DNA of 64,000 nt from an uncultured Pseudomonadota bacterium. GTDB taxonomy: Bacteria > Bdellovibrionota_B > Oligoflexia > Oligoflexales > CAIYRB01. Position 1 is the stretch's first letter, and each line of letters begins with the position of its first letter. The position numbers were made by a program, and so were the translations under genes. This document shows positions 1 through 64,000 of this stretch, piece after piece. The stretch covers positions 1 to 64,000 of the forward strand of contig CAIYRB010000145.1 in the NCBI GenBank assembly GCA_903928445.1. The letters are read 5' to 3'. Below the pieces are notes generated by a model, which saw only the letters and a list, made by a program, of their open reading frames with translations, did no database searches and had not been told where the DNA came from.

Positions 1-194
1 ACCCTAGCAGTCTCTGCACTCTGGTCCGCATTCGGGGCGGCACCAAGTTTGTGCAAGACGTCGGCAAGTAAGTAGCGTCGGTGTCCGCCAGCAGTTCGCA
101 GCTGAGGCGTGACCACGTTTGCTTTGTCCCAGCGACGAAGGTTCACGACAGACACTCCAATTGCGATAGCAAGTTCACCAATTGTGAGAAGCAT
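1..194 (-). CDS. N-terminus of IS607-type serine recombinase (TnpA-like), cut by window edge
   Basis: The reverse strand from an ATG at 194 reads MLLTIGELAIAIGVSV..LRRWDKANVV.P..RTAGGHRRY. This is the MerR-like helix-turn-helix that opens the serine recombinases of IS607-family elements (family knowledge: this head binds DNA ahead of the resolvase catalytic domain). An excellent Shine-Dalgarno (AAGGAGG, positions 206-200) lies 5 bases upstream and fixes the start. About 64 codons are visible and the frame is open to the window edge, so the catalytic serine domain cannot be seen. It lies outside the tRNA-bounded island. A stand-alone MerR-type regulator with the same head is the alternative. 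Confidence 0.65.
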   Translation of the reverse strand, partial: MLLTIGELAIAIGVSVVNLRRWDKANVVTPQLRTAGGHRRYLLADVLHKLGAAPNADQSAETAR

Positions 195-500
195 GGGGAC
201 CTCCTTGGTGGCTAAATAAAAATGAAATGTAGATCTTGATGATCAGGTTTGACTAGTCTTATTTATGGTTACTGCAAGCTGCTGTCAGCCCCAGTCGCTT
301 ATATCTTCGGAGGATGGCTGCAACGATGCTGATGAATCAATGACAGTTGGCCTGTGGCAGGCAGTATTCAAGTGGCATCAACAAGTCGTGAGCTGGCATC
401 GACGTTGCGCGTGGTCCGCTAACCGCGAGTTTCACATTTCTTACACATTGAGGGGGAGTTTGCTTGGCAGGGGATTTGAGCTCTGTCGGAACCCACTGAA
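195..500. other. Gene-free stretch left of the island
   Basis: About 300 bases between the recombinase start and the tRNA-derived repeat. The part next to 195-270 is AT-rich and probably holds the leftward promoter. An open frame crosses the stretch, but it has no ribosome site and no recognisable protein. I see nothing else I can name here. Confidence 0.4.
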
Positions 501-563
501 ATGGCGGAGAGAGTGGGATTCGAACCCACGTTAGGGATTAACCTAAACACGCTTTCCAAGCGT
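501..563. repeat. attL: 63-bp copy of the tRNA-Ser 3' part
   Basis: These 63 bases are identical to 11877-11939, which contain the 3' part of the tRNA-Ser gene from the anticodon region through CCA. The identity starts at ATGGCGG and stops abruptly at 563 (AACA follows, against GCGC at the right end). The 5' half of the tRNA is missing here, so this is a displaced 3' fragment, as left when a tyrosine integrase inserts DNA into a tRNA gene. It marks the left boundary of the island. Confidence 0.93.
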
Positions 564-678
564 AACAGTAGGTGTCGGTTAGACTGGCGATATCAGTGGT
601 TTACAATTTAAAACAGAAGGTTATGGCTCTGGCAGGTTTGCTCGTTTTTCGGGAGTTTTGCCGCTTCTTGCTGTGCTG

Positions 679-701
679 TGTTCACAAAATGTTCACAAGG
701 C
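679..701 (+). promoter_or_regulatory. Putative left arm-type integrase/excisionase site
   Basis: Two direct copies of TGTTCACA separated by AAA and followed by AGGC. The same 23-bp arrangement occurs at 11800-11822, differing only in the 3-base spacer (TTC there). The two copies lie 115 bases inside attL and 54 bases inside attR, in the same orientation, so in a circular molecule they would flank the 63-bp core. This is the layout expected of arm-type binding sites of a tyrosine integrase or its excisionase; the binding role is inferred. Confidence 0.6.
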
Positions 702-742
702 AACTTGAAGCCAGCTTGGCGGACCCCGCTGCTTTCCTGGTT

Positions 743-1012
743 GCTGACCTAGGCCGCGCTGGATTGGTGGCTGCCATAGAGCTCGGCATCACCTTTCACA
801 GCCCAGGCATACCTTTGCCTCAGAATTTATGAGGGCCGGCGGCACCATTTACAAGCTGCAGCAGTTCCTTGGCCCACTCAACGGCCAACCAGACTGACCA
901 GTATGCCCGCTTTGCGCCGGAGCTCGTGGCTGGAGCAACGGACCAAGTAAGCTTCACTGCACCCTCGGGAGGGGTCTTAGCTATGGCCCCTGAGGTTCGT
1001 GCCAAGTCGTGA
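743..1012 (+). pseudogene. Remnant of a second tyrosine recombinase, C-terminal part, frameshifted
   Basis: Reading through two frame changes gives the tail of a phage-type integrase. ITFHSP (788-805) stands for the usual TFHDLRHT; RHTFASEFMRAGGTIYKLQQ (about 811-870) and FLGHS follow. After a single extra C near 877 the frame continues as QYARFAPELVAGATDQVSF and stops at 1010-1012. The catalytic HxxR region, the LGHS histidine and the QYARF tyrosine are recognisable, but the frame is broken near 806 and near 877, and everything upstream of about 743 is lost. It differs from the intact integrase at 10683, so it records a different, older element. Confidence 0.75.
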
Positions 1013-1343
1013 TCCGCCCGAAAAGCCGCCCGATTGGGCGCTTAGGAGCTGCAAGTTACTGATAAACAGAGAGGAAGGCTGGTGGAGCGGCGGGAATCGA
1101 ATTTGAGATGCCAGACCCCAAAAAACATCAGTTGTGCCAGTTTTTAACAATCAGATCGAAAGCTTAGCCACCGCAATCCTGCACCCCTCGGTTGCCCCGG
1201 ATACCCCTAAATACCTCTAGGTGCTGTTCCACCAAAGTTCCCTCGCCTGCGGCCGCTCGGCAGGCAAAAGCGCTAGGGGGGAGGCTTGGCGTCAGTTAAC
1301 GGCAGCGACTGCTAGCGATAAGTGCTCACAGAGCTACTCGGCT
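1013..1343. other. Gene-free stretch with a tRNA/tmRNA-like 3' end at 1080-1101
   Basis: No convincing gene. At 1080-1101 the reverse strand reads TTCGATT-CCCGC-CGCTCC-A-CCA: T-loop, 3' half of T-stem, acceptor strand and CCA, as at the end of a tRNA or tmRNA. The opposite T-stem strand and the rest of a tRNA cannot be folded around it. It lies about 70 bases beyond the stop of the degraded integrase at 743-1012, where an attachment site would be expected, so I read it as a possible relic att site. The remaining sequence up to 1343 shows nothing I recognise. Confidence 0.35.
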
Positions 1344-1823
1344 CTATCCGTCTCCCAAGAGGGGGGCGTCATTCCGAGCGACAGATATTGTAACGGGTAC
1401 TTCTGGGACAGCTTGAGCAGGCCAATATTTAGGCCCTTTATCGCGCGCAATCGCAGCGAGCTTGGACCCTTTATTTTGCGTTTGACCGTTGGATAGGTTC
1501 CTGAAATCAACGACAGCGTGGGCCGGGTTGGATGGGAGCGGATTGGAGTAACTATCAAGACCAACTCCACTCGCCTCCCCGACAGTTACACCGTAAATAC
1601 CGGCTGATCTCAAGTTTAGCCCTGTAGTGAATAACTCAAAAGAAGCTTCCGCCGTAGTGAGGCTGCTTTGATCCACGGACAGCAAACTCAGATCTTTTCT
1701 AGTCGGTGTAAAAGCCTGACCGCTAACCCTTCCTTCTTGGATGAAGTTCGGATTAATTTGGCGATAAAGATCTTCTCCCGCCACTAAAAGCTTGGGCCCA
1801 AGCCCCATATTATCAGTGCTCAT
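1344..1823 (-). CDS. Unknown protein, second gene of a two-gene cargo module
   Basis: 159 residues, no signal peptide or membrane segment. The ATG overlaps the end of the upstream gene by 11 bases, so the pair is co-transcribed and probably translationally coupled. Visible conserved-looking stretches are YRQINPNFIQEGRVSGQAF, a PTRKDLSLLSVD segment and AGIYGVTVGE...HAVVDF. I recall similar small proteins (INPxFIQxGRxSxQAFxPTxKDxxxLSV) as uncharacterised proteins in many bacteria, from memory only. No catalytic motif is evident. The last 30 or so residues look less conserved. Its place at the edge of a satellite-like island, behind an oppositely reading replication block, suggests cargo such as defence or toxin-antitoxin, which is inference. 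Confidence 0.75.
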   Translation of the reverse strand: MSTDNMGLGPKLLVAGEDLYRQINPNFIQEGRVSGQAFTPTRKDLSLLSVDQSSLTTAEASFELFTTGLNLRSAGIYGVTVGEASGVGLDSYSNPLPSNPAHAVVDFRNLSNGQTQNKGSKLAAIARDKGPKYWPAQAVPEVPVTISVARNDAPLLGDG

Positions 1824-2964
1824 TACTACCCGGCGGATTCAAAAACTGTGTTAAAAACTCGATCACACCATTAACCAGGATCGGAACATCGCCTGAACAA
1901 GTATCTTCCATATACTTATCACTGGTTGTCTCAGACGCTCTGAGAAGAATTCGCTGTGCTTCCACATCGAACTGAGCCGCAACTTCCCAAGCGCCAATAG
2001 ACCATTCTGCTTGCAGTCCACCTTCAGTCGTCGGATAGATAAAGGGAGATGGCATGTTATTTTTGGTAACCAGCGATCGCAAAACTTCCCTGCTCCAACT
2101 TATCGCACCAGGAGAAACTGCCTGTCCCTCGTCACCATCAAGCCATCCAGCTTCCAGTCGCTGCAATTCGTCAAGCCGACTCTCAAACGGTGGGAGATCA
2201 GTGCTTAAGTTTTCCTCGTATATCGTCATGTGCTGAAGCTTTATAGGCCCTTCTATTTCTCCACTAACCGTATACTTGCCTATTCCAATTAACTTTACAT
2301 CAATATTTTCGTGGCTAAGAAGCGCTCTGCGTATCCCCAAGTTGAAGGGTTGGTCAAAGTTTCCATAGACCGAGCTCTCATCATCGAGTTTTATGGTAAA
2401 TGTATGATCTAATACGTCAGCTGCACGAATCTTACCCGACAGTATGCAAACATCATATCGTGGCGTCTCACCTTTAAGAGTTAGCAGCTTCAACCTTACT
2501 TCGCGATCAAGCTTAGGACCGGATGTTTTACCGGGCGATATAAGCTCGATTGCTTCCCCTTCCCGCAAGCTTTTGCCAAAACGATTAAAATGCAACAGCA
2601 GCGCTTTTGGAAATCCTTGCGGTAATGCCGTCGATGCTATGACTGAGGAAACGAGTTCTCGCGCCTCATCATACTCGTCAGGTTGTTCGACTTTTAATAG
2701 TGCTGCCTCGGTATCTCTGTCTCGTTTAAAAACGGGTACAGCGCTACCATCTAACAGGCCGGTCATCACCAGATTGTAGCGGCCGCCAAAACCCTTTGGA
2801 ACCCTATCTTTACCGTGCTTGCCGCAGTAAATGATCTTAGCCAGCTCAGAAACAAGATGAGTATAGGCCAATAAATCCGTAAAAAACTCGACCGGCATCT
2901 TGCCGCCAGCAAAGCGTTTGCCCTCTAACTTGGGTCTAACAAACTCATCAGATTGGTCTGCCAT
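1813..2964 (-). CDS. Unknown protein, first gene of a two-gene cargo module
   Basis: 383 residues, soluble, beginning MADQSDEFVRPKLEGKRF. No family I can name. The C-terminal third (about residues 265-345) carries LQRLEAGWLDGDEGQAVS, a short spacer, then PFIYPTTEGGLQAEW and WEVAAQFD. This stretch looks like a discrete domain I remember from other uncharacterised proteins. The N-terminal part contains FFTDLLAYTHLV. The gene ends inside the start of the 159-residue partner (stop of one within GAGCACTGATAA, ATG of the other just before), which argues for a fixed stoichiometric pair. An XRE repressor lies 234 bases upstream on the same strand. Function unknown. Confidence 0.8.
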   Translation of the reverse strand: MADQSDEFVRPKLEGKRFAGGKMPVEFFTDLLAYTHLVSELAKIIYCGKHGKDRVPKGFGGRYNLVMTGLLDGSAVPVFKRDRDTEAALLKVEQPDEYDEARELVSSVIASTALPQGFPKALLLHFNRFGKSLREGEAIELISPGKTSGPKLDREVRLKLLTLKGETPRYDVCILSGKIRAADVLDHTFTIKLDDESSVYGNFDQPFNLGIRRALLSHENIDVKLIGIGKYTVSGEIEGPIKLQHMTIYEENLSTDLPPFESRLDELQRLEAGWLDGDEGQAVSPGAISWSREVLRSLVTKNNMPSPFIYPTTEGGLQAEWSIGAWEVAAQFDVEAQRILLRASETTSDKYMEDTCSGDVPILVNGVIEFLTQFLNPPGSNEH

Positions 2965-3045
2965 AATCGCCTATAATCAAATGCCGTAAAGGTCGCTATG
3001 CCTGAAATTAGCGGTTGCGGATTCTAACCTTATTTCTTTCAATAG

Positions 3046-3213
3046 AAAAGACAAAAGCGCAGTAGTTTAGCCGCTTACGGAGACCAGCAAGCCGCACTTG
3101 AGTCTAGCAAGTACGCCAATGAATGCGGTGTAATATTGGTCGCCTACGACCTAGACGTTCGCAAAGCACTCGAAATGGCAGATATCTTGAATATTTCATC
3201 AGGGCAGCATTGA
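3046..3213 (+). pseudogene. Gene fragment, possibly toprim-like C-terminus
   Basis: An open stretch without a usable start runs from the stop at 3043-3045 to TGA at 3211-3213. It encodes SSLAAYGDQQAALES, KYANECG, VILVAYDLDVRKALEMADIL and a short tail. The hydrophobic strand followed by YDLD and an amphipathic helix recalls the DxD strand of toprim domains (primases, topoisomerases, OLD nucleases). Only about 50 residues survive, so this is a weak assignment. The end overlaps the last bases of the XRE gene on the other strand. Likely a relic of a replaced gene. Confidence 0.3.
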
Positions 3214-3504
3214 TCGAAATGACTGCAGGACCTTGATCGCTTGATCCAGTGCTTCGGCAGCTTTCTTTGACTGCTTAGGCAGTCCTTTTGAGGGGTCCAT
3301 TGTTAGGTCCGCCACGGTAACGCCTAACGCCTCAGCAATGGTCTCTAGGCTTTCAATCGTCAGATTCTGAGGCTGGTTTTCTGCACGGGATATGAAGCGG
3401 ATACTAAGTCCAGATGCCTCGCTCAGTTTTTCCTGGGACAATCCGGCTTGCATCCGGGCAGCCCTGATATTTCTCGCTACCATGTCACGGATGGATGTCG
3501 CCAT
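3199..3504 (-). CDS. XRE-family transcriptional repressor
   Basis: 101 residues with a classic Cro/C1-type helix-turn-helix over residues 8-67: IRAARMQAGLSQEKLSEASG, LSIRFISRAENQ and LTIESLETIAEALGV. The C-terminal 30 residues are a lysine- and leucine-rich helix that probably dimerises. The start is supported by AGAGGGGG upstream. It is read leftwards, toward the two-gene module, and diverges from the lipoprotein gene at 3745. A perfect palindrome in the shared upstream region (3584-3607) is the likely operator. In a satellite-like island it would be the candidate master repressor; alternatively it only controls the neighbouring module. Confidence 0.85.
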   Translation of the reverse strand: MATSIRDMVARNIRAARMQAGLSQEKLSEASGLSIRFISRAENQPQNLTIESLETIAEALGVTVADLTMDPSKGLPKQSKKAAEALDQAIKVLQSFRSMLP

Positions 3505-3583
3505 AGAAGACCCCCTCTGAGCCCTAAAAGTCTATTAGATTGCTTGGGGTTGCGTTAGACGACACGAATGACATGGTCTATTT

Positions 3584-3607
3584 CATATAGGACTATCGAC
3601 CTATATG
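3584..3607. promoter_or_regulatory. Palindromic operator candidate upstream of the XRE gene
   Basis: Perfect inverted repeat CATATAGG (3584-3591), 8-base spacer ACTATCGA, CCTATATG (3600-3607). It sits between the divergent XRE gene (start 3504) and the lipoprotein gene (start 3745). Two half-sites with an 8-base centre are typical of sites bound by a homodimeric helix-turn-helix repressor. Confidence 0.55.
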
Positions 3608-3744
3608 ACTCATTGGTAGACATGTATGCTAAAGTTTGGCTGCGGCTGACCGATGGCTACGCTAGTGCATATTTCTGGCCATCCACGAAACGTGGGGCCG
3701 AAAGATCCAAATTCCAACACTAGTTCGGCGGGAGGGGTACTGAT

Positions 3745-5049
3745 ATGAACCTGGTATGGCTGCTAATTGCGGGACTGTCCGTGCATGGCTGTGGTTCTCC
3801 GAAGTCCAAAGACAAGTCGGATCCGACTACGACGGGACCCGATTCTGGGACTGATGGCGTGACGAGCCCTAGCGATATAACAGCCGCGGGCATAACAGCG
3901 CTGGCCCCCAAAAAACTTGCTAATGAACAGGATGCTTTGCAGTCCTTGATTTCTTGGAGCTATAAGAATTGGGAAGCGCCTACCCCGAGCCAGACTTGCA
4001 TTAGGAGCAAGATCAAATTCGGTCCTGCGGGTTCTGACGGCTTTTCGTCGTCAGAAGACAAGGCCATCGATGCAAGCGATTGCTTCACCTCGGCAGACTT
4101 CGGCGGCGGACAGTTTAAGTTTTCCACCTACTTAATTGCAAAAGAGAAACTGATCATTAACGACGTGCCAATCGATCTATCGGGAAAATCACTAGCGGAC
4201 AAAGTAGCTTTACTAGCTGCTGACGATGTTAAGTCGTACACAGATGAGTTTTTTCAGCAGGGTCGTATCGTCGTATCCACCACGATTAACTCAGTATCAA
4301 CAAAATTGGAAAATCGACTCCTACGAGAGAATGGGCCTGGCGGGACATGCAAGATTAGCAAGGAGAAGGATGGTAAGCAGAAAAGCGGCCCATGTCGTAA
4401 TTATCAGGTATCAATACTGACCGACTCAACAAAAGCGCAGACAGTGGACGGGTTCGCCATTACCGATGGATCTACCCCATTAGAAGCCGATGGATTTAAA
4501 TCTCCTTGGTTCAACTCAGGGTCTTCCACTACGGTGACAATCAATAATTGGAAGGCCGCGATTACCTTTTTAGGTGCTGATATCGCTCCTAAAGTCACTT
4601 TGACCAGCGACACCGGCCAAAAGGTCGTGGGGCTCTCTATCTTTGGCAAATCGATGTTCGTGACAGACGAGTTATATAGCCTTAGCTGCAATATTAATTA
4701 TTTAGATTTCCTCGTGCGAAAGGAAAACACCACCTGCAAAGCAATCACGCACAAAGAGGACTTTAGCGGGGGCGGCTCGACCTGGAAGATAGCTTCCCCA
4801 GACGGGGCCGTGGCCATCAGCGCAGTCAATCCAACCAGCAGCCAAAAGCTAAAGATCGACGGCACCGATTATTTTTGCATGTTGTACTCAGGTAGCGGCA
4901 GCGTATTTGATTCGGCTGGTAAGCAGCAATGGTCACCCTCTCACTTAATAATCAGCAAGTCGGCCGCGACTAAACCTAGCGATCTAAAAACGGATGATGT
5001 CTTGTTAATTGCGACCAGCAGCCAGGATGTATGCCACGGCATCTATTGA
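3745..5049 (+). CDS. Predicted secreted lipoprotein, unknown
   Basis: 434 residues. The start has a strong ribosome site (GGGAGGGG) 7 bases upstream. A short signal sequence with a hydrophobic core ends in LSVHGCG, a somewhat atypical lipobox with the lipidated cysteine near residue 16. A low-complexity Ser/Thr/Asp-rich linker follows (SKDKSDPTTTGPDSGTDG). The mature part has at least six further cysteines, which fits an exported disulfide-containing protein. No family recognised. The gene stands alone in the middle of the island between two gene-poor stretches, so it is cargo (a moron-like gene) rather than replication machinery. A surface change such as phage exclusion is possible but unsupported by motif. 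Confidence 0.8.
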   Translation: MNLVWLLIAGLSVHGCGSPKSKDKSDPTTTGPDSGTDGVTSPSDITAAGITALAPKKLANEQDALQSLISWSYKNWEAPTPSQTCIRSKIKFGPAGSDGFSSSEDKAIDASDCFTSADFGGGQFKFSTYLIAKEKLIINDVPIDLSGKSLADKVALLAADDVKSYTDEFFQQGRIVVSTTINSVSTKLENRLLRENGPGGTCKISKEKDGKQKSGPCRNYQVSILTDSTKAQTVDGFAITDGSTPLEADGFKSPWFNSGSSTTVTINNWKAAITFLGADIAPKVTLTSDTGQKVVGLSIFGKSMFVTDELYSLSCNINYLDFLVRKENTTCKAITHKEDFSGGGSTWKIASPDGAVAISAVNPTSSQKLKIDGTDYFCMLYSGSGSVFDSAGKQQWSPSHLIISKSAATKPSDLKTDDVLLIATSSQDVCHGIY

Positions 5050-5367
5050 CCTCCTCAATGACCTCGGGTGCGCGCTTGGCCAATCAAGAACCCTTCAAGC
5101 AGACTCATGGAGCCTGCCTGCCAAGGGGCAGCTGAGTCTGAATCTCGGGAAGTAATCATACCTTTACCCCCGCGTTAGACTGGAATTCCTGTGCGCAAAT
5201 GGGCGCGTCACTGATGCCTCCCGGTGCCATTTGTAGAGAAGCATCGGAGCGAGATTGCACACGCAAATGTCTCGCCAGCCTCGTAGGGAGCATGGCATCC
5301 TAATTACGGATCACTTAGGCGAATAAAGGATCAGCCTAATGCCTTTAATGTCGTAGGGAGTTTGGCC
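5050..5367. other. Gene-free intergenic with repeated motifs
   Basis: About 320 bases before the terminase-like gene. TCGTAGGGAG occurs twice (5281-5290 and 5351-5360); the second copy supplies the ribosome site of the next gene. TTAGGC (5315-5320) and GCCTAA (5334-5339) form an inverted repeat around a 13-base centre, a possible operator. No gene seen. Confidence 0.4.
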
Positions 5368-6066
5368 ATGAGCGACGACACCAATGCGCCTCCCATTCGG
5401 AGGTATGGAAGGCCACGCAAGCCGGGGCGCCCTGGATATGACTGGGACGCCCTTTATATTGGTTGGCTGCACAGCGGAATGGACAAGAACGCCTTCTTAA
5501 AGGCACGTGGAGTAGCTTTTCGAGGCGGATCGGCATTGAAACACACAGCCCGGTGGATACGGGACCTTAATTTTGACCAATACCAAACGTTGATTGCCAA
5601 CCAAGGGGCAGAACTGAGAGAACCAACAAGTCCCGAGAAGCATGAGCCAATTCACGAGGCGCACCACTCGGAGGTCGATGATGCTTGCTGCTGGCAGCAG
5701 GTTATGGCCCGACGCTCTAGCCAAGGCATCAGCGATTGGCAGTCTGCTGACTCTGTTCGAACCCACATAGAGCTGATCTTGGAACAGGGTATGTCATGTC
5801 GGATTTGCGAGGATGGACAGGTCGGATTGAGCACTACACTTACCCCTCAAGAATTGCGCCAGCTTGCCAAGGCGCTGAGTGATGTCCAGCGGGTCCAGCG
5901 TATGGCCTTAGGACTAACGTCGGATGACGTAGGGAAAATCCCTCAAGGGGAGTGCCTCAGCGAGCCCCCTCAGGCTGTAGACGGCGAACATCGAAAGAAT
6001 ATGTTCATCGTGGAGCTCTCGCGTTCAGGGCGATTTATCCATGCGCGACCTAGAAGAGTTATCTGA
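5368..6066 (+). CDS. DNA-binding protein, possibly terminase small-subunit-like
   Basis: 232 residues from the ATG at 5368, chosen because GGGAG sits 7 bases upstream; a TTG two codons earlier is possible. The N-terminus has two GRP cores (RRYGRPRKPGRPGYDW) like AT-hooks. A predicted helix-turn-helix follows: WDALYIGWLHSGMDKNAF, LKARGV, then ALKHTARWIRDL. A later segment reads LTPQELRQLAKALSDVQRV-QRMALGL. The YDW...W layout with a late helical ALxxxQ segment resembles phage terminase small subunits and related DNA-binding proteins. In a satellite such a protein could redirect helper-phage packaging. The family call rests on remembered patterns; a site-specific regulator is an alternative. Confidence 0.7.
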   Translation: MSDDTNAPPIRRYGRPRKPGRPGYDWDALYIGWLHSGMDKNAFLKARGVAFRGGSALKHTARWIRDLNFDQYQTLIANQGAELREPTSPEKHEPIHEAHHSEVDDACCWQQVMARRSSQGISDWQSADSVRTHIELILEQGMSCRICEDGQVGLSTTLTPQELRQLAKALSDVQRVQRMALGLTSDDVGKIPQGECLSEPPQAVDGEHRKNMFIVELSRSGRFIHARPRRVI

Positions 6067-6236
6067 CGATGCAGCTTGGCTGTCATGACTGAGACTCAAC
6101 GATAGCGAGGACAATTCGTGCACATATTACCTGATTTTTCCTGAGTCGGTACTACCTACCTGCATGTGTATTCGAGGTGGAAAAGGGCAAGAATGGCCGT
6201 CTTGTTGTGGCCCGTTTCAGGGGAGCCTCTTAATGT

Positions 6237-7580
6237 CTATTCCTTGAGATTCGGGTGAATCAATATCTGTTGGATCGTACGCTCAGGCACACCTGCGCTC
6301 GACAGATCGGCTAGGTATTTCTTCGCCGCCCTTTGATGCCCGCTGCGAACTAGATCCCCAAATTTTACTTGCCTACTGTAGAGAAGCTCCAAGCGATCAA
6401 GGTCGTGCATCGTGAGATGATCTGTCACATCGTTTTTAGTTTGAAGCATTGTGGGTGGAGAGTTGCTAGTTTTAGACCTGTTTAAATCTTCTGAAGTGGC
6501 CATAATCACGCGACTTTGCGACTTGGATGCCGCTAAAGACACAATTTGTGCAAAGCAGTAGGCTAATCTCGTGCGGGCTACATTGATACTCACAAGCGCT
6601 TTAGATTTTGTGGCGCGTGTAGCAAGGGTCGCTGCGCGAATACTTAGCTCACTCTTGATATCATCGACGATAGCTCGCAACGGCATCCAAGCGGGATCCC
6701 CTACAAGGAGCTCTAACTCTATCGACCCTAGCCAATCAATGAGGTCGTAGCGGTGGACATTTTCAGATCGGGGGCGTCCAGGCTTCGCGCGACTAATGGC
6801 CTTAGGAGGCCAAATTGTTAAAGGTAATACATCTTCAAAGGCCTTGTTTGTTTCGATCCAGAATTGTCCAGTTCTAAACGAACGCGTTTCTAAAGGTGGG
6901 CAATAGTGCCCGTCTTCAGCCCCTCCTGCTCCGTATTGACCATAGCAATAGATATCTGAAATTGCTCGCGGAGACAGCCAGGCTACCTTGGATGCACGTC
7001 GGGCAATGTCTAAAATCCGAATCAGTCGCCTCTGCACGACTGCCTCGCTGATCAAAAAAAACGCACAATGTCGATTGATTCGTTCAATGTTTCGAATCTC
7101 TTTGCGTTTGATTCTGGCTATCGTGACCCATTCGGGATTTTCATATCCCAAATTAGCTTTGACTAAACATCCGAATAACCAGTTCAATAGCCACAAGCGA
7201 GCATGGCCATCACGTGTGGTGCGTTCGGGCAAGTTAGCTGCGAGCCACATCTGATAATGCTGGTGGGGAAGCGGTCGGTAGCTCTTTCTGAAGGTTAAAC
7301 CCGCGAGCTTCATCAGGATGCTTACAGAGTTCATCACATTGGAACCAGACGCTTCTTCTAACTGATCTAGTAGAGCCCCGGCCTCCTGCTGCAGAAAGAT
7401 GAGATTGTGCCCACTTCCACCGGATACTAGCGTGGACTCCAGATCGTCAGTTAATGGGAACACTTTCCGTGCGAGCAAACGTCCCCACGACAGAATGACC
7501 TCCCTTCGTTCGTCGTCTGTTTCGAGCTCTTGCCCCCTAAGCACTACAAACAAGGGGTCTATGTAATCATCTGTTATCAC
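6237..7580 (-). CDS. Unknown island protein
   Basis: 447 residues from a GTG at 7580. It is basic and mostly helical, without signal peptide, membrane segment or known catalytic motif. Visible features are an arginine/lysine-rich central part (IARIKRKEIRNIERINRHC), an AKPGRPR AT-hook-like core near residue 270, and a C-terminal segment YSRQVKFGDLVRSGHQ..AAKKYLADLSSAGVPERTIQQIL that could be a helix-turn-helix. It is the only long leftward gene in the right half of the island and diverges from the replication block starting at 7691. I do not recognise the family. A DNA-binding regulator or partition-like role is possible but speculative. Confidence 0.75.
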   Translation of the reverse strand: MITDDYIDPLFVVLRGQELETDDERREVILSWGRLLARKVFPLTDDLESTLVSGGSGHNLIFLQQEAGALLDQLEEASGSNVMNSVSILMKLAGLTFRKSYRPLPHQHYQMWLAANLPERTTRDGHARLWLLNWLFGCLVKANLGYENPEWVTIARIKRKEIRNIERINRHCAFFLISEAVVQRRLIRILDIARRASKVAWLSPRAISDIYCYGQYGAGGAEDGHYCPPLETRSFRTGQFWIETNKAFEDVLPLTIWPPKAISRAKPGRPRSENVHRYDLIDWLGSIELELLVGDPAWMPLRAIVDDIKSELSIRAATLATRATKSKALVSINVARTRLAYCFAQIVSLAASKSQSRVIMATSEDLNRSKTSNSPPTMLQTKNDVTDHLTMHDLDRLELLYSRQVKFGDLVRSGHQRAAKKYLADLSSAGVPERTIQQILIHPNLKE

Positions 7581-7690
7581 TATTGAATGCCTGAAAAGTC
7601 GCGCTATTGCTATTCGTAACCATTAGTCCGATTTGTCGGGTAGTGTGGCTCAAGTGTCTCACAATTGCCTCAATTAAAGGAGTAATGGCT

Positions 7691-7912
7691 ATGAATTCAG
7701 GATTGAATCCTCATGCGAAGCTTGACGATGAGCGGCGACCAGAGTGCCCCCTCTTTCTCGATGTCAAAGCGTTTGCCGCCGCAAGTGGATTGCCTACTGG
7801 GATGGTCGACCGTTTGTTAAGGCAGGGTCGGTTGGAATACAAGGCGGAAGGTAGATTGCGCCTAATCCCCCGCTCCGAATTGGCACGGCTGTCGGGGGTC
7901 ATCGGGCGATGA
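7691..7912 (+). CDS. Small helix-turn-helix protein, excisionase-like
   Basis: 73 residues. The ATG at 7691 is preferred because AAAGGAG (7676-7682) is 8 bases upstream; the ATG at 7685 would be too close. The protein is essentially one winged-helix unit: LFLDVKAFAAASGLPTGMV-DRLLRQGRLEY..EGRLRLIPRSELARL, like MerR/excisionase-type domains. Its stop overlaps the next start as ATGA, tying it to the SF3 helicase. It is probably a regulator of the replication operon or a recombination directionality factor. It differs from the AlpA-like protein at 10346. Confidence 0.75.
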   Translation: MNSGLNPHAKLDDERRPECPLFLDVKAFAAASGLPTGMVDRLLRQGRLEYKAEGRLRLIPRSELARLSGVIGR

Positions 7913-9270
7913 AACATACGACCAAATATGATGACAGGCGATATGACAGCTCAGCAAACTCGGCGAAGTTAAAATTGCCAGATATATACAGTCTGACTGC
8001 TGATATCATTTGCGGGCTGCCTATCGCAGCTGGCTATCCACCTTTTCCAGAACGTTATCGCGTAGTCGCGGATAGCTATGGAAGGCGGCGGCTGCTTATT
8101 GAGTCCAATGGCGGCGTCGTTCGATACGTGGATGACGTGGCGCTAGTGAATGCGATCCTTAATTATTGGCGTGATCAGCTCGTTCCGCTAAATCCCCGCT
8201 TTAACTTAGTACATCGCAATGCTGTCGAGGCAGCGAAGTATGCCTTCGAAGTTTTGAGGCCACTGACTGGTGAGCCTCCTCTGATCGCATTCAAGTCGGC
8301 GGAGGGCCTGACATTCTACCGGCTACCTTTTGATCCAATTCGTAGTGCTCCTTTAGATGTCTGCCCCGGTTTCAAAGAAATTGGCGATAGAATGTCTAAC
8401 TTCCCGGCATTCTGTATGCGAGTAGCCTCATTGTTTGATCCTTACGCTGATCGTAAGCAGGCCGTGTACGTACATGGACCAAAGGATTCGGGTAAGAGCC
8501 AGCTACAGGCTATACTAGCCTTTTTGGCGGGTGGATCAGGCGTACACTCCAGTGCCTATTGTGTTCTGGGATCCGCTGAGTTGAACTCTCCGTTTTGGAA
8601 ATCTGCTTTGGTTGGGAAGCGACTATTGGTGCTTCCCGAAGCTTCTCCAAATTTCCTGCCTACCTCGGAGTTCAAATCGTTAACCGGTGATGGACTACAT
8701 GCGATTAACCAAAAGAATAGACCCATTTTCATGGCCATGCTCCCTGTGCTTGTCTTTCTCTTTTCAAACGGCAAGCCTCTGACTCGTGGAGACAGTGCGG
8801 TCATCGAACGGATAATTGATTGTGAAATCCGTCCTTTTCAGCGGTCAAGGATGATACCCGAACGGGAATATCAGGAGCAGCTGCGCCGCGAACTTCCAGC
8901 ATTCATAGGTTACTGTCTCGAGCTATATGCGCCTTATTGCGGGGGACGGCGATTGCCTTGTGACTTGCGAAATATAAACGCGGGCGGCGATGACTTAAGC
9001 GAAGAGGCTGTCTCGTTTTTTGAGGAGCACCTGAGTGTTGATAAGGTGTCGACAATCATGCGTGATGATTTTTACGAAATGGTCCGCGACCTGGCGCCGC
9101 ACTGTTCTACAAAGAAGTATCGACTATGGATCAAAATCTGGAAGAAAAAATTTGGGCTGGGAACAACTCGTCCGAGTGCGTGCGAGTCTAGAAATGGATC
9201 CAGTAAGCGACCGACATATATAACTGGGGTTCGATTTAGAAAGGCAATCGATTCTAATCCAGTCGCTTAG
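7909..9270 (+). CDS. SF3-type replicative helicase (P4/D5-like ATPase)
   Basis: 453 residues, overlapping the upstream gene by 4 bases. Walker A is GPKDSGKS at residues 190-197. A Walker B-like strand KRLLVLPEAS follows about 50 residues later, then LTGDGLHAINQKNR and PVLVFLFSNGKPL, typical of the superfamily 3 motif B'/C region (sensor Asn in FSNG), and an arginine-finger region AVIERIIDCEI. C-terminal part resembles the winged-helix tail of plasmid/phage primase-helicases. It should unwind the island origin as a hexamer and work with the primase encoded next (9402). The 131-base gap behind it changes from GC-rich to AT-rich and could hold the origin. Confidence 0.85.
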   Translation: MKHTTKYDDRRYDSSANSAKLKLPDIYSLTADIICGLPIAAGYPPFPERYRVVADSYGRRRLLIESNGGVVRYVDDVALVNAILNYWRDQLVPLNPRFNLVHRNAVEAAKYAFEVLRPLTGEPPLIAFKSAEGLTFYRLPFDPIRSAPLDVCPGFKEIGDRMSNFPAFCMRVASLFDPYADRKQAVYVHGPKDSGKSQLQAILAFLAGGSGVHSSAYCVLGSAELNSPFWKSALVGKRLLVLPEASPNFLPTSEFKSLTGDGLHAINQKNRPIFMAMLPVLVFLFSNGKPLTRGDSAVIERIIDCEIRPFQRSRMIPEREYQEQLRRELPAFIGYCLELYAPYCGGRRLPCDLRNINAGGDDLSEEAVSFFEEHLSVDKVSTIMRDDFYEMVRDLAPHCSTKKYRLWIKIWKKKFGLGTTRPSACESRNGSSKRPTYITGVRFRKAIDSNPVA

Positions 9271-9401
9271 TAACTTCGGTCAGGACCCTTCCCGCTGAAG
9301 TCGGGGGATAAAGCCCGCGGAACTCACCGGCGCTGTAGGTCGGTCAAGGGGTCAGGCTTAAGTGCTTACTTTCAGAGTAAATTAAAATGGGAGAAATATA
9401 A

Positions 9402-10343
9402 ATGGAGTACAATGTCTGTTCTCCTGTCGACCGGTCGCGACAGTATGTCAAGTTTACGAGATTGCCAGGATTTTCTGACACGGTGGGGAATGACATTGCG
9501 GTCCCAGACACAATACCTAGCCGACCCGATCAAAAGCCGGCTGTCTTGCTAAGTCGGTCTGATAGTTCGAGCCTAAATCCCAGAGTTCATTGCCAATTCT
9601 CCGTCATAAATTGCGGAAGGTTCAGGGATATCAGCAAAGTAGTTACTACTGCATGTTGGAGCCCGATCATCTGGGTTCAAGGCTATAGGCGGACAGATGA
9701 TTTCCAGATGTGCATGCTTATGGTGCTCGACTTCGATGGCCCGGGTTATTCCATAGAGGCATGCATCGAAGATTTTTGGGGCGTTCGGCATATTATCGGG
9801 ACCACCAAGTCGCACGGGCAGATCAAGAATGGTGTAATATGCGATCGATATCGCCTCATCGTGCCCTTTTCACGTCCCATCCTGTCGCTGGCCGAGTATC
9901 TAAGCAACATCAAACGCGCTGTTAAATCCTTGCCTGCCGACCAATCTTGCACTGATGGTGGTCGGTTCTTCTTTCCCTGCATTGATATTGTATCTGTCAA
10001 TGATGTTGGCATTGACTATCAAGTCGTTGAATGTCCAGTTGATGCCAGTGCGCTAGTTAAATCTGAGGTTCAATGCCGACGCAGCGGCAATCAGAGCGGG
10101 TCTTGGGGCATACTGCCTCCTTGGGATTGCGCGCTATTGCGGCAGCCGATTCTCGCGGGTCAGCGCAATTGCACGTGCTTCCATCTAGGCTTGACGCTCA
10201 CGCGTCACGGTTTTGATGAAGCGGCTGTCATGCGGATTGTCCGCTCGACCGACATCAAAATTGATGGCGACTTCACTGAAGCGGAGCTAATTCGTGCGAC
10301 CCAATCAGGAATTGCGTGGGCTCATCGCAATCGGCGGAGTTGA
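9402..10343 (+). CDS. Archaeo-eukaryotic-type primase (PrimPol-like)
   Basis: 313 residues, with GGGAGA upstream of the ATG. The core is MVLDFDGPGYS (metal-binding DxD, residues 110-112), then VRHIIGTTKSHGQ, where H130 and the SHG stretch match the sxH motif of AEP primases, and CDRYRLIVPFSRPI. These are the signature pieces of small primases in plasmids and phage satellites. It lacks its own helicase; the SF3 ATPase at 7909 supplies that, so the pair replaces the usual fused P4 alpha protein. The N-terminal 90 residues and the C-terminal part (about 225-313) are not assigned. The AlpA-like gene follows after 2 bases. Confidence 0.8.
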   Translation: MEYNVCSPVDRSRQYVKFTRLPGFSDTVGNDIAVPDTIPSRPDQKPAVLLSRSDSSSLNPRVHCQFSVINCGRFRDISKVVTTACWSPIIWVQGYRRTDDFQMCMLMVLDFDGPGYSIEACIEDFWGVRHIIGTTKSHGQIKNGVICDRYRLIVPFSRPILSLAEYLSNIKRAVKSLPADQSCTDGGRFFFPCIDIVSVNDVGIDYQVVECPVDASALVKSEVQCRRSGNQSGSWGILPPWDCALLRQPILAGQRNCTCFHLGLTLTRHGFDEAAVMRIVRSTDIKIDGDFTEAELIRATQSGIAWAHRNRRS

Positions 10344-10345
10344 AG

Positions 10346-10696
10346 ATGACTACCCCCATTTCGCAAGCACCATTGGGGACTACGATGGAGCGCTACCTTG
10401 ACGTGCTTGGTGCTGCCGATCTCTTATTGGTATCAAAAGCGACCATATATGGGTGGGTCCACGAGCGTCGCATTCCATACCGTAAGCATGGAGGGAGGCT
10501 GGTTTTTTGGCAGCCTGACCTACTGAAATGGAGCAAGTCTCAAGAAGTTCGTCCAGTTGCTGGGGCCTCCTGGCCTACCATGGCTGGCGATGGTATAGAG
10601 TCGTTGCGCCGCAAGGCGTCCAGCTCTTTGAAAACCGAACAAACCAAGTCGAAGCCGCAACCTCCAGGTGGGAGGTCTAGGAATGGCAATTATTAA
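10346..10696 (+). CDS. AlpA/excisionase-type DNA-binding protein
   Basis: 116 residues from the ATG at 10346, which lies 2 bases after the primase stop with GGAG 6 bases upstream. A HTH_17-type winged helix spans about residues 15-70: YLDVLGAADLLLVSKATIYG, WVHERRIPYRKHGGRLVFW, PDLLKWSKSQ. The tail is Ser/Lys/Pro-rich. Proteins of this type act as excisionases or transcriptional activators of integrase (AlpA in cryptic prophages, Xis in P4-like elements). The gene overlaps the integrase start by 14 bases, so the pair is likely a single regulatory unit. Confidence 0.82.
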   Translation: MTTPISQAPLGTTMERYLDVLGAADLLLVSKATIYGWVHERRIPYRKHGGRLVFWQPDLLKWSKSQEVRPVAGASWPTMAGDGIESLRRKASSSLKTEQTKSKPQPPGGRSRNGNY

Positions 10697-11792
10697 TAGG
10701 AAATCCAGGGCGGGCACGACAAGTTACATCGTGCGGGTCCGGGATTACAACGGACGCTGGTTTCCAGCGACCACCTACGACCGGCGGGTGGATGCCGAGC
10801 GGCGGGAACGTGAGCTACTGTCGCTAAGGGACACGGGTAGTACAGCGACTCCCAACGAGCTTAGGGCGTTGACCGTCCAGCAGTTTGTTGAGAAGTGGAG
10901 TTTGGAACGACGGGCAAATGTGTCAGGCGGTTGGAAGGTGACCCAGGACCAGATGATCCGTGCCTATATTCTGCCAACACTGGGCGGGATGAAATTGCTC
11001 GATGTAAAGCATTCGAAGATCGGTGCGGTTCTCAATGCCATGGAAGCGGCCAAGCTTGGCGCACAGACAAGGCTGCATGTGTTCAACTTGATGCACCGGA
11101 TTTTCGGCGATGCGCTGGGATACTACCATCTCATTAGTTCAAATCCCGTGACGATGCGGGACAAGCCGGCGGTGATCCGGGTCGAGCAGAAGCACTTAAA
11201 GCCAACAGAGGCGAAAACGCTACTCGGGGGTAGCCGGGATCGCTATATCGGGCCAGCAATTTGGCTCGCGACGCTCGGAGCGTTGCGCCCTAACGAGGTT
11301 CAAGCACTTCGGTTCGATGCCATCGACTTCGAGCGCAACGTGATCGAGATTCGTGCCGGGTTCAAGCGCAAGGTGAACCGGTTAGAGCCTTACCCCAAGG
11401 GGAAACGTAAAGGCGAGGTCCCGATGCCTCAGCCTCTGCGGGAGCTGCTGGTCGAGCTGAGTATTGGCAAAGACCCAGGTGATTTTGTCATACCGGGTGT
11501 CCGGGGCGAGATCCTCAGTTACGGGACCTTCCTTAGTCACCTGACAGCGATCCTGGCGGAGTTAAAACTTCCGCTAGTGACGCCGCATAAGCTACGGCAC
11601 TCGGCGACAGAGCTGTGGATCGAGCAGGGTGCCACCGAAGAGGATCTCATCCGCCTCCTGAACCATTCGGGGGCGGGAGCGATCCGCGGGTACATCCATC
11701 GGTCATCGGAACGCCTGCACGCCCTGGCGTCTAAGATTGATATCGTGGCGCCAAAGGTCGTCGAGCGTCCTAGGCTCATGGTCGTCCGCTGA
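10683..11792 (+). CDS. Tyrosine recombinase (island integrase)
   Basis: 369 residues from the ATG at 10683, with GGGAGG 7 bases upstream. An N-terminal arm-binding region is followed by a SAM-like core-binding domain (about 65-160, TVQQFVEKWSLERR) and the catalytic domain. Catalytic residues: Arg in LGALRPNEVQALR (R202), HKLRH (H302, R305), LLNHSG (H328) and the nucleophile in RGYIH (Y337). A lysine lies in the YPKGKRKGE hairpin. It ends 85 bases before the tRNA-Ser repeat, the usual position for a tRNA-specific integrase. It should integrate and, with an excisionase, excise the 501-11939 element. Confidence 0.95.
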   Translation: MAIINRKSRAGTTSYIVRVRDYNGRWFPATTYDRRVDAERRERELLSLRDTGSTATPNELRALTVQQFVEKWSLERRANVSGGWKVTQDQMIRAYILPTLGGMKLLDVKHSKIGAVLNAMEAAKLGAQTRLHVFNLMHRIFGDALGYYHLISSNPVTMRDKPAVIRVEQKHLKPTEAKTLLGGSRDRYIGPAIWLATLGALRPNEVQALRFDAIDFERNVIEIRAGFKRKVNRLEPYPKGKRKGEVPMPQPLRELLVELSIGKDPGDFVIPGVRGEILSYGTFLSHLTAILAELKLPLVTPHKLRHSATELWIEQGATEEDLIRLLNHSGAGAIRGYIHRSSERLHALASKIDIVAPKVVERPRLMVVR

Positions 11793-11799
11793 ACAGTCA

Positions 11800-11822
11800 T
11801 GTTCACATTCTGTTCACAAGGC
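11800..11822 (+). promoter_or_regulatory. Putative right arm-type integrase/excisionase site
   Basis: TGTTCACA, spacer TTC, TGTTCACAAGGC: the partner of 679-701, in the same orientation, 8 bases after the integrase stop and 54 bases before the core repeat. Apart from the 3-base spacer the two 23-mers are identical, and nothing else at the two ends apart from the att core is shared to this degree. Confidence 0.6.
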
Positions 11823-11876
11823 GTGTGTTAGAGCTTTTTTCCATGTGTACCGGAAGCCTTCTAAGCCTCGGATATC

Positions 11877-11939
11877 ATGGCGGAGAGAGTGGGATTCGAA
11901 CCCACGTTAGGGATTAACCTAAACACGCTTTCCAAGCGT
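11877..11939. repeat. attR: 63-bp core repeat within intact tRNA-Ser
   Basis: Identical to 501-563. Here the repeat continues into the 5' half of the tRNA, so the gene stays functional after integration. The element must therefore carry the 3' end of the tRNA within its own attachment site. Crossover is expected inside this stretch, probably near the anticodon stem. Confidence 0.93.
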
Positions 11940-11967
11940 GCGCCTTCAGCCACTCGGCCATCTCTCC
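11878..11967 (-). tRNA. tRNA-Ser(GGA)
   Basis: On the reverse strand: acceptor 5' strand GGAGAGA, D-arm TGGCCGAGTGGCTGAAGGC, anticodon arm CACGCTTGGAAAGCGTG with anticodon GGA, a long variable arm (TTTAGGTTAATCCCTAA region), T-arm GTGGGTTCGAATCCCAC, acceptor 3' strand TCTCTCC, then G and an encoded CCA. Ninety bases with CCA, with the long variable arm expected of serine tRNA. It is the integration target of the island; its 3' part is repeated at 501-563. Confidence 0.95.
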
Positions 11968-12105
11968 ATAAGGACTAACTGGTTAATCTAAATGGAAAAT
12001 CTACGCAAGCACAAAAGTGACATCCCAGCCAAACACCTGTTATGCCAACTTTTTGCCTGAATCCCGCCCACTCCCTCCGCCCCGACCTGCCCCGACCACA
12101 CCCCG

Positions 12106-14175
12106 CTACCCTTCATCAGGCCGCCCATACAAATCCCGCTGCAACCTGAGGTCCAACTCCTCCACCTCCCCCCGATCGGCCACCACCCCCAGCAACCGCT
12201 GATGATAAGCAGCAAACGTCTCCCCCACCCGCCGAGGCCGTCCAGCACGCTGCTGTTTGGCCAAAAACTTGCGGTAATAGCGCGGCAGTTGCAGCGGCTG
12301 GCTTTGGCTGCGCCAGAGTTGTCCGAGCCACCAAAACAGCACGCCTAGACAGACGAGAAGGCCGAGGGAGCGGCCGTAGCTTTGGAACCACAGCCACTTC
12401 ACCTCGGCAGTGAGGTCGCGCTTTGGGGCGAGGTCCTGCAGGCTGCGGAGTAAGGAGCGTTGGGTGGACTGATCGTAGTCGACGACGTAGCGGCGCAGCC
12501 AGAAGCTGGTGGCGTTGGCGTAGAGTCGCAGCATGGCGGTGAAGCTTGCGGCGGAGGCGCGCGGGACGGGCGGGGTGGGGTTGAAGGAGTGCCAGCCGAT
12601 GCCGGGTACGTAGGCTTCGACCCAGGCGTGGGCGTCGTCGTCGCGGACTTCTAGACCGCCGACTAAGTGGTTGAAGGTGCCCCCTTGGTAGCCGACCACC
12701 ACGCGAGCGGGAATGCCAAGTGCTCGCAGGGTCAGGGCTGCTGCGGTGGCGAAGTATTCACAGTGTCCTTCGCGCTGCTCACCTAAAAAGGCTGCGAGGC
12801 TGTCTTGGGAGTGGAAGGAGTTGGCGAGGGTGGGTGTGAACTTGCTATTGAAGATCTGGGTCAGTCGCCGTTGCGCGCCGGCGATGGTCACCTGTTTGGG
12901 GTCGAGGTGTAATTCGGCGAGCCAGGACTTGAAGTAAGCTGCGTCTCGGACGGCGGCAGGTACCTCGAGGTTGGCGCGTAGGCTTTCTGGGGTGATTCCA
13001 GTGAGTGTTCCTGGTGCCTCAGGGCGATGCGGCGTCGCGGCTAATTCCTGGCGGATGTGGGCGATGGGCCTATTTGGTAGATCGGCGTCGCTCAGCTCGG
13101 CGGCGGTGCGGGTTTCATAGGTGATCCGGTCCATGCTGTAGGAGTCGCGGCTCAGGCTGCCGTTATCGTTGACCAGCAGGTGTAGCGAGGCTGGTTGCAG
13201 CGGGGTCACGGCGAGGAGGACTTCTGGATAGAAGATCGCCGCCACGGAGGACGGTTCCAAGTGGATGGTGAGTAGGTGAATATCATGGGTGGTCTCGCTG
13301 GCGAGGCGCAGGTCGGTGGTGGCGGCATTGCGGAAGTTGAAGACGCTGTTTGACCAATTGCGACCGTCGAAGGTGTCTAGTGCGTCGCCGCGAAAGAGCA
13401 GACTGTTGGTGTTGGTTTCGAGCCAGTCGTGGTCGTCGGCTTCGACCATGAAGGCTAGGGACTGTGATTCTTGGAGTTCACCGCCGCCGCTGAGGTTGAC
13501 TAGTCCGGAGTAGCCGGTGCGGTGTCCGGCGAGGTTTTGACTGAGCGACATGGTAAAGCTCTGGACGCGGGGAAAGGCGATAAAGATCAGTAAGGCCGAC
13601 ACCGTGCCCAGAGGCATGACGAGTAGAAACTGCGTCATGTAGCCTGGTGGCAAAGGCTCGTGCACATGCATGGATTGGTCATGTTGAAAATAGAGGTGAG
13701 CGGCGTTCATATTTAGGAGAATACAACCGGTAAGCAGTAGAAAAAGTGCGTAAACAAGGGGGCTGCTGCTTAGCGAAATGGCGCCGACGCCGATGATAGC
13801 GACGTTGAGAATGGCGAGCCAGTAGGTGCGGGTGAGACGCGGGCGTAGCAGCAACAGCGACAAGGCGCCGCAGATCATCTCGATCATGCCCTGGATAAAG
13901 TCCTCTAGTCGGTGGATGCGCACCGCCTCTTCGGCGGCTAAGCACAAAAGCAAGGTGCCGACGGCCACGCCGAGCAGGCGGCGCTTCGGACCGAGGTTTA
14001 GGCCGATCGAGGTGACGAGGAAAAAGGCGACGGCAAAGGCTGGTAGGCCAACCCAAGGGCGCACGACCTCTGTCATGAGCACAAGGATGCAGGTTAAAAG
14101 AATGAGCAGCTGCCAGGTGCTGCGATAGAATGCCGCGACGCTAAAACTCGCTAGACTTAGGCGGGGAAGTTTCAT
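12106..14175 (-). CDS. TgpA-type membrane transglutaminase-like protein (DUF3488/DUF4129)
   Basis: 689 residues. About six hydrophobic segments fill the first 210 residues, followed by a periplasmic region with a transglutaminase-like cysteine protease fold: EGHCEYFATAAAL (Cys near 472), ALGIPARVVVGYQGG, DDAHAWVEAYV (His near 516) and GWHSFNPTPP. A further membrane segment (LGLLVCLGVLFWWLGQ, about 602-620) and a short cytoplasmic tail close the protein. The start overlaps the DUF58 stop by ATGA. Together with DUF58 and MoxR proteins this forms a widespread operon; TgpA of Pseudomonas is an essential periplasmic protein. The substrate is not known from sequence. Confidence 0.93.
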   Translation of the reverse strand: MKLPRLSLASFSVAAFYRSTWQLLILLTCILVLMTEVVRPWVGLPAFAVAFFLVTSIGLNLGPKRRLLGVAVGTLLLCLAAEEAVRIHRLEDFIQGMIEMICGALSLLLLRPRLTRTYWLAILNVAIIGVGAISLSSSPLVYALFLLLTGCILLNMNAAHLYFQHDQSMHVHEPLPPGYMTQFLLVMPLGTVSALLIFIAFPRVQSFTMSLSQNLAGHRTGYSGLVNLSGGGELQESQSLAFMVEADDHDWLETNTNSLLFRGDALDTFDGRNWSNSVFNFRNAATTDLRLASETTHDIHLLTIHLEPSSVAAIFYPEVLLAVTPLQPASLHLLVNDNGSLSRDSYSMDRITYETRTAAELSDADLPNRPIAHIRQELAATPHRPEAPGTLTGITPESLRANLEVPAAVRDAAYFKSWLAELHLDPKQVTIAGAQRRLTQIFNSKFTPTLANSFHSQDSLAAFLGEQREGHCEYFATAAALTLRALGIPARVVVGYQGGTFNHLVGGLEVRDDDAHAWVEAYVPGIGWHSFNPTPPVPRASAASFTAMLRLYANATSFWLRRYVVDYDQSTQRSLLRSLQDLAPKRDLTAEVKWLWFQSYGRSLGLLVCLGVLFWWLGQLWRSQSQPLQLPRYYRKFLAKQQRAGRPRRVGETFAAYHQRLLGVVADRGEVEELDLRLQRDLYGRPDEG

Positions 14176-15191
14176 GCCAGCACCTGAAGACGCCGCGCTT
14201 TGGTCGGGGGCGGCTGGTTTCGTAGCGATGCGGGTAAGGATTGGTGGCGCTGTGGGAAGCTAGGGAGTTGGGCCAAGGCCATCATGCTCGCATCCTTGCC
14301 AACGCTGGTCATGCCGTCGCCAAAGTCCAGGCCAAAGCTGATGTTGGCGAGCTCTAGGACATGCATGGCGGCCCTAGTGCGAATGAACTGGTGCTCGTAG
14401 TCGGTCGCAGTGGCCGCGGCAGATAGTGTCGCCCAGGGTATGTCAAGCCAGACGACAGCGCTTCCGGCAGGTGTGCGTAGGTCGCGCACGACCCATTCCA
14501 AGACCGGCTGGTTGGCACTCTTTTTCCAGTCGATGGCACGGCGAGATTCCCGGCCGCTATAGGCTTTATGGGCGTAGAAGTCTTGCTCGGCGGCCATAAG
14601 ACTGAGCTCCTTAGCGAGGAGTCGACGCTGCTGCGCAATCTCTTGGTCGTCCAGGCGTGGTGCGACGACGAGTTCGGTGCCGAGGTCCAGGAGTTTGAAT
14701 TTGTCGAGGATCCCGAAGGGAAAGGTGGTGGATTGAAGCGTCAACAGGCGGCGGTGGATACCGCGCGGGAGGCCGGCGATGGTGACGGGGCGTAGCTCCC
14801 TGGTCGCAGGTGGAACCCGGGTAAGCAAAGTCGCCCCGACGGTTTTCGGATCGCGAGATATCAGGCGAAACCGCGGCCTTTCGGTGAGAAACAGGCTGCG
14901 CATGGAAAAGACCGAAAACCAGCTGCTGGTGTTTTCGACCATGAATGTCAGGACAAAGGGGGTGTCGGCGTCCACTAAGGCGCCGGTGATCGCCACGACT
15001 GAGCAACTGCGAATGGCCAACTCAGAGAGCATCCCAGAGACAATGAAACCGCCGAGTCCAGCGCTTAAAAAAACATAGAGTCCATTGATCCCAGACGAAA
15101 CGGCGACCAGGCCGACGGCTAAGACTAAACAAAATGAATATATGCCTGGCTTGGTAAAGGACAGCCCGCGGTTAACGCTTGGGTAGTACAT
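14172..15191 (-). CDS. DUF58-domain membrane protein
   Basis: 339 residues. Two closely spaced hydrophobic segments occur near residues 15-60, then a beta-rich region, then the DUF58 signature YSGRESRRAIDWKKSANQP followed by LEWVVRDLRTPAGSAVVWLD (about residues 208-250). The family is related to von Willebrand A domains and pairs with MoxR ATPases, which are thought to act as chaperones for them. The gene overlaps TgpA by 4 bases and follows the MoxR stop by 3 bases, so the three are one leftward operon. Confidence 0.92.
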   Translation of the reverse strand: MYYPSVNRGLSFTKPGIYSFCLVLAVGLVAVSSGINGLYVFLSAGLGGFIVSGMLSELAIRSCSVVAITGALVDADTPFVLTFMVENTSSWFSVFSMRSLFLTERPRFRLISRDPKTVGATLLTRVPPATRELRPVTIAGLPRGIHRRLLTLQSTTFPFGILDKFKLLDLGTELVVAPRLDDQEIAQQRRLLAKELSLMAAEQDFYAHKAYSGRESRRAIDWKKSANQPVLEWVVRDLRTPAGSAVVWLDIPWATLSAAATATDYEHQFIRTRAAMHVLELANISFGLDFGDGMTSVGKDASMMALAQLPSFPQRHQSLPASLRNQPPPTKARRLQVLA

Positions 15192-15194
15192 GAG

Positions 15195-16148
15195 CTACTG
15201 CACATCCACCTTGATGAGAAGATCGCCAATGGCGGCCTCCGCCGAAGTCGTCGGCTGGGCCACGACACGGTGCGCTAGGCATGGGACTGCTAGGGCCTGA
15301 AGGTCATCGGGCGTGACGAAATCACGTTGCTGATACAAGGCATAGGCGCGGGCCATACGCATCCAAATGACGCCGCCGCGTGTCGAGACGCCGACTCTCA
15401 AGCCACCGGAGGTGCGCGATTGGTCGATGAGGCGTTTGGCGTAGCTAGCGACGCGCTCTGAGATGTGAACGGTTTCGACGAGGTCTTGAAGCTGTTTTAA
15501 TTCGGCTAACTGCATCACGCCGGCTGGCACCGAGGCGAGCGGGTCGCGGACCGCCGCACGCAGGATGTCGAGTTCGCGCTGTTCGCTTGGATAGCCCATC
15601 TTGAGCTTGGCCGAAAAGCGGTCGAGTTGGGACTCGGGAAGCTCATAAGTGCCGACGCTTTCCGTGGGGTTTTGCGCGGCAAAGACGATAAAGGGCTGCG
15701 GCAGAGGATAGGTCTTGTGGTCGATGGTGACGCAGCCTTCCGCCATCGCTTCGAGCAGTGCTGATTGGGTCCGTGGTGAGGCGCGGTTTAGCTCGTCGGC
15801 AAGGAGCACTTGGGTGAAGATAGGACCGGGATGAAAGATAAAGGACTTCTGGTCATTGTCGTAGACTTCTACCCCAAGGACGTCCGCGGGCAAAAGGTCG
15901 CTGGTAAATTGCACCCGCGTCATGCCGAGGCCGAGTAGTTTCGCCAGGGCTTTGATGAAGGTCGTCTTGCCGACGCCAGGCACGTCTTCAAGGAGGACGT
16001 GACCTTGGGCGAGAAGCGCACACAGCATGACATCGGCCACCTTGCCCTTGTCATCGACGTGGCGGCGGAGCTCGTCCGCCAACTGCTTTAGGGCGGTTAG
16101 GGCGCCGTGATGCGGGGCGAGGGTTTGGCTGCGGGGGGCTGCATTCAT
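15195..16148 (-). CDS. MoxR-family AAA+ ATPase
   Basis: 317 residues if started at the ATG at 16148; an upstream in-frame extension to 16211 lacks a better ribosome site. Walker A is EDVPGVGKTT (about 55-63). Walker B is VLLADELNRASPRTQSALLE, the MoxR hallmark. ITIDHKTYPLPQPFIVFAAQ-NP with sensor Asn and an arginine-finger stretch LPESQLDRFSAKL follow, then the lid region. MoxR ATPases remodel partner VWA/DUF58 proteins. First gene of the MoxR-DUF58-TgpA operon; the 250-base upstream region should hold its promoter. Confidence 0.94.
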   Translation of the reverse strand: MNAAPRSQTLAPHHGALTALKQLADELRRHVDDKGKVADVMLCALLAQGHVLLEDVPGVGKTTFIKALAKLLGLGMTRVQFTSDLLPADVLGVEVYDNDQKSFIFHPGPIFTQVLLADELNRASPRTQSALLEAMAEGCVTIDHKTYPLPQPFIVFAAQNPTESVGTYELPESQLDRFSAKLKMGYPSEQRELDILRAAVRDPLASVPAGVMQLAELKQLQDLVETVHISERVASYAKRLIDQSRTSGGLRVGVSTRGGVIWMRMARAYALYQQRDFVTPDDLQALAVPCLAHRVVAQPTTSAEAAIGDLLIKVDVQ

Positions 16149-16291
16149 TCTTCTAGTTTGACCTGCCTGGTCCGGAAAGTACATGGGGCTGGCTGCACAA
16201 AAGCTTGTCAAGGCGCCTGGGATTTTGACAATTGATGCGCCGCCCTGGGCGTCCTCAAGTCTAGGAATCTTGGTAAGCGTCTGAAAATAAA

Positions 16292-16309
16292 CATAATAAT
16301 ATTATTATG
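16292..16309. promoter_or_regulatory. 18-bp AT-rich perfect palindrome
   Basis: CATAATAATATTATTATG is its own reverse complement. It lies between the divergent MoxR gene (start 16148) and the lipoprotein gene at 16398, about 90 bases upstream of the latter. It could be a dimer-binding operator or simply a -10-rich AT island for one or both promoters. Confidence 0.35.
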
Positions 16310-16397
16310 GGCGACTTGTTAAAACTGGCCTGATCTTTGCTTCGTAAGGCCCAGACGGTTCCGATGATGAGTTTGATGCAGAAGTTGGAGATGGGCC

Positions 16398-19142
16398 ATG
16401 AGCAAACCAGTTATAGTAGGTAGTTTAGCAGTAGTGGCTTTTGCCACAAGTTTCGGCTGTACCAAGACATCAAGCCAAAGCTTGGCGGTGGTCGCCAACA
16501 ACTTGGTGATGAGCGGTATCGCCATCGACGCTAGCTCGGCCCCGGTAACAGGTGCGACGATCACTGCGGAACAAGACCCTACGGTCCTAGCGACGACGGA
16601 CGGGACCGGTGCGTTTAGCATCTCGATGACTAGACCTCAGGTGGCCCAGATCGGCAACACGATGGATCATCAGCGCTTATCGTTTGTTTTATATATCCAC
16701 CAAGCCAGCCAAAATCTGTACGCGGCAACGGCTCCGATCAGCCTTTCAGACATCGGCGTGAAAAACCTGGGAAGCATCACTGTTGGTAATGCTGGAGGCT
16801 ATAGCGGCAAGGTTCTTCTGGCTCATGCCGGACAAATCAAAGGCGTCTCTGGCGACAGCCGTGTCTATGTTGGCCCGGTTCAGGCCACAGTCAAGGCGGA
16901 CGGCAGCTTTAGTGCGGATAAGGTCCCTGCTGGCAAGATGCCGCTGACGGTTACTGCAGCCGGTATGCATGCCTTTTATGATCAAGTAGAACTCAGCTCG
17001 GGCGCTCCCCAGGTGCGCGCCGATCCAATTATTTTATTTAGTGGAACGGGACCTGATGGCATCGTGATGGAAAAGGCAGGCGCCTCGTTGGCTGATTTGG
17101 TCAAGGGTGGCCACCCAACGTCGAAGCGCTTTGCCGTGCATCCGGCCGACCAAACGGCTTATGTCCGGTTTAGTTCCGATCAGTCTCGACTTCAAGCACT
17201 AGGGACTCAAGACCGGTTGGCTGCCGCTGGTAAGGCCAGTGGTACCGCCGTTGGCACGGCTAACCTGGTGGCTCCTAGTACGGTGCAGAGCTCGTCGCCT
17301 GTCAGTAACGGCGCTACTCCAGCGGTGTCCACTCCAGCAACCATCTCAAGTCCAGGTGTGTCGCAGACCGATATGCCTTGGTACCCGGTGTCGCAGGATT
17401 TTGACTTCGACTTTCCGCAAAGCGGTGGGCAGGTCCTCTATTATCAATTTGCCGACAGCACGAAGTTGCAGGCTAGCTCGATTTACCAGGCTGGAGTGGA
17501 CGTCGACCCTTTTGCGGATTCCGACGGCTTTGTGATCGGAGACGGTAGCGGTGCTAGCCCTACGTCTAGGGTCAAGCTCACCATTCATGTGCCGTCGGCT
17601 GCGGTTAGCATGCGTTTTGCTCAGGACGATGTGTCGATTGGCAGTGCATTCTGGCGCCCGATCGACACCAGCGCGACCTTTGATTTTCTACCGAGCTCGA
17701 CCGATCCTGGCACCGGTAGCACGGCCTTGGCTCGTGAGTTATTTTGTCAGTTCCAAGATGCTTACGGTCACACTAGTGGCTTGTACCATGCCACGACGAC
17801 TTTGAACCTGTTTTCGGGATTAGGGATTAAACTTGGTGACGGCTCGGGGTTTTTGTCCAGCCAGGTGGTTCCAGTCAGCATCAATCTGCCGCCTGGCGCG
17901 ACGAAGATGCGGATTGACGAAAGTCTCTCTTTGATCAAGAACGGCCTTTGGCAAACTGCTGCTACTACTACGCAGTTTCTGTTCGTGCCGCAACAAGATC
18001 CGCTTAGCTTGTTCTATTTTGTCGGTGGAAACCGCGATGTCTGCGTCCAAGTTGAAGACGACAACGCATTTATCAGTCAGGTATCCTGTCAGAAGGTAAA
18101 TATTGATCTATTTGCTATGCCAGCTCCTGGATTCCAGATCAATGGCGGAGCGACGAGATCGACTAGCCGCTTGGTCACGCTTCAGATCAACGTTCCGCCA
18201 AACGCCTTGGAGATGCGCATCTTTGAGAATGCGCCTGACAATGGTGTCAGTAATAACGGCACAATCAGCGTTATCACCGTCGGCGGAGCTATCTCCACGG
18301 TTGCGGAAAGGACGTGGCTGGCAGCCGCGAGCCAGGCCACTTTTACGTTCAGCTCGTCGGGTAGCAAGGCCTTATTCCTCCAGTTTCGCACCAAAGGTGG
18401 CTTGATCAGCTCGGCTTATGAACAAAATATCACCGTGGTTCCCTTTACGGAAACCTATGGTCGGACCTATTTCACCGTTGATAACTTACCGGTGAGTGCC
18501 GTGGCGCCTACGGTGATCGACGGGGTCCTTTCGATTGATATCTTTAATCTACCCGAATCGGCGATTAAAGTCGGCATTGCCGTCGTAACCAACTCAGGAT
18601 CCAACGCTCTCAATCAGGCTGCGACCAACAATCTGACCAACGGCGCGATCACCCAGAACTGGCGCGATCCCTATAGCCACCAGGTCTTTTCTCTACAGAA
18701 CACCGGCGGTCCCAAAACCATCGCCGTGCAGTTTATGAATAGCGATGGCGATCTTAGCGGCGTCATGTATCAGAATATCTTTTTTGATCCTTTCCCCGCC
18801 AACACTGTCAGCCTAGCTCTGGGTAGCGGCACGGTGGTGGCCAATGCCGGTAGCAATGTCGCCAGTGTGAACATTGCGATGACCGCGCCGAATTCAATGA
18901 TCGCCAAGGAAATGCGGTTCTCGGCGGTCCCACTAGGTAGCCCAGCTAACTTTGGCGATCACCTGCCTTTTGCCCCTACTTACGTTCTGAACTTTCCCGT
19001 CGTTGGGACAGGCACGGTGCAGTACACTATTTGGGCGCAGTTGAATGACATCAATGGTAATGTTAGTTCTGTTTATAGCCAGAACATCTCCCTAACGATT
19101 CCCCCGGTCGTTCCGCCTGTAGTTACTGTCACTGGACCCTAA
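16398..19142 (+). CDS. Large repeat-containing secreted lipoprotein
   Basis: 914 residues. The signal peptide ends in ATSFGC (lipobox, Cys near 21). Residues about 38-80 (SGIAIDASSAPVTGATITAE... TTDGTGAFSISM) look like a carboxypeptidase-regulatory-type beta-sandwich. After a Ser/Thr/Pro-rich linker (about 290-325) come roughly five tandem beta modules of about 100-120 residues. Each runs as LPPGATKMRI-type strand, an acidic loop, W, F-F, LF-QF-D, G--S--Y and ends near DPF or DLF. This periodicity is visible directly and suggests Ig/fibronectin-like domains of a surface stalk. GATG at the ATG is preceded by GTTGGAGATGGGCC. Function unknown; adhesion is plausible. Confidence 0.85.
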   Translation: MSKPVIVGSLAVVAFATSFGCTKTSSQSLAVVANNLVMSGIAIDASSAPVTGATITAEQDPTVLATTDGTGAFSISMTRPQVAQIGNTMDHQRLSFVLYIHQASQNLYAATAPISLSDIGVKNLGSITVGNAGGYSGKVLLAHAGQIKGVSGDSRVYVGPVQATVKADGSFSADKVPAGKMPLTVTAAGMHAFYDQVELSSGAPQVRADPIILFSGTGPDGIVMEKAGASLADLVKGGHPTSKRFAVHPADQTAYVRFSSDQSRLQALGTQDRLAAAGKASGTAVGTANLVAPSTVQSSSPVSNGATPAVSTPATISSPGVSQTDMPWYPVSQDFDFDFPQSGGQVLYYQFADSTKLQASSIYQAGVDVDPFADSDGFVIGDGSGASPTSRVKLTIHVPSAAVSMRFAQDDVSIGSAFWRPIDTSATFDFLPSSTDPGTGSTALARELFCQFQDAYGHTSGLYHATTTLNLFSGLGIKLGDGSGFLSSQVVPVSINLPPGATKMRIDESLSLIKNGLWQTAATTTQFLFVPQQDPLSLFYFVGGNRDVCVQVEDDNAFISQVSCQKVNIDLFAMPAPGFQINGGATRSTSRLVTLQINVPPNALEMRIFENAPDNGVSNNGTISVITVGGAISTVAERTWLAAASQATFTFSSSGSKALFLQFRTKGGLISSAYEQNITVVPFTETYGRTYFTVDNLPVSAVAPTVIDGVLSIDIFNLPESAIKVGIAVVTNSGSNALNQAATNNLTNGAITQNWRDPYSHQVFSLQNTGGPKTIAVQFMNSDGDLSGVMYQNIFFDPFPANTVSLALGSGTVVANAGSNVASVNIAMTAPNSMIAKEMRFSAVPLGSPANFGDHLPFAPTYVLNFPVVGTGTVQYTIWAQLNDINGNVSSVYSQNISLTIPPVVPPVVTVTGP

Positions 19143-19154
19143 AAAATCTCACTT

Positions 19155-20294
19155 TTAGCCCGCTTTTCGCTGGGCGGTCGTTGTTCGCGACGATGCCAGA
19201 CGATTGAAGTAAAGGCGACTGGGCTCTTCGATCCAGCGGAAAGTCTGGGAGGCAACCAGGATTACAGCGGACATGAACAGCAGCGTTAGGGCATCTAGGA
19301 CGTAGCGATTGGCAAGCCAGCCGAGCAAGGTTTGGACCTGTTCCGGTGATAGCCGCGACTGTATGACCCGGTTCAATCTGCCAACCCAAATGGCTAGCTG
19401 AAGCACTAAAAAATTGTGCAACATATAGATTGAAAATGACCAGGTCCCGAGGGCCTGGAAGGGCTGCTTGGCCAGCAGTTTCGACAATCGACCTTGGTCA
19501 TGGGCAAAGATAAAGACCGCCGCGGCAAATACCACCGGTGAGGCATATGACCAGATACCGGCATAACTAAAGCTAATGAAGGCGATGACCGTGCCGACCA
19601 TCGCGACCTCCCAGACGGTTGCGGCGGTTAGGGGACGCTGTCCCCAGCGCAGATAGCAGCGGTGGACGATGATGCCTAAAAAGAATCCGTATAGAGCTCT
19701 GACGAAGCCTAAATGAAAGGTCGTATCCATAAATTCGGTCGAATTTGCCATTAGGATGGACGCTGCGGCGATGCTGATGACCAGACTGGCGGCGACGAGC
19801 GCGCGCGGTAGCCACAGTAGCACGGCAGCAAAGACCATGTAGGACCAGAATTCGGCGCTGATACTCCAACTTGGGCCGTTCCACGTCAGCTCGCTGGTTA
19901 GGCCCATCGAGTGCAAGAGGAACACGTTAGCTATTAAGCTTGGCCATGACTCTGCTCCAGTAAATGGTATCGTCTTTGGAACCAGGTGGAAGACCTGGAT
20001 AGCCGCAGCTTTAAAGGCGTTTTCGCCAAAATAGGCGGCCAACACCGTCATATGCAGAGGCCAAAGGCGGCCAAAGCGGCGGATCAAAAACGTCGTGAAG
20101 TCAGCCTTCGTTTGCAGTCGGCCAGCATAGGCTTGAGCCATGACGAATCCGCTGAGCACGAAGAAGAAGTCGACGAAGAGAAAGCTGCCTTGTGCAAACG
20201 CCGATGCGCCGAAGTGGCCTTGAAAACTCAGGTGATAGAGTGCGACTAAGATCGCACATAGGCCGCGCCAACTATCAAGGGATTTAAAGCGCAT
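19155..20294 (-). CDS. Acyltransferase family 3 (OafA/YrhL-like) membrane protein
   Basis: 379 residues with about ten hydrophobic helices. The N-terminus FKSLDSWRGLCAILVALYHL contains the family motif R-G-(x)5-H, with the catalytic-type His in VALYHLSF. FFFVLSGFVMAQAY follows, then the GPSWSISAEFWSYM motif, both hallmarks of the family. These enzymes transfer acyl groups from the cytoplasm to sugars of lipopolysaccharide, capsule or peptidoglycan at the inner membrane. It ends 12 bases from the lipoprotein gene on the other strand. The target glycan is not evident; the Wza-like gene nearby suggests an exported polysaccharide. Confidence 0.93.
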   Translation of the reverse strand: MRFKSLDSWRGLCAILVALYHLSFQGHFGASAFAQGSFLFVDFFFVLSGFVMAQAYAGRLQTKADFTTFLIRRFGRLWPLHMTVLAAYFGENAFKAAAIQVFHLVPKTIPFTGAESWPSLIANVFLLHSMGLTSELTWNGPSWSISAEFWSYMVFAAVLLWLPRALVAASLVISIAAASILMANSTEFMDTTFHLGFVRALYGFFLGIIVHRCYLRWGQRPLTAATVWEVAMVGTVIAFISFSYAGIWSYASPVVFAAAVFIFAHDQGRLSKLLAKQPFQALGTWSFSIYMLHNFLVLQLAIWVGRLNRVIQSRLSPEQVQTLLGWLANRYVLDALTLLFMSAVILVASQTFRWIEEPSRLYFNRLASSRTTTAQRKAG

Positions 20295-20553
20295 CGTGAG
20301 CCAATTGGATATGGGGTAATAGGCGAGCCAGACAGCAGCGAGTGCTTTGGCGTATGGATATGGCCATTATAACCTCGGTGCGTTGACCAAAGCCATGGCT
20401 GTGCCTGGCGGTGGCCGCGGATTTTATAGAATCATCCACATGCAGGCAGCTGGGGCCAGTTTGCGCTCGTTGGGATGCAGAGTATAATGATGGTGAGACC
20501 TTCCATCGCTATGTCCCGGCCCTCGGGGCACGCCGCCACCTCCGGTTACTTCC

Positions 20554-21183
20554 ATGACTACGCTGCCCCAATATGGCATCATCCATAGCTTTAATCGCAT
20601 GACTTGGTTGTTAGTCATGTTGTTGGCCGTTGCTTGTACGCGGCCCATGGCCACTGAGGATATCGACACCATCGCTAAAGGTGGCACCTTCGATCGCGTC
20701 GGCGATTACAAGATCGGGCCTGGTGACGCCTTGACCGTCAAGGTCTACGGCGAGGAATCCCTATCCGGCGATTATGTGGTTGCGCCGTCAGGCATGCTGC
20801 AGCTGCCCTTGATCGGCTTCACCCAAGCACAGGGATTGACCCAGGTGCAGCTGGCCCAGAAGGTCGAGCAGCAGCTAAGGTCCTTTGTCAGAGAAGCTCG
20901 TGTCGCCATTAGTGTTACCGACGCCTTGAGCTTTGAGGTCTATTTTTCTGGTGAGGTTGCAACGCGGGGGGCGCGCATTCTAAAGGGCCGAACCACCCTG
21001 CTACAGGGCGTGATCCTCGCTGGTGGCTTGACGGATTTTGCTGCGGGGCAGATCTACCTGATCCGACGGGTCGGAGATCATGACGTCAAGCGCTACGTCA
21101 CGAGCTATAAAGACCTCTTGCGCGGGCGCAAAGGCCTCGATTTTTACTATCTTGAGCGCGGTGATATCATCCATGCCGAGTGA
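20554..21183 (+). CDS. Short polysaccharide export lipoprotein (Wza-like)
   Basis: 209 residues. The hydrophobic stretch WLLVMLLAVAC is a lipobox with Cys near 28. The Poly_export domain starts at YKIGPGDALTVKVYGEESL and runs through SGDYVVAPSGMLQLPLIGF, followed by one SLBB-like unit (VYFSGEVATRGARILKGRT). Wza itself is about 380 residues with a C-terminal helix that spans the outer membrane; that part is absent, so this is a shortened form as in many exopolysaccharide loci. There is no clear ribosome site; an ATG at 20599 is possible but would leave a signal peptide without a positive N-region. No polymerase or flippase gene is adjacent, so it is an orphan in this window. Confidence 0.88.
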   Translation: MTTLPQYGIIHSFNRMTWLLVMLLAVACTRPMATEDIDTIAKGGTFDRVGDYKIGPGDALTVKVYGEESLSGDYVVAPSGMLQLPLIGFTQAQGLTQVQLAQKVEQQLRSFVREARVAISVTDALSFEVYFSGEVATRGARILKGRTTLLQGVILAGGLTDFAAGQIYLIRRVGDHDVKRYVTSYKDLLRGRKGLDFYYLERGDIIHAE

Positions 21184-21188
21184 GGCAT

Positions 21189-22709
21189 CTACGGGCGCAA
21201 CTCGATCGCGGCGAAGACCGCCATGCGCTGCTCAAGTGTTTGTGACGGTCGTCCGGTCTCACGCGCGCTGTAGGCTAAGGAGGCGGTGACAAACCAGTTG
21301 TCTGCGATGCGGTCGCTGAGGCGAGTTTTGATTTCAGCACCGGATAGTTGCTGGGTGGCGTTACTGCCAAAAGGCTGGACTTGAGCCAGTAGGTACTGGA
21401 CGTCGGCGTCGATGGCCCAGTCTGCGCCGAGGTGCTGCTCGGCAAAGGCGCCGAGGCCGAGCTTTGCCGTGCTATGGTAGCTTTCGTAGTCCGGGCTAGG
21501 CTGGGGCCTAGTCTCATAGAGGGCGAGCGCAGTGATCCCGATGATTTCGGTGCCGGAGTCGATGGATTTGAGCGGTTGGCGTAGCTCGATCTCGTGGCGT
21601 TGAAATCCTGCCCGGTTTTGATCGCGCAGGTAGGACGAGCGCCCGATCAGCCAACCTGGCCAGCCACCTTCGATATAAGTGCGGTCTTGCAGTAAACCAA
21701 GTGCATTGGAGGGTAGAGGGGTGGTGGTTAGAAGTGCCTGACGGTCGGTGCCACCACCAAGCCACAGTTGGTTTTTGACTCTAAATCGCAGTCGAGCATC
21801 GCCTAGATAATGCTGGTCACCACTAGTCAGGTAGCCCAGGTGCGCGGCTAGGCTTACGCGGTTGCCGAAGGTGTGGTCCGCTCCGACTAGGAACTCGTCG
21901 GTGTTTAGAGTTGCTTTATCGTAGCTAAGTTCCCGGATCAAGTGATGATGCCAGGCGGCGTCGAGGACACTATGGTAGCTCAAACCGGTCGATAGCCGCT
22001 GCAACTCGTCGGTGATTGCATAGCCTTCGAGATCGGCGCTAAACATAGCGGTATTTTGCTTGTTGGATTTGGTCTCAGCTTTAGCGCCAGCGGCGCGCAG
22101 TCGTTGCACGAGGTCTTTGCCATGATCGATCGCGCGGCGATACTCCGGCGGCGTGTCGGTGAAGTCGGCGCTATCTAAGTCGTGCTGTGCTTGCTCGAGG
22201 CGGCCTTCCCAAATGAAACTGTAGAGATTTTCCACCTCCTCGGCGTAAGAGCTACGGACCAAGCGCAGGTAGCTGGCGTAAAACGAACGACCTTCGATAA
22301 AGTCACCATGTCGCACCAGTGCGCGGGCCAAGGCGAGGTAGACCTGCGGTTCGTCGCGGTAGGTTGGATCCCCTGAGTCGAATTTGGCTTTTAGATTGGT
22401 GTATGAGCCGATGTATGCCTGGGTGATGTCGCTGCTGATAGCTTTGGGAGCGCCGGTGTTCGGGGCGACGGCACGGATATTGGCGGGTGTTTTGTTTGCT
22501 CCTGGACCGACGGCGCGAAAAAATGCCAACCACTGGATGGTCGCGGCGACCTCGCTCGGGCAGTTCAGCAGCTTAGCCGCCTGAGCCTCGGTCTCGGGGG
22601 TGAGGCTTTGTGCGCTGTCGATGAGCGCTTGTAGGTCTCCCTTGCCGCAGGCGAGGGCCAAACTGGGCAGAAAGAGGCCGAGGCCGCACGCTAGCCAGGC
22701 AAATCGCAT
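21189..22709 (-). CDS. Unknown exported protein, probable outer-membrane barrel
   Basis: 506 residues from the ATG at 22709 (a GTG one codon earlier is possible). A signal peptide (MRFAWLACGLGLFLPSLALA) precedes Cys-Gly-Lys. Residues about 25-220 are helical and TPR-like (EAQAAKLLNCPSEVAATIQW; YLALARALVRHGDFIEGRSF). The C-terminal half alternates hydrophobic and polar residues with aromatic ends (HHLIRELSYDKATL, RVSLAAHLGYL, WFVTASLAYSARE), as in a beta-barrel. The helical-repeat-plus-barrel layout recalls export porins such as BcsC or PelB, but that is only architecture. It lies 5 bases from the Wza-like gene, convergent. Weak ribosome site. Confidence 0.75.
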   Translation of the reverse strand: MRFAWLACGLGLFLPSLALACGKGDLQALIDSAQSLTPETEAQAAKLLNCPSEVAATIQWLAFFRAVGPGANKTPANIRAVAPNTGAPKAISSDITQAYIGSYTNLKAKFDSGDPTYRDEPQVYLALARALVRHGDFIEGRSFYASYLRLVRSSYAEEVENLYSFIWEGRLEQAQHDLDSADFTDTPPEYRRAIDHGKDLVQRLRAAGAKAETKSNKQNTAMFSADLEGYAITDELQRLSTGLSYHSVLDAAWHHHLIRELSYDKATLNTDEFLVGADHTFGNRVSLAAHLGYLTSGDQHYLGDARLRFRVKNQLWLGGGTDRQALLTTTPLPSNALGLLQDRTYIEGGWPGWLIGRSSYLRDQNRAGFQRHEIELRQPLKSIDSGTEIIGITALALYETRPQPSPDYESYHSTAKLGLGAFAEQHLGADWAIDADVQYLLAQVQPFGSNATQQLSGAEIKTRLSDRIADNWFVTASLAYSARETGRPSQTLEQRMAVFAAIELRP

Positions 22710-22800
22710 CACTGCGTAGTCTCACAAAAATGCATTAAAAAATAGCCAGTTATCCTATCAAGCCAGGATCGGCAAGGGAAGTCAACAGGAAACGTCTCGG

Positions 22801-24048
22801 TTAAAATGTCCCCAGGACGCCAGCCTGTATTTGCCGAACGGTATTGGTCACGCCGGTCAAACTGACTAAACGAGTGGCGGTATAAGCTGCGGTCCAAGAA
22901 CAACTCGCCGTGGTGCGGCCTTTTTGGGCACCAGGAGAGCCCGCCTGCAAGGCGTAGTTCACCCCAGCTGAGGACATCATGCGCATTTCGGCTGGCTGCT
23001 GCGACCCATAGCTGGCATGAGCGCCGAGGACTTGCTGCCTCGTCAGGGCGTGAGCCGTGGCGATGGTGTACCAATTGCTAGAAGAGTGCCGGGCGTCGTC
23101 GATCTGCTGACGGTGGGCACCAATGGTGTGAGTCCATTGCCTAAACGCCGCCGTGGCAGTGGCGTGTGCCTCAGCGCTGGAGCTGATTTGGCTGTGGATG
23201 AGGCGCTGGATCGACGTACTGAGCTGTTCGGAGACGATGGGACTGGTCTTATGGTCGAGTCCAGCCTCGATCTTAAGTCGTTGTTCACCGGTATTGCGGT
23301 GCTCGGTGTCCTCTTTGAGCGATATTTTATCCGAGCGGCTTGGCTGGTAGGCGGCACTGACCCCGGCATGGGTAAAGGTCTCGGGATCAAATGTGCCAGT
23401 GTGCACTCCCCCTCCGACGATGCCCTGGAGCTTCAGGGTCTTTGAGCTGCTATGGATCCAGCTGGCGTCGGCGACGCTGGCGACGTCTTTTTTATCAGCG
23501 GTGCGTGTCTTGTTGTTGAAAGCCAATTCATATTGGTCGCCATCCAGTTGATAAGCATAGCTGGCGTCGATCGTTCTGGTGTGTAGGGACTGACCAGGTA
23601 CGAGAAGTTTGTTTTGCAGGTCGCGGCGACGTTGCAGCTGTTCAGCAACAGTGGTCGAGCAGCCCCAGGTATCGCTGGTGGTGTAGCTCAGACTGGTTCC
23701 AAGCTTGTAGGAGTGCCGACCCGAGCGCCACTGCGCGCCAATGGCCCCAGTTGCTTCAGTGGGGGCGAGGTTTTTTTGCTCAGTGAGATGGGCCCGGCCG
23801 ATCACGCCGGTGGTATAGGTTTGGTCGCGCTCGGCATAGACATCGCGTAGCGCAAGCAGGCCCTGCTTATCGTAGGTGAAGGGCGCACAATCCAGCAGCG
23901 GTGAGTCGTCGCTGGTAGCAACGACGTTGGCGCCGACCTCGGTCTCCACTGAGTTGGCACCGGCAAGCGCCGAGGTGGCACAGCCTAGCAGCGCCGCAAG
24001 CTGCCCTGCGATCCATCTGCGAGCCAGTGCACGCGTAATCAAGGTCAA
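22801..24048 (-). CDS. Unknown exported protein, beta-barrel-like
   Basis: 415 residues from a TTG at 24048 with AGGGC 8 bases upstream. The signal sequence is LAALLGCATSALAGA. The mature protein has many short amphipathic strands rich in Tyr, Thr, Ser and Gln (YKLGTSLSYTTSD, TIDASYAYQLDGDQYELAF, HTIGAHRQQID), as seen in outer-membrane barrels. It is first in a likely leftward pair with the 506-residue gene at 21189 (91-base gap). No family recognised. The pair may form an outer-membrane assembly. Confidence 0.7.
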   Translation of the reverse strand: MTLITRALARRWIAGQLAALLGCATSALAGANSVETEVGANVVATSDDSPLLDCAPFTYDKQGLLALRDVYAERDQTYTTGVIGRAHLTEQKNLAPTEATGAIGAQWRSGRHSYKLGTSLSYTTSDTWGCSTTVAEQLQRRRDLQNKLLVPGQSLHTRTIDASYAYQLDGDQYELAFNNKTRTADKKDVASVADASWIHSSSKTLKLQGIVGGGVHTGTFDPETFTHAGVSAAYQPSRSDKISLKEDTEHRNTGEQRLKIEAGLDHKTSPIVSEQLSTSIQRLIHSQISSSAEAHATATAAFRQWTHTIGAHRQQIDDARHSSSNWYTIATAHALTRQQVLGAHASYGSQQPAEMRMMSSAGVNYALQAGSPGAQKGRTTASCSWTAAYTATRLVSLTGVTNTVRQIQAGVLGTF

Positions 24049-24158
24049 TGCGTTGCCCTATCGCTAGCGATCGTTCACCACCTGGGTTTGGACTATTATA
24101 CACTGGCCACGGGTGGCTTCGTGCGAAGCCGTATATTTATCGGCGAACACGCTGGGTC

Positions 24159-26075
24159 CTAGTGGACAAAACGCGATAAAAGTCGAATGTAACGGACCTG
24201 ATAGCCATTGCTGTTTTCAGTGACCTCCCAGGAGTTGAGCGGCCAACCTTGGTTGAAATCTTTATAGGACTTAGCCGGCGGTTGTCCGTACGGCGGGGTG
24301 AGGGCGGCACGGTCGCATTGAGCCGCTTTGGGCATCCAGTTGCAGTGGCTGGGGCAGCAGCTATCGGCGTGGTAGCTGGGGTTTGGGCCCCCGGTCAAGA
24401 AGCCAGGAGGAGGACCGTATGTCGCGGCTCCAACGCGGCTCCACGCCTGGCTATCGGCGCTAAACCAAAGATGGAAGAAGGAGCGAACGCTGTGGCTTGC
24501 GCCAAAGCCGTCCATGTTTGATAGATAGACCAGGCCGAGCGGGTTGGTGCCGTGCAGGTAGTGCAGGTAGCCCTGGGCTGCGTCGAGTTGTTCGCGGCTT
24601 GGGGAGCGTGGCTCGGGCTGGGACGTATTTAGGACCACTAATCCCTGAGCGGCTTTGGTGGCGTTGCTGCCCCAGGTGTAAGTTGCAATCCCGGCCAGGT
24701 AGGCATCGCCGTGGCCGAGGAAGCTGGCCACCCTTGGTGCGTTGGCCGCTGCCGAGAGAAAGCTATGCTCAATCCGCTGTTTGACCGACGGCGCGCTGAC
24801 GACGGTTGCGGCACAGTGCTGCAGCATCTCCTGATTGTCTTCATCAAAAGCATCGGCATAGCTTGTCGTCACCAAGCGCACTTGGGCGAAGTTCTGTTCG
24901 AAATACGCCTTGTAACGGGGCGTGCCGGTGATCTCAAACAGGTAACACGCACTGGCAAGCTTGAGCATCAGGCGGCCATGATCGTCCGTCTCCTGCTGGC
25001 CACCCCCTAAACCAAGGCTGCCGTTGCTGGCTTCGTTGTTGCGAAACAGAACGTATTGGTTACTGTCAGCCCAAGCATAGGCGCGTTCGGCTCGGCTCTT
25101 GAGGTTGTTTGCATAGGCCGCAAACCTCTTGCCGTCGAGCCCTTTAAAGATTCTGGCGCCGTAAGCGTAGGCCCCTGCTGCGGCAAGCGTAGCGGTGGTG
25201 CTTGCCGTACCGTAGAGACTCTGACCGGTGGCTGCTGAGGGCGGGCTAGCACTGGCCAGGCCGACGATGCTGAGCACGGAGCCGTCGCTGTTTTGCATTC
25301 GCTCTAACCAGTCCAAGCCCCAACGCACTTCGTCCAGGACGTCAGGAATGCCGTTGCCCGACTCTGGAATGTTGGTGTCATCGCCAAAAGCAGCAGGCGT
25401 TGCTTCATAAGCCTTCAGTAGGCCGACGATATAGGCCGCGGTCCACGGTGTGTACTTGTTGTAGTCGCCGGCATCGTACCAACCGCCGTGCAGATCGCGC
25501 TCGGTCGAGGCGTCGGCTTTGGCGTTGTAGCGTCGGCAGTGACTGTCTTGGAGCGGTCCGAGATGGCTGGCTCCGTCGGCCCAGCCCTTGCCGGCGTGCT
25601 GCGGCGACTTAGCCATGCCGGCCCGCTGGTAGAAGAAGGTGCGGACGGCCTGCTTGAGGACCTCACGGTAGACTTGGTGGTCGATCTTGAAGCGCGGTGA
25701 GCGCTGGCCACTGCGCGGGTCGAGCACGTAGTAGCTGCCGGGCGTTTGCACCGCCGAAAAATCGAACCACCAAACCCGGTCGCCGCTAGCGGCGTCGGTC
25801 CGGCCGTCTTGCCACGGGCTCGGCGGCTTGCTGAGCACGACGCGGCCGGTCGTGTTGTCGATGAGTTGATAGACTGGTCCCGGATTAAACGTAGATCCTT
25901 CGGCCGCGTCAAAGCCTTGACGCGGCGAACGGATCACCGCGACCTTGGCGCTGTCGGGCAGGTAGCCAAACTGGTCGACCACCAGATACGGACTCACCTT
26001 GGAATCCGCCGCGAAAGTACCGCCGCCGATGCCGCCAACGACGATGAGTGCCAGAAGGACCTGCGAGCATTTCAT
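24159..26075 (-). CDS. Secreted glycoside hydrolase family 9 cellulase with N-terminal Ig-like domain
   Basis: 638 residues from the ATG at 26075, which gives a proper signal peptide (MKCSQVLLALIVVGGIGGG). Residues about 25-125 are the CelD-type Ig-like domain (YLVVDQFGYLPDSAKVAVI...GSYYVLDP). The GH9 catalytic domain follows: HGGWYDAGDYNKYTPWTAAY (the conserved DAGD with the catalytic base), IPESGNGIPDVLDEVRWGLD-W, HYLHGTNPLGLVYLS, HADSCCPSHC and a C-terminal WEVTENSNGYQVRYIRLLS. Endo-acting enzymes of this family cut beta-1,4-glucan. The small membrane protein at 26084 ends 8 bases upstream. With the GH5 enzymes at 37491 and 39555 it indicates plant-cell-wall or cellulose degradation or remodelling. 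Confidence 0.93.
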   Translation of the reverse strand: MKCSQVLLALIVVGGIGGGTFAADSKVSPYLVVDQFGYLPDSAKVAVIRSPRQGFDAAEGSTFNPGPVYQLIDNTTGRVVLSKPPSPWQDGRTDAASGDRVWWFDFSAVQTPGSYYVLDPRSGQRSPRFKIDHQVYREVLKQAVRTFFYQRAGMAKSPQHAGKGWADGASHLGPLQDSHCRRYNAKADASTERDLHGGWYDAGDYNKYTPWTAAYIVGLLKAYEATPAAFGDDTNIPESGNGIPDVLDEVRWGLDWLERMQNSDGSVLSIVGLASASPPSAATGQSLYGTASTTATLAAAGAYAYGARIFKGLDGKRFAAYANNLKSRAERAYAWADSNQYVLFRNNEASNGSLGLGGGQQETDDHGRLMLKLASACYLFEITGTPRYKAYFEQNFAQVRLVTTSYADAFDEDNQEMLQHCAATVVSAPSVKQRIEHSFLSAAANAPRVASFLGHGDAYLAGIATYTWGSNATKAAQGLVVLNTSQPEPRSPSREQLDAAQGYLHYLHGTNPLGLVYLSNMDGFGASHSVRSFFHLWFSADSQAWSRVGAATYGPPPGFLTGGPNPSYHADSCCPSHCNWMPKAAQCDRAALTPPYGQPPAKSYKDFNQGWPLNSWEVTENSNGYQVRYIRLLSRFVH

Positions 26076-26083
26076 AGCTGCTC

Positions 26084-26257
26084 TCAACCTCCGAATGTTG
26101 CTCGCGCCGCCACGGATTCGGCCAGCCAAAAATTCCACAACACCCAAGCTGCGACGAAGAGCAGTACGCCGATGATGACGATGCCATGCGGCTTAGTCGC
26201 GTGGTGAACTAAGGGGTGACGCTTTTTCTCAGCTTTCGCTGGGGTGCTTGCTGACAT
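26084..26257 (-). CDS. Small single-pass membrane protein upstream of GH9 gene
   Basis: 57 residues: a Lys-rich, Ala/Pro-containing cytoplasmic start (MSASTPAKAEKKRHP), one hydrophobic helix (IVIIGVLLFVAAWVLWNFW, about residues 28-46) and a short tail. The stop lies 8 bases before the start of the GH9 gene on the same strand, so the two are probably one transcript. The start was chosen at the ATG at 26257, with AAAGG about 8 bases upstream; a longer frame continues to 26455 but reads as unstructured basic sequence. Function unknown; possibly a membrane anchor or signal-relay partner. Confidence 0.5.
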   Translation of the reverse strand: MSASTPAKAEKKRHPLVHHATKPHGIVIIGVLLFVAAWVLWNFWLAESVAARATFGG

Positions 26258-26441
26258 GGAAGGAGCCTTTATGGTGCAACGGATTCTTGCTGCGGCGGGG
26301 CCTCTGTGGACGGCCGCCGTCCGTTGTCTATGCTTGGCATAGGTTGCCGAAAATGTACACAATTTTGCCGTCGCCATGGTAGGAAGGAGGAAACGCCGCA
26401 ACTCGCAGTGCTCCATGGTCCAAGCTACTGAGGGGAATTGA

Positions 26442-26945
26442 TTGGAAAACCTCATGAAATTGACGGTCGCTGCGCCTGAGTTGGTGCTGCGAGCCGTGGC
26501 CGTCTACTTGTTCGTGCTGATCCTCATCCGTATGTCCGGCAAACGGCAGCTTGGCCAAATGTCTGCGACCGAGTTTGTCGCCTTGCTGCTTATCAGCAAT
26601 GCCGTACAGAATGCGATGAACGGCGGCGACAACTCGCTCGGGGCAGGTCTCATCCTAGCCGTCGTGTTGGTGGCGGTCAGTTGGGCGATTGCCTGGATCA
26701 ACTTTCGCAGCCGCCGGATCCGCTCGATCTTTGAAGGCACACCGACGCTGCTGATCCACAAGGGTAAACCCGTATTGGCAAATTTAAAGCGGGAACTGAT
26801 CTCTGAGGGGGAGCTACACACGCTCCTGCGTAAGCAGGGAGTCCACCGCTTTGACATGATCAAAACAGCGATCCTAGAGTCCGACGGCACAATTACTCTA
26901 GAGCGCGACGATGCCGTGGCGGCACTATCCAAGCCGCTCATCTAA
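26442..26945 (+). CDS. DUF421/YetF-family membrane protein
   Basis: 167 residues. Three hydrophobic helices lie in the first 85 residues, with the family motif RMSGKRQLGQMSATEFVALL, then a soluble C-terminal domain: FEGTPTLLIHKGKPVLANLK, LISEGELHTLLRKQGV, TAILESDGTITLERDD. The start is a TTG with AGGGG 6 bases upstream; an ATG 4 codons later is possible. Related YetF/YdfR proteins of spore-formers are membrane proteins of unclear role. Monocistronic here. Confidence 0.93.
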   Translation: MENLMKLTVAAPELVLRAVAVYLFVLILIRMSGKRQLGQMSATEFVALLLISNAVQNAMNGGDNSLGAGLILAVVLVAVSWAIAWINFRSRRIRSIFEGTPTLLIHKGKPVLANLKRELISEGELHTLLRKQGVHRFDMIKTAILESDGTITLERDDAVAALSKPLI

Positions 26946-27250
26946 AGGCCCGTTCATGGCATCGACGTCGCGCCCTATAGGTGACGGGGTAGTGCTGAAC
27001 ACTGGCGTGAGATGCTGAACCATTATCATAATAGAATAACCGTTTGCTAAGAAACTAGCTAATAACCTCAGGTGCTTAGCGTTGGGCGTTGAAGCGGCCT
27101 GGCCTGACTCTAGGACGGGCGCTTCTGGTACGAGGCCAAAGTGGCTACCTAGTCGCTTGAGCATCGTTTCTCGGCTTTACGCCAAGAAAGAATACTGTTA
27201 TAAATTCAGCATCTTACATAACACAGAGAAATACTCGGGGGTTGCCAATC
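26946..27250. other. Intergenic region with promoter near its right end
   Basis: About 300 bases without a gene. The only clear element is the promoter at 27176-27204. The sequence before it is unremarkable to me. Confidence 0.4.
27176..27204 (+). promoter_or_regulatory. Putative sigma70 promoter of the deacetylase-like gene
   Basis: TTTACG (27176-27181), 17-base spacer, TATAAA (27199-27204). The -10 matches 5 of 6 consensus bases and the -35 matches 4 of 6. A transcript would start near 27211, about 40 bases before the ATG at 27251. Confidence 0.5.
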
Positions 27251-28132
27251 ATGCGGACTCAGGCGTCGACAACCGACGTGCCATGCCGGTCTTTTTTGCA
27301 CTTGCGTCGGCACCTCGCTTTAGCTGCCCAGCTAGGTATTTTTTTGTTGTTTATGCAAGCCTGCAACAGCAATGGTCCGGGTCCGGGATGTAAGGTCGCT
27401 CCCAGTGGCATCGCGGATGCGCCGATTACCGGCAAGACCTTACTGGATAAAACCCTGGTTTTTACCTTCGATCGGTCGCCGACACCAGTGACCCTTGAGA
27501 TCGCCGACTTGCTAACCGCGAGGCAAATCAACGGCGCATTTTTTGTGGTCGGGAAAAAGCTAAAAGACGTGGTGCACCAGGGGATACTCGCCCACCTACG
27601 TAGCAATGGTCATTTGATCGGTAACGGTACTTACTCGTTTGCCAATCTCGAGGCCGTGGCCCTGCCGACCGCTGAGCTGCGCCAAGTGGATCAAATGATT
27701 CAGCCTGATGTCGTCGGCAATATGTTCTTTTTTCGTTCCGCCGCCAATTCGTTTAATCATAAGATCGCTGATTATTTAAACAAGCAGGGTCTGCAAAAAT
27801 ACGTCGGGCCGATCGGCTCTGATATCGTCTTCACCGGCGGCGTGGATCCGATCGATGCTGGCTGTTGGAACGAGGTGCTGACGCCGGCTGATTGCGCCCA
27901 GCGCTATATCGACGCCATCAACCTAAAACAGCAGGGCATCATTCGCTTTACCGATGGCTACAGTCAGACTCCGGCCTTGCTCCAGGCATTGATTCCACTG
28001 GTGACGTCCGCTGGGTATAAAGTCGTCCGGCTCGATGAGGTCCCGGAGATCCGCACGGCTTTTCTGGAGCGCGAGGCCGTGCCGGGGACTGTCGGCGGAA
28101 GTCCCGGGTGTAAGGACTACGATCGTCGTTGA
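27251..28132 (+). CDS. Polysaccharide deacetylase-like lipoprotein, probably inactive
   Basis: 293 residues from the ATG at 27251 (CGGGGG upstream). A long basic N-region and hydrophobic core end in LFMQAC (lipobox, Cys near 38). The NodB fold is recognisable: LVFTFDRSPTPVTLEIADLL, INGAFFVVGKKL, LRSNGHLIGNGTYSFANL, FFRSAANSFN and a C-terminal LIPLVTSAGYKVVRLDEV. The metal-binding motifs are altered: TFDDG is TFDRS, and the usual HxxxH of motif 2 is replaced by NGTYSF, so no metal-binding histidines remain there. I infer a catalytically dead carbohydrate-binding descendant. Stand-alone gene. Confidence 0.87.
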   Translation: MRTQASTTDVPCRSFLHLRRHLALAAQLGIFLLFMQACNSNGPGPGCKVAPSGIADAPITGKTLLDKTLVFTFDRSPTPVTLEIADLLTARQINGAFFVVGKKLKDVVHQGILAHLRSNGHLIGNGTYSFANLEAVALPTAELRQVDQMIQPDVVGNMFFFRSAANSFNHKIADYLNKQGLQKYVGPIGSDIVFTGGVDPIDAGCWNEVLTPADCAQRYIDAINLKQQGIIRFTDGYSQTPALLQALIPLVTSAGYKVVRLDEVPEIRTAFLEREAVPGTVGGSPGCKDYDRR

Positions 28133-28254
28133 GGCAGCGGTCGTTTGCCGGGACGGCTGCTGGAAACTACAGAAATCATAGTGGATTATATTAGAATAGT
28201 GTCAAAATGGGCGGTTTTTTGCTACATGAGTTGCTCCCTGCCTATGGAGCAAGC

Positions 28255-28818
28255 ATGTCGCCTAAACTAGCTTTCACGACCGAGCTCGAACGATTAGCCG
28301 CGCTGGAGGATCAGCTCGAAGCCTTTGCTCGCCCCTCGCGCAGTCGGCGCAAACGGGATAACGAAAGCCTGCGGCAACTCGGCGCAGATTTAGTCGAACT
28401 TTCTGCTGGACGATTGGCAAAGCTTGATTTGCCGGTCGAGCTGCGCCGTGCCGTCGACGAGGCGCGACGCTTAGAGGTGCACGGGGCGAGAAAGCGGCAG
28501 ATCCAGTACATCGGTCGGGTGATGGAGGACTGCGACGAGGACGCTATTCGTGCGGCGCTGGCAGCCATTGACCAGACTCCTGCGGCAGCGACTCAGGTCA
28601 ACGAAAAGGCGGCGGCGCGCGCGGCGACCGCCGGCGAGTTGCTCCTTGGCGATGACCAGGCGGTCTTTGCCGTGGCTTCGGCCTATGCGCCAGGAGATTT
28701 GCAGGTGTTGCGCCTAAGCGTGCGCAAGGCCAAGAAGGAGCTGCAGACAAGCGGCGATGCTACGGTCGCCCGCGCGCTCATCGAGCGCTGTCTGGCAAAG
28801 ATGACTCATCTGTCATAA
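28255..28818 (+). CDS. darP: Ribosome biogenesis factor DarP/YjgA (DUF615)
   Basis: 187 residues from the ATG at 28255, with GGAG 5 bases upstream; an upstream ATG at 28207 lacks a site. The family signature is seen in SRSRRKRDNESLRQLGADLV, LPVELRRAVDEARRLEVHGA and RKRQIQYIGRVMEDCDEDAI. A helical C-terminal half with VLRLSVRKAKKELQTSG closes the protein. DarP (formerly YjgA) helps late maturation of the 50S subunit in E. coli. Length is usual for the family. Confidence 0.9.
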   Translation: MSPKLAFTTELERLAALEDQLEAFARPSRSRRKRDNESLRQLGADLVELSAGRLAKLDLPVELRRAVDEARRLEVHGARKRQIQYIGRVMEDCDEDAIRAALAAIDQTPAAATQVNEKAAARAATAGELLLGDDQAVFAVASAYAPGDLQVLRLSVRKAKKELQTSGDATVARALIERCLAKMTHLS

Positions 28819-28904
28819 CCCATTGGTTTGAGACATATTTAATCTGGGCTGCTAATTCTCAAGCAGCATGATAGGGATGGGCCTTCTTGGAGGCCGTCTG
28901 TCGC

Positions 28905-29258
28905 ATGCCATGCATTGACACCACCGGTGTGATTCTCGAGTATCATGCCCACATCTACTTCACGCAGGAAACGCGTCCCTTTGCTGCGGCATTGCGTGAC
29001 GAGTTGCTTGGCTTGGCTGGCGGCCGCTTAAAGGTCTATGCGATGGCCGATGGCCCGCGCGGTCCGCACGGTGCACCGATGTTTGGCGTCGATATTCAGG
29101 CGGCGGATTTGCCCGAAGTCCTGGCATTTATCATGGTAAACCATGGCCCTTTGCCGGTTCTGCTACACCCCGAATCCGGGCACGAAATCCTCGATCACAC
29201 GCATCACGCATTTTGGCTCGGCACCCCCCAGCCGCTCAATCTCGCGGTGCTAAGGTAG
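28905..29258 (+). CDS. DOPA 4,5-dioxygenase family protein
   Basis: 117 residues from the ATG at 28905 (GGAGG 11 bases upstream; a TTG at 28887 is possible). The small ferredoxin-like fold is marked by EYHAHIYFTQETRPFAAAL, VYAMADGPRGPHGAPMFGVD, LPVLLHPESGHEILDHTHHAFWLG. The conserved histidines (HAH, PHG, LHP, DHTHHA) are those expected to bind metal or substrate. Plant and fungal members cleave the DOPA ring; bacterial roles are mostly untested. It ends 6 bases before tamA, so co-transcription is likely, but no functional link is evident. Confidence 0.88.
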   Translation: MPCIDTTGVILEYHAHIYFTQETRPFAAALRDELLGLAGGRLKVYAMADGPRGPHGAPMFGVDIQAADLPEVLAFIMVNHGPLPVLLHPESGHEILDHTHHAFWLGTPQPLNLAVLR

Positions 29259-29264
29259 GCCTCA

Positions 29265-31037
29265 GTGACCTCGCCTCGTTGTCCGTCCAGTCGTCGCCGT
29301 AAAGTGAGCTTAGTTCTAGGGATTTTGGTTGCTTTATGCTCCAGCGTCGCGCGTGCAGACCCACCGGTCACGACGGCGCTGTGTGGTCATATCCACCTCG
29401 TCTCAGACCACGAAGTCGATGCGACCGACATGGAACGCCGCTTGGCTTGCGGCGATGACAAAAATCCACCGTGGTCGGATGTACCAGCGAATCAAGCAAA
29501 GCTTTTTCTGTCGTCGTTTCTGCAGGGTCGCGGTTACTACCGGCCGACGTTTACGATCGTTGACCAGCGGATGGTCGTAGCACTTGGTGAAGCCACGCTG
29601 GTCCAGGAGATTCATACCCAGGGGGCGCCGCCCACATTGATAATCAGTCGCTACTGGCAACCACCAGGGCAGCCGCTGACGCCAAAGCTACTCGACGATC
29701 TGGAGGATTGGGTCCGCGCCGAGCTTAAATCGACCGGCTATCCCTGTCCTACGGTGACCTCGAGGGCGAATATCGAGACCGGTCAAATCACTGTTTCGAT
29801 GGTGGCGGGTCCAAAGCAGGTGATCGCGGCGATCGAGGCCGACGATGTGCCGGGAGTCGATCCGGGTGTGATCCGGCGTAACGATGCCTTTCATATCGGC
29901 GACGAATTTAATAATGACTGGCTTGGTTTGACCGCGAATCGGATCACCCGCAAAGACCTGCTACTTAGCACCCACTTTTTTGCTCGCTGCACACCTGCTG
30001 GAGCCATGGTGACGCAAAAGTCGATTCCCGGCTTGCCGCGCCAGGCCACGGCGGGATTTGGCTACAACACGGAGCGTGGACCCCTGGCACGCGCAACCTT
30101 TCACAATAGTCGCCTTGATCGCACTGCGTCGTCTTACATCCTTAACTTGCAGCTGTCGCAGCGACTGCAGAATTTCACGGCTAGGGGCGAATGGTACTTG
30201 CTGCGCGAGCCGACTCGGTTTCATATCGAGCCCATGTTTCAGATCCAGCGTGCTGATGAAAATAGCTTTGAAGCGCGATCGGGCAAAATTCGCCTGGCGC
30301 CGGCGTCCACGTTTGACAACGCCACCTACGGTGTGGCCTTTGCCTTTGGCCCGGCGCTGGAACTGGTGCGGACCATCCGTGGCGACGGCCCGGTCTATTC
30401 GCATATCGTCGCGCTTGATGGTGAAGCGCGCTTGATGACGCATGACTTTGAGTACTATCATCCAACGCCCCGGTCGGGATACGCCTTTGGTCTCGGCAGT
30501 ACGTTGGCGATGCGGGCGCTGGGTTCTGGGGTAGATTTTCAGCGCCTGATGTTTGATGGGCAAGCGCTGTGGAACGTTCGTAACTTAGCGCCACCGTTGG
30601 TCGTGTTGGGAATGCGTGGATCGGTAGCGTCAACCGTAATCGGTGCGGGACCTGAGCACTTAGCGCAATTGCCGCCGATGTATCGACATTTTCTCGGTAG
30701 TTCGACCAATATGCGTGGCTTTGCCCGGGAAGCTTTGCCGACTGGCGGCAAGGGGGCATTGACCGCTGCCTATCTTGGCTTGGAGGCGCGTCTTGCGGCG
30801 GGCTTGCCGGCCGGACTTCAGCCGCTGCTCTTTTATGATTTGGGAAAGACCGGGCGGACATCCCTGCAGCTCGATCGGCCGCTGTATTATTCGCCTGGCC
30901 TTGGCATGCGTTGGCAGTCACCGCTTGGTTCTCTGCGGTTGACTGCCGCGCGTGGCATGGTCGCGCATGCGTCTGCCGACGAGCGTCGCGGCCTCGAGAG
31001 GTGGGTTTTCTATCTGAGTTTTGGCGAGGAGTTTTGA
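29265..31037 (+). CDS. tamA: TamA-type Omp85 outer-membrane protein
   Basis: 590 residues. Signal peptide (VSLVLGILVALCSSVARA, about 14-31), POTRA-like domains to about residue 240 (LFLSSFLQGRGYYRPTFTIV; ISVSMVAGPKQVIAAIE; TRKDLLLSTHFFARC), then a 16-strand barrel beginning QATAGFGYNTERGPLARATF. The Omp85 motif is in FLGSSTNMRGFAREALP, with the conserved VRGF/Y-type arginine (RGF). The protein ends YLSFGEEF with a terminal aromatic residue. TamA inserts outer-membrane proteins with its partner TamB, whose gene follows after 2 bases. E. coli TamA has 577 residues, so length fits. Confidence 0.92.
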   Translation: MTSPRCPSSRRRKVSLVLGILVALCSSVARADPPVTTALCGHIHLVSDHEVDATDMERRLACGDDKNPPWSDVPANQAKLFLSSFLQGRGYYRPTFTIVDQRMVVALGEATLVQEIHTQGAPPTLIISRYWQPPGQPLTPKLLDDLEDWVRAELKSTGYPCPTVTSRANIETGQITVSMVAGPKQVIAAIEADDVPGVDPGVIRRNDAFHIGDEFNNDWLGLTANRITRKDLLLSTHFFARCTPAGAMVTQKSIPGLPRQATAGFGYNTERGPLARATFHNSRLDRTASSYILNLQLSQRLQNFTARGEWYLLREPTRFHIEPMFQIQRADENSFEARSGKIRLAPASTFDNATYGVAFAFGPALELVRTIRGDGPVYSHIVALDGEARLMTHDFEYYHPTPRSGYAFGLGSTLAMRALGSGVDFQRLMFDGQALWNVRNLAPPLVVLGMRGSVASTVIGAGPEHLAQLPPMYRHFLGSSTNMRGFAREALPTGGKGALTAAYLGLEARLAAGLPAGLQPLLFYDLGKTGRTSLQLDRPLYYSPGLGMRWQSPLGSLRLTAARGMVAHASADERRGLERWVFYLSFGEEF

Positions 31038-31039
31038 TC

Positions 31040-34000
31040 ATGCGGCGAGCATTGAAAACCCTTTCCGTGGTGTCTGCTGTAGTAGCATCGCTAGTGGTGG
31101 TCCTGGTTGGCTTGGTGGTGGCAGGATTTCTTTGGCCGTCGCTTCTGCTGAACGCGGTAAGTTTACGCGTCGCTGCGGCCATGGCTGCGACCCAAGGTAT
31201 TTACCTGCAATGGGATCATGCCGAAGTGCATGCCACCAGCCAGCACACTTGGATTAAATCGCTTGAACTGCGGTTAACTCATGTATGCGCGCAATTGCCC
31301 GCCTATCACCTGTCGACCTGTTTACCCGAGGTCTATGCGGCTGTTTCAGTCGATGTTCATCCTGATCATCTGCGTGTGGTTAACGTTGGTCCTGTAAGGT
31401 TGATTGGCCAGCAATTGGCGCTTGGTCCGATGCCGGACGACGTGGATGCGAATCCCTCGCCTATTGACTGGGCACGCATAGCCCGTCCCCTCTGGCTTAG
31501 AGGCACGCAGTTGCAGGCGGTGCAGATCGAGTGGCAAGAGGTTAGTGTGCAGGGATCTGGGTGGCGTGTCGACGGAGGCGTGCAGCTGCGAGTGACGCCG
31601 CTGGCGCCGGATCAGCCGTCGTCTGTTACACCCTCGAGTGCCGACATTTCCTTGCACATTGCGCCGTTTTGCTTGCGACAAGGGCCGGTGACCCTGGATG
31701 GTTGCGTCGGCGCAGGCGACGCGAAGGTGCGCTTGGCGGTGATCAACGACCAGTTTACCTTGACGCAGCTCGGCCCCCTAGACGTCAAAGCCAGTACGCT
31801 TAGCTTGAGATGGCCTGACCAGGGCGCGGCACCTGCGTCAGGGCCGCAATCGTCACAAGCGCAGAACACAACGTGGACTTTGCCACCTGTGCTGCAATTT
31901 GCGCGCTTTCTGCCCATGCGGATCCAGGTGGACGCTTGGCAGCTGCAGCGCGGGACTTTGGCGGTTAGCGGTGGATTGGATGTGAACCTGGTGCAGCAAG
32001 GCGAGACCTTGGTGTTGGGTGCGAAGCTCGGCAAATCCTGTGCCGAGGAGAGTTCTTTGGGCATGCATGGCTGCTTCGCGAAGGTGCAGGGTGAGGTTAC
32101 TGCTGCATTGCGCGGAGGGATCTTGAGCCTAGCTCAGGTTGGCCCCTTAGAGGCGCTGGGTGGCGAGCTGCGGATCAAGCGAGACGCGGTGCCGAAGCCG
32201 GCTGCTGCGACGAGCAGTTCGTTTAACTTAGGCGATGCGCTGAGTCCAACCTCATCGTTAGTACCGGCGTGGCTGCAGAGCGCTCATTTAGCACCGGTGC
32301 GTGTCGAACTAGGTCCAATTGATCTCGTTCAAGACGATCGTCATATCATCGGTGGTGTGACGCTTGAGGGTCAACCGATTGGTGATCGTGCGCAGTGGCG
32401 CTTAGATGTGAATGGCAAGGGTGACGGTAAAGGTCCGTTGCATACCGCAGTCGCTGACGTGCGGCTGACCAGCGGGCAGGGTCATTTTTCTGGGCCTTGG
32501 AGGTTGCAGGCGCAGGGGCTTGCGACCTTGAACGAAGGCGGCGAGGTGGTGGTCAAGGCGACGACGCGCAATCTGGCACCAGGGGTGGTGGAGTTTCATC
32601 TCCAAACCGCGACGAAGAAGGAGGAGCAACGTGCAGTCGCAGATCTTGCCGGTACACTTAATGAGCGCGGAGTCTCGGCCGAGTTAGCGGGCTCGCTTGT
32701 TGGCGTCGTGCCAAACGTCCAACGCCTAACGCTCGATGCATGCCGGATCAACCTTGGCTGGCATCATGCATGGCCCGATCAAGGTCAGCTCGATCTTGGC
32801 TGCGGTGTAGGCATTCTCCTCGAACGCTTGCCGCACCAAGACGAGGTACCTCTGGATTGGCCGTCGTCGATTAAGCTGCAGCTTTCCGCTGCCGTTAGTA
32901 CACCCCTGCCGCCGTCTACAGCAGGTGCGGTCCAGGGGGCGTTGCGCCTGGACTTGGTGCCGATCACGACGCGCGAATTCACGGCCACTAGCACTACGGC
33001 CTTGACGGTGAGTGGAGACCTTAGTGCTTTGCCACATAGTTTGCATATGTATGTCGATTCAACCACGGACTTGAACATTCCGGACTTTGGCGCTCTGGTC
33101 AAATCCCTCGGCGCTAGTAAATATGCCGTCCCCGCGCCGCTTAACGCACTTCGCGGCAACATCTGGACGCAGGTCCGAGGCAGTGGTGACCTAGGTAACG
33201 GCGGCATCGAGGTGCCGTTGACGTTAGGGTCTCGGCTGAAGTCGGGTGAAGCTGGCAAAGACGACGTCCAACACCTAGATACCAACATCGTCGGAATGCT
33301 TCACTTGGATCCATTGGGCGATGCGGTGGCACCCCAGCTGGAGGTGAAGGCGGAGCTGAGCGACGTGCAGCTGGCGCTGCCTCGCATCACTCTGGCAGAC
33401 GGCGCGGCACCGCAATTGTTTCCGGATAAGCGCATGCGTTCGTCGAAGGCGGCGCGTGCTGAGGCGGTGTCGCGAGGCGTCCTCGAAAACCAACATCCGG
33501 ATATTCTCGTAGGACCTCCGGCGCCCGCAGCTCGGGAAGCGTTTAAGTATCAGGTCGAGGTGACATCACCGCGGACAAACCCCGTGCATCTCGTGTCGAA
33601 TCTGGCGAAGGCACCGATCCCCATCGCCGTCGCGGTCACTGCAGGCAGCGACACAGCGCCTCGGGGCCATGCTCTGGTTCGAGAGTTCCCACTCAATCTG
33701 TTTCGGCGGCAAGCCTATGTCGACCGCTTCGACCTTGAGTTCTTGAGTCCGCAGGCGGCGCCGACGATCGATGGCAAACTCAGGGTCGAATACACCGATT
33801 ACACCATCACGATTCTGATCCTCGGTACCCTGAAGGCTCCTCAGGTCGTACTGAGTAGCCAGCCGCCGCGACCGCAAAACCAGCTGATTGCCGTCCTGCT
33901 TTTTGGTAAGGAGATGAACGAGCTTGACGATGATCAGCTGAAGTCGGTCGACAATTTCGGTGGCGCAGCAGCCGATGGCGCCTTAAGCTTGGCTTCGATG

Positions 34001-34246
34001 TACCTGCTCGCTTCGACGCCAGTGCAGAGCGTTGGCTATAATCCGCAGAGTCATGCCTTTACCGCCAAGATTACCATCGGTAAGGGGACCTCCGTGAATA
34101 TTGGCTCTGACCTTGGTGATTATCAAAAGCTTGGGGTACAAAAGCGACTAGCGCGCGATTGGTCCGTCGAGACCTATATTGAGCGTAATACCGATGCTGA
34201 TAGCGATGCTGTGACGGCCTTGCTCGAATGGAGCCGGCGCTTTTAA
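31040..34246 (+). CDS. tamB: TamB-type translocation/assembly protein
   Basis: 1068 residues from the ATG at 31040, 2 bases after the tamA stop. One N-terminal membrane anchor (VVSAVVASLVVVLVGLVVAGFLW) is followed by about 850 residues of repetitive beta strands, the AsmA-like lipid groove of this family. The C-terminal DUF490 signature is clear: TITILILGTLKAPQVVLSSQ, NQLIAVLLFGKEMNELDDDQ, VNIGSDLGDYQKLGVQKRL, VETYIERNTDADSDAVTALL-EWSRRF. TamB bridges the periplasm and helps lipid or barrel-protein transport. Shorter than E. coli TamB (1259 residues). The adjacent tamA and spacing support the pair. Confidence 0.93.
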   Translation: MRRALKTLSVVSAVVASLVVVLVGLVVAGFLWPSLLLNAVSLRVAAAMAATQGIYLQWDHAEVHATSQHTWIKSLELRLTHVCAQLPAYHLSTCLPEVYAAVSVDVHPDHLRVVNVGPVRLIGQQLALGPMPDDVDANPSPIDWARIARPLWLRGTQLQAVQIEWQEVSVQGSGWRVDGGVQLRVTPLAPDQPSSVTPSSADISLHIAPFCLRQGPVTLDGCVGAGDAKVRLAVINDQFTLTQLGPLDVKASTLSLRWPDQGAAPASGPQSSQAQNTTWTLPPVLQFARFLPMRIQVDAWQLQRGTLAVSGGLDVNLVQQGETLVLGAKLGKSCAEESSLGMHGCFAKVQGEVTAALRGGILSLAQVGPLEALGGELRIKRDAVPKPAAATSSSFNLGDALSPTSSLVPAWLQSAHLAPVRVELGPIDLVQDDRHIIGGVTLEGQPIGDRAQWRLDVNGKGDGKGPLHTAVADVRLTSGQGHFSGPWRLQAQGLATLNEGGEVVVKATTRNLAPGVVEFHLQTATKKEEQRAVADLAGTLNERGVSAELAGSLVGVVPNVQRLTLDACRINLGWHHAWPDQGQLDLGCGVGILLERLPHQDEVPLDWPSSIKLQLSAAVSTPLPPSTAGAVQGALRLDLVPITTREFTATSTTALTVSGDLSALPHSLHMYVDSTTDLNIPDFGALVKSLGASKYAVPAPLNALRGNIWTQVRGSGDLGNGGIEVPLTLGSRLKSGEAGKDDVQHLDTNIVGMLHLDPLGDAVAPQLEVKAELSDVQLALPRITLADGAAPQLFPDKRMRSSKAARAEAVSRGVLENQHPDILVGPPAPAAREAFKYQVEVTSPRTNPVHLVSNLAKAPIPIAVAVTAGSDTAPRGHALVREFPLNLFRRQAYVDRFDLEFLSPQAAPTIDGKLRVEYTDYTITILILGTLKAPQVVLSSQPPRPQNQLIAVLLFGKEMNELDDDQLKSVDNFGGAAADGALSLASMYLLASTPVQSVGYNPQSHAFTAKITIGKGTSVNIGSDLGDYQKLGVQKRLARDWSVETYIERNTDADSDAVTALLEWSRRF

Positions 34247-34262
34247 TGGGAGATGTTTAGCT

Positions 34263-34994
34263 ATGACGACCGCCCTTGCTGCCGCCTTTAAAACCATTGT
34301 CGAGGCGCGACGCTCGCATCGGGTGTTTGATCCGCATGCGCCTTTTGATGGCACTGCAGTGGAGCGCAGCTTGACCCTTGCTAGCTACGCCGCCAACAGC
34401 AGCAACCTGCAGCTGTGGGGCTTCTACCGGGTGCGGAGCGCAGACAAGCTCAAGCTTCTGGCCGATGCTTGCCTCGGTCAGAAAGCGGCGCGGTCCTCGC
34501 GCGAGATGGTGGTGTTTGTCACTCGTCGCGATCTTTGGCGGTCCAGAGCGCAGTTTATGGCGACGCACCTACGTCATGTGTTTGCCCCGGATATCGGACC
34601 AGAGCAGCAACGCATCCTCAGCTACTACGAAAAGTTGATTCCCTTTCTTTATTTGAACGATCCCTTTGGCATTCTGGGTTATGCCAAATATCTGACGATG
34701 CAGTTAGTCGGCCTGTTCAGACCGATGGTTCGCCAGGTGCGCAGCCAGGATCTGGATATCGTCGTGCATAAGAGCTGCGCTCTGGCCGCTCAAACCTTCA
34801 TGCTCGGCATCAAGGCGGAAGGCTACGACACCTGCCCTATGGAGGGTTTTGACAGCCGTTTGGTGAAAAAGTTGCTTGGCCTGCCTAGCGGCGCTCAAAT
34901 TAATATGGTCGTGGCGGTTGGACCAGTCGCTGCGACGACTCCGGAGCCGCCACGCATTCGTGTCGCGGAGCGCGAAGTGGTGTTCACCGTTTGA
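34263..34994 (+). CDS. Nitroreductase-family protein
   Basis: 243 residues with GGGAG upstream of the ATG. The FMN-binding start is FKTIVEARRSHRVFDPHAPF, then LASYAANSSNLQLWGFYRVR and a C-terminal AAQTFMLGIKAEGYDTCPME-GFD plus LPSGAQINMVVAVG. These match NAD(P)H-dependent flavin nitroreductases; the insertion around residues 95-165 with hydrophobic helices is longer than in NfsB types. Substrate unknown. It follows tamB by 16 bases but need not be functionally related. Confidence 0.9.
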   Translation: MTTALAAAFKTIVEARRSHRVFDPHAPFDGTAVERSLTLASYAANSSNLQLWGFYRVRSADKLKLLADACLGQKAARSSREMVVFVTRRDLWRSRAQFMATHLRHVFAPDIGPEQQRILSYYEKLIPFLYLNDPFGILGYAKYLTMQLVGLFRPMVRQVRSQDLDIVVHKSCALAAQTFMLGIKAEGYDTCPMEGFDSRLVKKLLGLPSGAQINMVVAVGPVAATTPEPPRIRVAEREVVFTV

Positions 34995-34996
34995 CT

Positions 34997-35203
34997 TCAA
35001 ATATCCAGCATGGACTCGGCGCTCACCGAGACTTGGCGTTTTTCCCTTGGCCGGCGCAGATCCCAGACGATGCGTGTGCGGTGTGGCTTTTCGACCTTCG
35101 GCGCGTCGCCGGGCGTGCCGGCGGGGGGCGTGTAGCCAAGTGCTCGCATCGCTTCTTCCAGGGTCCGCCTGATGCGTGACTTGCTCGGGACTGCTGGTTC
35201 CAT
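34997..35203 (-). CDS. Small basic protein co-transcribed with receiver-domain gene
   Basis: 68 residues: MEPAVPSKSRIRRTLEEAMRA, LGYTPPAGTPGDAP, then KPHRTRIVWDLRRPREKRQV. It has a strong ribosome site (GGAGGAG, 6-8 bases upstream), which makes translation likely despite its size. It begins 21 bases after the stop of the receiver-domain gene at 35225 on the same strand, so the two form a small operon. Its end is 2 bases from the nitroreductase stop. No family recognised; charge and lack of hydrophobic segment suggest a cytoplasmic adaptor. Confidence 0.6.
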   Translation of the reverse strand: MEPAVPSKSRIRRTLEEAMRALGYTPPAGTPGDAPKVEKPHRTRIVWDLRRPREKRQVSVSAESMLDI

Positions 35204-35224
35204 TGTTGGACTCCTCCTCTAAAC

Positions 35225-35659
35225 TTAATTGGCCTCGGCTAAGTTGCCATCGACGGGTAGTGGCTGCGACCTCGCGATGATACCGGCCTTGGCCAAGCTG
35301 TTGACTCGGGACACCAAGTTAGGGAGCGGGCTGCTTTTACAGAAAACGTCTACCGCCGCTTTGGGCAGGGCAACGCCCGGAGCGTGTGTCGTCTCGTCGG
35401 CCGCCAGTAGCACGGGCAGCCCTGGGAAAAAAGCCCGGGCGTATTCGACGATTTCGCGTCCTTGCAGCGGCCCAATCAGGGTATCGGCCAGGAGCACGTC
35501 GCAGTCGCCAAGATAGCCGATGGAACCTAGGTCCGCTAAGGTACGTTTAGTGATGACCTCAATACCCGAGGCGGCCGCAAGGGTGGCAAAGCTGCGGCTA
35601 AAATCGAGATCCTCGCTCATGAACAGGACTTTGATCCTTGGGCGCATGGAATTAGGCAT
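35225..35659 (-). CDS. Stand-alone response-regulator receiver domain protein
   Basis: 144 residues, one CheY-like domain: IKVLFMSEDLDFSRSFATLA (acidic ED pair), CDVLLADTLIGPLQGREIVE with the phospho-acceptor Asp in LLAD, LPVLLAADETTHA (switch Thr/Ser region) and VDVFCKSSPLPNLVSRVNSL with the conserved Lys. It has no output domain, so it must act through a partner; the 68-residue protein behind it is the obvious candidate. No histidine kinase is in the window. GGAGG precedes the start by 5 bases. Confidence 0.82.
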   Translation of the reverse strand: MPNSMRPRIKVLFMSEDLDFSRSFATLAAASGIEVITKRTLADLGSIGYLGDCDVLLADTLIGPLQGREIVEYARAFFPGLPVLLAADETTHAPGVALPKAAVDVFCKSSPLPNLVSRVNSLAKAGIIARSQPLPVDGNLAEAN

Positions 35660-35929
35660 GGGGGCCTCCGATACTTTAACGATGGGACGAGATGCTGTTT
35701 ACCCATAGTAAGTAAAAAGCAGCGATGGTCAAGGCACTAGCCAATTGTGATTGTACGCTAAATCCGCTGGTGCCCGGTAAAATTCTTATAGCCCCCTGAA
35801 ATCCAAGTGATTATAGATGGTTGTTTAGACTCGGGTGGACTGCGGCGGAGGCTCAGGTAAAAAAAGCTGGGCGTGGACATTAAGTGGCCGTATACCTCAT
35901 GCAACTCATCCTTTTTTGCGGAGCTTTTC

Positions 35930-37453
35930 ATGAAAAGTGTGGTTGCTCTACTCGTCAGCGCCTTTACTTTCATCTCGTTTAACGCTCAGGCCGGCATCAG
36001 GACCGACGACTCTGCGAACCAGTTGGTGGTTGCGGCGGAGCATCCGACGGCGGCGTTGGTGCTTTTTCCAGGCGCCTATCTCGACCCGAAGCAATATAGC
36101 GCCTTGGCCGAGGCCATCGTCTTGCGTTCGTCGGGGGAGGTTGCGGTGTTTGTGCCGCACTTCACCGGCAAGATTGCAAACCCCATCGAAGCCCAGGGCC
36201 GCGTTCAGGCAGCCATCGACTTTCTTCGCAGTGAAGGCGTTGCGCAGCCCAACACCAGGGTTTTTGTCGGCGGCCATTCTGAGGGTGGCATCATCGCCAC
36301 TTTGGTGCCAGAGGCATTAAAGCTGCCAGGCTTGATTCTACTTGGTAGTTATCTGCCACATACGATCGTGATCGGCAAGCAGCTTAGCACCTATCCTATC
36401 CCGACGTTAACCCTAGGCGGCGAGCTCGATGGCTTGACCGGCCTGAACTACTTGGCGCGGGAATTTGCCACGCTGCAGCTTTTGGCTGCCAAGGATGCCG
36501 GCGTTTTTGGCAGCAAACCGGTCGTGGTGCTGCCAGGAGTTAGCCACATGCAGTTTGCTGATGGCGCGGCGCTTCAGGGTGACAGTATCAAGCCGGAGCA
36601 AAGTTTAACCGCCTCGCATCAGGCCATGGCCGAAGTCATCGTCGACTTTATGGCGCTACAGACTCGACTATCTAGCGTTGAGTCTCAAGTCGCGCTGAAG
36701 GCCTTAAAGGGGCAGGTTGTGGCCACGCAGTCGCTGCTGCTGCCTTACGCACTGGCCTCTAGTGCCGAACCTAAAGTCTGCAGCGATCTGCAAAAAGCCG
36801 CCACTGTATGGGTCGATGCCCAAGCATGGGGCCATATTAACATCGAATCAAAGATCTACCGGCATGGATCTGAGGATCTGGCTTTTATCTTGGATAAGTC
36901 CTCGGTCGCGCAAGATGGCCAGTTTTATGCCTTGCACCTGCCGATGTTGATCGACGACGAGGTCGATGTTGCCGACATCTCAACGGATCACTTCCTGTCA
37001 CCGCGTTCCCTCTTTTGCAAAATGCGTTCAGCCGCCAAATTGGCCGAGGAAACAGGATTTGCCGTGCAACACTCTGGTCTAAACTGCGCCGAGCTCAATG
37101 CTAAGGTGATTGTCGATACGCTAGCGACGCTGACCAATCCGCAGCAGCGAGCACGCTTGGCAGCGAAATACGGCGATGTTTCCACTTGGACATCGGTGAG
37201 CACGAGCGACGACACGGCTCATTCACTGCAACTAGGTCCGTTGCGCATTCGCAGCGAAAGGGAACGTATTGGTCCGAAATGGGTGTTCGGCGGTTTCAGC
37301 TTTGGCAAGTCTACGGACAATGCATGGCATCTAGACACGGTTGAGCTGGTGACGGGTAACGAGGCATTAGGGAAATTCGCTGGTGCCAACTACTGTAAGG
37401 TGATCGCTCCAGCCCGCGTCGTCGAATGGGCCACGGTATTTGGCTTGAAGTAA
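35930..37453 (+). CDS. Secreted alpha/beta hydrolase
   Basis: 507 residues from the ATG at 35930 (GGAG 6 bases upstream), which gives a signal peptide MKSVVALLVSAFTFISFNAQAG. The hydrolase core runs over residues about 30-240: ALVLFPGAYLDPKQYSALAE, VFVPHFTGKI, the nucleophile elbow VGGHSEGGIIATLV, then TLGGELDGLTG and PGVSHMQF with acid and histidine. The last 250 residues form an unassigned domain with several Cys (AEPKVCSDLQ, SLFCKM, LNCAEL, NYCKVI). It may be an esterase or lipase acting outside the cytoplasm. Substrate unknown. Confidence 0.8.
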   Translation: MKSVVALLVSAFTFISFNAQAGIRTDDSANQLVVAAEHPTAALVLFPGAYLDPKQYSALAEAIVLRSSGEVAVFVPHFTGKIANPIEAQGRVQAAIDFLRSEGVAQPNTRVFVGGHSEGGIIATLVPEALKLPGLILLGSYLPHTIVIGKQLSTYPIPTLTLGGELDGLTGLNYLAREFATLQLLAAKDAGVFGSKPVVVLPGVSHMQFADGAALQGDSIKPEQSLTASHQAMAEVIVDFMALQTRLSSVESQVALKALKGQVVATQSLLLPYALASSAEPKVCSDLQKAATVWVDAQAWGHINIESKIYRHGSEDLAFILDKSSVAQDGQFYALHLPMLIDDEVDVADISTDHFLSPRSLFCKMRSAAKLAEETGFAVQHSGLNCAELNAKVIVDTLATLTNPQQRARLAAKYGDVSTWTSVSTSDDTAHSLQLGPLRIRSERERIGPKWVFGGFSFGKSTDNAWHLDTVELVTGNEALGKFAGANYCKVIAPARVVEWATVFGLK

Positions 37454-37472
37454 GTTAAAATCTGCCGCCGCG

Positions 37473-37500
37473 GGACCGCTAGCTTTAAGGTTAGCGGTCC
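37473..37500. terminator. Possible hairpin terminator between convergent genes
   Basis: GGACCGCTA (37473-37481) and TAGCGGTCC (37492-37500) form a perfect 9-bp stem with a 10-base loop. It sits between the ends of the hydrolase and the GH5 genes and overlaps the last codons of the latter. There is no long T-run on either side, so efficiency is uncertain. Confidence 0.45.
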
Positions 37501-39137
37501 AGCAGCGGCTTCAACAATTTCAGCTTGTCTTGGTTTAGTGCTCGCCAGCTGGAGTCTGAGTAGAGGCCGCCGGTGTCCCCAGAGTTTTGGTTCATGGCCC
37601 AATAGAAGAAGTTGGGGATGTTTTTTTGTTGGATATACGCAACGAAAGCATCGTTCCAAGTCTTGTCGAGGCCGACGTAGGTGCCGCCGAATTCGCCGAA
37701 GGCGAGGCAATAGCCCTGGTCTTTTAAGTAGCCAAAGTGCTCATCCCAGATCGCCGCCATATTGCCAGGGAAGCCAGGGACATTGAAGTAGGACTGGCTG
37801 TATACCGAGGGCCCGTAAACATGCGGCGAAAATACCAGGCGTGACTGGGGAATATGTGGGGCGTTGGTCGCGGCTTCAAACAGGTTTTCGCCCCAAAAAG
37901 GGTTGTTGGTCGTTTTGCTGTCTTTGCCGCCAATACCCTCCATAAACACCAGAATGTTCGGGTTGGTTTTGAGGACGGTCTCAGCACCACGGCTAGCCAT
38001 TCCAAGCCAGTCGTTCCAGCTGAGTCCAAAGGGCTCATTAAATAGATCGATTCCAATGACGTTGCTGTGGGCTTTGGCGATGGTGGCAAGAGTCTGTAGG
38101 TCCTTTTGCCATTTATCCTCAGTATAGGTTGCACATCCCGAAGCCGCGACACCAGGCCCTGGTTTGTCGGTGAAGTAGCGGTTTTTACCGCAGTTATGCA
38201 TATCCAAGAGGACTAGCATACCCTTGGACGCAGTGTAAGTTAAGAAGTGATCGATTTCTTCGGGGATCGATTTAAAGCCATCGAAGGCTGGTGTCGTCGG
38301 GTCTAGTGACTCAGGTGCAAGTGGTAGGCGCCATGCATTAAATCCGAGCGATGCCATCTCGTCGATGAAGCTCTCCATGCTGCGACCGGTCCAAAGGCCG
38401 GCTAATTTTAGGCTGATATTGGTTTGTCCCGAAGAATCCGGACTAGCACCCTCAAGGCCAAACCAGTTGACCCCTTTGACGATGATTTTGTTGCCACGGT
38501 TGTAGATGTCTCCGCCTTGGATATAGAACGATTGGTTGCGATTGACGCAGTAACCGCCGACGTCGTCAAAGCCCGACTTAACACGGCCATCAGCGCCGAA
38601 GCATTTTGCCGAAGGCTCAAGACCTCCGGTCGCGGGGTCGGGTCCGCTTGGCAGCGGGTTGGTGGCAGGGGTGTTAGGGGGAGTGTTAGCGGGAGTGCCG
38701 CCCGCATTGGCTGTTGGTGTGGTTTGGTTCATCTTGCAAATTGCAATGTTGGTTTTGAATTCCGGCGTGTTGATCAAGTAGTCGCGCTTCGTCGCGTCAT
38801 CACAGGCTCTATATAAGGCGGTGCCAGCAGCGTCGGTATAACTAAGAGAGATATGGTAAGTACCTTGCGCGACCATCACACTGGGGTTGGATGAGGCGTC
38901 GGCCTTAAACTGATCACGGCGAAAGGTCTGCGCCACAGTCTTGTGGTCGCCGTCGATGCGTTGCAAGGAGATTGCAACGTTCGCCCAGTCAGGATCGCCG
39001 GCTGCAGCTTTATAGTCTGCGATCTTAAAGGCGCTGAGATAAGTGCCGGTCCCAGGTCGCCCAATTTTATTGGTGGTATGGCAACCAACGATGCCGGCGC
39101 TAAGGCTAGATAGGAAATAAAACAGGTTTACTCGCAT
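37491..39137 (-). CDS. Secreted GH5 cellulase-type lipoprotein
   Basis: 548 residues from the ATG at 39137 (AGGAGA 5 bases upstream). The lipobox is SAGIVGC. A first domain (about 20-135) of unknown type and a Pro/Thr/Asn-rich linker precede the GH5 TIM barrel (from about 200): VKGVNWFGLEG, LGFNAWRLPLAPESL, MLVLLDMHNCG, VIGIDLFNEPFGLSW with the acid/base Glu in NEP, VFSPHVYGPS and the nucleophile Glu in CLAFGEFGGTYVG, then NFFYWAMNQNSGDTGG. This is the pattern of endo-beta-1,4-glucanases. Lipid anchoring would keep it at the cell surface. Divergent from the GH5 gene at 39555. Confidence 0.92.
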   Translation of the reverse strand: MRVNLFYFLSSLSAGIVGCHTTNKIGRPGTGTYLSAFKIADYKAAAGDPDWANVAISLQRIDGDHKTVAQTFRRDQFKADASSNPSVMVAQGTYHISLSYTDAAGTALYRACDDATKRDYLINTPEFKTNIAICKMNQTTPTANAGGTPANTPPNTPATNPLPSGPDPATGGLEPSAKCFGADGRVKSGFDDVGGYCVNRNQSFYIQGGDIYNRGNKIIVKGVNWFGLEGASPDSSGQTNISLKLAGLWTGRSMESFIDEMASLGFNAWRLPLAPESLDPTTPAFDGFKSIPEEIDHFLTYTASKGMLVLLDMHNCGKNRYFTDKPGPGVAASGCATYTEDKWQKDLQTLATIAKAHSNVIGIDLFNEPFGLSWNDWLGMASRGAETVLKTNPNILVFMEGIGGKDSKTTNNPFWGENLFEAATNAPHIPQSRLVFSPHVYGPSVYSQSYFNVPGFPGNMAAIWDEHFGYLKDQGYCLAFGEFGGTYVGLDKTWNDAFVAYIQQKNIPNFFYWAMNQNSGDTGGLYSDSSWRALNQDKLKLLKPLLDR

Positions 39138-39554
39138 GCTATCTCCTGCTTGGCATCTGCTGTAAGTCGCAATCTGGTCGGATTCCACATGCGCGTCGAA
39201 TTAAACATTAAGCAAGGGTCGTGCCGATTTGATGATGCAAAGTAAGTGCTCATAAATAATCAAAAAAATATCTGATCAGGGGTCGATTTGGGCGCGCGTT
39301 GCGCATCGGATGCTCGCTCGTATGTCCAATGCACAGGCATTGTCTAATCTATCGACAGTTCATTTCATTCGACGTTGCACCAGTGTGGCCGAAGGCGATT
39401 CCTGCAATAGACCTTTGTCAAGTTGACTCTAGGTCTGCTACAATCACTGATAGACCGATTTTTTAAAATATTAGACCGCGCTGATGAAGCGCCTGGGCGT
39501 GGCTGTGCCACATTGCTCGGCTGCAGAATCTGCGTCTCATTAGGGGAAAGCCAC
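39138..39554. other. Divergent intergenic region between two GH5 genes
   Basis: About 420 AT-rich bases shared by the promoters of the two hydrolase genes. One good rightward promoter is visible (39415-39444). A leftward one is not clear. An in-frame extension of the right gene covers part of this region but lacks a ribosome site. Confidence 0.45.
39415..39444 (+). promoter_or_regulatory. Putative sigma70 promoter of the mannanase-like gene
   Basis: TTGTCA (39415-39420), 18-base spacer, TACAAT (39439-39444), each matching 5 of 6 consensus bases. Transcription would start near 39451, leaving a leader of about 100 bases before the ATG at 39555. Confidence 0.6.
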
Positions 39555-40856
39555 ATGCGCAACATGTTCCTACCTTATTTGGCCTTATGCCTTTTTTCGG
39601 CTGCAACCCTCGCGGCTCCTGCCTTTGCTGCTGTCCCCGTGGTACCCCCGTCTGAGCATTCGGTGGAAAGAAATGCAGCCCCACAGGCACGGATCGCATC
39701 TTCCGTGGAATCGGGTTATGTTTCAACCAATGGCACGCAATTCTTCTTGGATGGCCAGCCCTTCTATTTTCAGGGCTCAAACTTCTATCGTTTGGGCCTC
39801 ATTGATCGTCAGACCGACAACGAAGTCTACGACATCATGCGTCAGTATAATGAACGTGGCATCCGCGTCGTTCGCATTTGGGGCTTTTCCTGTGGTGATC
39901 AGAGCAGGCAGGCGATGCTCAAAAGCGTTAGCAAAGACGCAGCGACCTACGATGAGGGCGCACTTCGCCGCCTAGACTTGGCGATCGATGCAGCCCGCAC
40001 TTATGGACTAAAGGTCATACTTCCCTTGGTGAATTACCAAGCTGAGTACTGTTCGATGAGTTGGTGGGTCAAGCAGGTGACTGGCGACAGCGATCTTCAC
40101 CAGTTCTATTCCGACCCGTTCGTCCGCAAGGCATTTAAACACCACATCGCCACCTTACTCCGCCGCGAAAACACCATTTATCAAGCGCATCGCGGCGAAC
40201 ATCGAAGCTACAGCGATGATCCGACGATCATGGCCATCGAGTTGACCAACGAGCTGCACACCGAGGATGACTACGAATTAAGCCACGGCGGGACACCAGG
40301 TGATTTGGTCTACCACTGGCTTGCTGAGATGTCGCAGCACGTGCGCTCACTGGACCGAAACCATCTGATTTCGAGCGGCGAAGAAGGCTACAAAGCGAGT
40401 CCATCGACCCAGGAGGAAGCCTCCAAGCACCCCTGGCTGTCAAACGGCAGAAAGGGCATCGACTTTTCCCGGAATTTGAGCCTCGCGACGATCGATTTTG
40501 CCACCATCCATCCCTATCCGGGCAACTGGGGCATTCCGTCCAGCGATATCGACTGGTTTCTAACAAACTTCATCACCGACCGGGCCAACATAGCCCACGG
40601 TATGGGCAAACCGATCGTTTTAGAAGAAACCGGGTTTAGCTTTCACGAAAATCCGCACCTAGGCTACATAGAAAATCCAGGCAAATATATGGCCATGATG
40701 TACAAGACCGCGAACAAGGCCGGCTACGCTGGTACCATGGCCTGGGAGGTGGTGCCGCCGGGTAGCGAGATCGGTGATTACGTCTTCGATTTCAATTCGC
40801 CGATTGCGCTAAGCATCTTTCAGCAGATTGGTTATATGTCTAAGCGTCAGCCGTAG
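39555..40856 (+). CDS. Secreted GH5 mannanase-type glycoside hydrolase
   Basis: 433 residues from the ATG at 39555 (AGGGGAAAG upstream), giving a signal peptide MFLPYLALCLFSAATLAAPA. Barrel features: FFLDGQPFYFQGSNFYRL, GIRVVRIWGFSCGD, LKVILPLVNYQAEY, TIMAIELTNELHTEDDYE with the acid/base Glu in NE, FATIHPYPGNWG and the nucleophile Glu in PIVLEETGFSFH, then AGTMAWEVVPPGSE. This resembles endo-beta-1,4-mannanases of subfamily GH5_7 more than cellulases; the exact substrate is inference. Divergent from the cellulase-type gene. Confidence 0.9.
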   Translation: MRNMFLPYLALCLFSAATLAAPAFAAVPVVPPSEHSVERNAAPQARIASSVESGYVSTNGTQFFLDGQPFYFQGSNFYRLGLIDRQTDNEVYDIMRQYNERGIRVVRIWGFSCGDQSRQAMLKSVSKDAATYDEGALRRLDLAIDAARTYGLKVILPLVNYQAEYCSMSWWVKQVTGDSDLHQFYSDPFVRKAFKHHIATLLRRENTIYQAHRGEHRSYSDDPTIMAIELTNELHTEDDYELSHGGTPGDLVYHWLAEMSQHVRSLDRNHLISSGEEGYKASPSTQEEASKHPWLSNGRKGIDFSRNLSLATIDFATIHPYPGNWGIPSSDIDWFLTNFITDRANIAHGMGKPIVLEETGFSFHENPHLGYIENPGKYMAMMYKTANKAGYAGTMAWEVVPPGSEIGDYVFDFNSPIALSIFQQIGYMSKRQP

Positions 40857-41259
40857 GATTAAGGCGGGCGGGGCAGTGGTGACTGACTAGTATGGCTATG
40901 GGCGTGCTCCTTCGAGTCTACGACCCATAGGATATTGCTATTTGAATGAGTCTTCAATTCGGTGCTTCTGTCGCGCGTTGATTGGCCCTTGAGCATTGGA
41001 TCAGTGGGTCACATGAAAAATATCAGAGCTCTGCGGCCTGACTAAGGAGTTGGCGGTGTCCTGTTTTTTTGTTTAAGGACTAGACGATGCTATAGGCGCG
41101 GGATTACGACGCGCTGCGGATTGATCGCTAAATGGAATGAAAAAGGTTAGTTACAAGCGAGCATTGGCTGGGCTTTAGCGGGGAAGAATTGGCATGGAGC
41201 ATGCATCAAAGTGAATGCGTGAGTTCCTCCTTACCTCCTTTGATGAGCCTGGTCAGCCT

Positions 41260-41322
41260 TTAGTGGATTGACTGGGCTCAGCTTTTTTGGGGTGGGTTGT
41301 TTAGTTTGGATGGCCTGAGGGC
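41260..41322. repeat. 63-bp imperfect direct repeat, left copy
   Basis: Starts TTAGTGGATTGA and ends GTTTAGTTTGGATGGCC-TGAGGGC. Aligns without gaps to 43594-43656 with 6 mismatches in 63 by my count. The second half is perfectly conserved. The copies are in the same orientation and bracket the antitoxin-like gene pair and a truncated ADP-ribosylglycohydrolase. Confidence 0.8.
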
Positions 41323-41755
41323 CAGGTGAGGGCCAAACTTTTTATCGAACGCGGTTGATGCTGACGACGTTGGACGCCTCAGATAGGAACGTGGCACCTT
41401 ATAGTAGACTTCGCCAATATGCTAGATGTTCACCTGGGCGATGGGGCACCCCTCCAGAGGCAGGCAATGAGGCTTGCAGTATGCCTATGTAGCCCGCTCG
41501 GGATGAACAGGCCGGTCGATGCAACCGCGGAGATTTTCGGTGAGCAAGGTTCTCTGGACCTGGACACATCGACTTTGTGGCTGAAATAGGGCCGTGCGGC
41601 CAGAGGGGGGTCTGAACAACGATCAATGCCCCTCAGCGTTCCGGGATATACACTACTGTCGAATCGTTGGACATTGCTTTGGATTGCAACTATCTAATAA
41701 TATTAACGATAGGCTCGCATCTTGCTCCGGCTGGCATTTTGCATGGGTGAAGTGA

Positions 41756-41786
41756 ATTCGGAAAAATATAATGAATTTTTCGGAAT
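41756..41786. promoter_or_regulatory. Operator overlapping -10 box of the antitoxin-like operon
   Basis: ATTCGGAAAAAT (41756-41767) and ATTTTTCGGAAT (41775-41786) form an inverted repeat with one mismatched pair around a 7-base centre; TTCGGAA is also repeated directly. A perfect TATAAT (41767-41772) lies inside. This overlap of operator and -10 is typical of autoregulated toxin-antitoxin promoters. The first gene starts at 41832. Confidence 0.6.
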
Positions 41787-41831
41787 CTTGTGTTAAGTTT
41801 TTCACTGCCGTGCCGATAAGGAGATGTGCCC

Positions 41832-42245
41832 ATGGAGACCATTACCGAAACCGAGCGACTGAAGGAGCCGTCGAAAATGTCAGCGAAGCAGCTCGCCCGG
41901 CAGTTTACTGGTAAAGATCTGATTGTTCATTGCACGGAGATCCTAAGCATTCGTCCAACGATGTTGGCGGGACTTCTCGACGTCACGGAAAGAACGCTGA
42001 CCAATTGGGCCGATCTTGCCGAAGCGATCCCTAATCAAGGAAAGTTTGACCGCCTCCGCACTCTCTATGCCATCGTCTGCCTAGCCCAGGAGGCCGGCAT
42101 AAAAGGGCGTGTGATCTTGAACCTTTTGAACGAGTCTATCCCAGATGACCAGGATCAGAAGTCGCTCTTATACTACGTCGTTGACGAACCAAACAATAAA
42201 CTGGTTCCTGCGGTTGCCTCGCAAGTGATTGCGTCATTTAAATAA
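41832..42245 (+). CDS. Antitoxin-like DNA-binding protein (Xre/MbcA/ParS-like)
   Basis: 137 residues from the ATG at 41832, with AAGGAG 8 bases upstream. The central part LSIRPTMLAGLLDVTERTLT-NWADLAEAIP reads as a helix-turn-helix of the kind found in Xre-MbcA-ParS antitoxins. FDRLRTLYAIVCLAQEAGIK follows, and the C-terminal segment LLNESIPDDQDQKSLLYYVV takes the position of the toxin-binding DUF2384-like part. A palindromic operator overlaps its -10 box. The next gene (42262) would be the partner, but it does not look like the usual RES or ParT toxin. Assignment by pattern only. Confidence 0.65.
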   Translation: METITETERLKEPSKMSAKQLARQFTGKDLIVHCTEILSIRPTMLAGLLDVTERTLTNWADLAEAIPNQGKFDRLRTLYAIVCLAQEAGIKGRVILNLLNESIPDDQDQKSLLYYVVDEPNNKLVPAVASQVIASFK

Positions 42246-42261
42246 TTGCAGGGGAAGAAGC

Positions 42262-43005
42262 GTGGAGCCGACTACCTGGGAAGACTTCAGCACCCTGTCT
42301 GATTACCAGCGGTGGGTTGAGGCTGGTGGAAATCGCCAGAACAAATTCACATTCAAAGTCGGTGTCTTTGACAAGAATCGATTCTCTTTTGACCAACTGG
42401 GCCACTTCTTTCACGCCTTCGTCCCTGATCCACCAGCGGATAAAAAGGCGGGGGCAGTAGTTTCGGTGTTGGGCATTCATACGCACAACTCCGTGATGCT
42501 ATCGGCGGAGAATTTTTTCGAAGCCCCAAAGGCATTCGTTCGCCAAGGCGATATCTTTGAACACCTCGAAGACGCTGGATTTCCTGTGACGACGATATAT
42601 TCGCCTACGCATTGGGTTGTGTTAAGTCAGACGTGTACTACTGACCACGATGTGTTTTGCTCGGTCGCCCCAGCCTTTGCTGAACACGAACTTTTGCCGC
42701 TCCTTGACCTGCTGGGCGTCAAGAAGCCGAACCCACCCGATGCCGTCCGCAATAACAGGAAGCCTAGGCTTTTGGCGATGCCGCCTAGCGACCTTTTGAC
42801 ACAAGACTCTCGCCTGATTGTCGACCTTGGGCAGACTTTCACCATGGAAAGCAAGAAACTCAAAGCAAACGCTCCCAAGGCCAGTCTCACCTTTCCGGGG
42901 AACGCCTACCTGTCGTGTCGAATGGCTATGTTCTTGTTCCGTGATGTACTGGGTTGGGACGATGGACGTCTGACAAAGGCATTTCAACCAGCCCCTAGCA
43001 AATAG
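42262..43005 (+). CDS. Unknown partner of the antitoxin-like gene
   Basis: 247 residues from a GTG at 42262 (AGGGGAAG upstream), 16 bases after the previous stop. Soluble, mixed alpha/beta. Visible segments: DYQRWVEAGGNRQNKFTFKV, GIHTHNSVMLSAENFF, HWVVLSQTCTTDHDVFCSVA, MPPSDLLTQDSRLIVDLGQT, and FPGNAYLSCRMAMFLFRDVLG. The LSQTCT--D...V-VAP stretch resembles a motif I recall in uncharacterised proteins with an ilTQtCDi strand. No RES, ART or nuclease motif is apparent. Placement behind an autoregulated DNA-binding protein suggests an effector or toxin; that is inference. Confidence 0.7.
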   Translation: MEPTTWEDFSTLSDYQRWVEAGGNRQNKFTFKVGVFDKNRFSFDQLGHFFHAFVPDPPADKKAGAVVSVLGIHTHNSVMLSAENFFEAPKAFVRQGDIFEHLEDAGFPVTTIYSPTHWVVLSQTCTTDHDVFCSVAPAFAEHELLPLLDLLGVKKPNPPDAVRNNRKPRLLAMPPSDLLTQDSRLIVDLGQTFTMESKKLKANAPKASLTFPGNAYLSCRMAMFLFRDVLGWDDGRLTKAFQPAPSK

Positions 43006-43085
43006 TGTTTCAGCACTCCCGCGTGCGACAGCAGATTGCGTACGTGGTCGAAATCGCTATCGGTATCTTAGTCGTTGGAACAAAA

Positions 43086-43577
43086 TCATTTGGTGGTGAC
43101 GATCTTCCGCAACTTTCTGACATCGACTGCAATCATGTCCGCAAGTGCAGGTCGGGACTCGCTTCTGCTGATTAAGGCATGAAATCTATCAGATTCCTCG
43201 TTAGGCTGCCGCCAGCTTTGCTGGCGGTGGTTGCCAACACCTCCTTGGTTAACCGCTAGGGCCAACGGCCTCAACTCCCCAGCACCTTCCACCTGTTCGA
43301 CCCAACGCCTTGGGATCGCCTCAATGCCGAGCAGAGTACCTATGATCGCTCCGCAGATGGACCCAGTGGAGTCTGAATCGCCACTATGGCAAACCGCCGC
43401 AAGCACTGCCGCTGAATAGTCGCCTTGGTGCCGAAGAGCACAGAAGATCGCGACTGCCAGAGCTTCTTCAGCGACCCAGCCACCGCCAATGGCAGCGATG
43501 CAATCGTGGTCAGGAAGACCGCAGTCGACCAGATCGAGTGCTTGATAGACCTTGCCGAGAGTGCCTTGGCTGGAACG
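43086..43577 (-). pseudogene. N-terminally truncated ADP-ribosylglycohydrolase
   Basis: Open from 43577 to the stop at 43086, about 163 codons, with an in-frame stop at 43578-43580. It encodes the C-terminal half of a DraG-type enzyme: [50 protein letters not shown] and [28 protein letters not shown] is the dinuclear-metal motif of the family; the first metal motif in the N-terminal half is missing. The break lies about 14 bases from the right copy of the 63-bp repeat, so the truncation coincides with that boundary. The last 50 residues look unrelated to the family. Confidence 0.8.
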
Positions 43578-43593
43578 CTAGTTCTATAAACAA

Positions 43594-43656
43594 TTAGTGG
43601 ATTGATCGGGCTCAGATTTTTTTAGGTGAGTTGTTTAGTTTGGATGGCCTGAGGGC
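43594..43656. repeat. 63-bp imperfect direct repeat, right copy
   Basis: Partner of 41260-41322. On the reverse strand both copies encode the same peptide end (ALRPSKLNN followed by a stop a few residues later), so the repeat may be the tail of a duplicated gene rather than a recombinase site. It begins about 14 bases beyond the truncated DraG gene. Confidence 0.8.
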
Positions 43657-44389
43657 ATGCCCCGTCGGTGCGGCGGCATCCAAATGTGAGCATTGCTCAA
43701 TTGGGAACCTGCGTTTTCGTGGTACTCGGCATGGCTGTCGGCATGACACCTGCGATAGGCAAGCCCTCCACGACTTTGGAGGCATTATGAGTAGCGACCA
43801 GACCAAGTGCGACGAATGTGGAATCAGCAGCCCGAATCCGGCAGAGAATACGACCCGGCCGTAAATTCGAAAGACGTTCCATGCTTCCAGTAAACAAGCG
43901 GATACGGTTTACAGTAAACTCGCGAAAGGTTGTTGTTTGTTAACCGAATGCCATTGACTGCCGATATGGAGCATGTGGCATTACGCGGTCGTTAAGGTGT
44001 TCTACAGCCTCGGCGCGGCGTTTGCCAAAGCAACTTGGACAAAAGCCGCGGCGCTTACAGCTATATGGCACAGCCGTTTCATAGTCACCGCTCGGGCAGA
44101 CAACGCCGCAGAAGGACATTTCCTACAGCCCTGTGGGATCGACTTGCGAGTTGGCTGGAGAATCTAGCGTTAGCGTCGTTAGGAAGGCTTGCAGCGTCGA
44201 GACCTTGCGCAGATTCGTAAAAAGCTGATGTCAAAAAATTCTGACCTGAGTCCGAGCCAGAGCAGTCGAGATAATAAGAGCGTGTTGGTTAAAGTCGGAC
44301 GAGCAGCCGCGGTCACGGTGCGCGTGACCGCGGCGATTTTCGCTTAGAATGACAAAAAGCGGGTCCCTCGATGATCATTCTCCAGTAAC
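43657..44389. other. Gene-poor stretch ending in a strong hairpin
   Basis: About 730 bases. A short frame at 43631-43864 (plus) contains CEHC and CDEC pairs, and its internal ATG at 43788 has a perfect GGAGG 5 bases upstream, giving a 25-residue peptide; I could not decide whether it is real. GTAAAC/GTTTAC forms a small inverted repeat at 43890-43912. Two overlapping frames at 43973-44220 match nothing I know. Confidence 0.4.
44306..44340. terminator. Strong GC-rich hairpin terminator
   Basis: GCCGCGGTCACG (44306-44317), 5-base loop GTGCG, CGTGACCGCGGC (44323-44334), a perfect 12-bp stem, followed by GATTTTC. The T-run is on the plus strand; for the leftward lipoprotein gene ending at 44390 it could still act as a barrier. 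Confidence 0.65.
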
Positions 44390-45388
44390 TTATGGCTCAC
44401 GGATGAGATAGGAAATTTGATCGTTGAGTTCCGCGCCGACATATTCGACGTTGCCTTTGAAAGTTTTGCAGGTGTTTTCTGCAAAGCTAAACCGAGGATC
44501 ATTGGCAGAGTGCCGACAGGCTTTCAAGCTCATACCCTCCGGAATTTTGAGAGAAGAAATACGGTCGTTCCATGCCCTAAGGGGCGTATTACACTTGCCA
44601 CAGAAAAAATAATATGTGTCGCCCTGATAGTTCAAATTTCTGTAGCCCGTGGTACACGTCGGAATTGTCTTGACGCATTCACTTATCATGGCGGCCTCCT
44701 CTTTTTTGTCGTCTATAGCACTGACTACGGCCCCAATTGTCCCCGCAGGCACCCCCAAAAACCCCGCCGCAAACCCCGCTGTAAATAACGCGGAACCCAA
44801 GACGGACGTTACCATTAATGGACCAATTACCGGTATCCAGAAAAATGCGGATGCAGCAATACATGCTGCAACTGCACCAAGACTAGCTTTGGTACCAGTA
44901 CTCATCAAGCCAAGGTTTGTATTGGTAGTCACTAATGTGTCGGGGCCAACCTCGCCATCGGCGACTAGTTGCGGAAAAAGCGAGGACAATGATTTGATGT
45001 TTTGAATCTTTGACATGTCGACGCCCTCACTCGTCAGGATTTCACGCAATCTGCGCTTATCGGGATCCGCCGCCAATTTACGCAGAGTCTCGCGCATGGG
45101 GCCGTATTTCTGTCCGTCGATGACCATGACATCCGGCGCGTCGCCAATCTTATCGAGCATATTTTTAGCAAAATCAGCACGCGTCATGTCGAGGATCTTT
45201 TCCAGCTCCTGCTGAAACCTCTGCCGATCGGCCCCGTCAATGGCTTTAGCCCACCCGCTCGTCGAAACACCGCCATCACCTCCTGTCAAGACTTGTGATT
45301 CTGAACTCCGGTTGGACTTACAGCTTACGGCGCAAGCGAGATTAACACCTAGTACCCCTAGAGCCATAATTCTCAACATTTTACGCAC
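44390..45388 (-). CDS. Predicted lipoprotein with hydrophobic central region
   Basis: 332 residues. The signal peptide (MLRIMALGVLGVNLACAVSC) ends in a lipobox. A soluble part with RRLREILTSEGVDMSKIQNI lies in the first half. Residues about 165-225 are strongly hydrophobic and Gly/Ala-rich (VAACIAASAFFWIPVIGPLM, GSALFTAGFAAGFLGVPAG), like a helical hairpin that could insert in a membrane. The C-terminal part has a CxxC pair (FFCGKCNTPL) and more cysteines. Glycine-rich hydrophobic hairpins also occur in pore-forming effectors, but no family is recognised. Stand-alone gene in the accessory region. Confidence 0.78.
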   Translation of the reverse strand: MRKMLRIMALGVLGVNLACAVSCKSNRSSESQVLTGGDGGVSTSGWAKAIDGADRQRFQQELEKILDMTRADFAKNMLDKIGDAPDVMVIDGQKYGPMRETLRKLAADPDKRRLREILTSEGVDMSKIQNIKSLSSLFPQLVADGEVGPDTLVTTNTNLGLMSTGTKASLGAVAACIAASAFFWIPVIGPLMVTSVLGSALFTAGFAAGFLGVPAGTIGAVVSAIDDKKEEAAMISECVKTIPTCTTGYRNLNYQGDTYYFFCGKCNTPLRAWNDRISSLKIPEGMSLKACRHSANDPRFSFAENTCKTFKGNVEYVGAELNDQISYLIREP

Positions 45389-45926
45389 GATGAATCTCCC
45401 TATCCCGAGTTGATAATACGATCACAAGTCTCCGATGATCTCTCTAGGTCCGACCACCAAACGTATTTGTCTGAAAGACTACGTTGACAGCTGTTTAAGT
45501 GTGACACGACCTAAGTATGTGATCAACTTTGGGGCCTATCATTTTGACATAAAATCGCGAGCGAAAAGCGTCATCGCAAAAAGCTGTCTAGACAATGGGG
45601 GTCCACTTTAATCATTCCATACTTCTTCAACTTTGGTGGCTTTACTAGAGCTCGTTAATCTCAACACGGTGAATTCACAGGTTCTCAGAATCTTTTCTGA
45701 AGTTATTGTCAAATGGTGTGGATCGAAAATGTTAGGCAGCCATCGGGATCTAAGCTCGAAGGGCGGATGGTGGTAGCGCCCCCTGCTATCAGCAGCGAGC
45801 ACTCCACCCATTTTGTGGTGATTTGAGAGTGATATCTTATGGTATCGTCCGCAACGACCGCGACGCTGCCAATGGTGGAAGCCGCTCGCCATCATCCGGC
45901 CCGCACTGAGTCCATAGGTGTTCCCG
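45389..45926. other. Gene-free stretch between divergent genes
   Basis: About 540 bases upstream of both the lipoprotein gene (leftward) and the MFS gene (rightward). It is AT-rich near 45530-45720. An open frame on the reverse strand (45608-45961) overlaps the MFS start and has no recognisable protein. TTGACA occurs near 45544 but no matching -10 is clear. Confidence 0.35.
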
Positions 45927-47171
45927 ATGTCCGCAAGTCCCAGCACCCCGCCACAAGCCACCGCGCCGGATCAAATCTCCGTCGCGACCAGGCTCGGCTG
46001 GGTGTCGTTTTTCAACGACTGCTCGAGTGAGGTCATCGCTCGGGCGATGCCGCTACTGTTGACGTCTGGACTAGGTATGAGTCCAACCTTCGTCGGTGCC
46101 ATTGAGGGCGGTGCTGAGGCCATCAGCATCCTTTTAAAGGGCTTTTCTGGCTGGATCTCGGACCGGATGCCCTCGCGCAAGCCACTGGTGGTGCTTGGCT
46201 ATTCGCTCGCTGTGCTGTCGCGAGTGTTTTTGCTGGCGGCACATTTGCCCATTTGGTTTGGCTTGGCACGAATCTTAGACCGAACCGGCAAAGGTCTGCG
46301 CTCTGCACCCCGCGATGCCATGATTGCGGACGGAGCGGCTAGCGGGATGAGTGGTAAGGCATTCGGCATTACCCGCTTTCTTGACGCACTCGGTGCGATC
46401 ACGGGAATCACCGTCATCTTGGCGATGGGGCTAGGTGACGGTCCGGTCACGGAGGTTTCCTTTAGGCGACTCGTTCTCGCGGCAGTCCCTTTTGGTGTCC
46501 TATCGGTGCTCTTCTTGATCGTCGCGGTACCAAGAATCACGCGCGTGACCAAGACGAAAGCAACACTGTCTTGGCATGTACCGGTCGAGGTGCGCGGCTA
46601 CCTGGCGGCGGTGGGTGTTTTTGCATTGGGTAATAGCAGCGACGCCTTTTTGGTGCTAAAGGCGCACGAGCTTGGCTTTTCCTTTCGAGCCATCTTGCTG
46701 ATGATGCTGTGCTTCAACGCTCTTGCGGCTGCCCTTGCCGTACCGGTTGGCAAGCTAACGGACAAAATTGGCAGGATTTCAGTCCTTGCCTTTGGCTGGC
46801 TGGTCTATGCTGCGGTTTATGCGCTGTTTGCCAGCGTTCAATCGATGCCGGCATTTGCGCTGGCACTGTTTGTCTACGGTGCATTTTATGGCTTCACCGA
46901 AGGCACGGAAAAGGCTCTGCTCGCAGACATCCTGCCGGTTGAGAAGCGAGGCACTGGCTTTGGCTCCTTGCAGTTAGTCCTCGGACTTGCCGCATTGCCC
47001 GCAAGCGTGATCACTGGGTGGCTGATGACCACTTATGGCTCACGACTTGCGTTTAACGTCGCCGCAGGATTTGCAGGGATCGGCGCCTTATGGTTGCTGC
47101 TTTGGTGGCGCGCATCCGGACGCCGTCAAATTCTCAATGCTCGAGCATATCCAGCAGCGGCTGATCCTTAG
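45927..47171 (+). CDS. Major facilitator superfamily transporter
   Basis: 414 residues from the ATG at 45927 (AGGTG upstream). Twelve hydrophobic segments. The loop 2-3 motif is GFSGWISDRMPSRKPLVVLG; DRTGKGLRSAPRDAMIADGA and the repeated motif GKLTDKIGRISVLAFGWLVY in the second half confirm the family. LPVEKRGTGFGSLQLVLGLA near the end resembles drug or sugar exporters of the UMF/YxiO type. Substrate not predictable. The end overlaps the convergent helicase gene by 38 bases. Confidence 0.92.
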   Translation: MSASPSTPPQATAPDQISVATRLGWVSFFNDCSSEVIARAMPLLLTSGLGMSPTFVGAIEGGAEAISILLKGFSGWISDRMPSRKPLVVLGYSLAVLSRVFLLAAHLPIWFGLARILDRTGKGLRSAPRDAMIADGAASGMSGKAFGITRFLDALGAITGITVILAMGLGDGPVTEVSFRRLVLAAVPFGVLSVLFLIVAVPRITRVTKTKATLSWHVPVEVRGYLAAVGVFALGNSSDAFLVLKAHELGFSFRAILLMMLCFNALAAALAVPVGKLTDKIGRISVLAFGWLVYAAVYALFASVQSMPAFALALFVYGAFYGFTEGTEKALLADILPVEKRGTGFGSLQLVLGLAALPASVITGWLMTTYGSRLAFNVAAGFAGIGALWLLLWWRASGRRQILNARAYPAAADP

Positions 47172-48234
47172 GCGTGACAAAATTGATCACCAGACCGTTG
47201 CGCCCGGCGCGGGCCGTACGACCAACGCGGTGGAGATAATTATCCATCTGGTACGGCATGAAATAGTTGATGACCCGACCCACGTGCTCGACATCAAGGC
47301 CGCGGGAGGCAAGGTCGGTTGAGATCAATAAGTCGACTTGGCCGTCGCGAAAGGCTTTGAGATTGGCCCGGCGTTCCAGTTTGTCCATGGAGCCGCGATA
47401 GATCAAACAGGAACGCTTGGTGGCCTTTAAATCTTCGGCCAGCTGGTCGCACTGTTCGCGGGTATTGGTGAAGATCATCGTGCCACCGCTGGCCGACTCT
47501 TTTAGGATGCTTTCGAGTACCGGTAGGCGCTTACCGTCTACGACGGGGCGGTTTTGCGTCGTGAGAGTTGGCACCACCCGGTGGCTGCCGCGACTGCGTA
47601 GGACTTCGGCGCCGCTAAAAACCTCTGCCATCAGCTGTTGCACCGCTGGTGGTACGGTGGCGGAAAACAGGGCAAGCTGGCAGCCTGGAGCGCAGGCTGC
47701 GGCGATTTGCTTTGAATCGGGCAAAAAGCCTTGGTCGACCATTTGGTCGGCTTCGTCAAAAACCAACAGTTTGACATCACTCAAGTTGATTAAGCCGCGA
47801 TCGAGGAGTTTAATGAGCCGGCCTGGAGTCGCTACCAGGATGTCGAAGGCGCCGCTGATGTTCTTTTTCGCTACTTCTAAGGTTGTGCCGCCAAGGACAC
47901 TGCGCACGCGCAGGCGGGTGGTGTGGGTGAAGGGCTTGAAGATGCGCGCGACTTGTTCGCCGAGCTCACGAGTGGGCACCATGACGATGGCTCGGGGTTG
48001 GCGTGAGGTCGTGACTGGATGACCGCCGATTTCCAGTGTTTTGAGTTGGTGCAGGATCGGCAGGACATAGGCCAGGGTTTTACCGCTGCCAGTTTCGGCG
48101 ACGCCGACGATGGACTTTCCAGCAAGCAGACCGGGTATGGTTTGACTCTGGATGTCTGAAGGGGTGACGAGGCCTTTTTCGGTCAGGGTCACTTGCAGGG
48201 TGGCGAGTAAGGGGAAGTCGCTAAAGGTGGTCAT
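47134..48234 (-). CDS. DEAD-box RNA helicase (RhlE-like)
   Basis: 366 residues with AGGAT upstream of the ATG. All helicase motifs are present: Q motif (TPSDIQSQTIPGLL), GVAETGSGKT, VPTRELGEQ, VATPGRLI, VFDEADQM (DEAD), FSAT, the C-terminal IFTNTREQCDQL, STDLASRGLDVEHVGRVIN and YLHRVGRTARAG. It ends shortly after motif VI, without the basic tail seen in many RhlE proteins. The DUF1456 gene lies 19 bases upstream in the same direction. Likely roles are ribosome assembly or RNA decay. Confidence 0.95.
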   Translation of the reverse strand: MTTFSDFPLLATLQVTLTEKGLVTPSDIQSQTIPGLLAGKSIVGVAETGSGKTLAYVLPILHQLKTLEIGGHPVTTSRQPRAIVMVPTRELGEQVARIFKPFTHTTRLRVRSVLGGTTLEVAKKNISGAFDILVATPGRLIKLLDRGLINLSDVKLLVFDEADQMVDQGFLPDSKQIAAACAPGCQLALFSATVPPAVQQLMAEVFSGAEVLRSRGSHRVVPTLTTQNRPVVDGKRLPVLESILKESASGGTMIFTNTREQCDQLAEDLKATKRSCLIYRGSMDKLERRANLKAFRDGQVDLLISTDLASRGLDVEHVGRVINYFMPYQMDNYLHRVGRTARAGRNGLVINFVTPKDQPLLDMLEH

Positions 48235-48253
48235 CGTTGATCCTATGCGTCGT

Positions 48254-48703
48254 TTAGGCGGTGAGGCCTTTTAACAGGTAGCGGAGAAACTGATCGCCGC
48301 AAGGGCGGTAGTTGCGATGGCCTTCGGCGCGGAAGATAGCGCCGACTTCAGCCTTGGATATCTTGAGGCCAGATTTTTCGACCAAGGCCATGATCTCGGT
48401 GTCTTTGAGCTGAAACGCGGTGCGTAGCTTTTTGCAAATCAGATTATTGGTAACGGATCTTGGTACAGGTTGGGATGGTCTCGCCGGGTCGGCGCCGCGT
48501 TTATAGATGACCAAGCCGTTGAGAAACTGCGCCAGAATCTCGTCTTTGCATCCTTCATAGCCCTCCTCATCATCTTGCTTGAGAAAGGCGCTGACCTGGG
48601 CTTTGTTGACGCTCCCACCACCTAGTGCAATCACGGCGGCTAGCTTGGCGTCGTTGACACCGAGCATATAGCGCAGGCTGCGAAGGGCATCATTGGGGTT
48701 CAT
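48254..48703 (-). CDS. DUF1456 (YehS-like) protein
   Basis: 149 residues built of two related halves: NDALRSLRYMLGVNDAKLAA, GGGSVNKAQVSAFLKQDDEE-GY and, after the linker, NNLICKKLRTAFQLKDTEIM, GLKISKAEVGAIFRAEGHRN-Y, CGDQFLRYLLKGL. The repeated pattern LR..L.L.D..+ ..K..V.A+ is diagnostic of this family, whose role is unknown. Co-directional with the DEAD-box gene, 19 bases apart, so a link to RNA metabolism is possible. Confidence 0.92.
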   Translation of the reverse strand: MNPNDALRSLRYMLGVNDAKLAAVIALGGGSVNKAQVSAFLKQDDEEGYEGCKDEILAQFLNGLVIYKRGADPARPSQPVPRSVTNNLICKKLRTAFQLKDTEIMALVEKSGLKISKAEVGAIFRAEGHRNYRPCGDQFLRYLLKGLTA

Positions 48704-48853
48704 TTGGACCGACTCGTGATGGTTGGTGAGGAGGGGGTTGACCGAAGGGCGAGCTTAGAGCGAACTGCCGCGAGGCTATAACACGTTTTGCTCGCGACTG
48801 GGAGGGGGACCTTTGGCGCCTTGCAAGTATTCTGAATAAACAGTAAGTTACGA

Positions 48854-49339
48854 TTAACTCTGGTAGAGGTAGAGGCCGTCTTCCGAGCTCGCGCCAGCGA
48901 GGATCAGCTTAGGATTTTGATCACCAAAGTACTCGGCCTTGGCCTCGTGGGTCGCCGTCGGGATGAGAAAGTCGAGCGGGTCTTGGCCCTCAGAGCAAAG
49001 TTGTAGCAGGTGGTCGACCGCTTTGGCCTTGGTGTCAGCGTGGAAGTTCCAAGTGCCGTTATAGAAATTGCCGGTGATGAGTTCCTGCGAGTGCTTGGCG
49101 CGAAAATCGTGGCGGGGCGAGGAAAAGCCCGCCAAGGTGACGTGCAACCACGGCTTGAGGTGATTGCGGCCGGTGGGATGGCCATCGAGTTGGAGGGATT
49201 CGGGGTGCTGCTGGCGCCAGGAGCGAAGGAGCGCGAGCGCTTCGGAAAAAGACACCGGTGCCTGCTTTGTTGACTTTGGGCCTGCCCCGGGATGGTCTGG
49301 CTTGTTCGGGCGGACTGGGGCTGGCTTTTTAGCGTTCAT
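48854..49339 (-). CDS. Unknown cytoplasmic protein
   Basis: 161 residues from the ATG at 49339 (AAGAAAG upstream); the frame extends further to 49429, but that part is basic and lacks a better site. An N-terminal Lys/Pro-rich tail precedes a compact domain: VSFSEALALLRSWRQQHPES, HLKPWLHVTLAGFSSPR, DFRAKHSQELITGNFYNGTW, AVDHLLQLCSEGQDPLDFLI. No family recognised; no membrane or signal segment. Monocistronic. Confidence 0.7.
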   Translation of the reverse strand: MNAKKPAPVRPNKPDHPGAGPKSTKQAPVSFSEALALLRSWRQQHPESLQLDGHPTGRNHLKPWLHVTLAGFSSPRHDFRAKHSQELITGNFYNGTWNFHADTKAKAVDHLLQLCSEGQDPLDFLIPTATHEAKAEYFGDQNPKLILAGASSEDGLYLYQS

Positions 49340-49465
49340 GAGGCTTTCTTGGCGGGGTAGCCGGTCTGGTTGACTTGGCTGGTGCAATGGCCTGCGTTTA
49401 ACATAGGTGGGCGAGAAAAGTGAATCCAATTAACCGAAGGACGCTTTTAGCTTTGGCCACCGGGA

Positions 49466-50440
49466 CTATTGGTCTGGTTCTTGTTGATTAAATTGGGGGT
49501 GGCAGAGCAGTCTCGTCCAGTCTTCAGGTGCAATAGGCGCGAGGGGCTGGAGCGCATCGCGCAGCGGCGATGCGCTATGCGACAGCGCGATGCGTTGTAG
49601 CCACGACCGTCCAAGTGGACGATCTAAGGTGCTTAAGCGATTCGATGCGACGGTGGTTTCGGCTTTTTCACCGATGGCTGCGCCAATGCCGACGTAAAAG
49701 CCAGCTAGGAGCCAGGTCACGCGCATGACCGTCGAGCGGGTATAGTTGGTGACTAAACAGGATGTATCATCGTCAAGTCGCCGCCGCAGCTCGCTAAAGT
49801 GCTCTAGGGTCCACATCTCGCGGTTGCCTGCAGCAGAGTAAGGGTCATAGAAGATCGCTTCAGGCGAGGGTAAGTCTGGGCGTAGCATCTCCTGCCTAAA
49901 GTCGCCGCGGTGCAGGTACCAGCGCACGCGCCCGAGGCTAACCTGGCCGGTTGTTAGGAGGTGCCTTGTAGGCTCTTGGTAAGCCTCCAAGTAGCCAAGC
50001 TCGGCAGCGTGGCGCAAGGCAAACTCCAGCGGCGCAGTCGTCAGGTCAAAGCTGTGCATGTCCACGTCGGCTTGACAGTGTTGCAGAGCTTGGATAGCGC
50101 ACAAGGCGTTGGCTGCTGCGCCTAGGCCGACATCCCAGATGACAAATCGACCAGGCTTAGCGCACCTTTCGACCAGGCGTTGTTGCTGAACGTGGAGGAT
50201 CTGGGCTTCGGCAATCGGGCCAATACCCGGATGAAAGGTTTCCTGATTGGCGATCAATCTTAGGCTTTTAATGCCGGATTTCAGGGTTACGAGTTCGAAT
50301 GCGTGGTCTGACAAGATGGCACGTCCTGGAGCAAAGGTCGCACTATAAGCCGAGCGTCGCCGGCTGTCACCCAGGCTTCTCACCTCGCGTAGCGGCCTGA
50401 CGATTGCGAATAACTGCTCGTTATTATTAGATATTAGCAC
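49466..50440 (-). CDS. MnmC-like SAM-dependent methyltransferase
   Basis: 324 residues from a GTG at 50440 with a weak ribosome site. Features of the MnmC methyltransferase domain (DUF752): ANQETFHPGIGPIAEAQILH near residue 65, the SAM-binding strand GRFVIWDVGLGAAANALCAI, DVDMHSFDLTTAPLEFAL with the acidic end of strand 2, and EAIFYDPYSAAGNREMWTLE-HF, the counterpart of the LDGFSPAKNPEMW motif. The FAD oxidase domain of bifunctional MnmC is absent, so it would only carry the methylation step of mnm5s2U synthesis or act on another substrate. trhO, another tRNA-wobble-uridine gene, diverges 71 bases away. Confidence 0.82.
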   Translation of the reverse strand: MLISNNNEQLFAIVRPLREVRSLGDSRRRSAYSATFAPGRAILSDHAFELVTLKSGIKSLRLIANQETFHPGIGPIAEAQILHVQQQRLVERCAKPGRFVIWDVGLGAAANALCAIQALQHCQADVDMHSFDLTTAPLEFALRHAAELGYLEAYQEPTRHLLTTGQVSLGRVRWYLHRGDFRQEMLRPDLPSPEAIFYDPYSAAGNREMWTLEHFSELRRRLDDDTSCLVTNYTRSTVMRVTWLLAGFYVGIGAAIGEKAETTVASNRLSTLDRPLGRSWLQRIALSHSASPLRDALQPLAPIAPEDWTRLLCHPQFNQQEPDQ

Positions 50441-50511
50441 GAATGGACTAGCTCATAGACGCACGTTTTGCTATGGTCGCTCCGCTAGTGTCAGACCTAT
50501 AGGATCCCGCC

Positions 50512-51507
50512 ATGTCGCAACACCTGTCCGCCAGAACGACCTTATCGTTTTATCGCTACGTTCTGCTTCCAGAGCCGCAGGCTATGGTCGACACGTTGCG
50601 CGCAGCCTGGGCACCGCTCGGAGTGCTTGGTCGCATCTACGTCGCCGCCGAGGGGATCAATGCCCAGCTGAGTCTGCCGAGCACCAACATCGACGCCTTT
50701 TTGTTGCAGCTGCATCCGATCTTTCCGGATATGGAGGTCAAGACGGCGCTGGAAGAGCCGAATGAAGCCTTCCTCAAATTGACCATTAAGGTACGAGATA
50801 AGTTGGTCGGCGACGGCCTGAGCGATGACAGCTTTGACACGACGCGCGTGGGACGCCACCTCGATGCGGCCTCGTTTCATCAGGCCATGGACCAGGGCAC
50901 GGCTGTCGTCGTCGATATGCGCAACCAATACGAAAGCGAGGTCGGACACTTTCGTGGTGCCTTGCTGCCAAAGGCTAATACCTTTCGGGATGCCTTGCCC
51001 GAGGTTTTAGAGCAGCTAAGAGGCCGCGAAGAAGACAAGATCCTGCTCTATTGCACCGGCGGCATTCGCTGCGAAAAGGCCAGTGCCTGGCTGATCCACA
51101 ACGGCTTTAAGGATGTCAACCAACTGCACGGTGGGATCATCGCTTATGCTCGCCAGGTAGCCTTGGATCATGTGCCTTCGCGCTTTGCTGGTAAGAATTT
51201 TGTGTTCGATCACCGCCGCGGTGAACGAGTGACGGCCGAGGTGATTGCGCGTTGTCATCAATGTGAACAACCCTATGATGGGCACACCAATTGCCACTTT
51301 GAGGGTTGCAATCGGTTGTTTATCCAATGTGCCTCTTGCGCCGATGAGTTTTCTGGCTGCTGCTCCAGACTTTGCCAAGAGGTCCAGCTAAAGCCGCGCG
51401 ACGAGCAGATCGCGATTCAACACGAGTGGGAAGAGCGGCAAGGTAAGAACAAGCATTGGCGATTGACTCGTCTACCGCCGAGTGTCGACCGCATGGCCAA
51501 GGCCTAA
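50512..51507 (+). CDS. trhO: tRNA uridine(34) hydroxylase TrhO (rhodanese-domain)
   Basis: 331 residues. The N-terminal acylphosphatase-like part (FYRYVLLPEPQAMVDTLRAA, GRIYVAAEGINAQLSLPS) is followed by a rhodanese domain: VVDMRNQYESEVGHFRGALL and LLYCTGGIRCEKASAWLI with the catalytic Cys at residue 181. The Cys-rich tail is CHQCEQPYDGHTNC, CASCADEFSGCCSRLC. TrhO installs 5-hydroxyuridine at the wobble position using oxygen. The last 82 residues are duplicated at 53375-53625 beyond the AAA ATPase gene, so the 3' end of this gene is an insertion boundary. Confidence 0.94.
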   Translation: MSQHLSARTTLSFYRYVLLPEPQAMVDTLRAAWAPLGVLGRIYVAAEGINAQLSLPSTNIDAFLLQLHPIFPDMEVKTALEEPNEAFLKLTIKVRDKLVGDGLSDDSFDTTRVGRHLDAASFHQAMDQGTAVVVDMRNQYESEVGHFRGALLPKANTFRDALPEVLEQLRGREEDKILLYCTGGIRCEKASAWLIHNGFKDVNQLHGGIIAYARQVALDHVPSRFAGKNFVFDHRRGERVTAEVIARCHQCEQPYDGHTNCHFEGCNRLFIQCASCADEFSGCCSRLCQEVQLKPRDEQIAIQHEWEERQGKNKHWRLTRLPPSVDRMAKA

Positions 51508-51508
51508 G
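51258..51508 (+). repeat. 251-bp direct repeat: 3' end of trhO (left copy)
   Basis: Aligned without gaps to 53375-53625 with about 16 mismatches by eye. The identity starts at TCAATGTGAACAACC and ends one base after the stop codon TAA. The left copy completes the intact trhO gene; the right copy is decayed. The offset is 2117 bases, the length of the inserted segment. Confidence 0.93.
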
Positions 51509-51528
51509 CATAGCGGGCGATCCCCTAC

Positions 51529-51722
51529 CACTGGAGCGTCAGAACAATTTACATTGGTCGCTCGATGGCAGCTTCGGTGAGGACAAGAGCCGCGTTCGTA
51601 AAGATCACGCGGCGGAGAACATTGCGACTCTGCGTCGTCTCGCGTTGACCCTACTCAAGGAGGCGCCCTCGAAAATCGGCAACGCTACCCGTAGAGGTGT
51701 GAGAAGAAATCTGCAAGACTTG
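51529..51722 (+). pseudogene. C-terminal remnant of an ISAs1-family transposase
   Basis: Directly after trhO the plus strand reads HWSV (51529-51540), then after one missing base NNLHWSLDGSFGEDKSRVRK, DHAAENIATLRRLALTLLKE, APSKIGNATRRGVRR. This is the well-conserved tail of ISAs1-family DDE transposases (HW..EN.LHW.LDV.F.ED.SR.RK..AAEN...LRR.AL.LL). Everything upstream is missing and the frame is broken near 51540. No terminal repeats are visible. It lies between the two trhO tails, next to the ATPase gene stop at 51733. Confidence 0.8.
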
Positions 51723-51732
51723 AAATGCCGGC

Positions 51733-53205
51733 CTATTCAATCAAATCCGCGAGCCTTATCACCTGGTCATGCCCGACAAGGCGGGTCCGGTTGACCGCGA
51801 CAAAGAAACTACGGGCGTAAGACGTGTCACCCAGATGCTTGACGTAGCTCTCAGCCCGTGTGCGGGTCTTATCCAAGTTTTGGGCTAACTCCTTGGCGGT
51901 GAGATCACGACTGAGCCATTTCACCTCGATGAAGCGCAGTTCACGGTCGGTTTTGTCGCTAATTACCAGATCGATCTGCGCTTCGGATGCACGGCGGAAC
52001 TCCCGCACCGTATAGTCATGGCTCGCTTTGATCTCCAGCCGGTCAAACAACTTCGCCGGCTTTGTGCTTGGACAGAAAAGCTCATTGCGGACTATATGGG
52101 CGCGCAGCAGCGCTTCGAAGGCCACGCCGGAGAAATTCCTGATGTAGTAGCCGTCGGCGCTTTCAATGACATAATTGTAGAAAACACTGTCCTCACTGGC
52201 GTTAATCCGCGCCCTATTTTTTTCTATAACCAGGAAATAAAAACGCAGAAAGAAATCGTTCAAAATATAACGTTTATCTGACCAGCGTCCGGACTCATCG
52301 CACTCCGCCGTACGGTGGATGAAGCCCAGGTCGAGCAAAAAGGCTAGGATCTGGTTCATGTTGGGCTGGCTGACCTTGATCGATTTGCATAGATTCTCTT
52401 CGCTAACGATCCCGCGAGCGAGGGCGGATAGCGTTAGCATGACTTTGTCGATCATAGGACGTCGCCGATACTCGGTCGACAGAATCTCCCGCGCCTCTTC
52501 GAGGAAGAGGGAACTCTTAACGAAGAAGGTCTGCTCGACGGCGCGCATGAAGTTATCACCGTATGCCACGTTTTCAAGATAGTAGGGTATGCCGCCGACC
52601 ATCATGTAGACCAGCGCAGCCTGCTCCACGTTCCATTTGGGAAAATAGAAGCGGCGCACCTCGTCAAGGGAAAACGGCGGCACGATGATCGCTCCATGCG
52701 TCTTGAGGCCGTAAAGAGTAGAATTCTGATTTTCCACGTGTTCGGCAAAATATCGGCGGGAAGAACCTGAGATGATGATTTTGATGTTGCGTGTGCCTTT
52801 GGTCGATTCCCATAAGTCCTTGAGGTAGCCGTTGAAGCCGTTCTTCAGCGTATGAATCCACTGGATTTCGTCAAGAACGATCACGAGCTTGTGCGAAGCA
52901 ACGTGGCTTTTGATGTCATCCACGACCTCCTGCCACTGCAGAAAGCGCGGTGCCAGCTTCGCCAGCGGGGAGCCGCTGAACTTACCCCATTGGGCGGCAA
53001 AGCGCCGCAGCAGGCTGGCATTGCTTTCACCCTGAATGCCAAAAAAGTAAAACCCATCGACACAGCTCTCCATCGCGTTTCTGAGCAAAGTCGATTTACC
53101 GATGCGTCGTCGCCCCTTGACAGCAAAAAAAGACGAACCGTTTTTTTTAATACGGTCTTGAAGTTCTTTCAATTCGAGTTCGCGCCCAAAAAACCTTGTC
53201 GTCAC
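51733..53205 (-). CDS. AAA ATPase with DUF234/nuclease-like C-terminus (archaeal-type ATPase)
   Basis: 490 residues. Walker A is VKGRRRIGKSTLL (about 30-40), Walker B LVIVLDEIQW (D112, E113), sensor IKIIISGSSRRYF. A winged-helix region follows (LSALARGIVSEENLCKSIKV-SQPNMNQILAFLLDLGFI). The C-terminal DUF234 part contains EAQIDLVISDKTDRELRFIEVKW-type strands, that is a D...ExK arrangement (about 412 and 427-429) like PD-(D/E)xK nucleases. The family is abundant in archaea and in mobile or defence contexts; function is largely untested. It is flanked by the duplicated trhO tail and has an inverted repeat in its promoter region, and looks acquired. Confidence 0.88.
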   Translation of the reverse strand: MTTRFFGRELELKELQDRIKKNGSSFFAVKGRRRIGKSTLLRNAMESCVDGFYFFGIQGESNASLLRRFAAQWGKFSGSPLAKLAPRFLQWQEVVDDIKSHVASHKLVIVLDEIQWIHTLKNGFNGYLKDLWESTKGTRNIKIIISGSSRRYFAEHVENQNSTLYGLKTHGAIIVPPFSLDEVRRFYFPKWNVEQAALVYMMVGGIPYYLENVAYGDNFMRAVEQTFFVKSSLFLEEAREILSTEYRRRPMIDKVMLTLSALARGIVSEENLCKSIKVSQPNMNQILAFLLDLGFIHRTAECDESGRWSDKRYILNDFFLRFYFLVIEKNRARINASEDSVFYNYVIESADGYYIRNFSGVAFEALLRAHIVRNELFCPSTKPAKLFDRLEIKASHDYTVREFRRASEAQIDLVISDKTDRELRFIEVKWLSRDLTAKELAQNLDKTRTRAESYVKHLGDTSYARSFFVAVNRTRLVGHDQVIRLADLIE

Positions 53206-53230
53206 GTGTCCCTCCAGGCTGGTCGAATCT

Positions 53231-53266
53231 ACATAAAGTTAATCTACATACTGATTAACTTTATGT
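53231..53266. promoter_or_regulatory. 14-bp inverted repeat upstream of the ATPase gene
   Basis: ACATAAAGTTAATC (53231-53244), 8-base spacer TACATACT, GATTAACTTTATGT (53253-53266), perfectly complementary arms, ending 25 bases from the ATG at 53205. A further half-site CTTTATGT occurs at 53313-53320. It could be an operator bound by a dimer (possibly the ATPase winged-helix part) or a hairpin in the leader RNA. Confidence 0.55.
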
Positions 53267-53374
53267 CTAGATCTATCGTAACTGTCTGGATATATTCTAG
53301 TTTTAATATTATCTTTATGTAGCGACCGATTTTATAAGAACTAAAAAAACGATCTTTGTCATAGGACTCTCCCT

Positions 53375-53625
53375 TCAATGTGAACAACCCTATGATGGGC
53401 ACACCAATTGCCGCTTTGAGGGTTGTAATCGGTTGTTTATCCAATGCACCTCTTGCGCCGATGACTTTTCTGGCTGCTGATCCAGGCTTTGCCAAGAAGT
53501 CCGCCTAAAGCCGCGCGCCGAGCAGATCGCGATTCAACACGAGTGGGAAGAGCGGCAAGGTAAGAACAAGCATTGGCGATTGACCCGTCTACCGCCGAGA
53601 GTGGACCGCGTGGCCAATGCCTAAG
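53375..53625 (+). pseudogene. Duplicated 3' end of trhO (right copy, decayed)
   Basis: Encodes the C-terminal 82 residues of TrhO (CEQPYDGHTNC, LFIQCTSCADDFSGC) but a TGC codon has become TGA after FSGC, and several substitutions are present. It has no start and cannot be translated as such. Beyond its stop the chromosome continues with the thioesterase gene, which is likely the original downstream neighbour of trhO. Confidence 0.9.
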
Positions 53626-53646
53626 TTTGGTGTGCGACCTTTGTAC

Positions 53647-54111
53647 CTACAGTCGAGCTGATAAGCCCAAGGCCTGGCGAATTGGCTCGGGCATAGCTAG
53701 GGACGTGCTTGAAGCGTTGGAAATATAGACCAACTTCACCTGCGCAAAGAACCGACATCCAGACATCTGGTCTAGCGCGCCGTGGATGTTTTGCACTTCG
53801 TCCCAGGTCTTGTTGCCACCAAAAATAGCGTGCTGCACTGTGATGCTCCGCTTCGAATACTCGACTAGGCGGGACGCTACGCTGACATCCTCCATGCGAA
53901 TCGGCCGCAGGTAGCGCTGCTCCGCGCTAAATACCGTGAAGCCCTCGCCTTGGGCCATCTGCCGATCAATGCCCCAGCCGATTGCGGCGAAGCCTTGATT
54001 GCGCGCGCGATCACATATCTTGAGATGATAAGGGTGATAGACGACGCCGCCAGCATCGATTTCGTCGAATGTGATCGACATGTGGGCAAGCGAGGTTTGA
54101 CCAAATATCAT
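53647..54111 (-). CDS. Acyl-CoA thioesterase, YbgC/4HBT hotdog family
   Basis: 154 residues from the ATG at 54111 (AAGGA 7 bases upstream). The hotdog motif is FDEIDAGGVVYHPYHLKICD-RARNQGF, with the catalytic Asp in IDAGG and the characteristic VVYH, followed by FTVFSAEQRYLRPIRMEDVS and SITVQHAIFGG. Such enzymes hydrolyse acyl-CoA thioesters. It starts 10 bases after the HAD phosphatase stop, so the two form an operon. Its tail (SSTSLAMPEPIRQALGL) is usual in length. Confidence 0.88.
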   Translation of the reverse strand: MIFGQTSLAHMSITFDEIDAGGVVYHPYHLKICDRARNQGFAAIGWGIDRQMAQGEGFTVFSAEQRYLRPIRMEDVSVASRLVEYSKRSITVQHAIFGGNKTWDEVQNIHGALDQMSGCRFFAQVKLVYISNASSTSLAMPEPIRQALGLSARL

Positions 54112-54121
54112 CAAGTTTTCC

Positions 54122-54760
54122 TTAATAACGCTCGACTACGCGGTCATGGCGCGACCTAAGCCGCGATTCATGCTGATGACCAGCAGTCAGAAGCAGCACA
54201 TCGATACCCAGGTCCTGGCCTACGGCGAGGTCGTGGTCGGTATCACCGACCAAGATCACTTGCGCCGCAGGGAGGCCGATCGTTGCCATAAGCTGCCTAC
54301 CGCGCTCGATCTTACCATGTGCCCACTTGTTGCCAAGGCCATAGACATGAGTGAAATGACTGGAGATACCGTAGGCATCCAGCAGGCGCTTGAGGTCGGG
54401 TTCATGGGCTGCAGACAGCACTGACGAGCTGACGCCAACTGCGGCCAGGTCCCGCAGCAAGTCTTCAACCCCGGTATACAACCGAGCGCGCTCGATCCGA
54501 TGATCATAGCTGTCGATAAACTGCTTTGCCAAGGCGCCATAGGACTCTGGACGGACTTCGATGCCGATTTCCGCATAGTATTCGGCAATAGGAAAGCGGA
54601 ACCGCTCTAGGTACTTGGCCCTGGTCTGAAGCGGAAGTCCCTGACTCTCAAGGACAGTCCCTAGCGCCTCAACAGAGATATCGACGTCGTCGAGGAGTGT
54701 GCCGTTCCAGTCCCAGATGACGTGCGATTTAGCTTCTAAATGGCCAAAAAGTTTGCGCAT
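54122..54760 (-). CDS. HAD-family phosphatase (phosphoglycolate phosphatase-like)
   Basis: 212 residues. Motif I is VIWDWNGTLLDDVD: the nucleophile Asp is present but the second Asp (general acid/base) is Asn, a variant I recall in this subfamily. An alpha-helical cap covers about residues 25-90. Motif II is SSSVLSAAHE, motif III lies near GNKWAHGKIERGRQL (Lys) and motif IV is QVILVGDTDHDLAVG. Substrate unknown. First gene of the pair with the thioesterase at 53647. Confidence 0.88.
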   Translation of the reverse strand: MRKLFGHLEAKSHVIWDWNGTLLDDVDISVEALGTVLESQGLPLQTRAKYLERFRFPIAEYYAEIGIEVRPESYGALAKQFIDSYDHRIERARLYTGVEDLLRDLAAVGVSSSVLSAAHEPDLKRLLDAYGISSHFTHVYGLGNKWAHGKIERGRQLMATIGLPAAQVILVGDTDHDLAVGQDLGIDVLLLTAGHQHESRLRSRHDRVVERY

Positions 54761-54816
54761 AGAGTATGCCTTAACATGCGGCGCCGTGCTCGTCTAGTGC
54801 TCGTGGCACGCCCAGT

Positions 54817-55389
54817 TTATTTGTTGACCGCAGCTTGCGGTTGGAATTTCAGCTCGATCAGGACGTCGTCGGCCAGTCCTTTGCCGCTGTAAGTGACGCC
54901 AAAGTTCTGCCGGTTAATCGTCGTTGCCGCGGTGATTTCGGAGCGCTCCCTGTTTAGACTGCCTTTTAAGGTGACCGGCTTTGAGTTGCCCTTTAGTGTT
55001 AGTAGACCCTCGACCTCGAAGGCCTCCTGGGTTCCACTCACCTTGGTGCTCTGAAAGCTCATCGTCGGAAAGGTACCGACGGCGAGAAAATCGTCGCCCC
55101 TTAAGTGTTCATCCCTCTTGCCGATATTCGTGTCGATCGAGGTGGTCTCGATGGTCACTTTGACCGTTGACTGTTGCAGGGGCTCGGCCAAGACTAGTTC
55201 GCCTTGCAATGCAGTAAATTTACCATGCGAGGTGACCACCCCCCAAAAGTTGTCGATGGCGAATTCAACTTGGGTATTCTGCGGCGTCAACTTGTAGGTA
55301 CCAACCGTTAAAGGTTCTGCGCTTGCAGCGGCAGCTGTGACTAGGACGCCGGAAAAAATTGCGCCCATGCGGCCTATGAAACTCGTCAT
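54817..55389 (-). CDS. YceI-family periplasmic lipocalin-like protein
   Basis: 190 residues with signal peptide (MGAIFSGVLVTAAAASAEPL) and AGGAGAT upstream of the start. YceI features: GTYKLTPQNTQVEFAIDNFW, GVVTSHGKFTALQGELVLAE, TTSIDTNIGKRDEHLRGDDF, FPTMSFQSTKV, VEGLLTLKGNSKPVTLKGSL and NRQNFGVTYSGKGLADDVLI. The fold binds polyisoprenoid or similar lipids in its barrel. Stand-alone. Confidence 0.93.
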   Translation of the reverse strand: MTSFIGRMGAIFSGVLVTAAAASAEPLTVGTYKLTPQNTQVEFAIDNFWGVVTSHGKFTALQGELVLAEPLQQSTVKVTIETTSIDTNIGKRDEHLRGDDFLAVGTFPTMSFQSTKVSGTQEAFEVEGLLTLKGNSKPVTLKGSLNRERSEITAATTINRQNFGVTYSGKGLADDVLIELKFQPQAAVNK

Positions 55390-55475
55390 CGCTCATCTCC
55401 TGTGGTGATCATGAGGAAACACGCATGCACCCAGATGTTAGCATATCTACGCTAGAGCACGAGCCGCCAATTCCC

Positions 55476-56207
55476 TTAGCGCCCAGTGGTCGAGCTTTGC
55501 GCGCCGCGCCGCGCCCGGCGTAAAGCCTTGGCCACCTGGTGCCTGGTCGGACGGGTCGGGTCGACAAAGTCGAGTTGCTGGCGCACGAAGGCCTGAAATA
55601 CGTCTAGCAGCGCGTGATGGTCGTCAGACTGCTGGCCAGTGCATTGCAGCAACCGGTCGATCACCAAGTGGATCGATTCGAGGGTCGACAGGTAGGCGGG
55701 CTCGGGCTGGTGGCGCAGCCGAAAGCGAGACGCCGACTCGGGCTTGAATTTAACCATCGGGATCTGCCGCAGGTTGGGGCTTAGGCGCAGCATTTTCGGG
55801 ACTTGAGCCCACTTGGCATCGAGGACCCAAAAGACCAGAGGGCGCGGGTCTAAATGCTGTGGCGCAGCAAATAGCGTCTCGATCGGCATGGCGTCAGCGC
55901 TCGGAAAGAGCATGACATTGCGCTGCAGCGGCGAGGCAATCATGCTGTTCACTAGCGCATGGTCGTGAAAACTCCGACCAACGATTAACTGTGAATTGCG
56001 AATCGATAGATGCGCCATGCGCGCGGTCGCAATGGCATTTCTAGCCTCAGCCTCGTGTTGCAGGATGACGAAGTCCACCGGCGACTGAAATGGCCTGAGC
56101 GTGGCGCAGTAGCATGTCGAGACCATTTTACGGCAGTTGGCGCATAGGTCGCGGTAACGCGGCGGCGTTTGGCTGGCCCGCCGTGTAAGGAGGGTGGCAA
56201 GATCCAT
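55476..56207 (-). CDS. DTW-domain tRNA-uridine aminocarboxypropyltransferase-like protein
   Basis: 243 residues. Zinc-site cysteines CANCRKMVSTCYC (residues about 22-34), DFVILQHEAEARNAIATARM, ALVNSMIASPLQRNVMLFPS and the core LVFWVLDAKWAQVPKMLRLS, where DxTW is DAKW. RFRLRHQPEPAYLSTLESIH follows. Family members (DTWD1/2, TapT) add the acp group to tRNA uridines, at position 47 in bacteria, using SAM. The Thr to Lys change in the motif is noted; I do not know how far it is tolerated. Confidence 0.87.
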   Translation of the reverse strand: MDLATLLTRRASQTPPRYRDLCANCRKMVSTCYCATLRPFQSPVDFVILQHEAEARNAIATARMAHLSIRNSQLIVGRSFHDHALVNSMIASPLQRNVMLFPSADAMPIETLFAAPQHLDPRPLVFWVLDAKWAQVPKMLRLSPNLRQIPMVKFKPESASRFRLRHQPEPAYLSTLESIHLVIDRLLQCTGQQSDDHHALLDVFQAFVRQQLDFVDPTRPTRHQVAKALRRARRGAQSSTTGR

Positions 56208-56521
56208 GAGGTACAGATATCTCCCGGCAATGAGGCAGTATCTTGTTCGCTGTATCCACCATGTTCGCTCCTTCAGCAGCAGACGGCAACCATAAAGCCA
56301 AGGATAAAGGTGCAGATTTGTGCATGTAAAATGCCCTGGCGCGACGAATTCATTCCGAGTCGCTTTGGCGGCGGCAGAATTGAGCGGCGATAAATTTAGT
56401 TATCTTGGGGTTTTGCAATAGGGCCTCAGGTCGCCGCAAAAGGCAACCGTAGGGCTAAATATCTGGAGGGACGGTGCCACTTGTGGCGCCTCCAGGCATG
56501 CAAACTAGAGGAGTATACGCT
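56208..56521. other. Divergent intergenic region
   Basis: About 310 bases between the DTW gene (leftward) and the SH3 lipoprotein gene (rightward). A small palindrome GCCAC-TT-GTGGC lies near 56474-56485. No clear promoter hexamers or genes. Confidence 0.35.
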
Positions 56522-57067
56522 ATGCAGACTAAAAAAAACGTGATTGTCAGTTCGCTCTTTGTCATGGGTCTAGTCAGCCTCATCTCGGCCTGCACCTTCA
56601 GCCACACCAATGACCCAGTGCAAATCGAAGCACAAAAGGCTGAGGTCGCAAGTAGCGACGCAGCAGCGACGAAGGCCCCGGCGGCGAAGCCTGTCTTAGC
56701 TAAGGGAACGGAGAAAGTTCCCGCCAAGACGCCAGAAAAGGCTCCGACAAAAGCCGTTGCACATTCCGGCAAGGACACGCCCGCCAAGTCGCCGGTTAAA
56801 GCTGCTAGTATTGCGCCGCCCATTGAGGCCAAAGCCGCTGCGGCGAGTCATGAAAGGCTCATTCGCTACGTTGCTGCCGACCTGCTGAACGTTCACAGCT
56901 CACCTCGGATGGATGCCCCAGTAACTGCGAAAATTAAGAAGGGTAGCATGTTTACCATTTTGACCATCAATGATGAATGGGCCAAAGTAGGCGAAGGGCA
57001 GTACGTGATGTCACGCTACCTGACCCGCAAGCAGGCTAGCGGCTACAAAGTCGTGATGGGTCGCTAA
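56522..57067 (+). CDS. SH3-domain lipoprotein
   Basis: 181 residues from the ATG at 56522 (AGGAG 8 bases upstream). The signal peptide ends in VSLISAC. A long Lys/Ala/Pro-rich linker (AATKAPAAKPVLAKGTEKVP and on, about 45-105) carries the protein through the periplasm. The C-terminal bacterial SH3 domain reads YVAADLLNVHSSPRMDAPVT-AKIKKGSMFTILTINDEWAK-VGEGQYVMSRYL. Such domains bind peptidoglycan peptides. A wall-linked outer- or inner-membrane lipoprotein is the likely role. Confidence 0.85.
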   Translation: MQTKKNVIVSSLFVMGLVSLISACTFSHTNDPVQIEAQKAEVASSDAAATKAPAAKPVLAKGTEKVPAKTPEKAPTKAVAHSGKDTPAKSPVKAASIAPPIEAKAAAASHERLIRYVAADLLNVHSSPRMDAPVTAKIKKGSMFTILTINDEWAKVGEGQYVMSRYLTRKQASGYKVVMGR

Positions 57068-57151
57068 AAGATGGGATCTCAAGATGTCCGTCCTCCTGAC
57101 TGCGGCACCCTGTGGCGTGGCTGGAGGGGGACACGCTCCCAAGATGGACGA

Positions 57152-58882
57152 TCATGCCTCGAAGATCTTCTCGCGAATTTGCCAGAAGTAGCTCTTCTTG
57201 CGGGCGATGATGAACATCGGTAGGCGAAACAGGTGCTGCTGCGCAACGGCTTCGTTGGCACTCTCGATCTTAAGATCGCGTTCCGGTAGGCGCAGGTGCA
57301 ACCTACTAAAGTTATAGTAGAAGGCCCGAGCCTCCGCCGAGCTGTTGATGTAGAAGGTCTCCGATAAGTGCTGCCCATCGCAGTCGAAGTATTTGATCTC
57401 CAGCCTCTCATGGCCCTTCTTGTCGATCTTGCAGCCCAGCATCATGGAATCCGGACGCATGACGTGGGCATCTTTTAAGGTCAATGCCTCGCGCAATTTC
57501 TTATCATTGTCGATGAGCAGGTGGCGGCATGAGGTGCATTCGCGCGCCGCAATGTCTTGCTCTTCGCCGCATTGATCGCAACGCTTGAACCTAAAGCGAA
57601 AGTTGCATGGGGTGATGATCAGGGTCTGTGGGTCCTCGCTGGCACCGCGACATTTCCGGCCAAAGTGCTCGTAGGTCTCTCCGCACTCATCGACTAGGCC
57701 CCAGAAGTCGTTGATAAAGCCGCAGCTTGGGCAGGTGACGAGGACCGGGACCGAAGCCGCTGACGGCTTGTCGTCGTCGATTTCAGGGCGGAATAAATCA
57801 TGGCCGACCCCGGTGTAATCGAGGATCAAACAGTCGGCTTTGCCGGGGCTAAGGCGTAGGCCGCGACCGACGATCTGCTGATAAAGGCTGACTGATTCCG
57901 TCGGTCTAAGGATGGCGATCAAGTCGACATGTGGTGCATCAAAGCCCGTGGTCAGGACCGAGACATTGACAAGAAATTTTAGCTGTCGGGCTTTAAACTG
58001 CGCGATGATTCGGTCGCGTTCCACGGTGGCCGTGTCGCCGACGACCAGCGCTGATAGGTCGCTAGGTAGGTAGGTGAGGATTTCTTCCGCATGGCGCACG
58101 GAGGAGGTAAAGATCATGACGCCGTGGCGCCCCTCTGCCATGGCGACGATGTTGGCGATGATGCCAGGCGTCACTCGCTCCTGTTCTTTGAGCTTGGCTT
58201 CGATATCGCTCATGGCAAAGCGTAGGCTACGACCGTCCAGCATGAGACTAGAAAAATCGTAACCAGCAACCGGCGAATCGATCTTGATCGGTGGCGTCAG
58301 GTAGCCATGGCGAATCATATAGTCGAGCGTGAGGTCGTAGATGCACTTTTTGAATAGGCGTTGCTCGCTGGTGCGCAGAATTCCCTTGTGGCTATATTGG
58401 TAGATCCAACCAAAGCCGAGCCGGTACGGAGTCGCCGTTAGACCGAGGATACATAGCGCAGGATTGGCGCTTTTGAGCTTAGTGATAACCTGAGCATATT
58501 GGGTATTTGCATCGACGCAGACACGGTGGCATTCATCGATAACGAGTAGTGAAAAGCTGCGAAAGAAGTCCGCATCGGCGCGGGCGACCGACTGGATGCT
58601 GCCGAAGATGACCTTTTCGCTCTTGTCTTTCCTGGCCAAGCCCGCCGAGTAGATTCCGGATTCGAGGTCATAGCTGCGGTATTTCGCATGGTTTTGTTCG
58701 ACCAGTTCTTTGACGTGCGCTAGCACTAGGACCCGGCCCTTAGCAATACGCGCCAATTCTGCGATGACTAAACTCTTGCCGGCACCAGTAGGCAGAACGA
58801 TCAGGCCCGCATCTCGCTGCTTTTGGAAGTGGCGTATCGTCGCATCGACGGCTTCTTGCTGGTAAGGACGCAGTTTATACAT
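57152..58882 (-). CDS. radD: RadD-type DNA repair helicase
   Basis: 576 residues from the ATG at 58882; a TTG 4 codons upstream is possible. The SF2 core has LRPYQQEAVDATIRHF, VLPTGAGKSLVI (Walker A about 30-38), VIDECHR (DECH, 116-119), GLTATPYRLG, IFTSSVRHAEEIL, VSVLTTGFDAPHVDLIAILR and QQIVGRGLRLSPGK. The C-terminal zinc-binding part shows CPSCGF...C and CDQCGEEQDIAARECTSC. Length and layout match RadD (YejH, 586 residues), which supports RecA-dependent repair with SSB. It overlaps the ceramidase-like gene end by 8 bases. Confidence 0.87.
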   Translation of the reverse strand: MYKLRPYQQEAVDATIRHFQKQRDAGLIVLPTGAGKSLVIAELARIAKGRVLVLAHVKELVEQNHAKYRSYDLESGIYSAGLARKDKSEKVIFGSIQSVARADADFFRSFSLLVIDECHRVCVDANTQYAQVITKLKSANPALCILGLTATPYRLGFGWIYQYSHKGILRTSEQRLFKKCIYDLTLDYMIRHGYLTPPIKIDSPVAGYDFSSLMLDGRSLRFAMSDIEAKLKEQERVTPGIIANIVAMAEGRHGVMIFTSSVRHAEEILTYLPSDLSALVVGDTATVERDRIIAQFKARQLKFLVNVSVLTTGFDAPHVDLIAILRPTESVSLYQQIVGRGLRLSPGKADCLILDYTGVGHDLFRPEIDDDKPSAASVPVLVTCPSCGFINDFWGLVDECGETYEHFGRKCRGASEDPQTLIITPCNFRFRFKRCDQCGEEQDIAARECTSCRHLLIDNDKKLREALTLKDAHVMRPDSMMLGCKIDKKGHERLEIKYFDCDGQHLSETFYINSSAEARAFYYNFSRLHLRLPERDLKIESANEAVAQQHLFRLPMFIIARKKSYFWQIREKIFEA

Positions 58883-59522
58883 GCTTGGCTTCAACCAGGG
58901 CGACCATAGCGTTCAGGCAAACGTAGGCGGTGAGTAGGTGCCACAACCAGTGCGTGCCTAGCGGCAACCATGGGCATAGTGGCTGATCGACGGTGCGGCA
59001 TAGCAGCGCGATGGCAAAGGCCAAGGATGCCTGCAGTAGTCTTGGTTTGCCACCGAAGCGGCGCCATTGGTCAAATCCGAGGATTGGCATCAAGAGCAGG
59101 ACACCGAAGTAACCTTGGGAGCCGGCGAAGACCTGGGAGCGACAGATCGCTAAACTAAGTGCAGAAAATCCGGCCAGCGCGAGGTACGCAAGAATTACGC
59201 GGCGTGCGTTTAGCCCCACCACCTGGCGCAGCCAAATGCCGTAAAAAGATGCGACGAAGATGGCGATCGGGGCGACGTCGCAGGCCTTGGACCAGGGTGT
59301 TGCCAGGCTATGGAACAGCCCCGATCCAATGCCGACGGCGGTGAGCCAACCAAGCAACCAGCGAACGCTGCGGTCTTGCAGCAGTCCCGCATTCTTCGCT
59401 TTGCGATAGGCCCAGATGGCCACCAGGAGAAAGGCCGCATTGCTGATAAAGTTGGCCGGCTCCGCCCAAAAACCAGAGGTTAATCGCTCGCAGTATGGGC
59501 TGATTGTTGGGCTGGTTGGCAT
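58875..59522 (-). CDS. Ceramidase-like (CREST superfamily) membrane protein
   Basis: 215 residues with about seven hydrophobic helices. Motifs: SPYCERLTSGFWAEPANFIS-NAAF, VGIGSGLFHSLATPWSKACD-VAP (conserved S...H...D) and THWLWHLLTAYVCLNAMVAL (H...H). These Ser, His and Asp positions are the metal site shared by alkaline ceramidases, PAQR receptors and Per1 (CREST). It probably hydrolyses an amide or ester lipid in the membrane. Co-transcribed with radD through overlap of 8 bases. Confidence 0.87.
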   Translation of the reverse strand: MPTSPTISPYCERLTSGFWAEPANFISNAAFLLVAIWAYRKAKNAGLLQDRSVRWLLGWLTAVGIGSGLFHSLATPWSKACDVAPIAIFVASFYGIWLRQVVGLNARRVILAYLALAGFSALSLAICRSQVFAGSQGYFGVLLLMPILGFDQWRRFGGKPRLLQASLAFAIALLCRTVDQPLCPWLPLGTHWLWHLLTAYVCLNAMVALVEAKHV

Positions 59523-59723
59523 GGGATGATTGGACCACGACTCCGACTCGGCGGCAACGGCTAGACGGCTATCTGACCGGAAGGACGGGAAATAGTTGGG
59601 GTGTTTAGGCCTTGTTTAAAGACGCCGCTTTTGTTACAATCCGTTTCCATTTTCAATGCATCCCCAAGCTTGAACCAATCCTACGGACATTGACCCTAAC
59701 TACCCGTGTTGAAGGCCCCCTCC

Positions 59724-60716
59724 ATGCGTGTTGGACTCTACCTGAGCATAGGTTTTGTTGCCGTCGTTGAGTGGTGTTCAGTCGCGAGTTTTGTGGCGAC
59801 TAAGGACGATGATGTCATGGCTACACCGGCTGAGGTGAGCCAAGATCATCGGGTGTCCAAGACTGCACCTTCACCGTCAAAAACGCATTCACAAGCTAAA
59901 GCATTCGCCGGTACGGTGTACAGCGACATCTGGAGTTCAGCTGCCGCCGCCGGGCTGAGCGCCGGGGACGTGGCGCAGATGGCAGAAATTTTCGCCTGGC
60001 AGCTGGATTTCAGTCGTGACCTGCAGCCTGGGGACCGGTGGCGCCTGACGATCGAGAACGCGCCGCGCGGCTCACAGCACCTTGGTGCCATCTTAGCAGC
60101 GGAAGTAGAGCGTGGTGACCGTGTCTTTCAGGCCATCCGCTACGCTACAGCTAAACAACTTGGGTACTACACGGCGGACGGTGGCAGTCTGCAGCGCCAG
60201 TTCTTACGCAGTCCGTTGTACAAGACCCATGTGACGTCGGCATTTGCAAGGCACCGCTTTCATCCGATCTTGAAGGTCTCGCTACCGCATTTGGGCGTCG
60301 ATTACGGTGCTCCTTACGGGACGCCTGTCATGGCTGCCGGTAATGGTGTGGTGCTCGCGGCGTCCTTTCAGGGCGGATCAGGTAAATCCGTCGTGTTGAG
60401 TCATGGCCATCGTTATGAAACACGTTATAAACACCTGTCTAGATACGCTGCCGGACTCAAGGTTGGGCAGCGCGTGAACATGGGCCAGGTCATTGGCTAC
60501 GTTGGCGCAACCGGCCTTGCGACTGGGCCGCATCTGCATTTTGAATTTTACGACGGTCGGCGAGTCATCAACCCTGAGGCTGCACAGTTTCCTGCGGCCG
60601 AGGTGGTTCCGCCGCAGGAGCGCGGCGTATTTATGCAACTCGCTGCCCAGGCCCGCGCGAGTCTTCCACCTTGGCCGCGCCGGGTGGACATGGCGAGCGC
60701 TAAGCCTAGCCTTTGA
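59724..60716 (+). CDS. M23-family peptidoglycan endopeptidase (LytM)
   Basis: 330 residues from the ATG at 59724; a TTG at 59706 is possible. An N-terminal signal/anchor (VGLYLSIGFVAVVEW) precedes an opacity-associated-like domain (about 65-150, VYSDIWSSAAAAGLSAGDVA). The catalytic LytM domain follows: HRFHPILKVSLPHLGVDYGA (zinc His and Asp), GTPVMAAGNGVVLAAS, YKHLSRYAAGLKVGQRVNMG and TGPHLHFEFYDGRRVINPE (HLH). All metal ligands are present, so it should be an active D,D-endopeptidase of the MepM type. The end overlaps the next, convergent gene by 11 bases. Confidence 0.93.
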   Translation: MRVGLYLSIGFVAVVEWCSVASFVATKDDDVMATPAEVSQDHRVSKTAPSPSKTHSQAKAFAGTVYSDIWSSAAAAGLSAGDVAQMAEIFAWQLDFSRDLQPGDRWRLTIENAPRGSQHLGAILAAEVERGDRVFQAIRYATAKQLGYYTADGGSLQRQFLRSPLYKTHVTSAFARHRFHPILKVSLPHLGVDYGAPYGTPVMAAGNGVVLAASFQGGSGKSVVLSHGHRYETRYKHLSRYAAGLKVGQRVNMGQVIGYVGATGLATGPHLHFEFYDGRRVINPEAAQFPAAEVVPPQERGVFMQLAAQARASLPPWPRRVDMASAKPSL

Positions 60717-61689
60717 TATCGAAGGAAAAGCTGATGTAGTGGGAGTTGTCTTGAATGCGACCCGCGCCTTTATTCAGGTTGCCGATGATTCCGAGAAGTC
60801 CGCCGAAATGGACGTTGATTCCCAGCATATTGACCACGAGGTCGATGCCATAGCGCAGCCTCGGCGCTGAGTGCCAAAATAAATCGATATCGTCCTTTAA
60901 AGCCAAATCGTAGGCATTGCTTTGATTGTGAAATGAGGACTGCTCGGCTGTGGTTGGCTGGCTGACGAAATTTGCCGAATAGTCGACCCAGGGCAACACC
61001 GTAAAGCGTTTGACAAAATTGAGGCCAAGATTGGTACCAACGTCGACATTTTGGACTGCGTACTGGTATTTGGTCATCGGGGCTTGGGTGTTGCCACTGT
61101 AAACGGTTCCGGAACTTTCGTGTTGAACATTGAGCGACTTGCCACCAGCAATGAAATTGATCGATACTCTTTTGGGAAGCGCCTTCCACCGTGGTGATAA
61201 ATAAAAATAGGCGCCGACGCCGCTGTAGTTCATGATCGCCCGCTGATTATTGTAGCCAGCGTAGTAATTGCTTTGATTGCCCGATGCTAAGGCGGCTCCT
61301 TGTTGGTAGTGAGACGTGATCCTACCGAGTTCACCAGTGAAGCCAAAGCCGAACTGCTTAGCCGTAAGGGCGATGTAAGGCGACGTCGACCATCCTTTCA
61401 GGTCTAAGCGCTCGTTGAGATTGTCGCGGTTGGAACTAATATCTTGGCCGCTGGGCGCAATGGTTACGTCTTTGTAGCTCGCAGCGGCCGCGAACGTGAT
61501 GGTGTCTTCGAGTGGGACGATCTGTTGGATGGGCAGGGCGTCGAACAGGCTCGGTGTTTTAGTTTGCTGTTTAGTATAGGCATCTTGGAACTCTTCACGG
61601 CTGTTTTGGATGGTCGCGGCAGACGCCTGATGCCCCGGAACCAAGCCCAAGGTGATGACCGTGAATAACATGCAAGTCTGGCGCGACAA
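60706..61689 (-). CDS. Unknown exported protein, probable outer-membrane barrel
   Basis: 327 residues, started at a TTG at 61689 with GGGGA 6 bases upstream; an ATG at 61671 would also work. Signal peptide (CMLFTVITLGLVPGHQASAA). The rest has amphipathic strands with Tyr and Phe at their ends (YIALTAKQFGFGFTGELGRI, AIMNYSGVGAYFYLSPRWKA, LRYGIDLVVNMLGINVHF) and a C-terminal HYISFSFDIKG. This suggests a 10- to 12-strand barrel; the family is not recognised. Confidence 0.75.
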   Translation of the reverse strand: MSRQTCMLFTVITLGLVPGHQASAATIQNSREEFQDAYTKQQTKTPSLFDALPIQQIVPLEDTITFAAAASYKDVTIAPSGQDISSNRDNLNERLDLKGWSTSPYIALTAKQFGFGFTGELGRITSHYQQGAALASGNQSNYYAGYNNQRAIMNYSGVGAYFYLSPRWKALPKRVSINFIAGGKSLNVQHESSGTVYSGNTQAPMTKYQYAVQNVDVGTNLGLNFVKRFTVLPWVDYSANFVSQPTTAEQSSFHNQSNAYDLALKDDIDLFWHSAPRLRYGIDLVVNMLGINVHFGGLLGIIGNLNKGAGRIQDNSHYISFSFDIKG

Positions 61690-62485
61690 AATGGTCCCCG
61701 TTCAATCCTTGCCAAGGCAGCTAACTGCGGCAGAGGGCTAGTTAGTCACTTCGGCATGCGCGCAAAACTCTTTAGAGTCTGTGTGCCCGGACTTGCGGTG
61801 GCTCGTGCCGCGGCTGGTGTCCGGGGCCTCGCGACCAGTGAGTTACTAGTAGGCGTTTAGGCAGGGGCTCATTTATGACCATCAACTAATCGAAATCACT
61901 ATATAAATGCAGATGGTTGTTAAGTTATCTAGGGAGAGTGCCGACATTTACCCTAGATCATGAGTCTCAATGAGTCATCATTAGCTTGCGACCTCCTTCG
62001 GCTAAGCTGGCGTGCAACTTGAGGCTATATTTTATAAATGGTCAAAGGTACCTAATATAGTATGAGATCTTGCACCTATCCCGATGTTGACGTTTTTCTT
62101 CCGTCCGCAGCCGGATCGAAACGCCCAGACTTCAGTTTATGCGGACTCCGTCTCCCTCTCCGACTCAAGCCTGTGCGGTCGGGATTTCGTCGATTAGCTC
62201 TTTAGATGCGGCCGCCGCACCACGGGACGCACCGTCAATGACCGATTGGCGATGACCAGTCATGCTATGAGTCGCCGCCCGCCCGCTCGCTAGTGGCGAG
62301 ACTAAATTGCCAATAATATTTGATTATAGAAGAAATTCGTAAAGTCGCCCGCCAATTTCACCGATATTCCGGAGGTGTTAGGTCGGCGCTATTGCATTAG
62401 CCAAGACCAACCGCCTTTTTGTGTCGGGTGGTGAGGTGTCATGTCCGTCTTGAGCCTATGATTGTAACTGTTGGGGGCTTTGGTG
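61690..62485. other. Gene-free stretch of about 800 bases
   Basis: No convincing gene on either strand. The part around 61870-62080 is AT-rich and probably holds the promoter of the lipoprotein gene at 62486, though I cannot pick hexamers with confidence. GGGACGCA at 62224-62231 recalls a piece of the c-di-GMP riboswitch, but the other conserved parts are absent. I see no other RNA or repeat structure. Confidence 0.4.
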
Positions 62486-64000
62486 ATGCTTAAACATGCG
62501 GTGCGCGGCCCTAGGACTTTGTGGCGAGACTGGCTGTCGTTGCTGGGTTTGTGCATCTTGGTTGTAGCTCTCGGCGCCTGTCACAAATCGGTCGGCAAGG
62601 GGGCTGTTAGTAGTCGCACTCAGGGTGGCACGGATCAAGTGTTGATCACCTTCGACCAAAGTTCGGGCAAAACCTTTGCAACGCTTGCCGCAAATTCGAC
62701 CGTAACTCAGGTGGTCAAGGTACCGGCGACGAGTCCGGTAGCTGGTACGTCCTTGGCGATACCTCCTGGCACGCTCGGTGTCTCCACGGATGTGACGATC
62801 GAGCTAGCTGCGCCCTTGGTCAATCCGGGTAATAGTGCGGCACTTGGGCTGGATAGCGGCAGCACCGTCGTGGGTAAAGCCGTGTCAATCCAGCCGACTC
62901 AGCCGATCGACGCACTAAAGCCATTCGCCGTGTCTTTGGCGGTTCCGAGTGCCCCAGGGCTCAATCTTGATGATATAAACACGAATCTCTACGTGATGTA
63001 TAAGGTGCAAAATGTGCAGGCAGGCACGGTGACGCTGGGTATTATTCCGCGCAGTGCGCTGACCGTTAACGACGGCAGCGTCTCTTTTACCCACTCGTTC
63101 TTCGGTGCATTTCAGCCAGCCATCAGCATGGCGCCGATCACCGCGGCGGTGCAGGTGCCCGTGGTCAGTGCGCCTATCCTCACGCAGCTTGCCGCAGCAG
63201 CTTTGCCGCCTCTCGCGGTGACGGCGAGGGCGCCGTTTATTGTTAAGGCTGGTAGTACCGTGACGATTGCAGGTAGGAATTTTCGTCCGACAATGACCTT
63301 GGCCTTAGGTGGTAAACCGGTTACCAATCTGAAGGTGGCGAGTGACACCGCCGCATCGTTTACAGCACCCACATACCAGGGATTTGGTCTCAGCAATTTG
63401 ACTGCCGATCAGGACGGATCTTCGACCCAGTCGGCCGTGGTCTATTACACTGGGACCTATGCCGACTATCCGGTGTCGAGCAAGGCTGTGTCCGAGGTCT
63501 GCGCTGGGGAGAAATTTTACGACAGTACGGGCGCGCTGCAGACGGGCACCCGTAATTGTACGATCCTAACCGCCTGCGCTGCCGATGGCGCGACTGGATG
63601 TGCGAGCAATGCCAGCTTCCCGGCGGCCCAAGTCGCCGGTCTTGCGTCTAAGCTCTTGAGTAGTAGCACGGTCGCTGGAGTTGCCGGTAACGTCACCAAC
63701 TGTGCTGCTGATGGCGGGACGGGCTGTATCGCAGTGGCTAGTTACCCGGCGGCGAAGCTAGCCAATTTCTCGGCCTCTAACATTCAAGGTGGCATAACAA
63801 TAGCCGGCATCACCGGAAGCGGCTTCACAACTGGTACTTGCACCTCCGATAGTCAACAAAACTGTGCTGTCACTGGTGTTTTTAAAGCGGCTAATGTTAC
63901 GGGAATGTCACCATGGGACCTGCGAGCTGGGCAAGCCTTGGGCGGCATCACCGGATCGCTCAAAACGAACTGCCGCAACACGGTCAACAGCACCTACTTC
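62486..64000 (+). CDS. Large secreted lipoprotein with Cys-rich repeats, incomplete at window edge
   Basis: 505 residues visible, open to the edge. The ATG has GGGGG 8 bases upstream. The signal peptide (LSLLGLCILVVALGAC) ends in a lipobox, Cys near 33. Residues about 50-230 look like ZU5/Ig-type strands (SLAIPPGTLGVSTDVTIELA). Residues about 240-300 have an IPT/TIG-like stretch (VKAGSTVTIAGRNFRP). After that a Cys-rich repeat of about 40 residues recurs: NCAADGGTGCIAVASYPAAK, then ANFSASNIQGGITIAGITGS; earlier ACAADGATGCASNASFPAAQ and later SDSQQNCAVTGVFKAANVTG. Similar repeats occur, as I recall, in predatory and delta-like bacteria. Adhesin or surface-fibre role is inferred. Confidence 0.85.
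   Translation, partial: MLKHAVRGPRTLWRDWLSLLGLCILVVALGACHKSVGKGAVSSRTQGGTDQVLITFDQSSGKTFATLAANSTVTQVVKVPATSPVAGTSLAIPPGTLGVSTDVTIELAAPLVNPGNSAALGLDSGSTVVGKAVSIQPTQPIDALKPFAVSLAVPSAPGLNLDDINTNLYVMYKVQNVQAGTVTLGIIPRSALTVNDGSVSFTHSFFGAFQPAISMAPITAAVQVPVVSAPILTQLAAAALPPLAVTARAPFIVKAGSTVTIAGRNFRPTMTLALGGKPVTNLKVASDTAASFTAPTYQGFGLSNLTADQDGSSTQSAVVYYTGTYADYPVSSKAVSEVCAGEKFYDSTGALQTGTRNCTILTACAADGATGCASNASFPAAQVAGLASKLLSSSTVAGVAGNVTNCAADGGTGCIAVASYPAAKLANFSASNIQGGITIAGITGSGFTTGTCTSDSQQNCAVTGVFKAANVTGMSPWDLRAGQALGGITGSLKTNCRNTVNSTYF

Follow-up and report, generated by a model that had tools for sequence, protein, structure and literature searches.

An 11.4-kb island in the tRNA-Ser(GGA) gene of an Oligoflexia bacterium, plausibly a phage satellite

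The 64,000-nucleotide stretch analysed here (the window), from an uncultured bacterium of the Oligoflexia, contains at positions 501–11939 an 11.4-kb island in a tRNA-Ser(GGA) gene, and comparison at the sequence level confirms it as a real mobile DNA island, complete and tRNA-Ser-integrated. The two att cores, the empty site in a genome of the same genus and the gene content are read directly from the sequence. As an explanation of these we lean, by a modest degree, towards an excisable, replicating, non-conjugative and helper-dependent island whose helper is most likely a phage; identity as a phage satellite, read from the genes, is plausible. The element has defined ends, is complete and comes with an empty-site control; a literature search found no satellite in its lineage.

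The element and its integration site

The direct repeats at the two ends are identical in 63 of 63 positions (Table 1). Since ARAGORN found a sole complete tRNA in the window, the full gene lies at the integrase end and the distal repeat is a displaced copy of its 3′ part. A search of close relatives for an empty tRNA-Ser site, proposed in a preliminary description of this DNA, yielded one in the same-genus genome G001, and the complete tRNA-Ser-integrated element claimed there is borne out by the exact repeats, the tRNA prediction and this empty site. tRNA-derived repeats, an adjoining integrase with conserved residues and the empty site of a relative place the island among the tRNA-integrating tyrosine-recombinase islands; it is a further member of an already known class of element.

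It is extremely improbable that the repeats come from an assembly artefact in which two copies of the tRNA were misjoined. Base 1 of the window is base 1 of the contig, and such an error would be consistent with a left flank of only 500 bp that ends in recurrent sequence at the contig edge (parts of 1–293 recur elsewhere in the same genome and in G001); however, the last 30 bp of this flank match the empty site of G001 at 25 positions, with 18 of 20 matching nearest the repeat, and the integrase, arm sites and cores at the two ends are consistent with a single element. The gene of a MerR-type HTH protein starts in the left flank.

Table 1. Features of the island and its target gene
Feature	Position	Strand	Evidence and remarks
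Displaced att core	501–563	.	Exact 63-nt direct repeat; tRNA-Ser(GGA) 3′ part + 1 bp; integrase-distal end
Distal arm-type site pair	679–697	+	TGTTCACA twice, 11-bp period; putative function
PDC-M32B, small protein of two-gene phage-defence candidate	1344–1823	-	PADLOC E 6.5e-37; PHROG 31579 E 2.5e-20
PDC-M32A, large protein	1813–2964	-	PADLOC E 8.9e-76; PHROG 30544 E 1.9e-27; overlaps PDC-M32B
XRE/Cro-type HTH regulator, candidate repressor	3199–3504	-	PF01381 E 2.8e-13; putative repressor role
Lipoprotein-like protein	3745–5049	+	Start lipobox-like by eye; probably cargo
Orphan 234-aa protein, HTH-like start	5362–6066	+	Start may be 5368; no small-terminase match
Orphan 447-aa protein	6237–7580	-	Matches no family
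Small HTH_17-like protein	7607–7912	+	PF12728 E 3.5e-4, below cut-off; 4-nt overlap (ATGA) with helicase start
SF3/D5-type helicase (DUF5906)	7909–9270	+	Walker A-like GPKDSGKS; PF19263 30.2 bits (cut-off 27.6)
AEP-type primase with PriCT-1 C-terminus	9402–10343	+	PF08708 E 3e-4, 20.8 bits, just under cut-off 21.1; PHROG 2135 E 1.6e-6
AlpA/excisionase-type HTH	10316–10696	+	PF12728 32.3 bits (cut-off 27); start may be 10346; overlaps integrase gene
Tyrosine integrase	10683–11792	+	PF00589 E 1.7e-14, 54.4 bits (cut-off 27.1); listed ORF start 10668
Integrase-proximal arm-type site pair	11800–11818	+	TGTTCACA twice, 11-bp period; putative function
att core within intact tRNA-Ser gene	11877–11939	.	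Exact repeat, ARAGORN tRNA, G001 empty site
Intact tRNA-Ser(GGA), integration target	11878–11967	-	ARAGORN; Rfam RF00005 61.5 bits at 11881–11967

Integrase, AlpA-like gene and paired repeats

The integrase, AlpA-like HTH, primase, SF3 helicase and XRE proteins named in the preliminary description were all recovered by family search, the primase and helicase with matches that are moderate only. The integrase is 38–41% identical to three related integrases, with R207, H307, R310, H333 and Y342, which we take to be the catalytic residues, invariant; because of this alignment its start is probably 10683 and not 10668. Against viral contigs the integrase alignment found one weak locus (L102, 23%). 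Four related loci (L077, L078, L079 and L081) include the 5′ part of the integrase gene; in each of them an AlpA-like HTH gene lies beside it, and each adjoins a tRNA or a tRNA-derived repeat.

Paired 8-bp repeats with a period of 11 bp adjoin both att sites and are probably arm sites of the integrase, because the same layout, in different letters, stands beside most of the related integrases tested. The 11-bp pair was first noticed in two places, the window and (by eye) L081; the period was then tested in five integrase-to-tRNA gaps with controls, and the test was extended to six further loci. The resulting eleven loci are not independent, L103–L106 being alike and from one genome, to which L080 and L079 (integrases 95% alike) also belong. 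L106 failed the test (6/8) and has a single repeat copy, seen by eye only. The other integrase matches, left out of the test, are at most 31% identical, except for two that are parts of the loci used and one short piece (47%) that is L106. An 8-bp repeat with an 11-bp period beside a tRNA 3′ end provides a search rule for the ends of relatives.

Primase and helicase

The helicase matched TIGR01613 (E 2.6e-11, under the model's cut-off), and a three-sequence profile of it matched PDB 7ola, 'DNA primase' (E 9.1e-10), which we take to be a SaPI protein and for which a literature search found no paper. Among 50,697 phage records the helicase and the primase each had two matches at E ≤1e-3, whereas 72,556 plasmid records gave none for either; their relatives are distant (23–30%). 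No relative was found in viral contigs with the helicase alone or with the primase alignment; in genome contigs the latter found one distant locus (L053). An iteron array was looked for near the replication genes, and none was found.

The preliminary description regarded separate primase and helicase genes as noteworthy. They are not special in themselves: homologues of both are separate genes in siphophage MW202458.1 and, in the available part of the SaPI literature (PMC7145576), SaPIs have initiators with helicase activity as well as primases, while P4 fuses the two. Resemblance to the siphophage genes would also suit a shrunken prophage, which lost its structural genes and its mobility, kept integrase, replication and repressor genes and gained cargo. 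This origin appears quite improbable, as the exact att repeats, the kept integrase residues, the overlapping genes and the arm sites at both ends look undecayed, and no phage structural remnant was recognised in the ORFs scanned.

Defence candidate and cargo

Positions 1344–2964, overlooked in the preliminary description, match PDC-M32A/B, and a two-gene phage-defence candidate is thereby tied to a small mobile island. PDC-M32A found no relative in phage records; relatives occur on five plasmids, four of them typed mobilizable. The lipoprotein-like protein has no NCBIfam or PADLOC match, two PHROG matches to families of unknown function (E 0.009 and 0.022) and weak partial matches in six of 56 other genomes.

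Orphan proteins

The product of 5368–6066 had been described as possibly small-terminase-like, a reading that family searches do not support. The 234-aa protein found nothing in Pfam (E up to 1) or PHROG (E up to 10), which gives the small-terminase candidate at 5362–6066 no backing, and its lone NCBIfam match is an irrelevant model (E 0.053). Terminases diverge fast. The best tblastn matches had E 0.4 in phages (a minor tail protein) and E 0.06 in other genomes, no relative was found in viral contigs, and a single-sequence AlphaFold2 model was unusable (mean pLDDT 38.7). A 156-aa HTH protein of the related element L081, unlike the 234-aa protein (BLASTP E 0.39), has 18 weak PHROG matches, two of them to small-terminase families (E 0.028 and 0.034); it matches unknown and DNA-binding families better.

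The 447-aa protein matched no Pfam, PHROG, NCBIfam or PADLOC family and nothing in 57 other genomes; no relative was found in genome or viral contigs, and nothing better than E 4 in phages. The longest stop-free frame over 200 shuffles was 282, and the single-sequence model has a mean pLDDT of 38.3. Either orphan could be a hidden relaxase or have another function.

Mode of transfer

Pfam, PHROG and NCBIfam scans covered ten ORFs each, the small ORFs lying outside the scan and the lipoprotein-like protein outside the Pfam scan. Among the ORFs scanned no terminase, packaging, capsid-hijack, capsid-size, helper-control, structural or relaxase gene was recognised, and the relaxase and T4SS families by which an IME or ICE is judged are absent from the matches of the ten; the earlier statement that structural and conjugative genes are lacking agrees with this.

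Because the island is without recognised transfer genes of its own, a helper would be needed, most likely a phage. The integrase would bind the tandem arm sites on either side, spaced by about one helical turn, and recombine the tRNA 3′ part, starting at the anticodon arm and running outward, the tRNA staying intact at the integrase end. The AlpA-like HTH protein would serve as excision factor and the XRE protein would keep the element silent; once it is excised, the SF3 helicase would open an origin and the separate AEP primase would prime replication by the host polymerase. The PDC-M32 candidate may repay the host.

This helper-dependent reading is supported by the period-11 repeats, present at the two ends and next to related integrases, by the integrase–AlpA pairing at tRNA-associated sites in four related loci, by the phage and not plasmid matches of helicase and primase, and by integrase, AlpA and DUF5906 genes that, as in the available account of the PICMI model, each exceed the Pfam cut-off. 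It is weakened by the distance of the helicase and primase relatives, by the lack of a recognised packaging, capsid-size or helper-control gene, and by the helper search, in which none was found: a PHROG 2 probe of the bacterium's own genome gave one match, which reads as a RecD2-like helicase, the probe being a single family, positive in 13 of 14 controls and a limited indicator of lysogeny in the host. A further weakness is L081, which is 19.3 kb long and has metabolic-looking cargo and no structural gene in the part scanned, so that its integrase clade serves plain islands too.

L081 as a larger cargo island, the missing packaging gene, the two orphans, in which a relaxase could hide, and the mobilizable plasmids with PDC-M32A relatives would all suit a genomic island that can excise and replicate and whose transfer is driven in trans by a conjugative element, by way of an oriT or relaxase that escaped recognition. 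We hold such mobilisation possible and rather unlikely; relaxase and T4SS families are absent from the matches of the ORFs scanned, and the relatives of primase and helicase are in phages and not in plasmids. If transfer by a phage were demonstrated, satellites would reach into another bacterial branch. A tentative and rather doubtful extension is an Oligoflexia-type family of phage satellites, with an Int-AlpA clade, 11-bp-spaced arm sites at Ser, Pro and Arg tRNA genes, replication modules that can be exchanged (in this island a split AEP primase and SF3 helicase, in L081 Toprim-DUF3987) and PDC-M32 among the cargo, one of the two orphans being a novel packaging protein for phage hijack.

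Comparison with known systems

In the available part of its description (PMC10803314), the wider PICMI model has int, alpA and prim as mandatory genes, represented by PF00589 among others, PF05930 or PF12728, and PF13148 or PF19263. The satellite proposed in the preliminary description compares well in these three genes (54.4, 32.3 and 30.2 bits, against cut-offs of 27.1, 27 and 27.6), but its site is tRNA-Ser(GGA) and not fis, and none of the ORFs scanned was recognised as a packaging or capsid-hijack gene. Like the PICMIs of Vibrionaceae, as far as that description goes, the island has co-located int, AlpA (PF12728) and DUF5906-type genes, no recognised capsid-remodelling genes, and a defence gene among its accessory genes; it is larger than the PICMI average (11.4 against ~6.7 kb) and differs in its separate AEP primase, in having no known helper and, probably, in a host outside the Vibrionaceae.

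With PICIs and SaPIs the island shares an integrase at an att site, a regulator gene, and a separate primase (just under its Pfam cut-off) and helicase-type replication initiator, whose profile matches PDB 7ola; it differs in lineage and in having no recognised small terminase or packaging module. P4-like satellites, in the available part of their description (PMC8628076), likewise have an integrase and an AlpA-like gene, whereas in the island primase (9402–10343) and helicase (7909–9270) are unfused, without an alpha-type protein; Psu, Sid, delta and epsilon are absent from the matches of the ORFs scanned. Siphoviridae sp. ctKpZ937 (MW202458.1) likewise encodes its PriCT-1 primase (30% identical) separately from its SF3 helicase (23–27%) and is, in contrast, a phage of 42 kb whose annotation includes a capsid gene. 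The adjacent A and B genes agree with PDC-M32 of PADLOC (E 8.9e-76 and 6.5e-37), a candidate for defence that in this case sits on a small tRNA island.

Boundaries and integration site

The element lies at tRNA-Ser(GGA), and the 63-bp repeats claimed in the preliminary description were confirmed as exact copies at its two ends. Each runs from within the anticodon arm (tRNA position 29) to one base beyond the tRNA 3' end. At the integrase end the tRNA is complete; the far-end copy is the displaced one. ARAGORN revealed no tRNA gene in the window besides this tRNA-Ser. The G+C content of the element is 0.511 versus 0.559 for nucleotides 11940–64000, and none of the 82 element-sized sliding windows across that region falls as low (range 0.529–0.586).

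An empty site in a relative, proposed earlier as a check, was found in G001, a genome of the same genus, in which the flanks are joined directly at an identical 63-bp core without an insert. The right flank matches at 91% over 3.9 kb; the weak point is the short left flank, where 25 of 30 bp match (9 of the 10 bp next to the core and 18 of the nearest 20) and farther left the two sequences diverge. Integration of the element at the tRNA is virtually demonstrated. In the fetched stretches of the other four genomes of the genus the tRNA neighbourhood alone aligns, and searches with the integrase, the primase, the helicase and the 447-aa protein gave no match in these four genomes. A single weak integrase match (24%, E-value=6.9e-4) lies at another place in the G001 genome.

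On the left of the window, nucleotides 294–470 (about 177 bp) were unmatched, followed by recurrent sequence to the contig end which, judged from its sequence, is perhaps an IS607-like element. The empty site of G001 is adjoined by an XRE gene and then a RES-type gene (L028:1017–2098; names read by eye), probably a toxin-antitoxin pair.

Gene content

The plus strand carries, in order, a small HTH gene, an SF3 helicase, a 131-bp gap, an AEP primase, an AlpA-like HTH and the integrase; the last three overlap or nearly abut, according to which start codons are used. This strand also encodes the lipoprotein-like and 234-aa proteins; the other encodes the 447-aa orphan, an XRE regulator and PDC-M32A and B. 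From these gene families we infer that the element would provide for its own excision, replication and control. The primase retains a DxD-like motif and has a TKSH segment in common with Siphoviridae sp. ctKpZ937 (MW202458.1), both of which we presume to be of catalytic significance.

Coordinates of features in the window
Feature	Position	Strand	Remark
Contig edge	1–293		recurrent sequence, MerR-type HTH start
att core, far end	501–563
att core, integrase end	11877–11939
Putative arm sites	679–697, 11800–11818	plus	8-bp pairs, 11-bp period
Distal att core to PDC-M32B	564–1343		780 bp without convincing gene
22-mer	1080–1101	minus	reads like tRNA 3' end with CCA
PDC-M32B	1344–1823	minus
PDC-M32A	1813–2964	minus
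Small HTH	7607–7912	plus	overlaps SF3 helicase start by ATGA

The fetched loci contain no further copy of the 22-mer except the window's own.

Each gene of the PDC-M32 pair gave a strong match, the PADLOC name being a prediction. A second, distant pair (23% and 33% identical) lies at L075 in G043, a genome of the same class, and relatives of PDC-M32A occur on five plasmids. PDC-M32 has been reported from a Sinorhizobium prophage set, where it is termed a hypothetical defence system (PMC12429752); many satellites are described as encoding anti-phage defence (PMC11389934).

Arm-type repeats

The 64-kb window contains four plus-strand copies of TGTTCACA, forming two 11-bp-spaced pairs, one near each att core, and three minus-strand copies elsewhere. 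Among five gaps between integrase and tRNA, an 8-mer recurs at period 11 exactly in four and with at least 7/8 letters in all five; each of the other 26 periods (4–30) gave 0/5 exact and 0–2/5 at 7/8 letters. In dinucleotide shuffles (2000 per locus), period 11 yielded 8/8 letters in 2–12 and 7/8 letters in 30–187 (81 for L081, the 7/8 locus). Six further loci gave 4/6 exact and 5/6 with at least 7/8 letters (shuffles, 0–6 of 500); L103, with four repeat copies, has period 22 too. Across elements the letters vary while position and spacing are constant, a pattern that fits sites which may co-evolve with their integrase.

Relatives and mode of transfer

At E-values up to 0.001 the integrase has matches in 17 of 56 phylum genomes, its own included. 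Three relatives are full-length (38–41%), neighbouring tRNA-Pro, tRNA-Arg and tRNA-Pro; a fourth, in pieces, lies in L081 between exact 23-bp repeats starting at 424 and 19712, which we read as a putative tRNA 3' end. An AlpA-like gene adjoins the integrase in all four loci (L077–L079, where sequence reaches just 0.8–1.3 kb past it, and L081); none was seen in L080 or L085, whose integrases are partial and lack the 5' part.

In genome G007, five loci (L080, L103–L106) hold integrase 3' ends, followed in four by arm-like tandem repeats. All five include a partial tRNA-Pro running from position 29–32 to 76, so that the partial cores again start in the anticodon arm. The arrangement resembles islands accreted at what would be one tRNA-Pro site.

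Transfer by phage mobilisation is plausible, given the size of the element, its int-alpA-prim set and its candidate defence cargo. Distant relatives in phages were found for the primase (two records at E-values up to 1e-3, eight up to 0.1) and the helicase (two up to 1e-3), neither of which matched any of 72,556 plasmids at E-values up to 1e-3, and 15 of 137 pattern-matching viral stretches carry a helicase relative. Against mobilisation, no packaging gene was recognised among the ORFs scanned, no helper was found, and the sister element described below resembles a cargo island. Within the phylum the primase had no match in 55 other genomes searched and the 447-aa protein none in 57; the helicase had a relative in one of 57 (G044, same class, 24%). 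G044 contains a prophage fragment; the helicase of this fragment shares 82% identity with the one encoded by phage CP017838.1, for which Silvanigrella aquatica is the stated host, and this points to Oligoflexia, in the NCBI taxonomy, as the lineage of the element's host. A literature search on Bdellovibrio and Bdellovibrionota phage satellites, Oligoflexia prophages and tycheposons surfaced no such element, and we do not claim an absence of earlier reports.

The complete sister element (L081:424–19734; genome G040, contig C124), of about 19.3 kb, directly adjoins a Fis-family (PF02954) HTH gene. Besides AlpA (PF12728) it encodes a protein of the Toprim-DUF3987 type and cargo that looks metabolic (Pfam on six proteins, PHROGs on four). 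By gene families it would lie near the model of PICMI, the Vibrionaceae satellites with an int-alpA-prim set, its fragmented integrase lying outside the Pfam scan.
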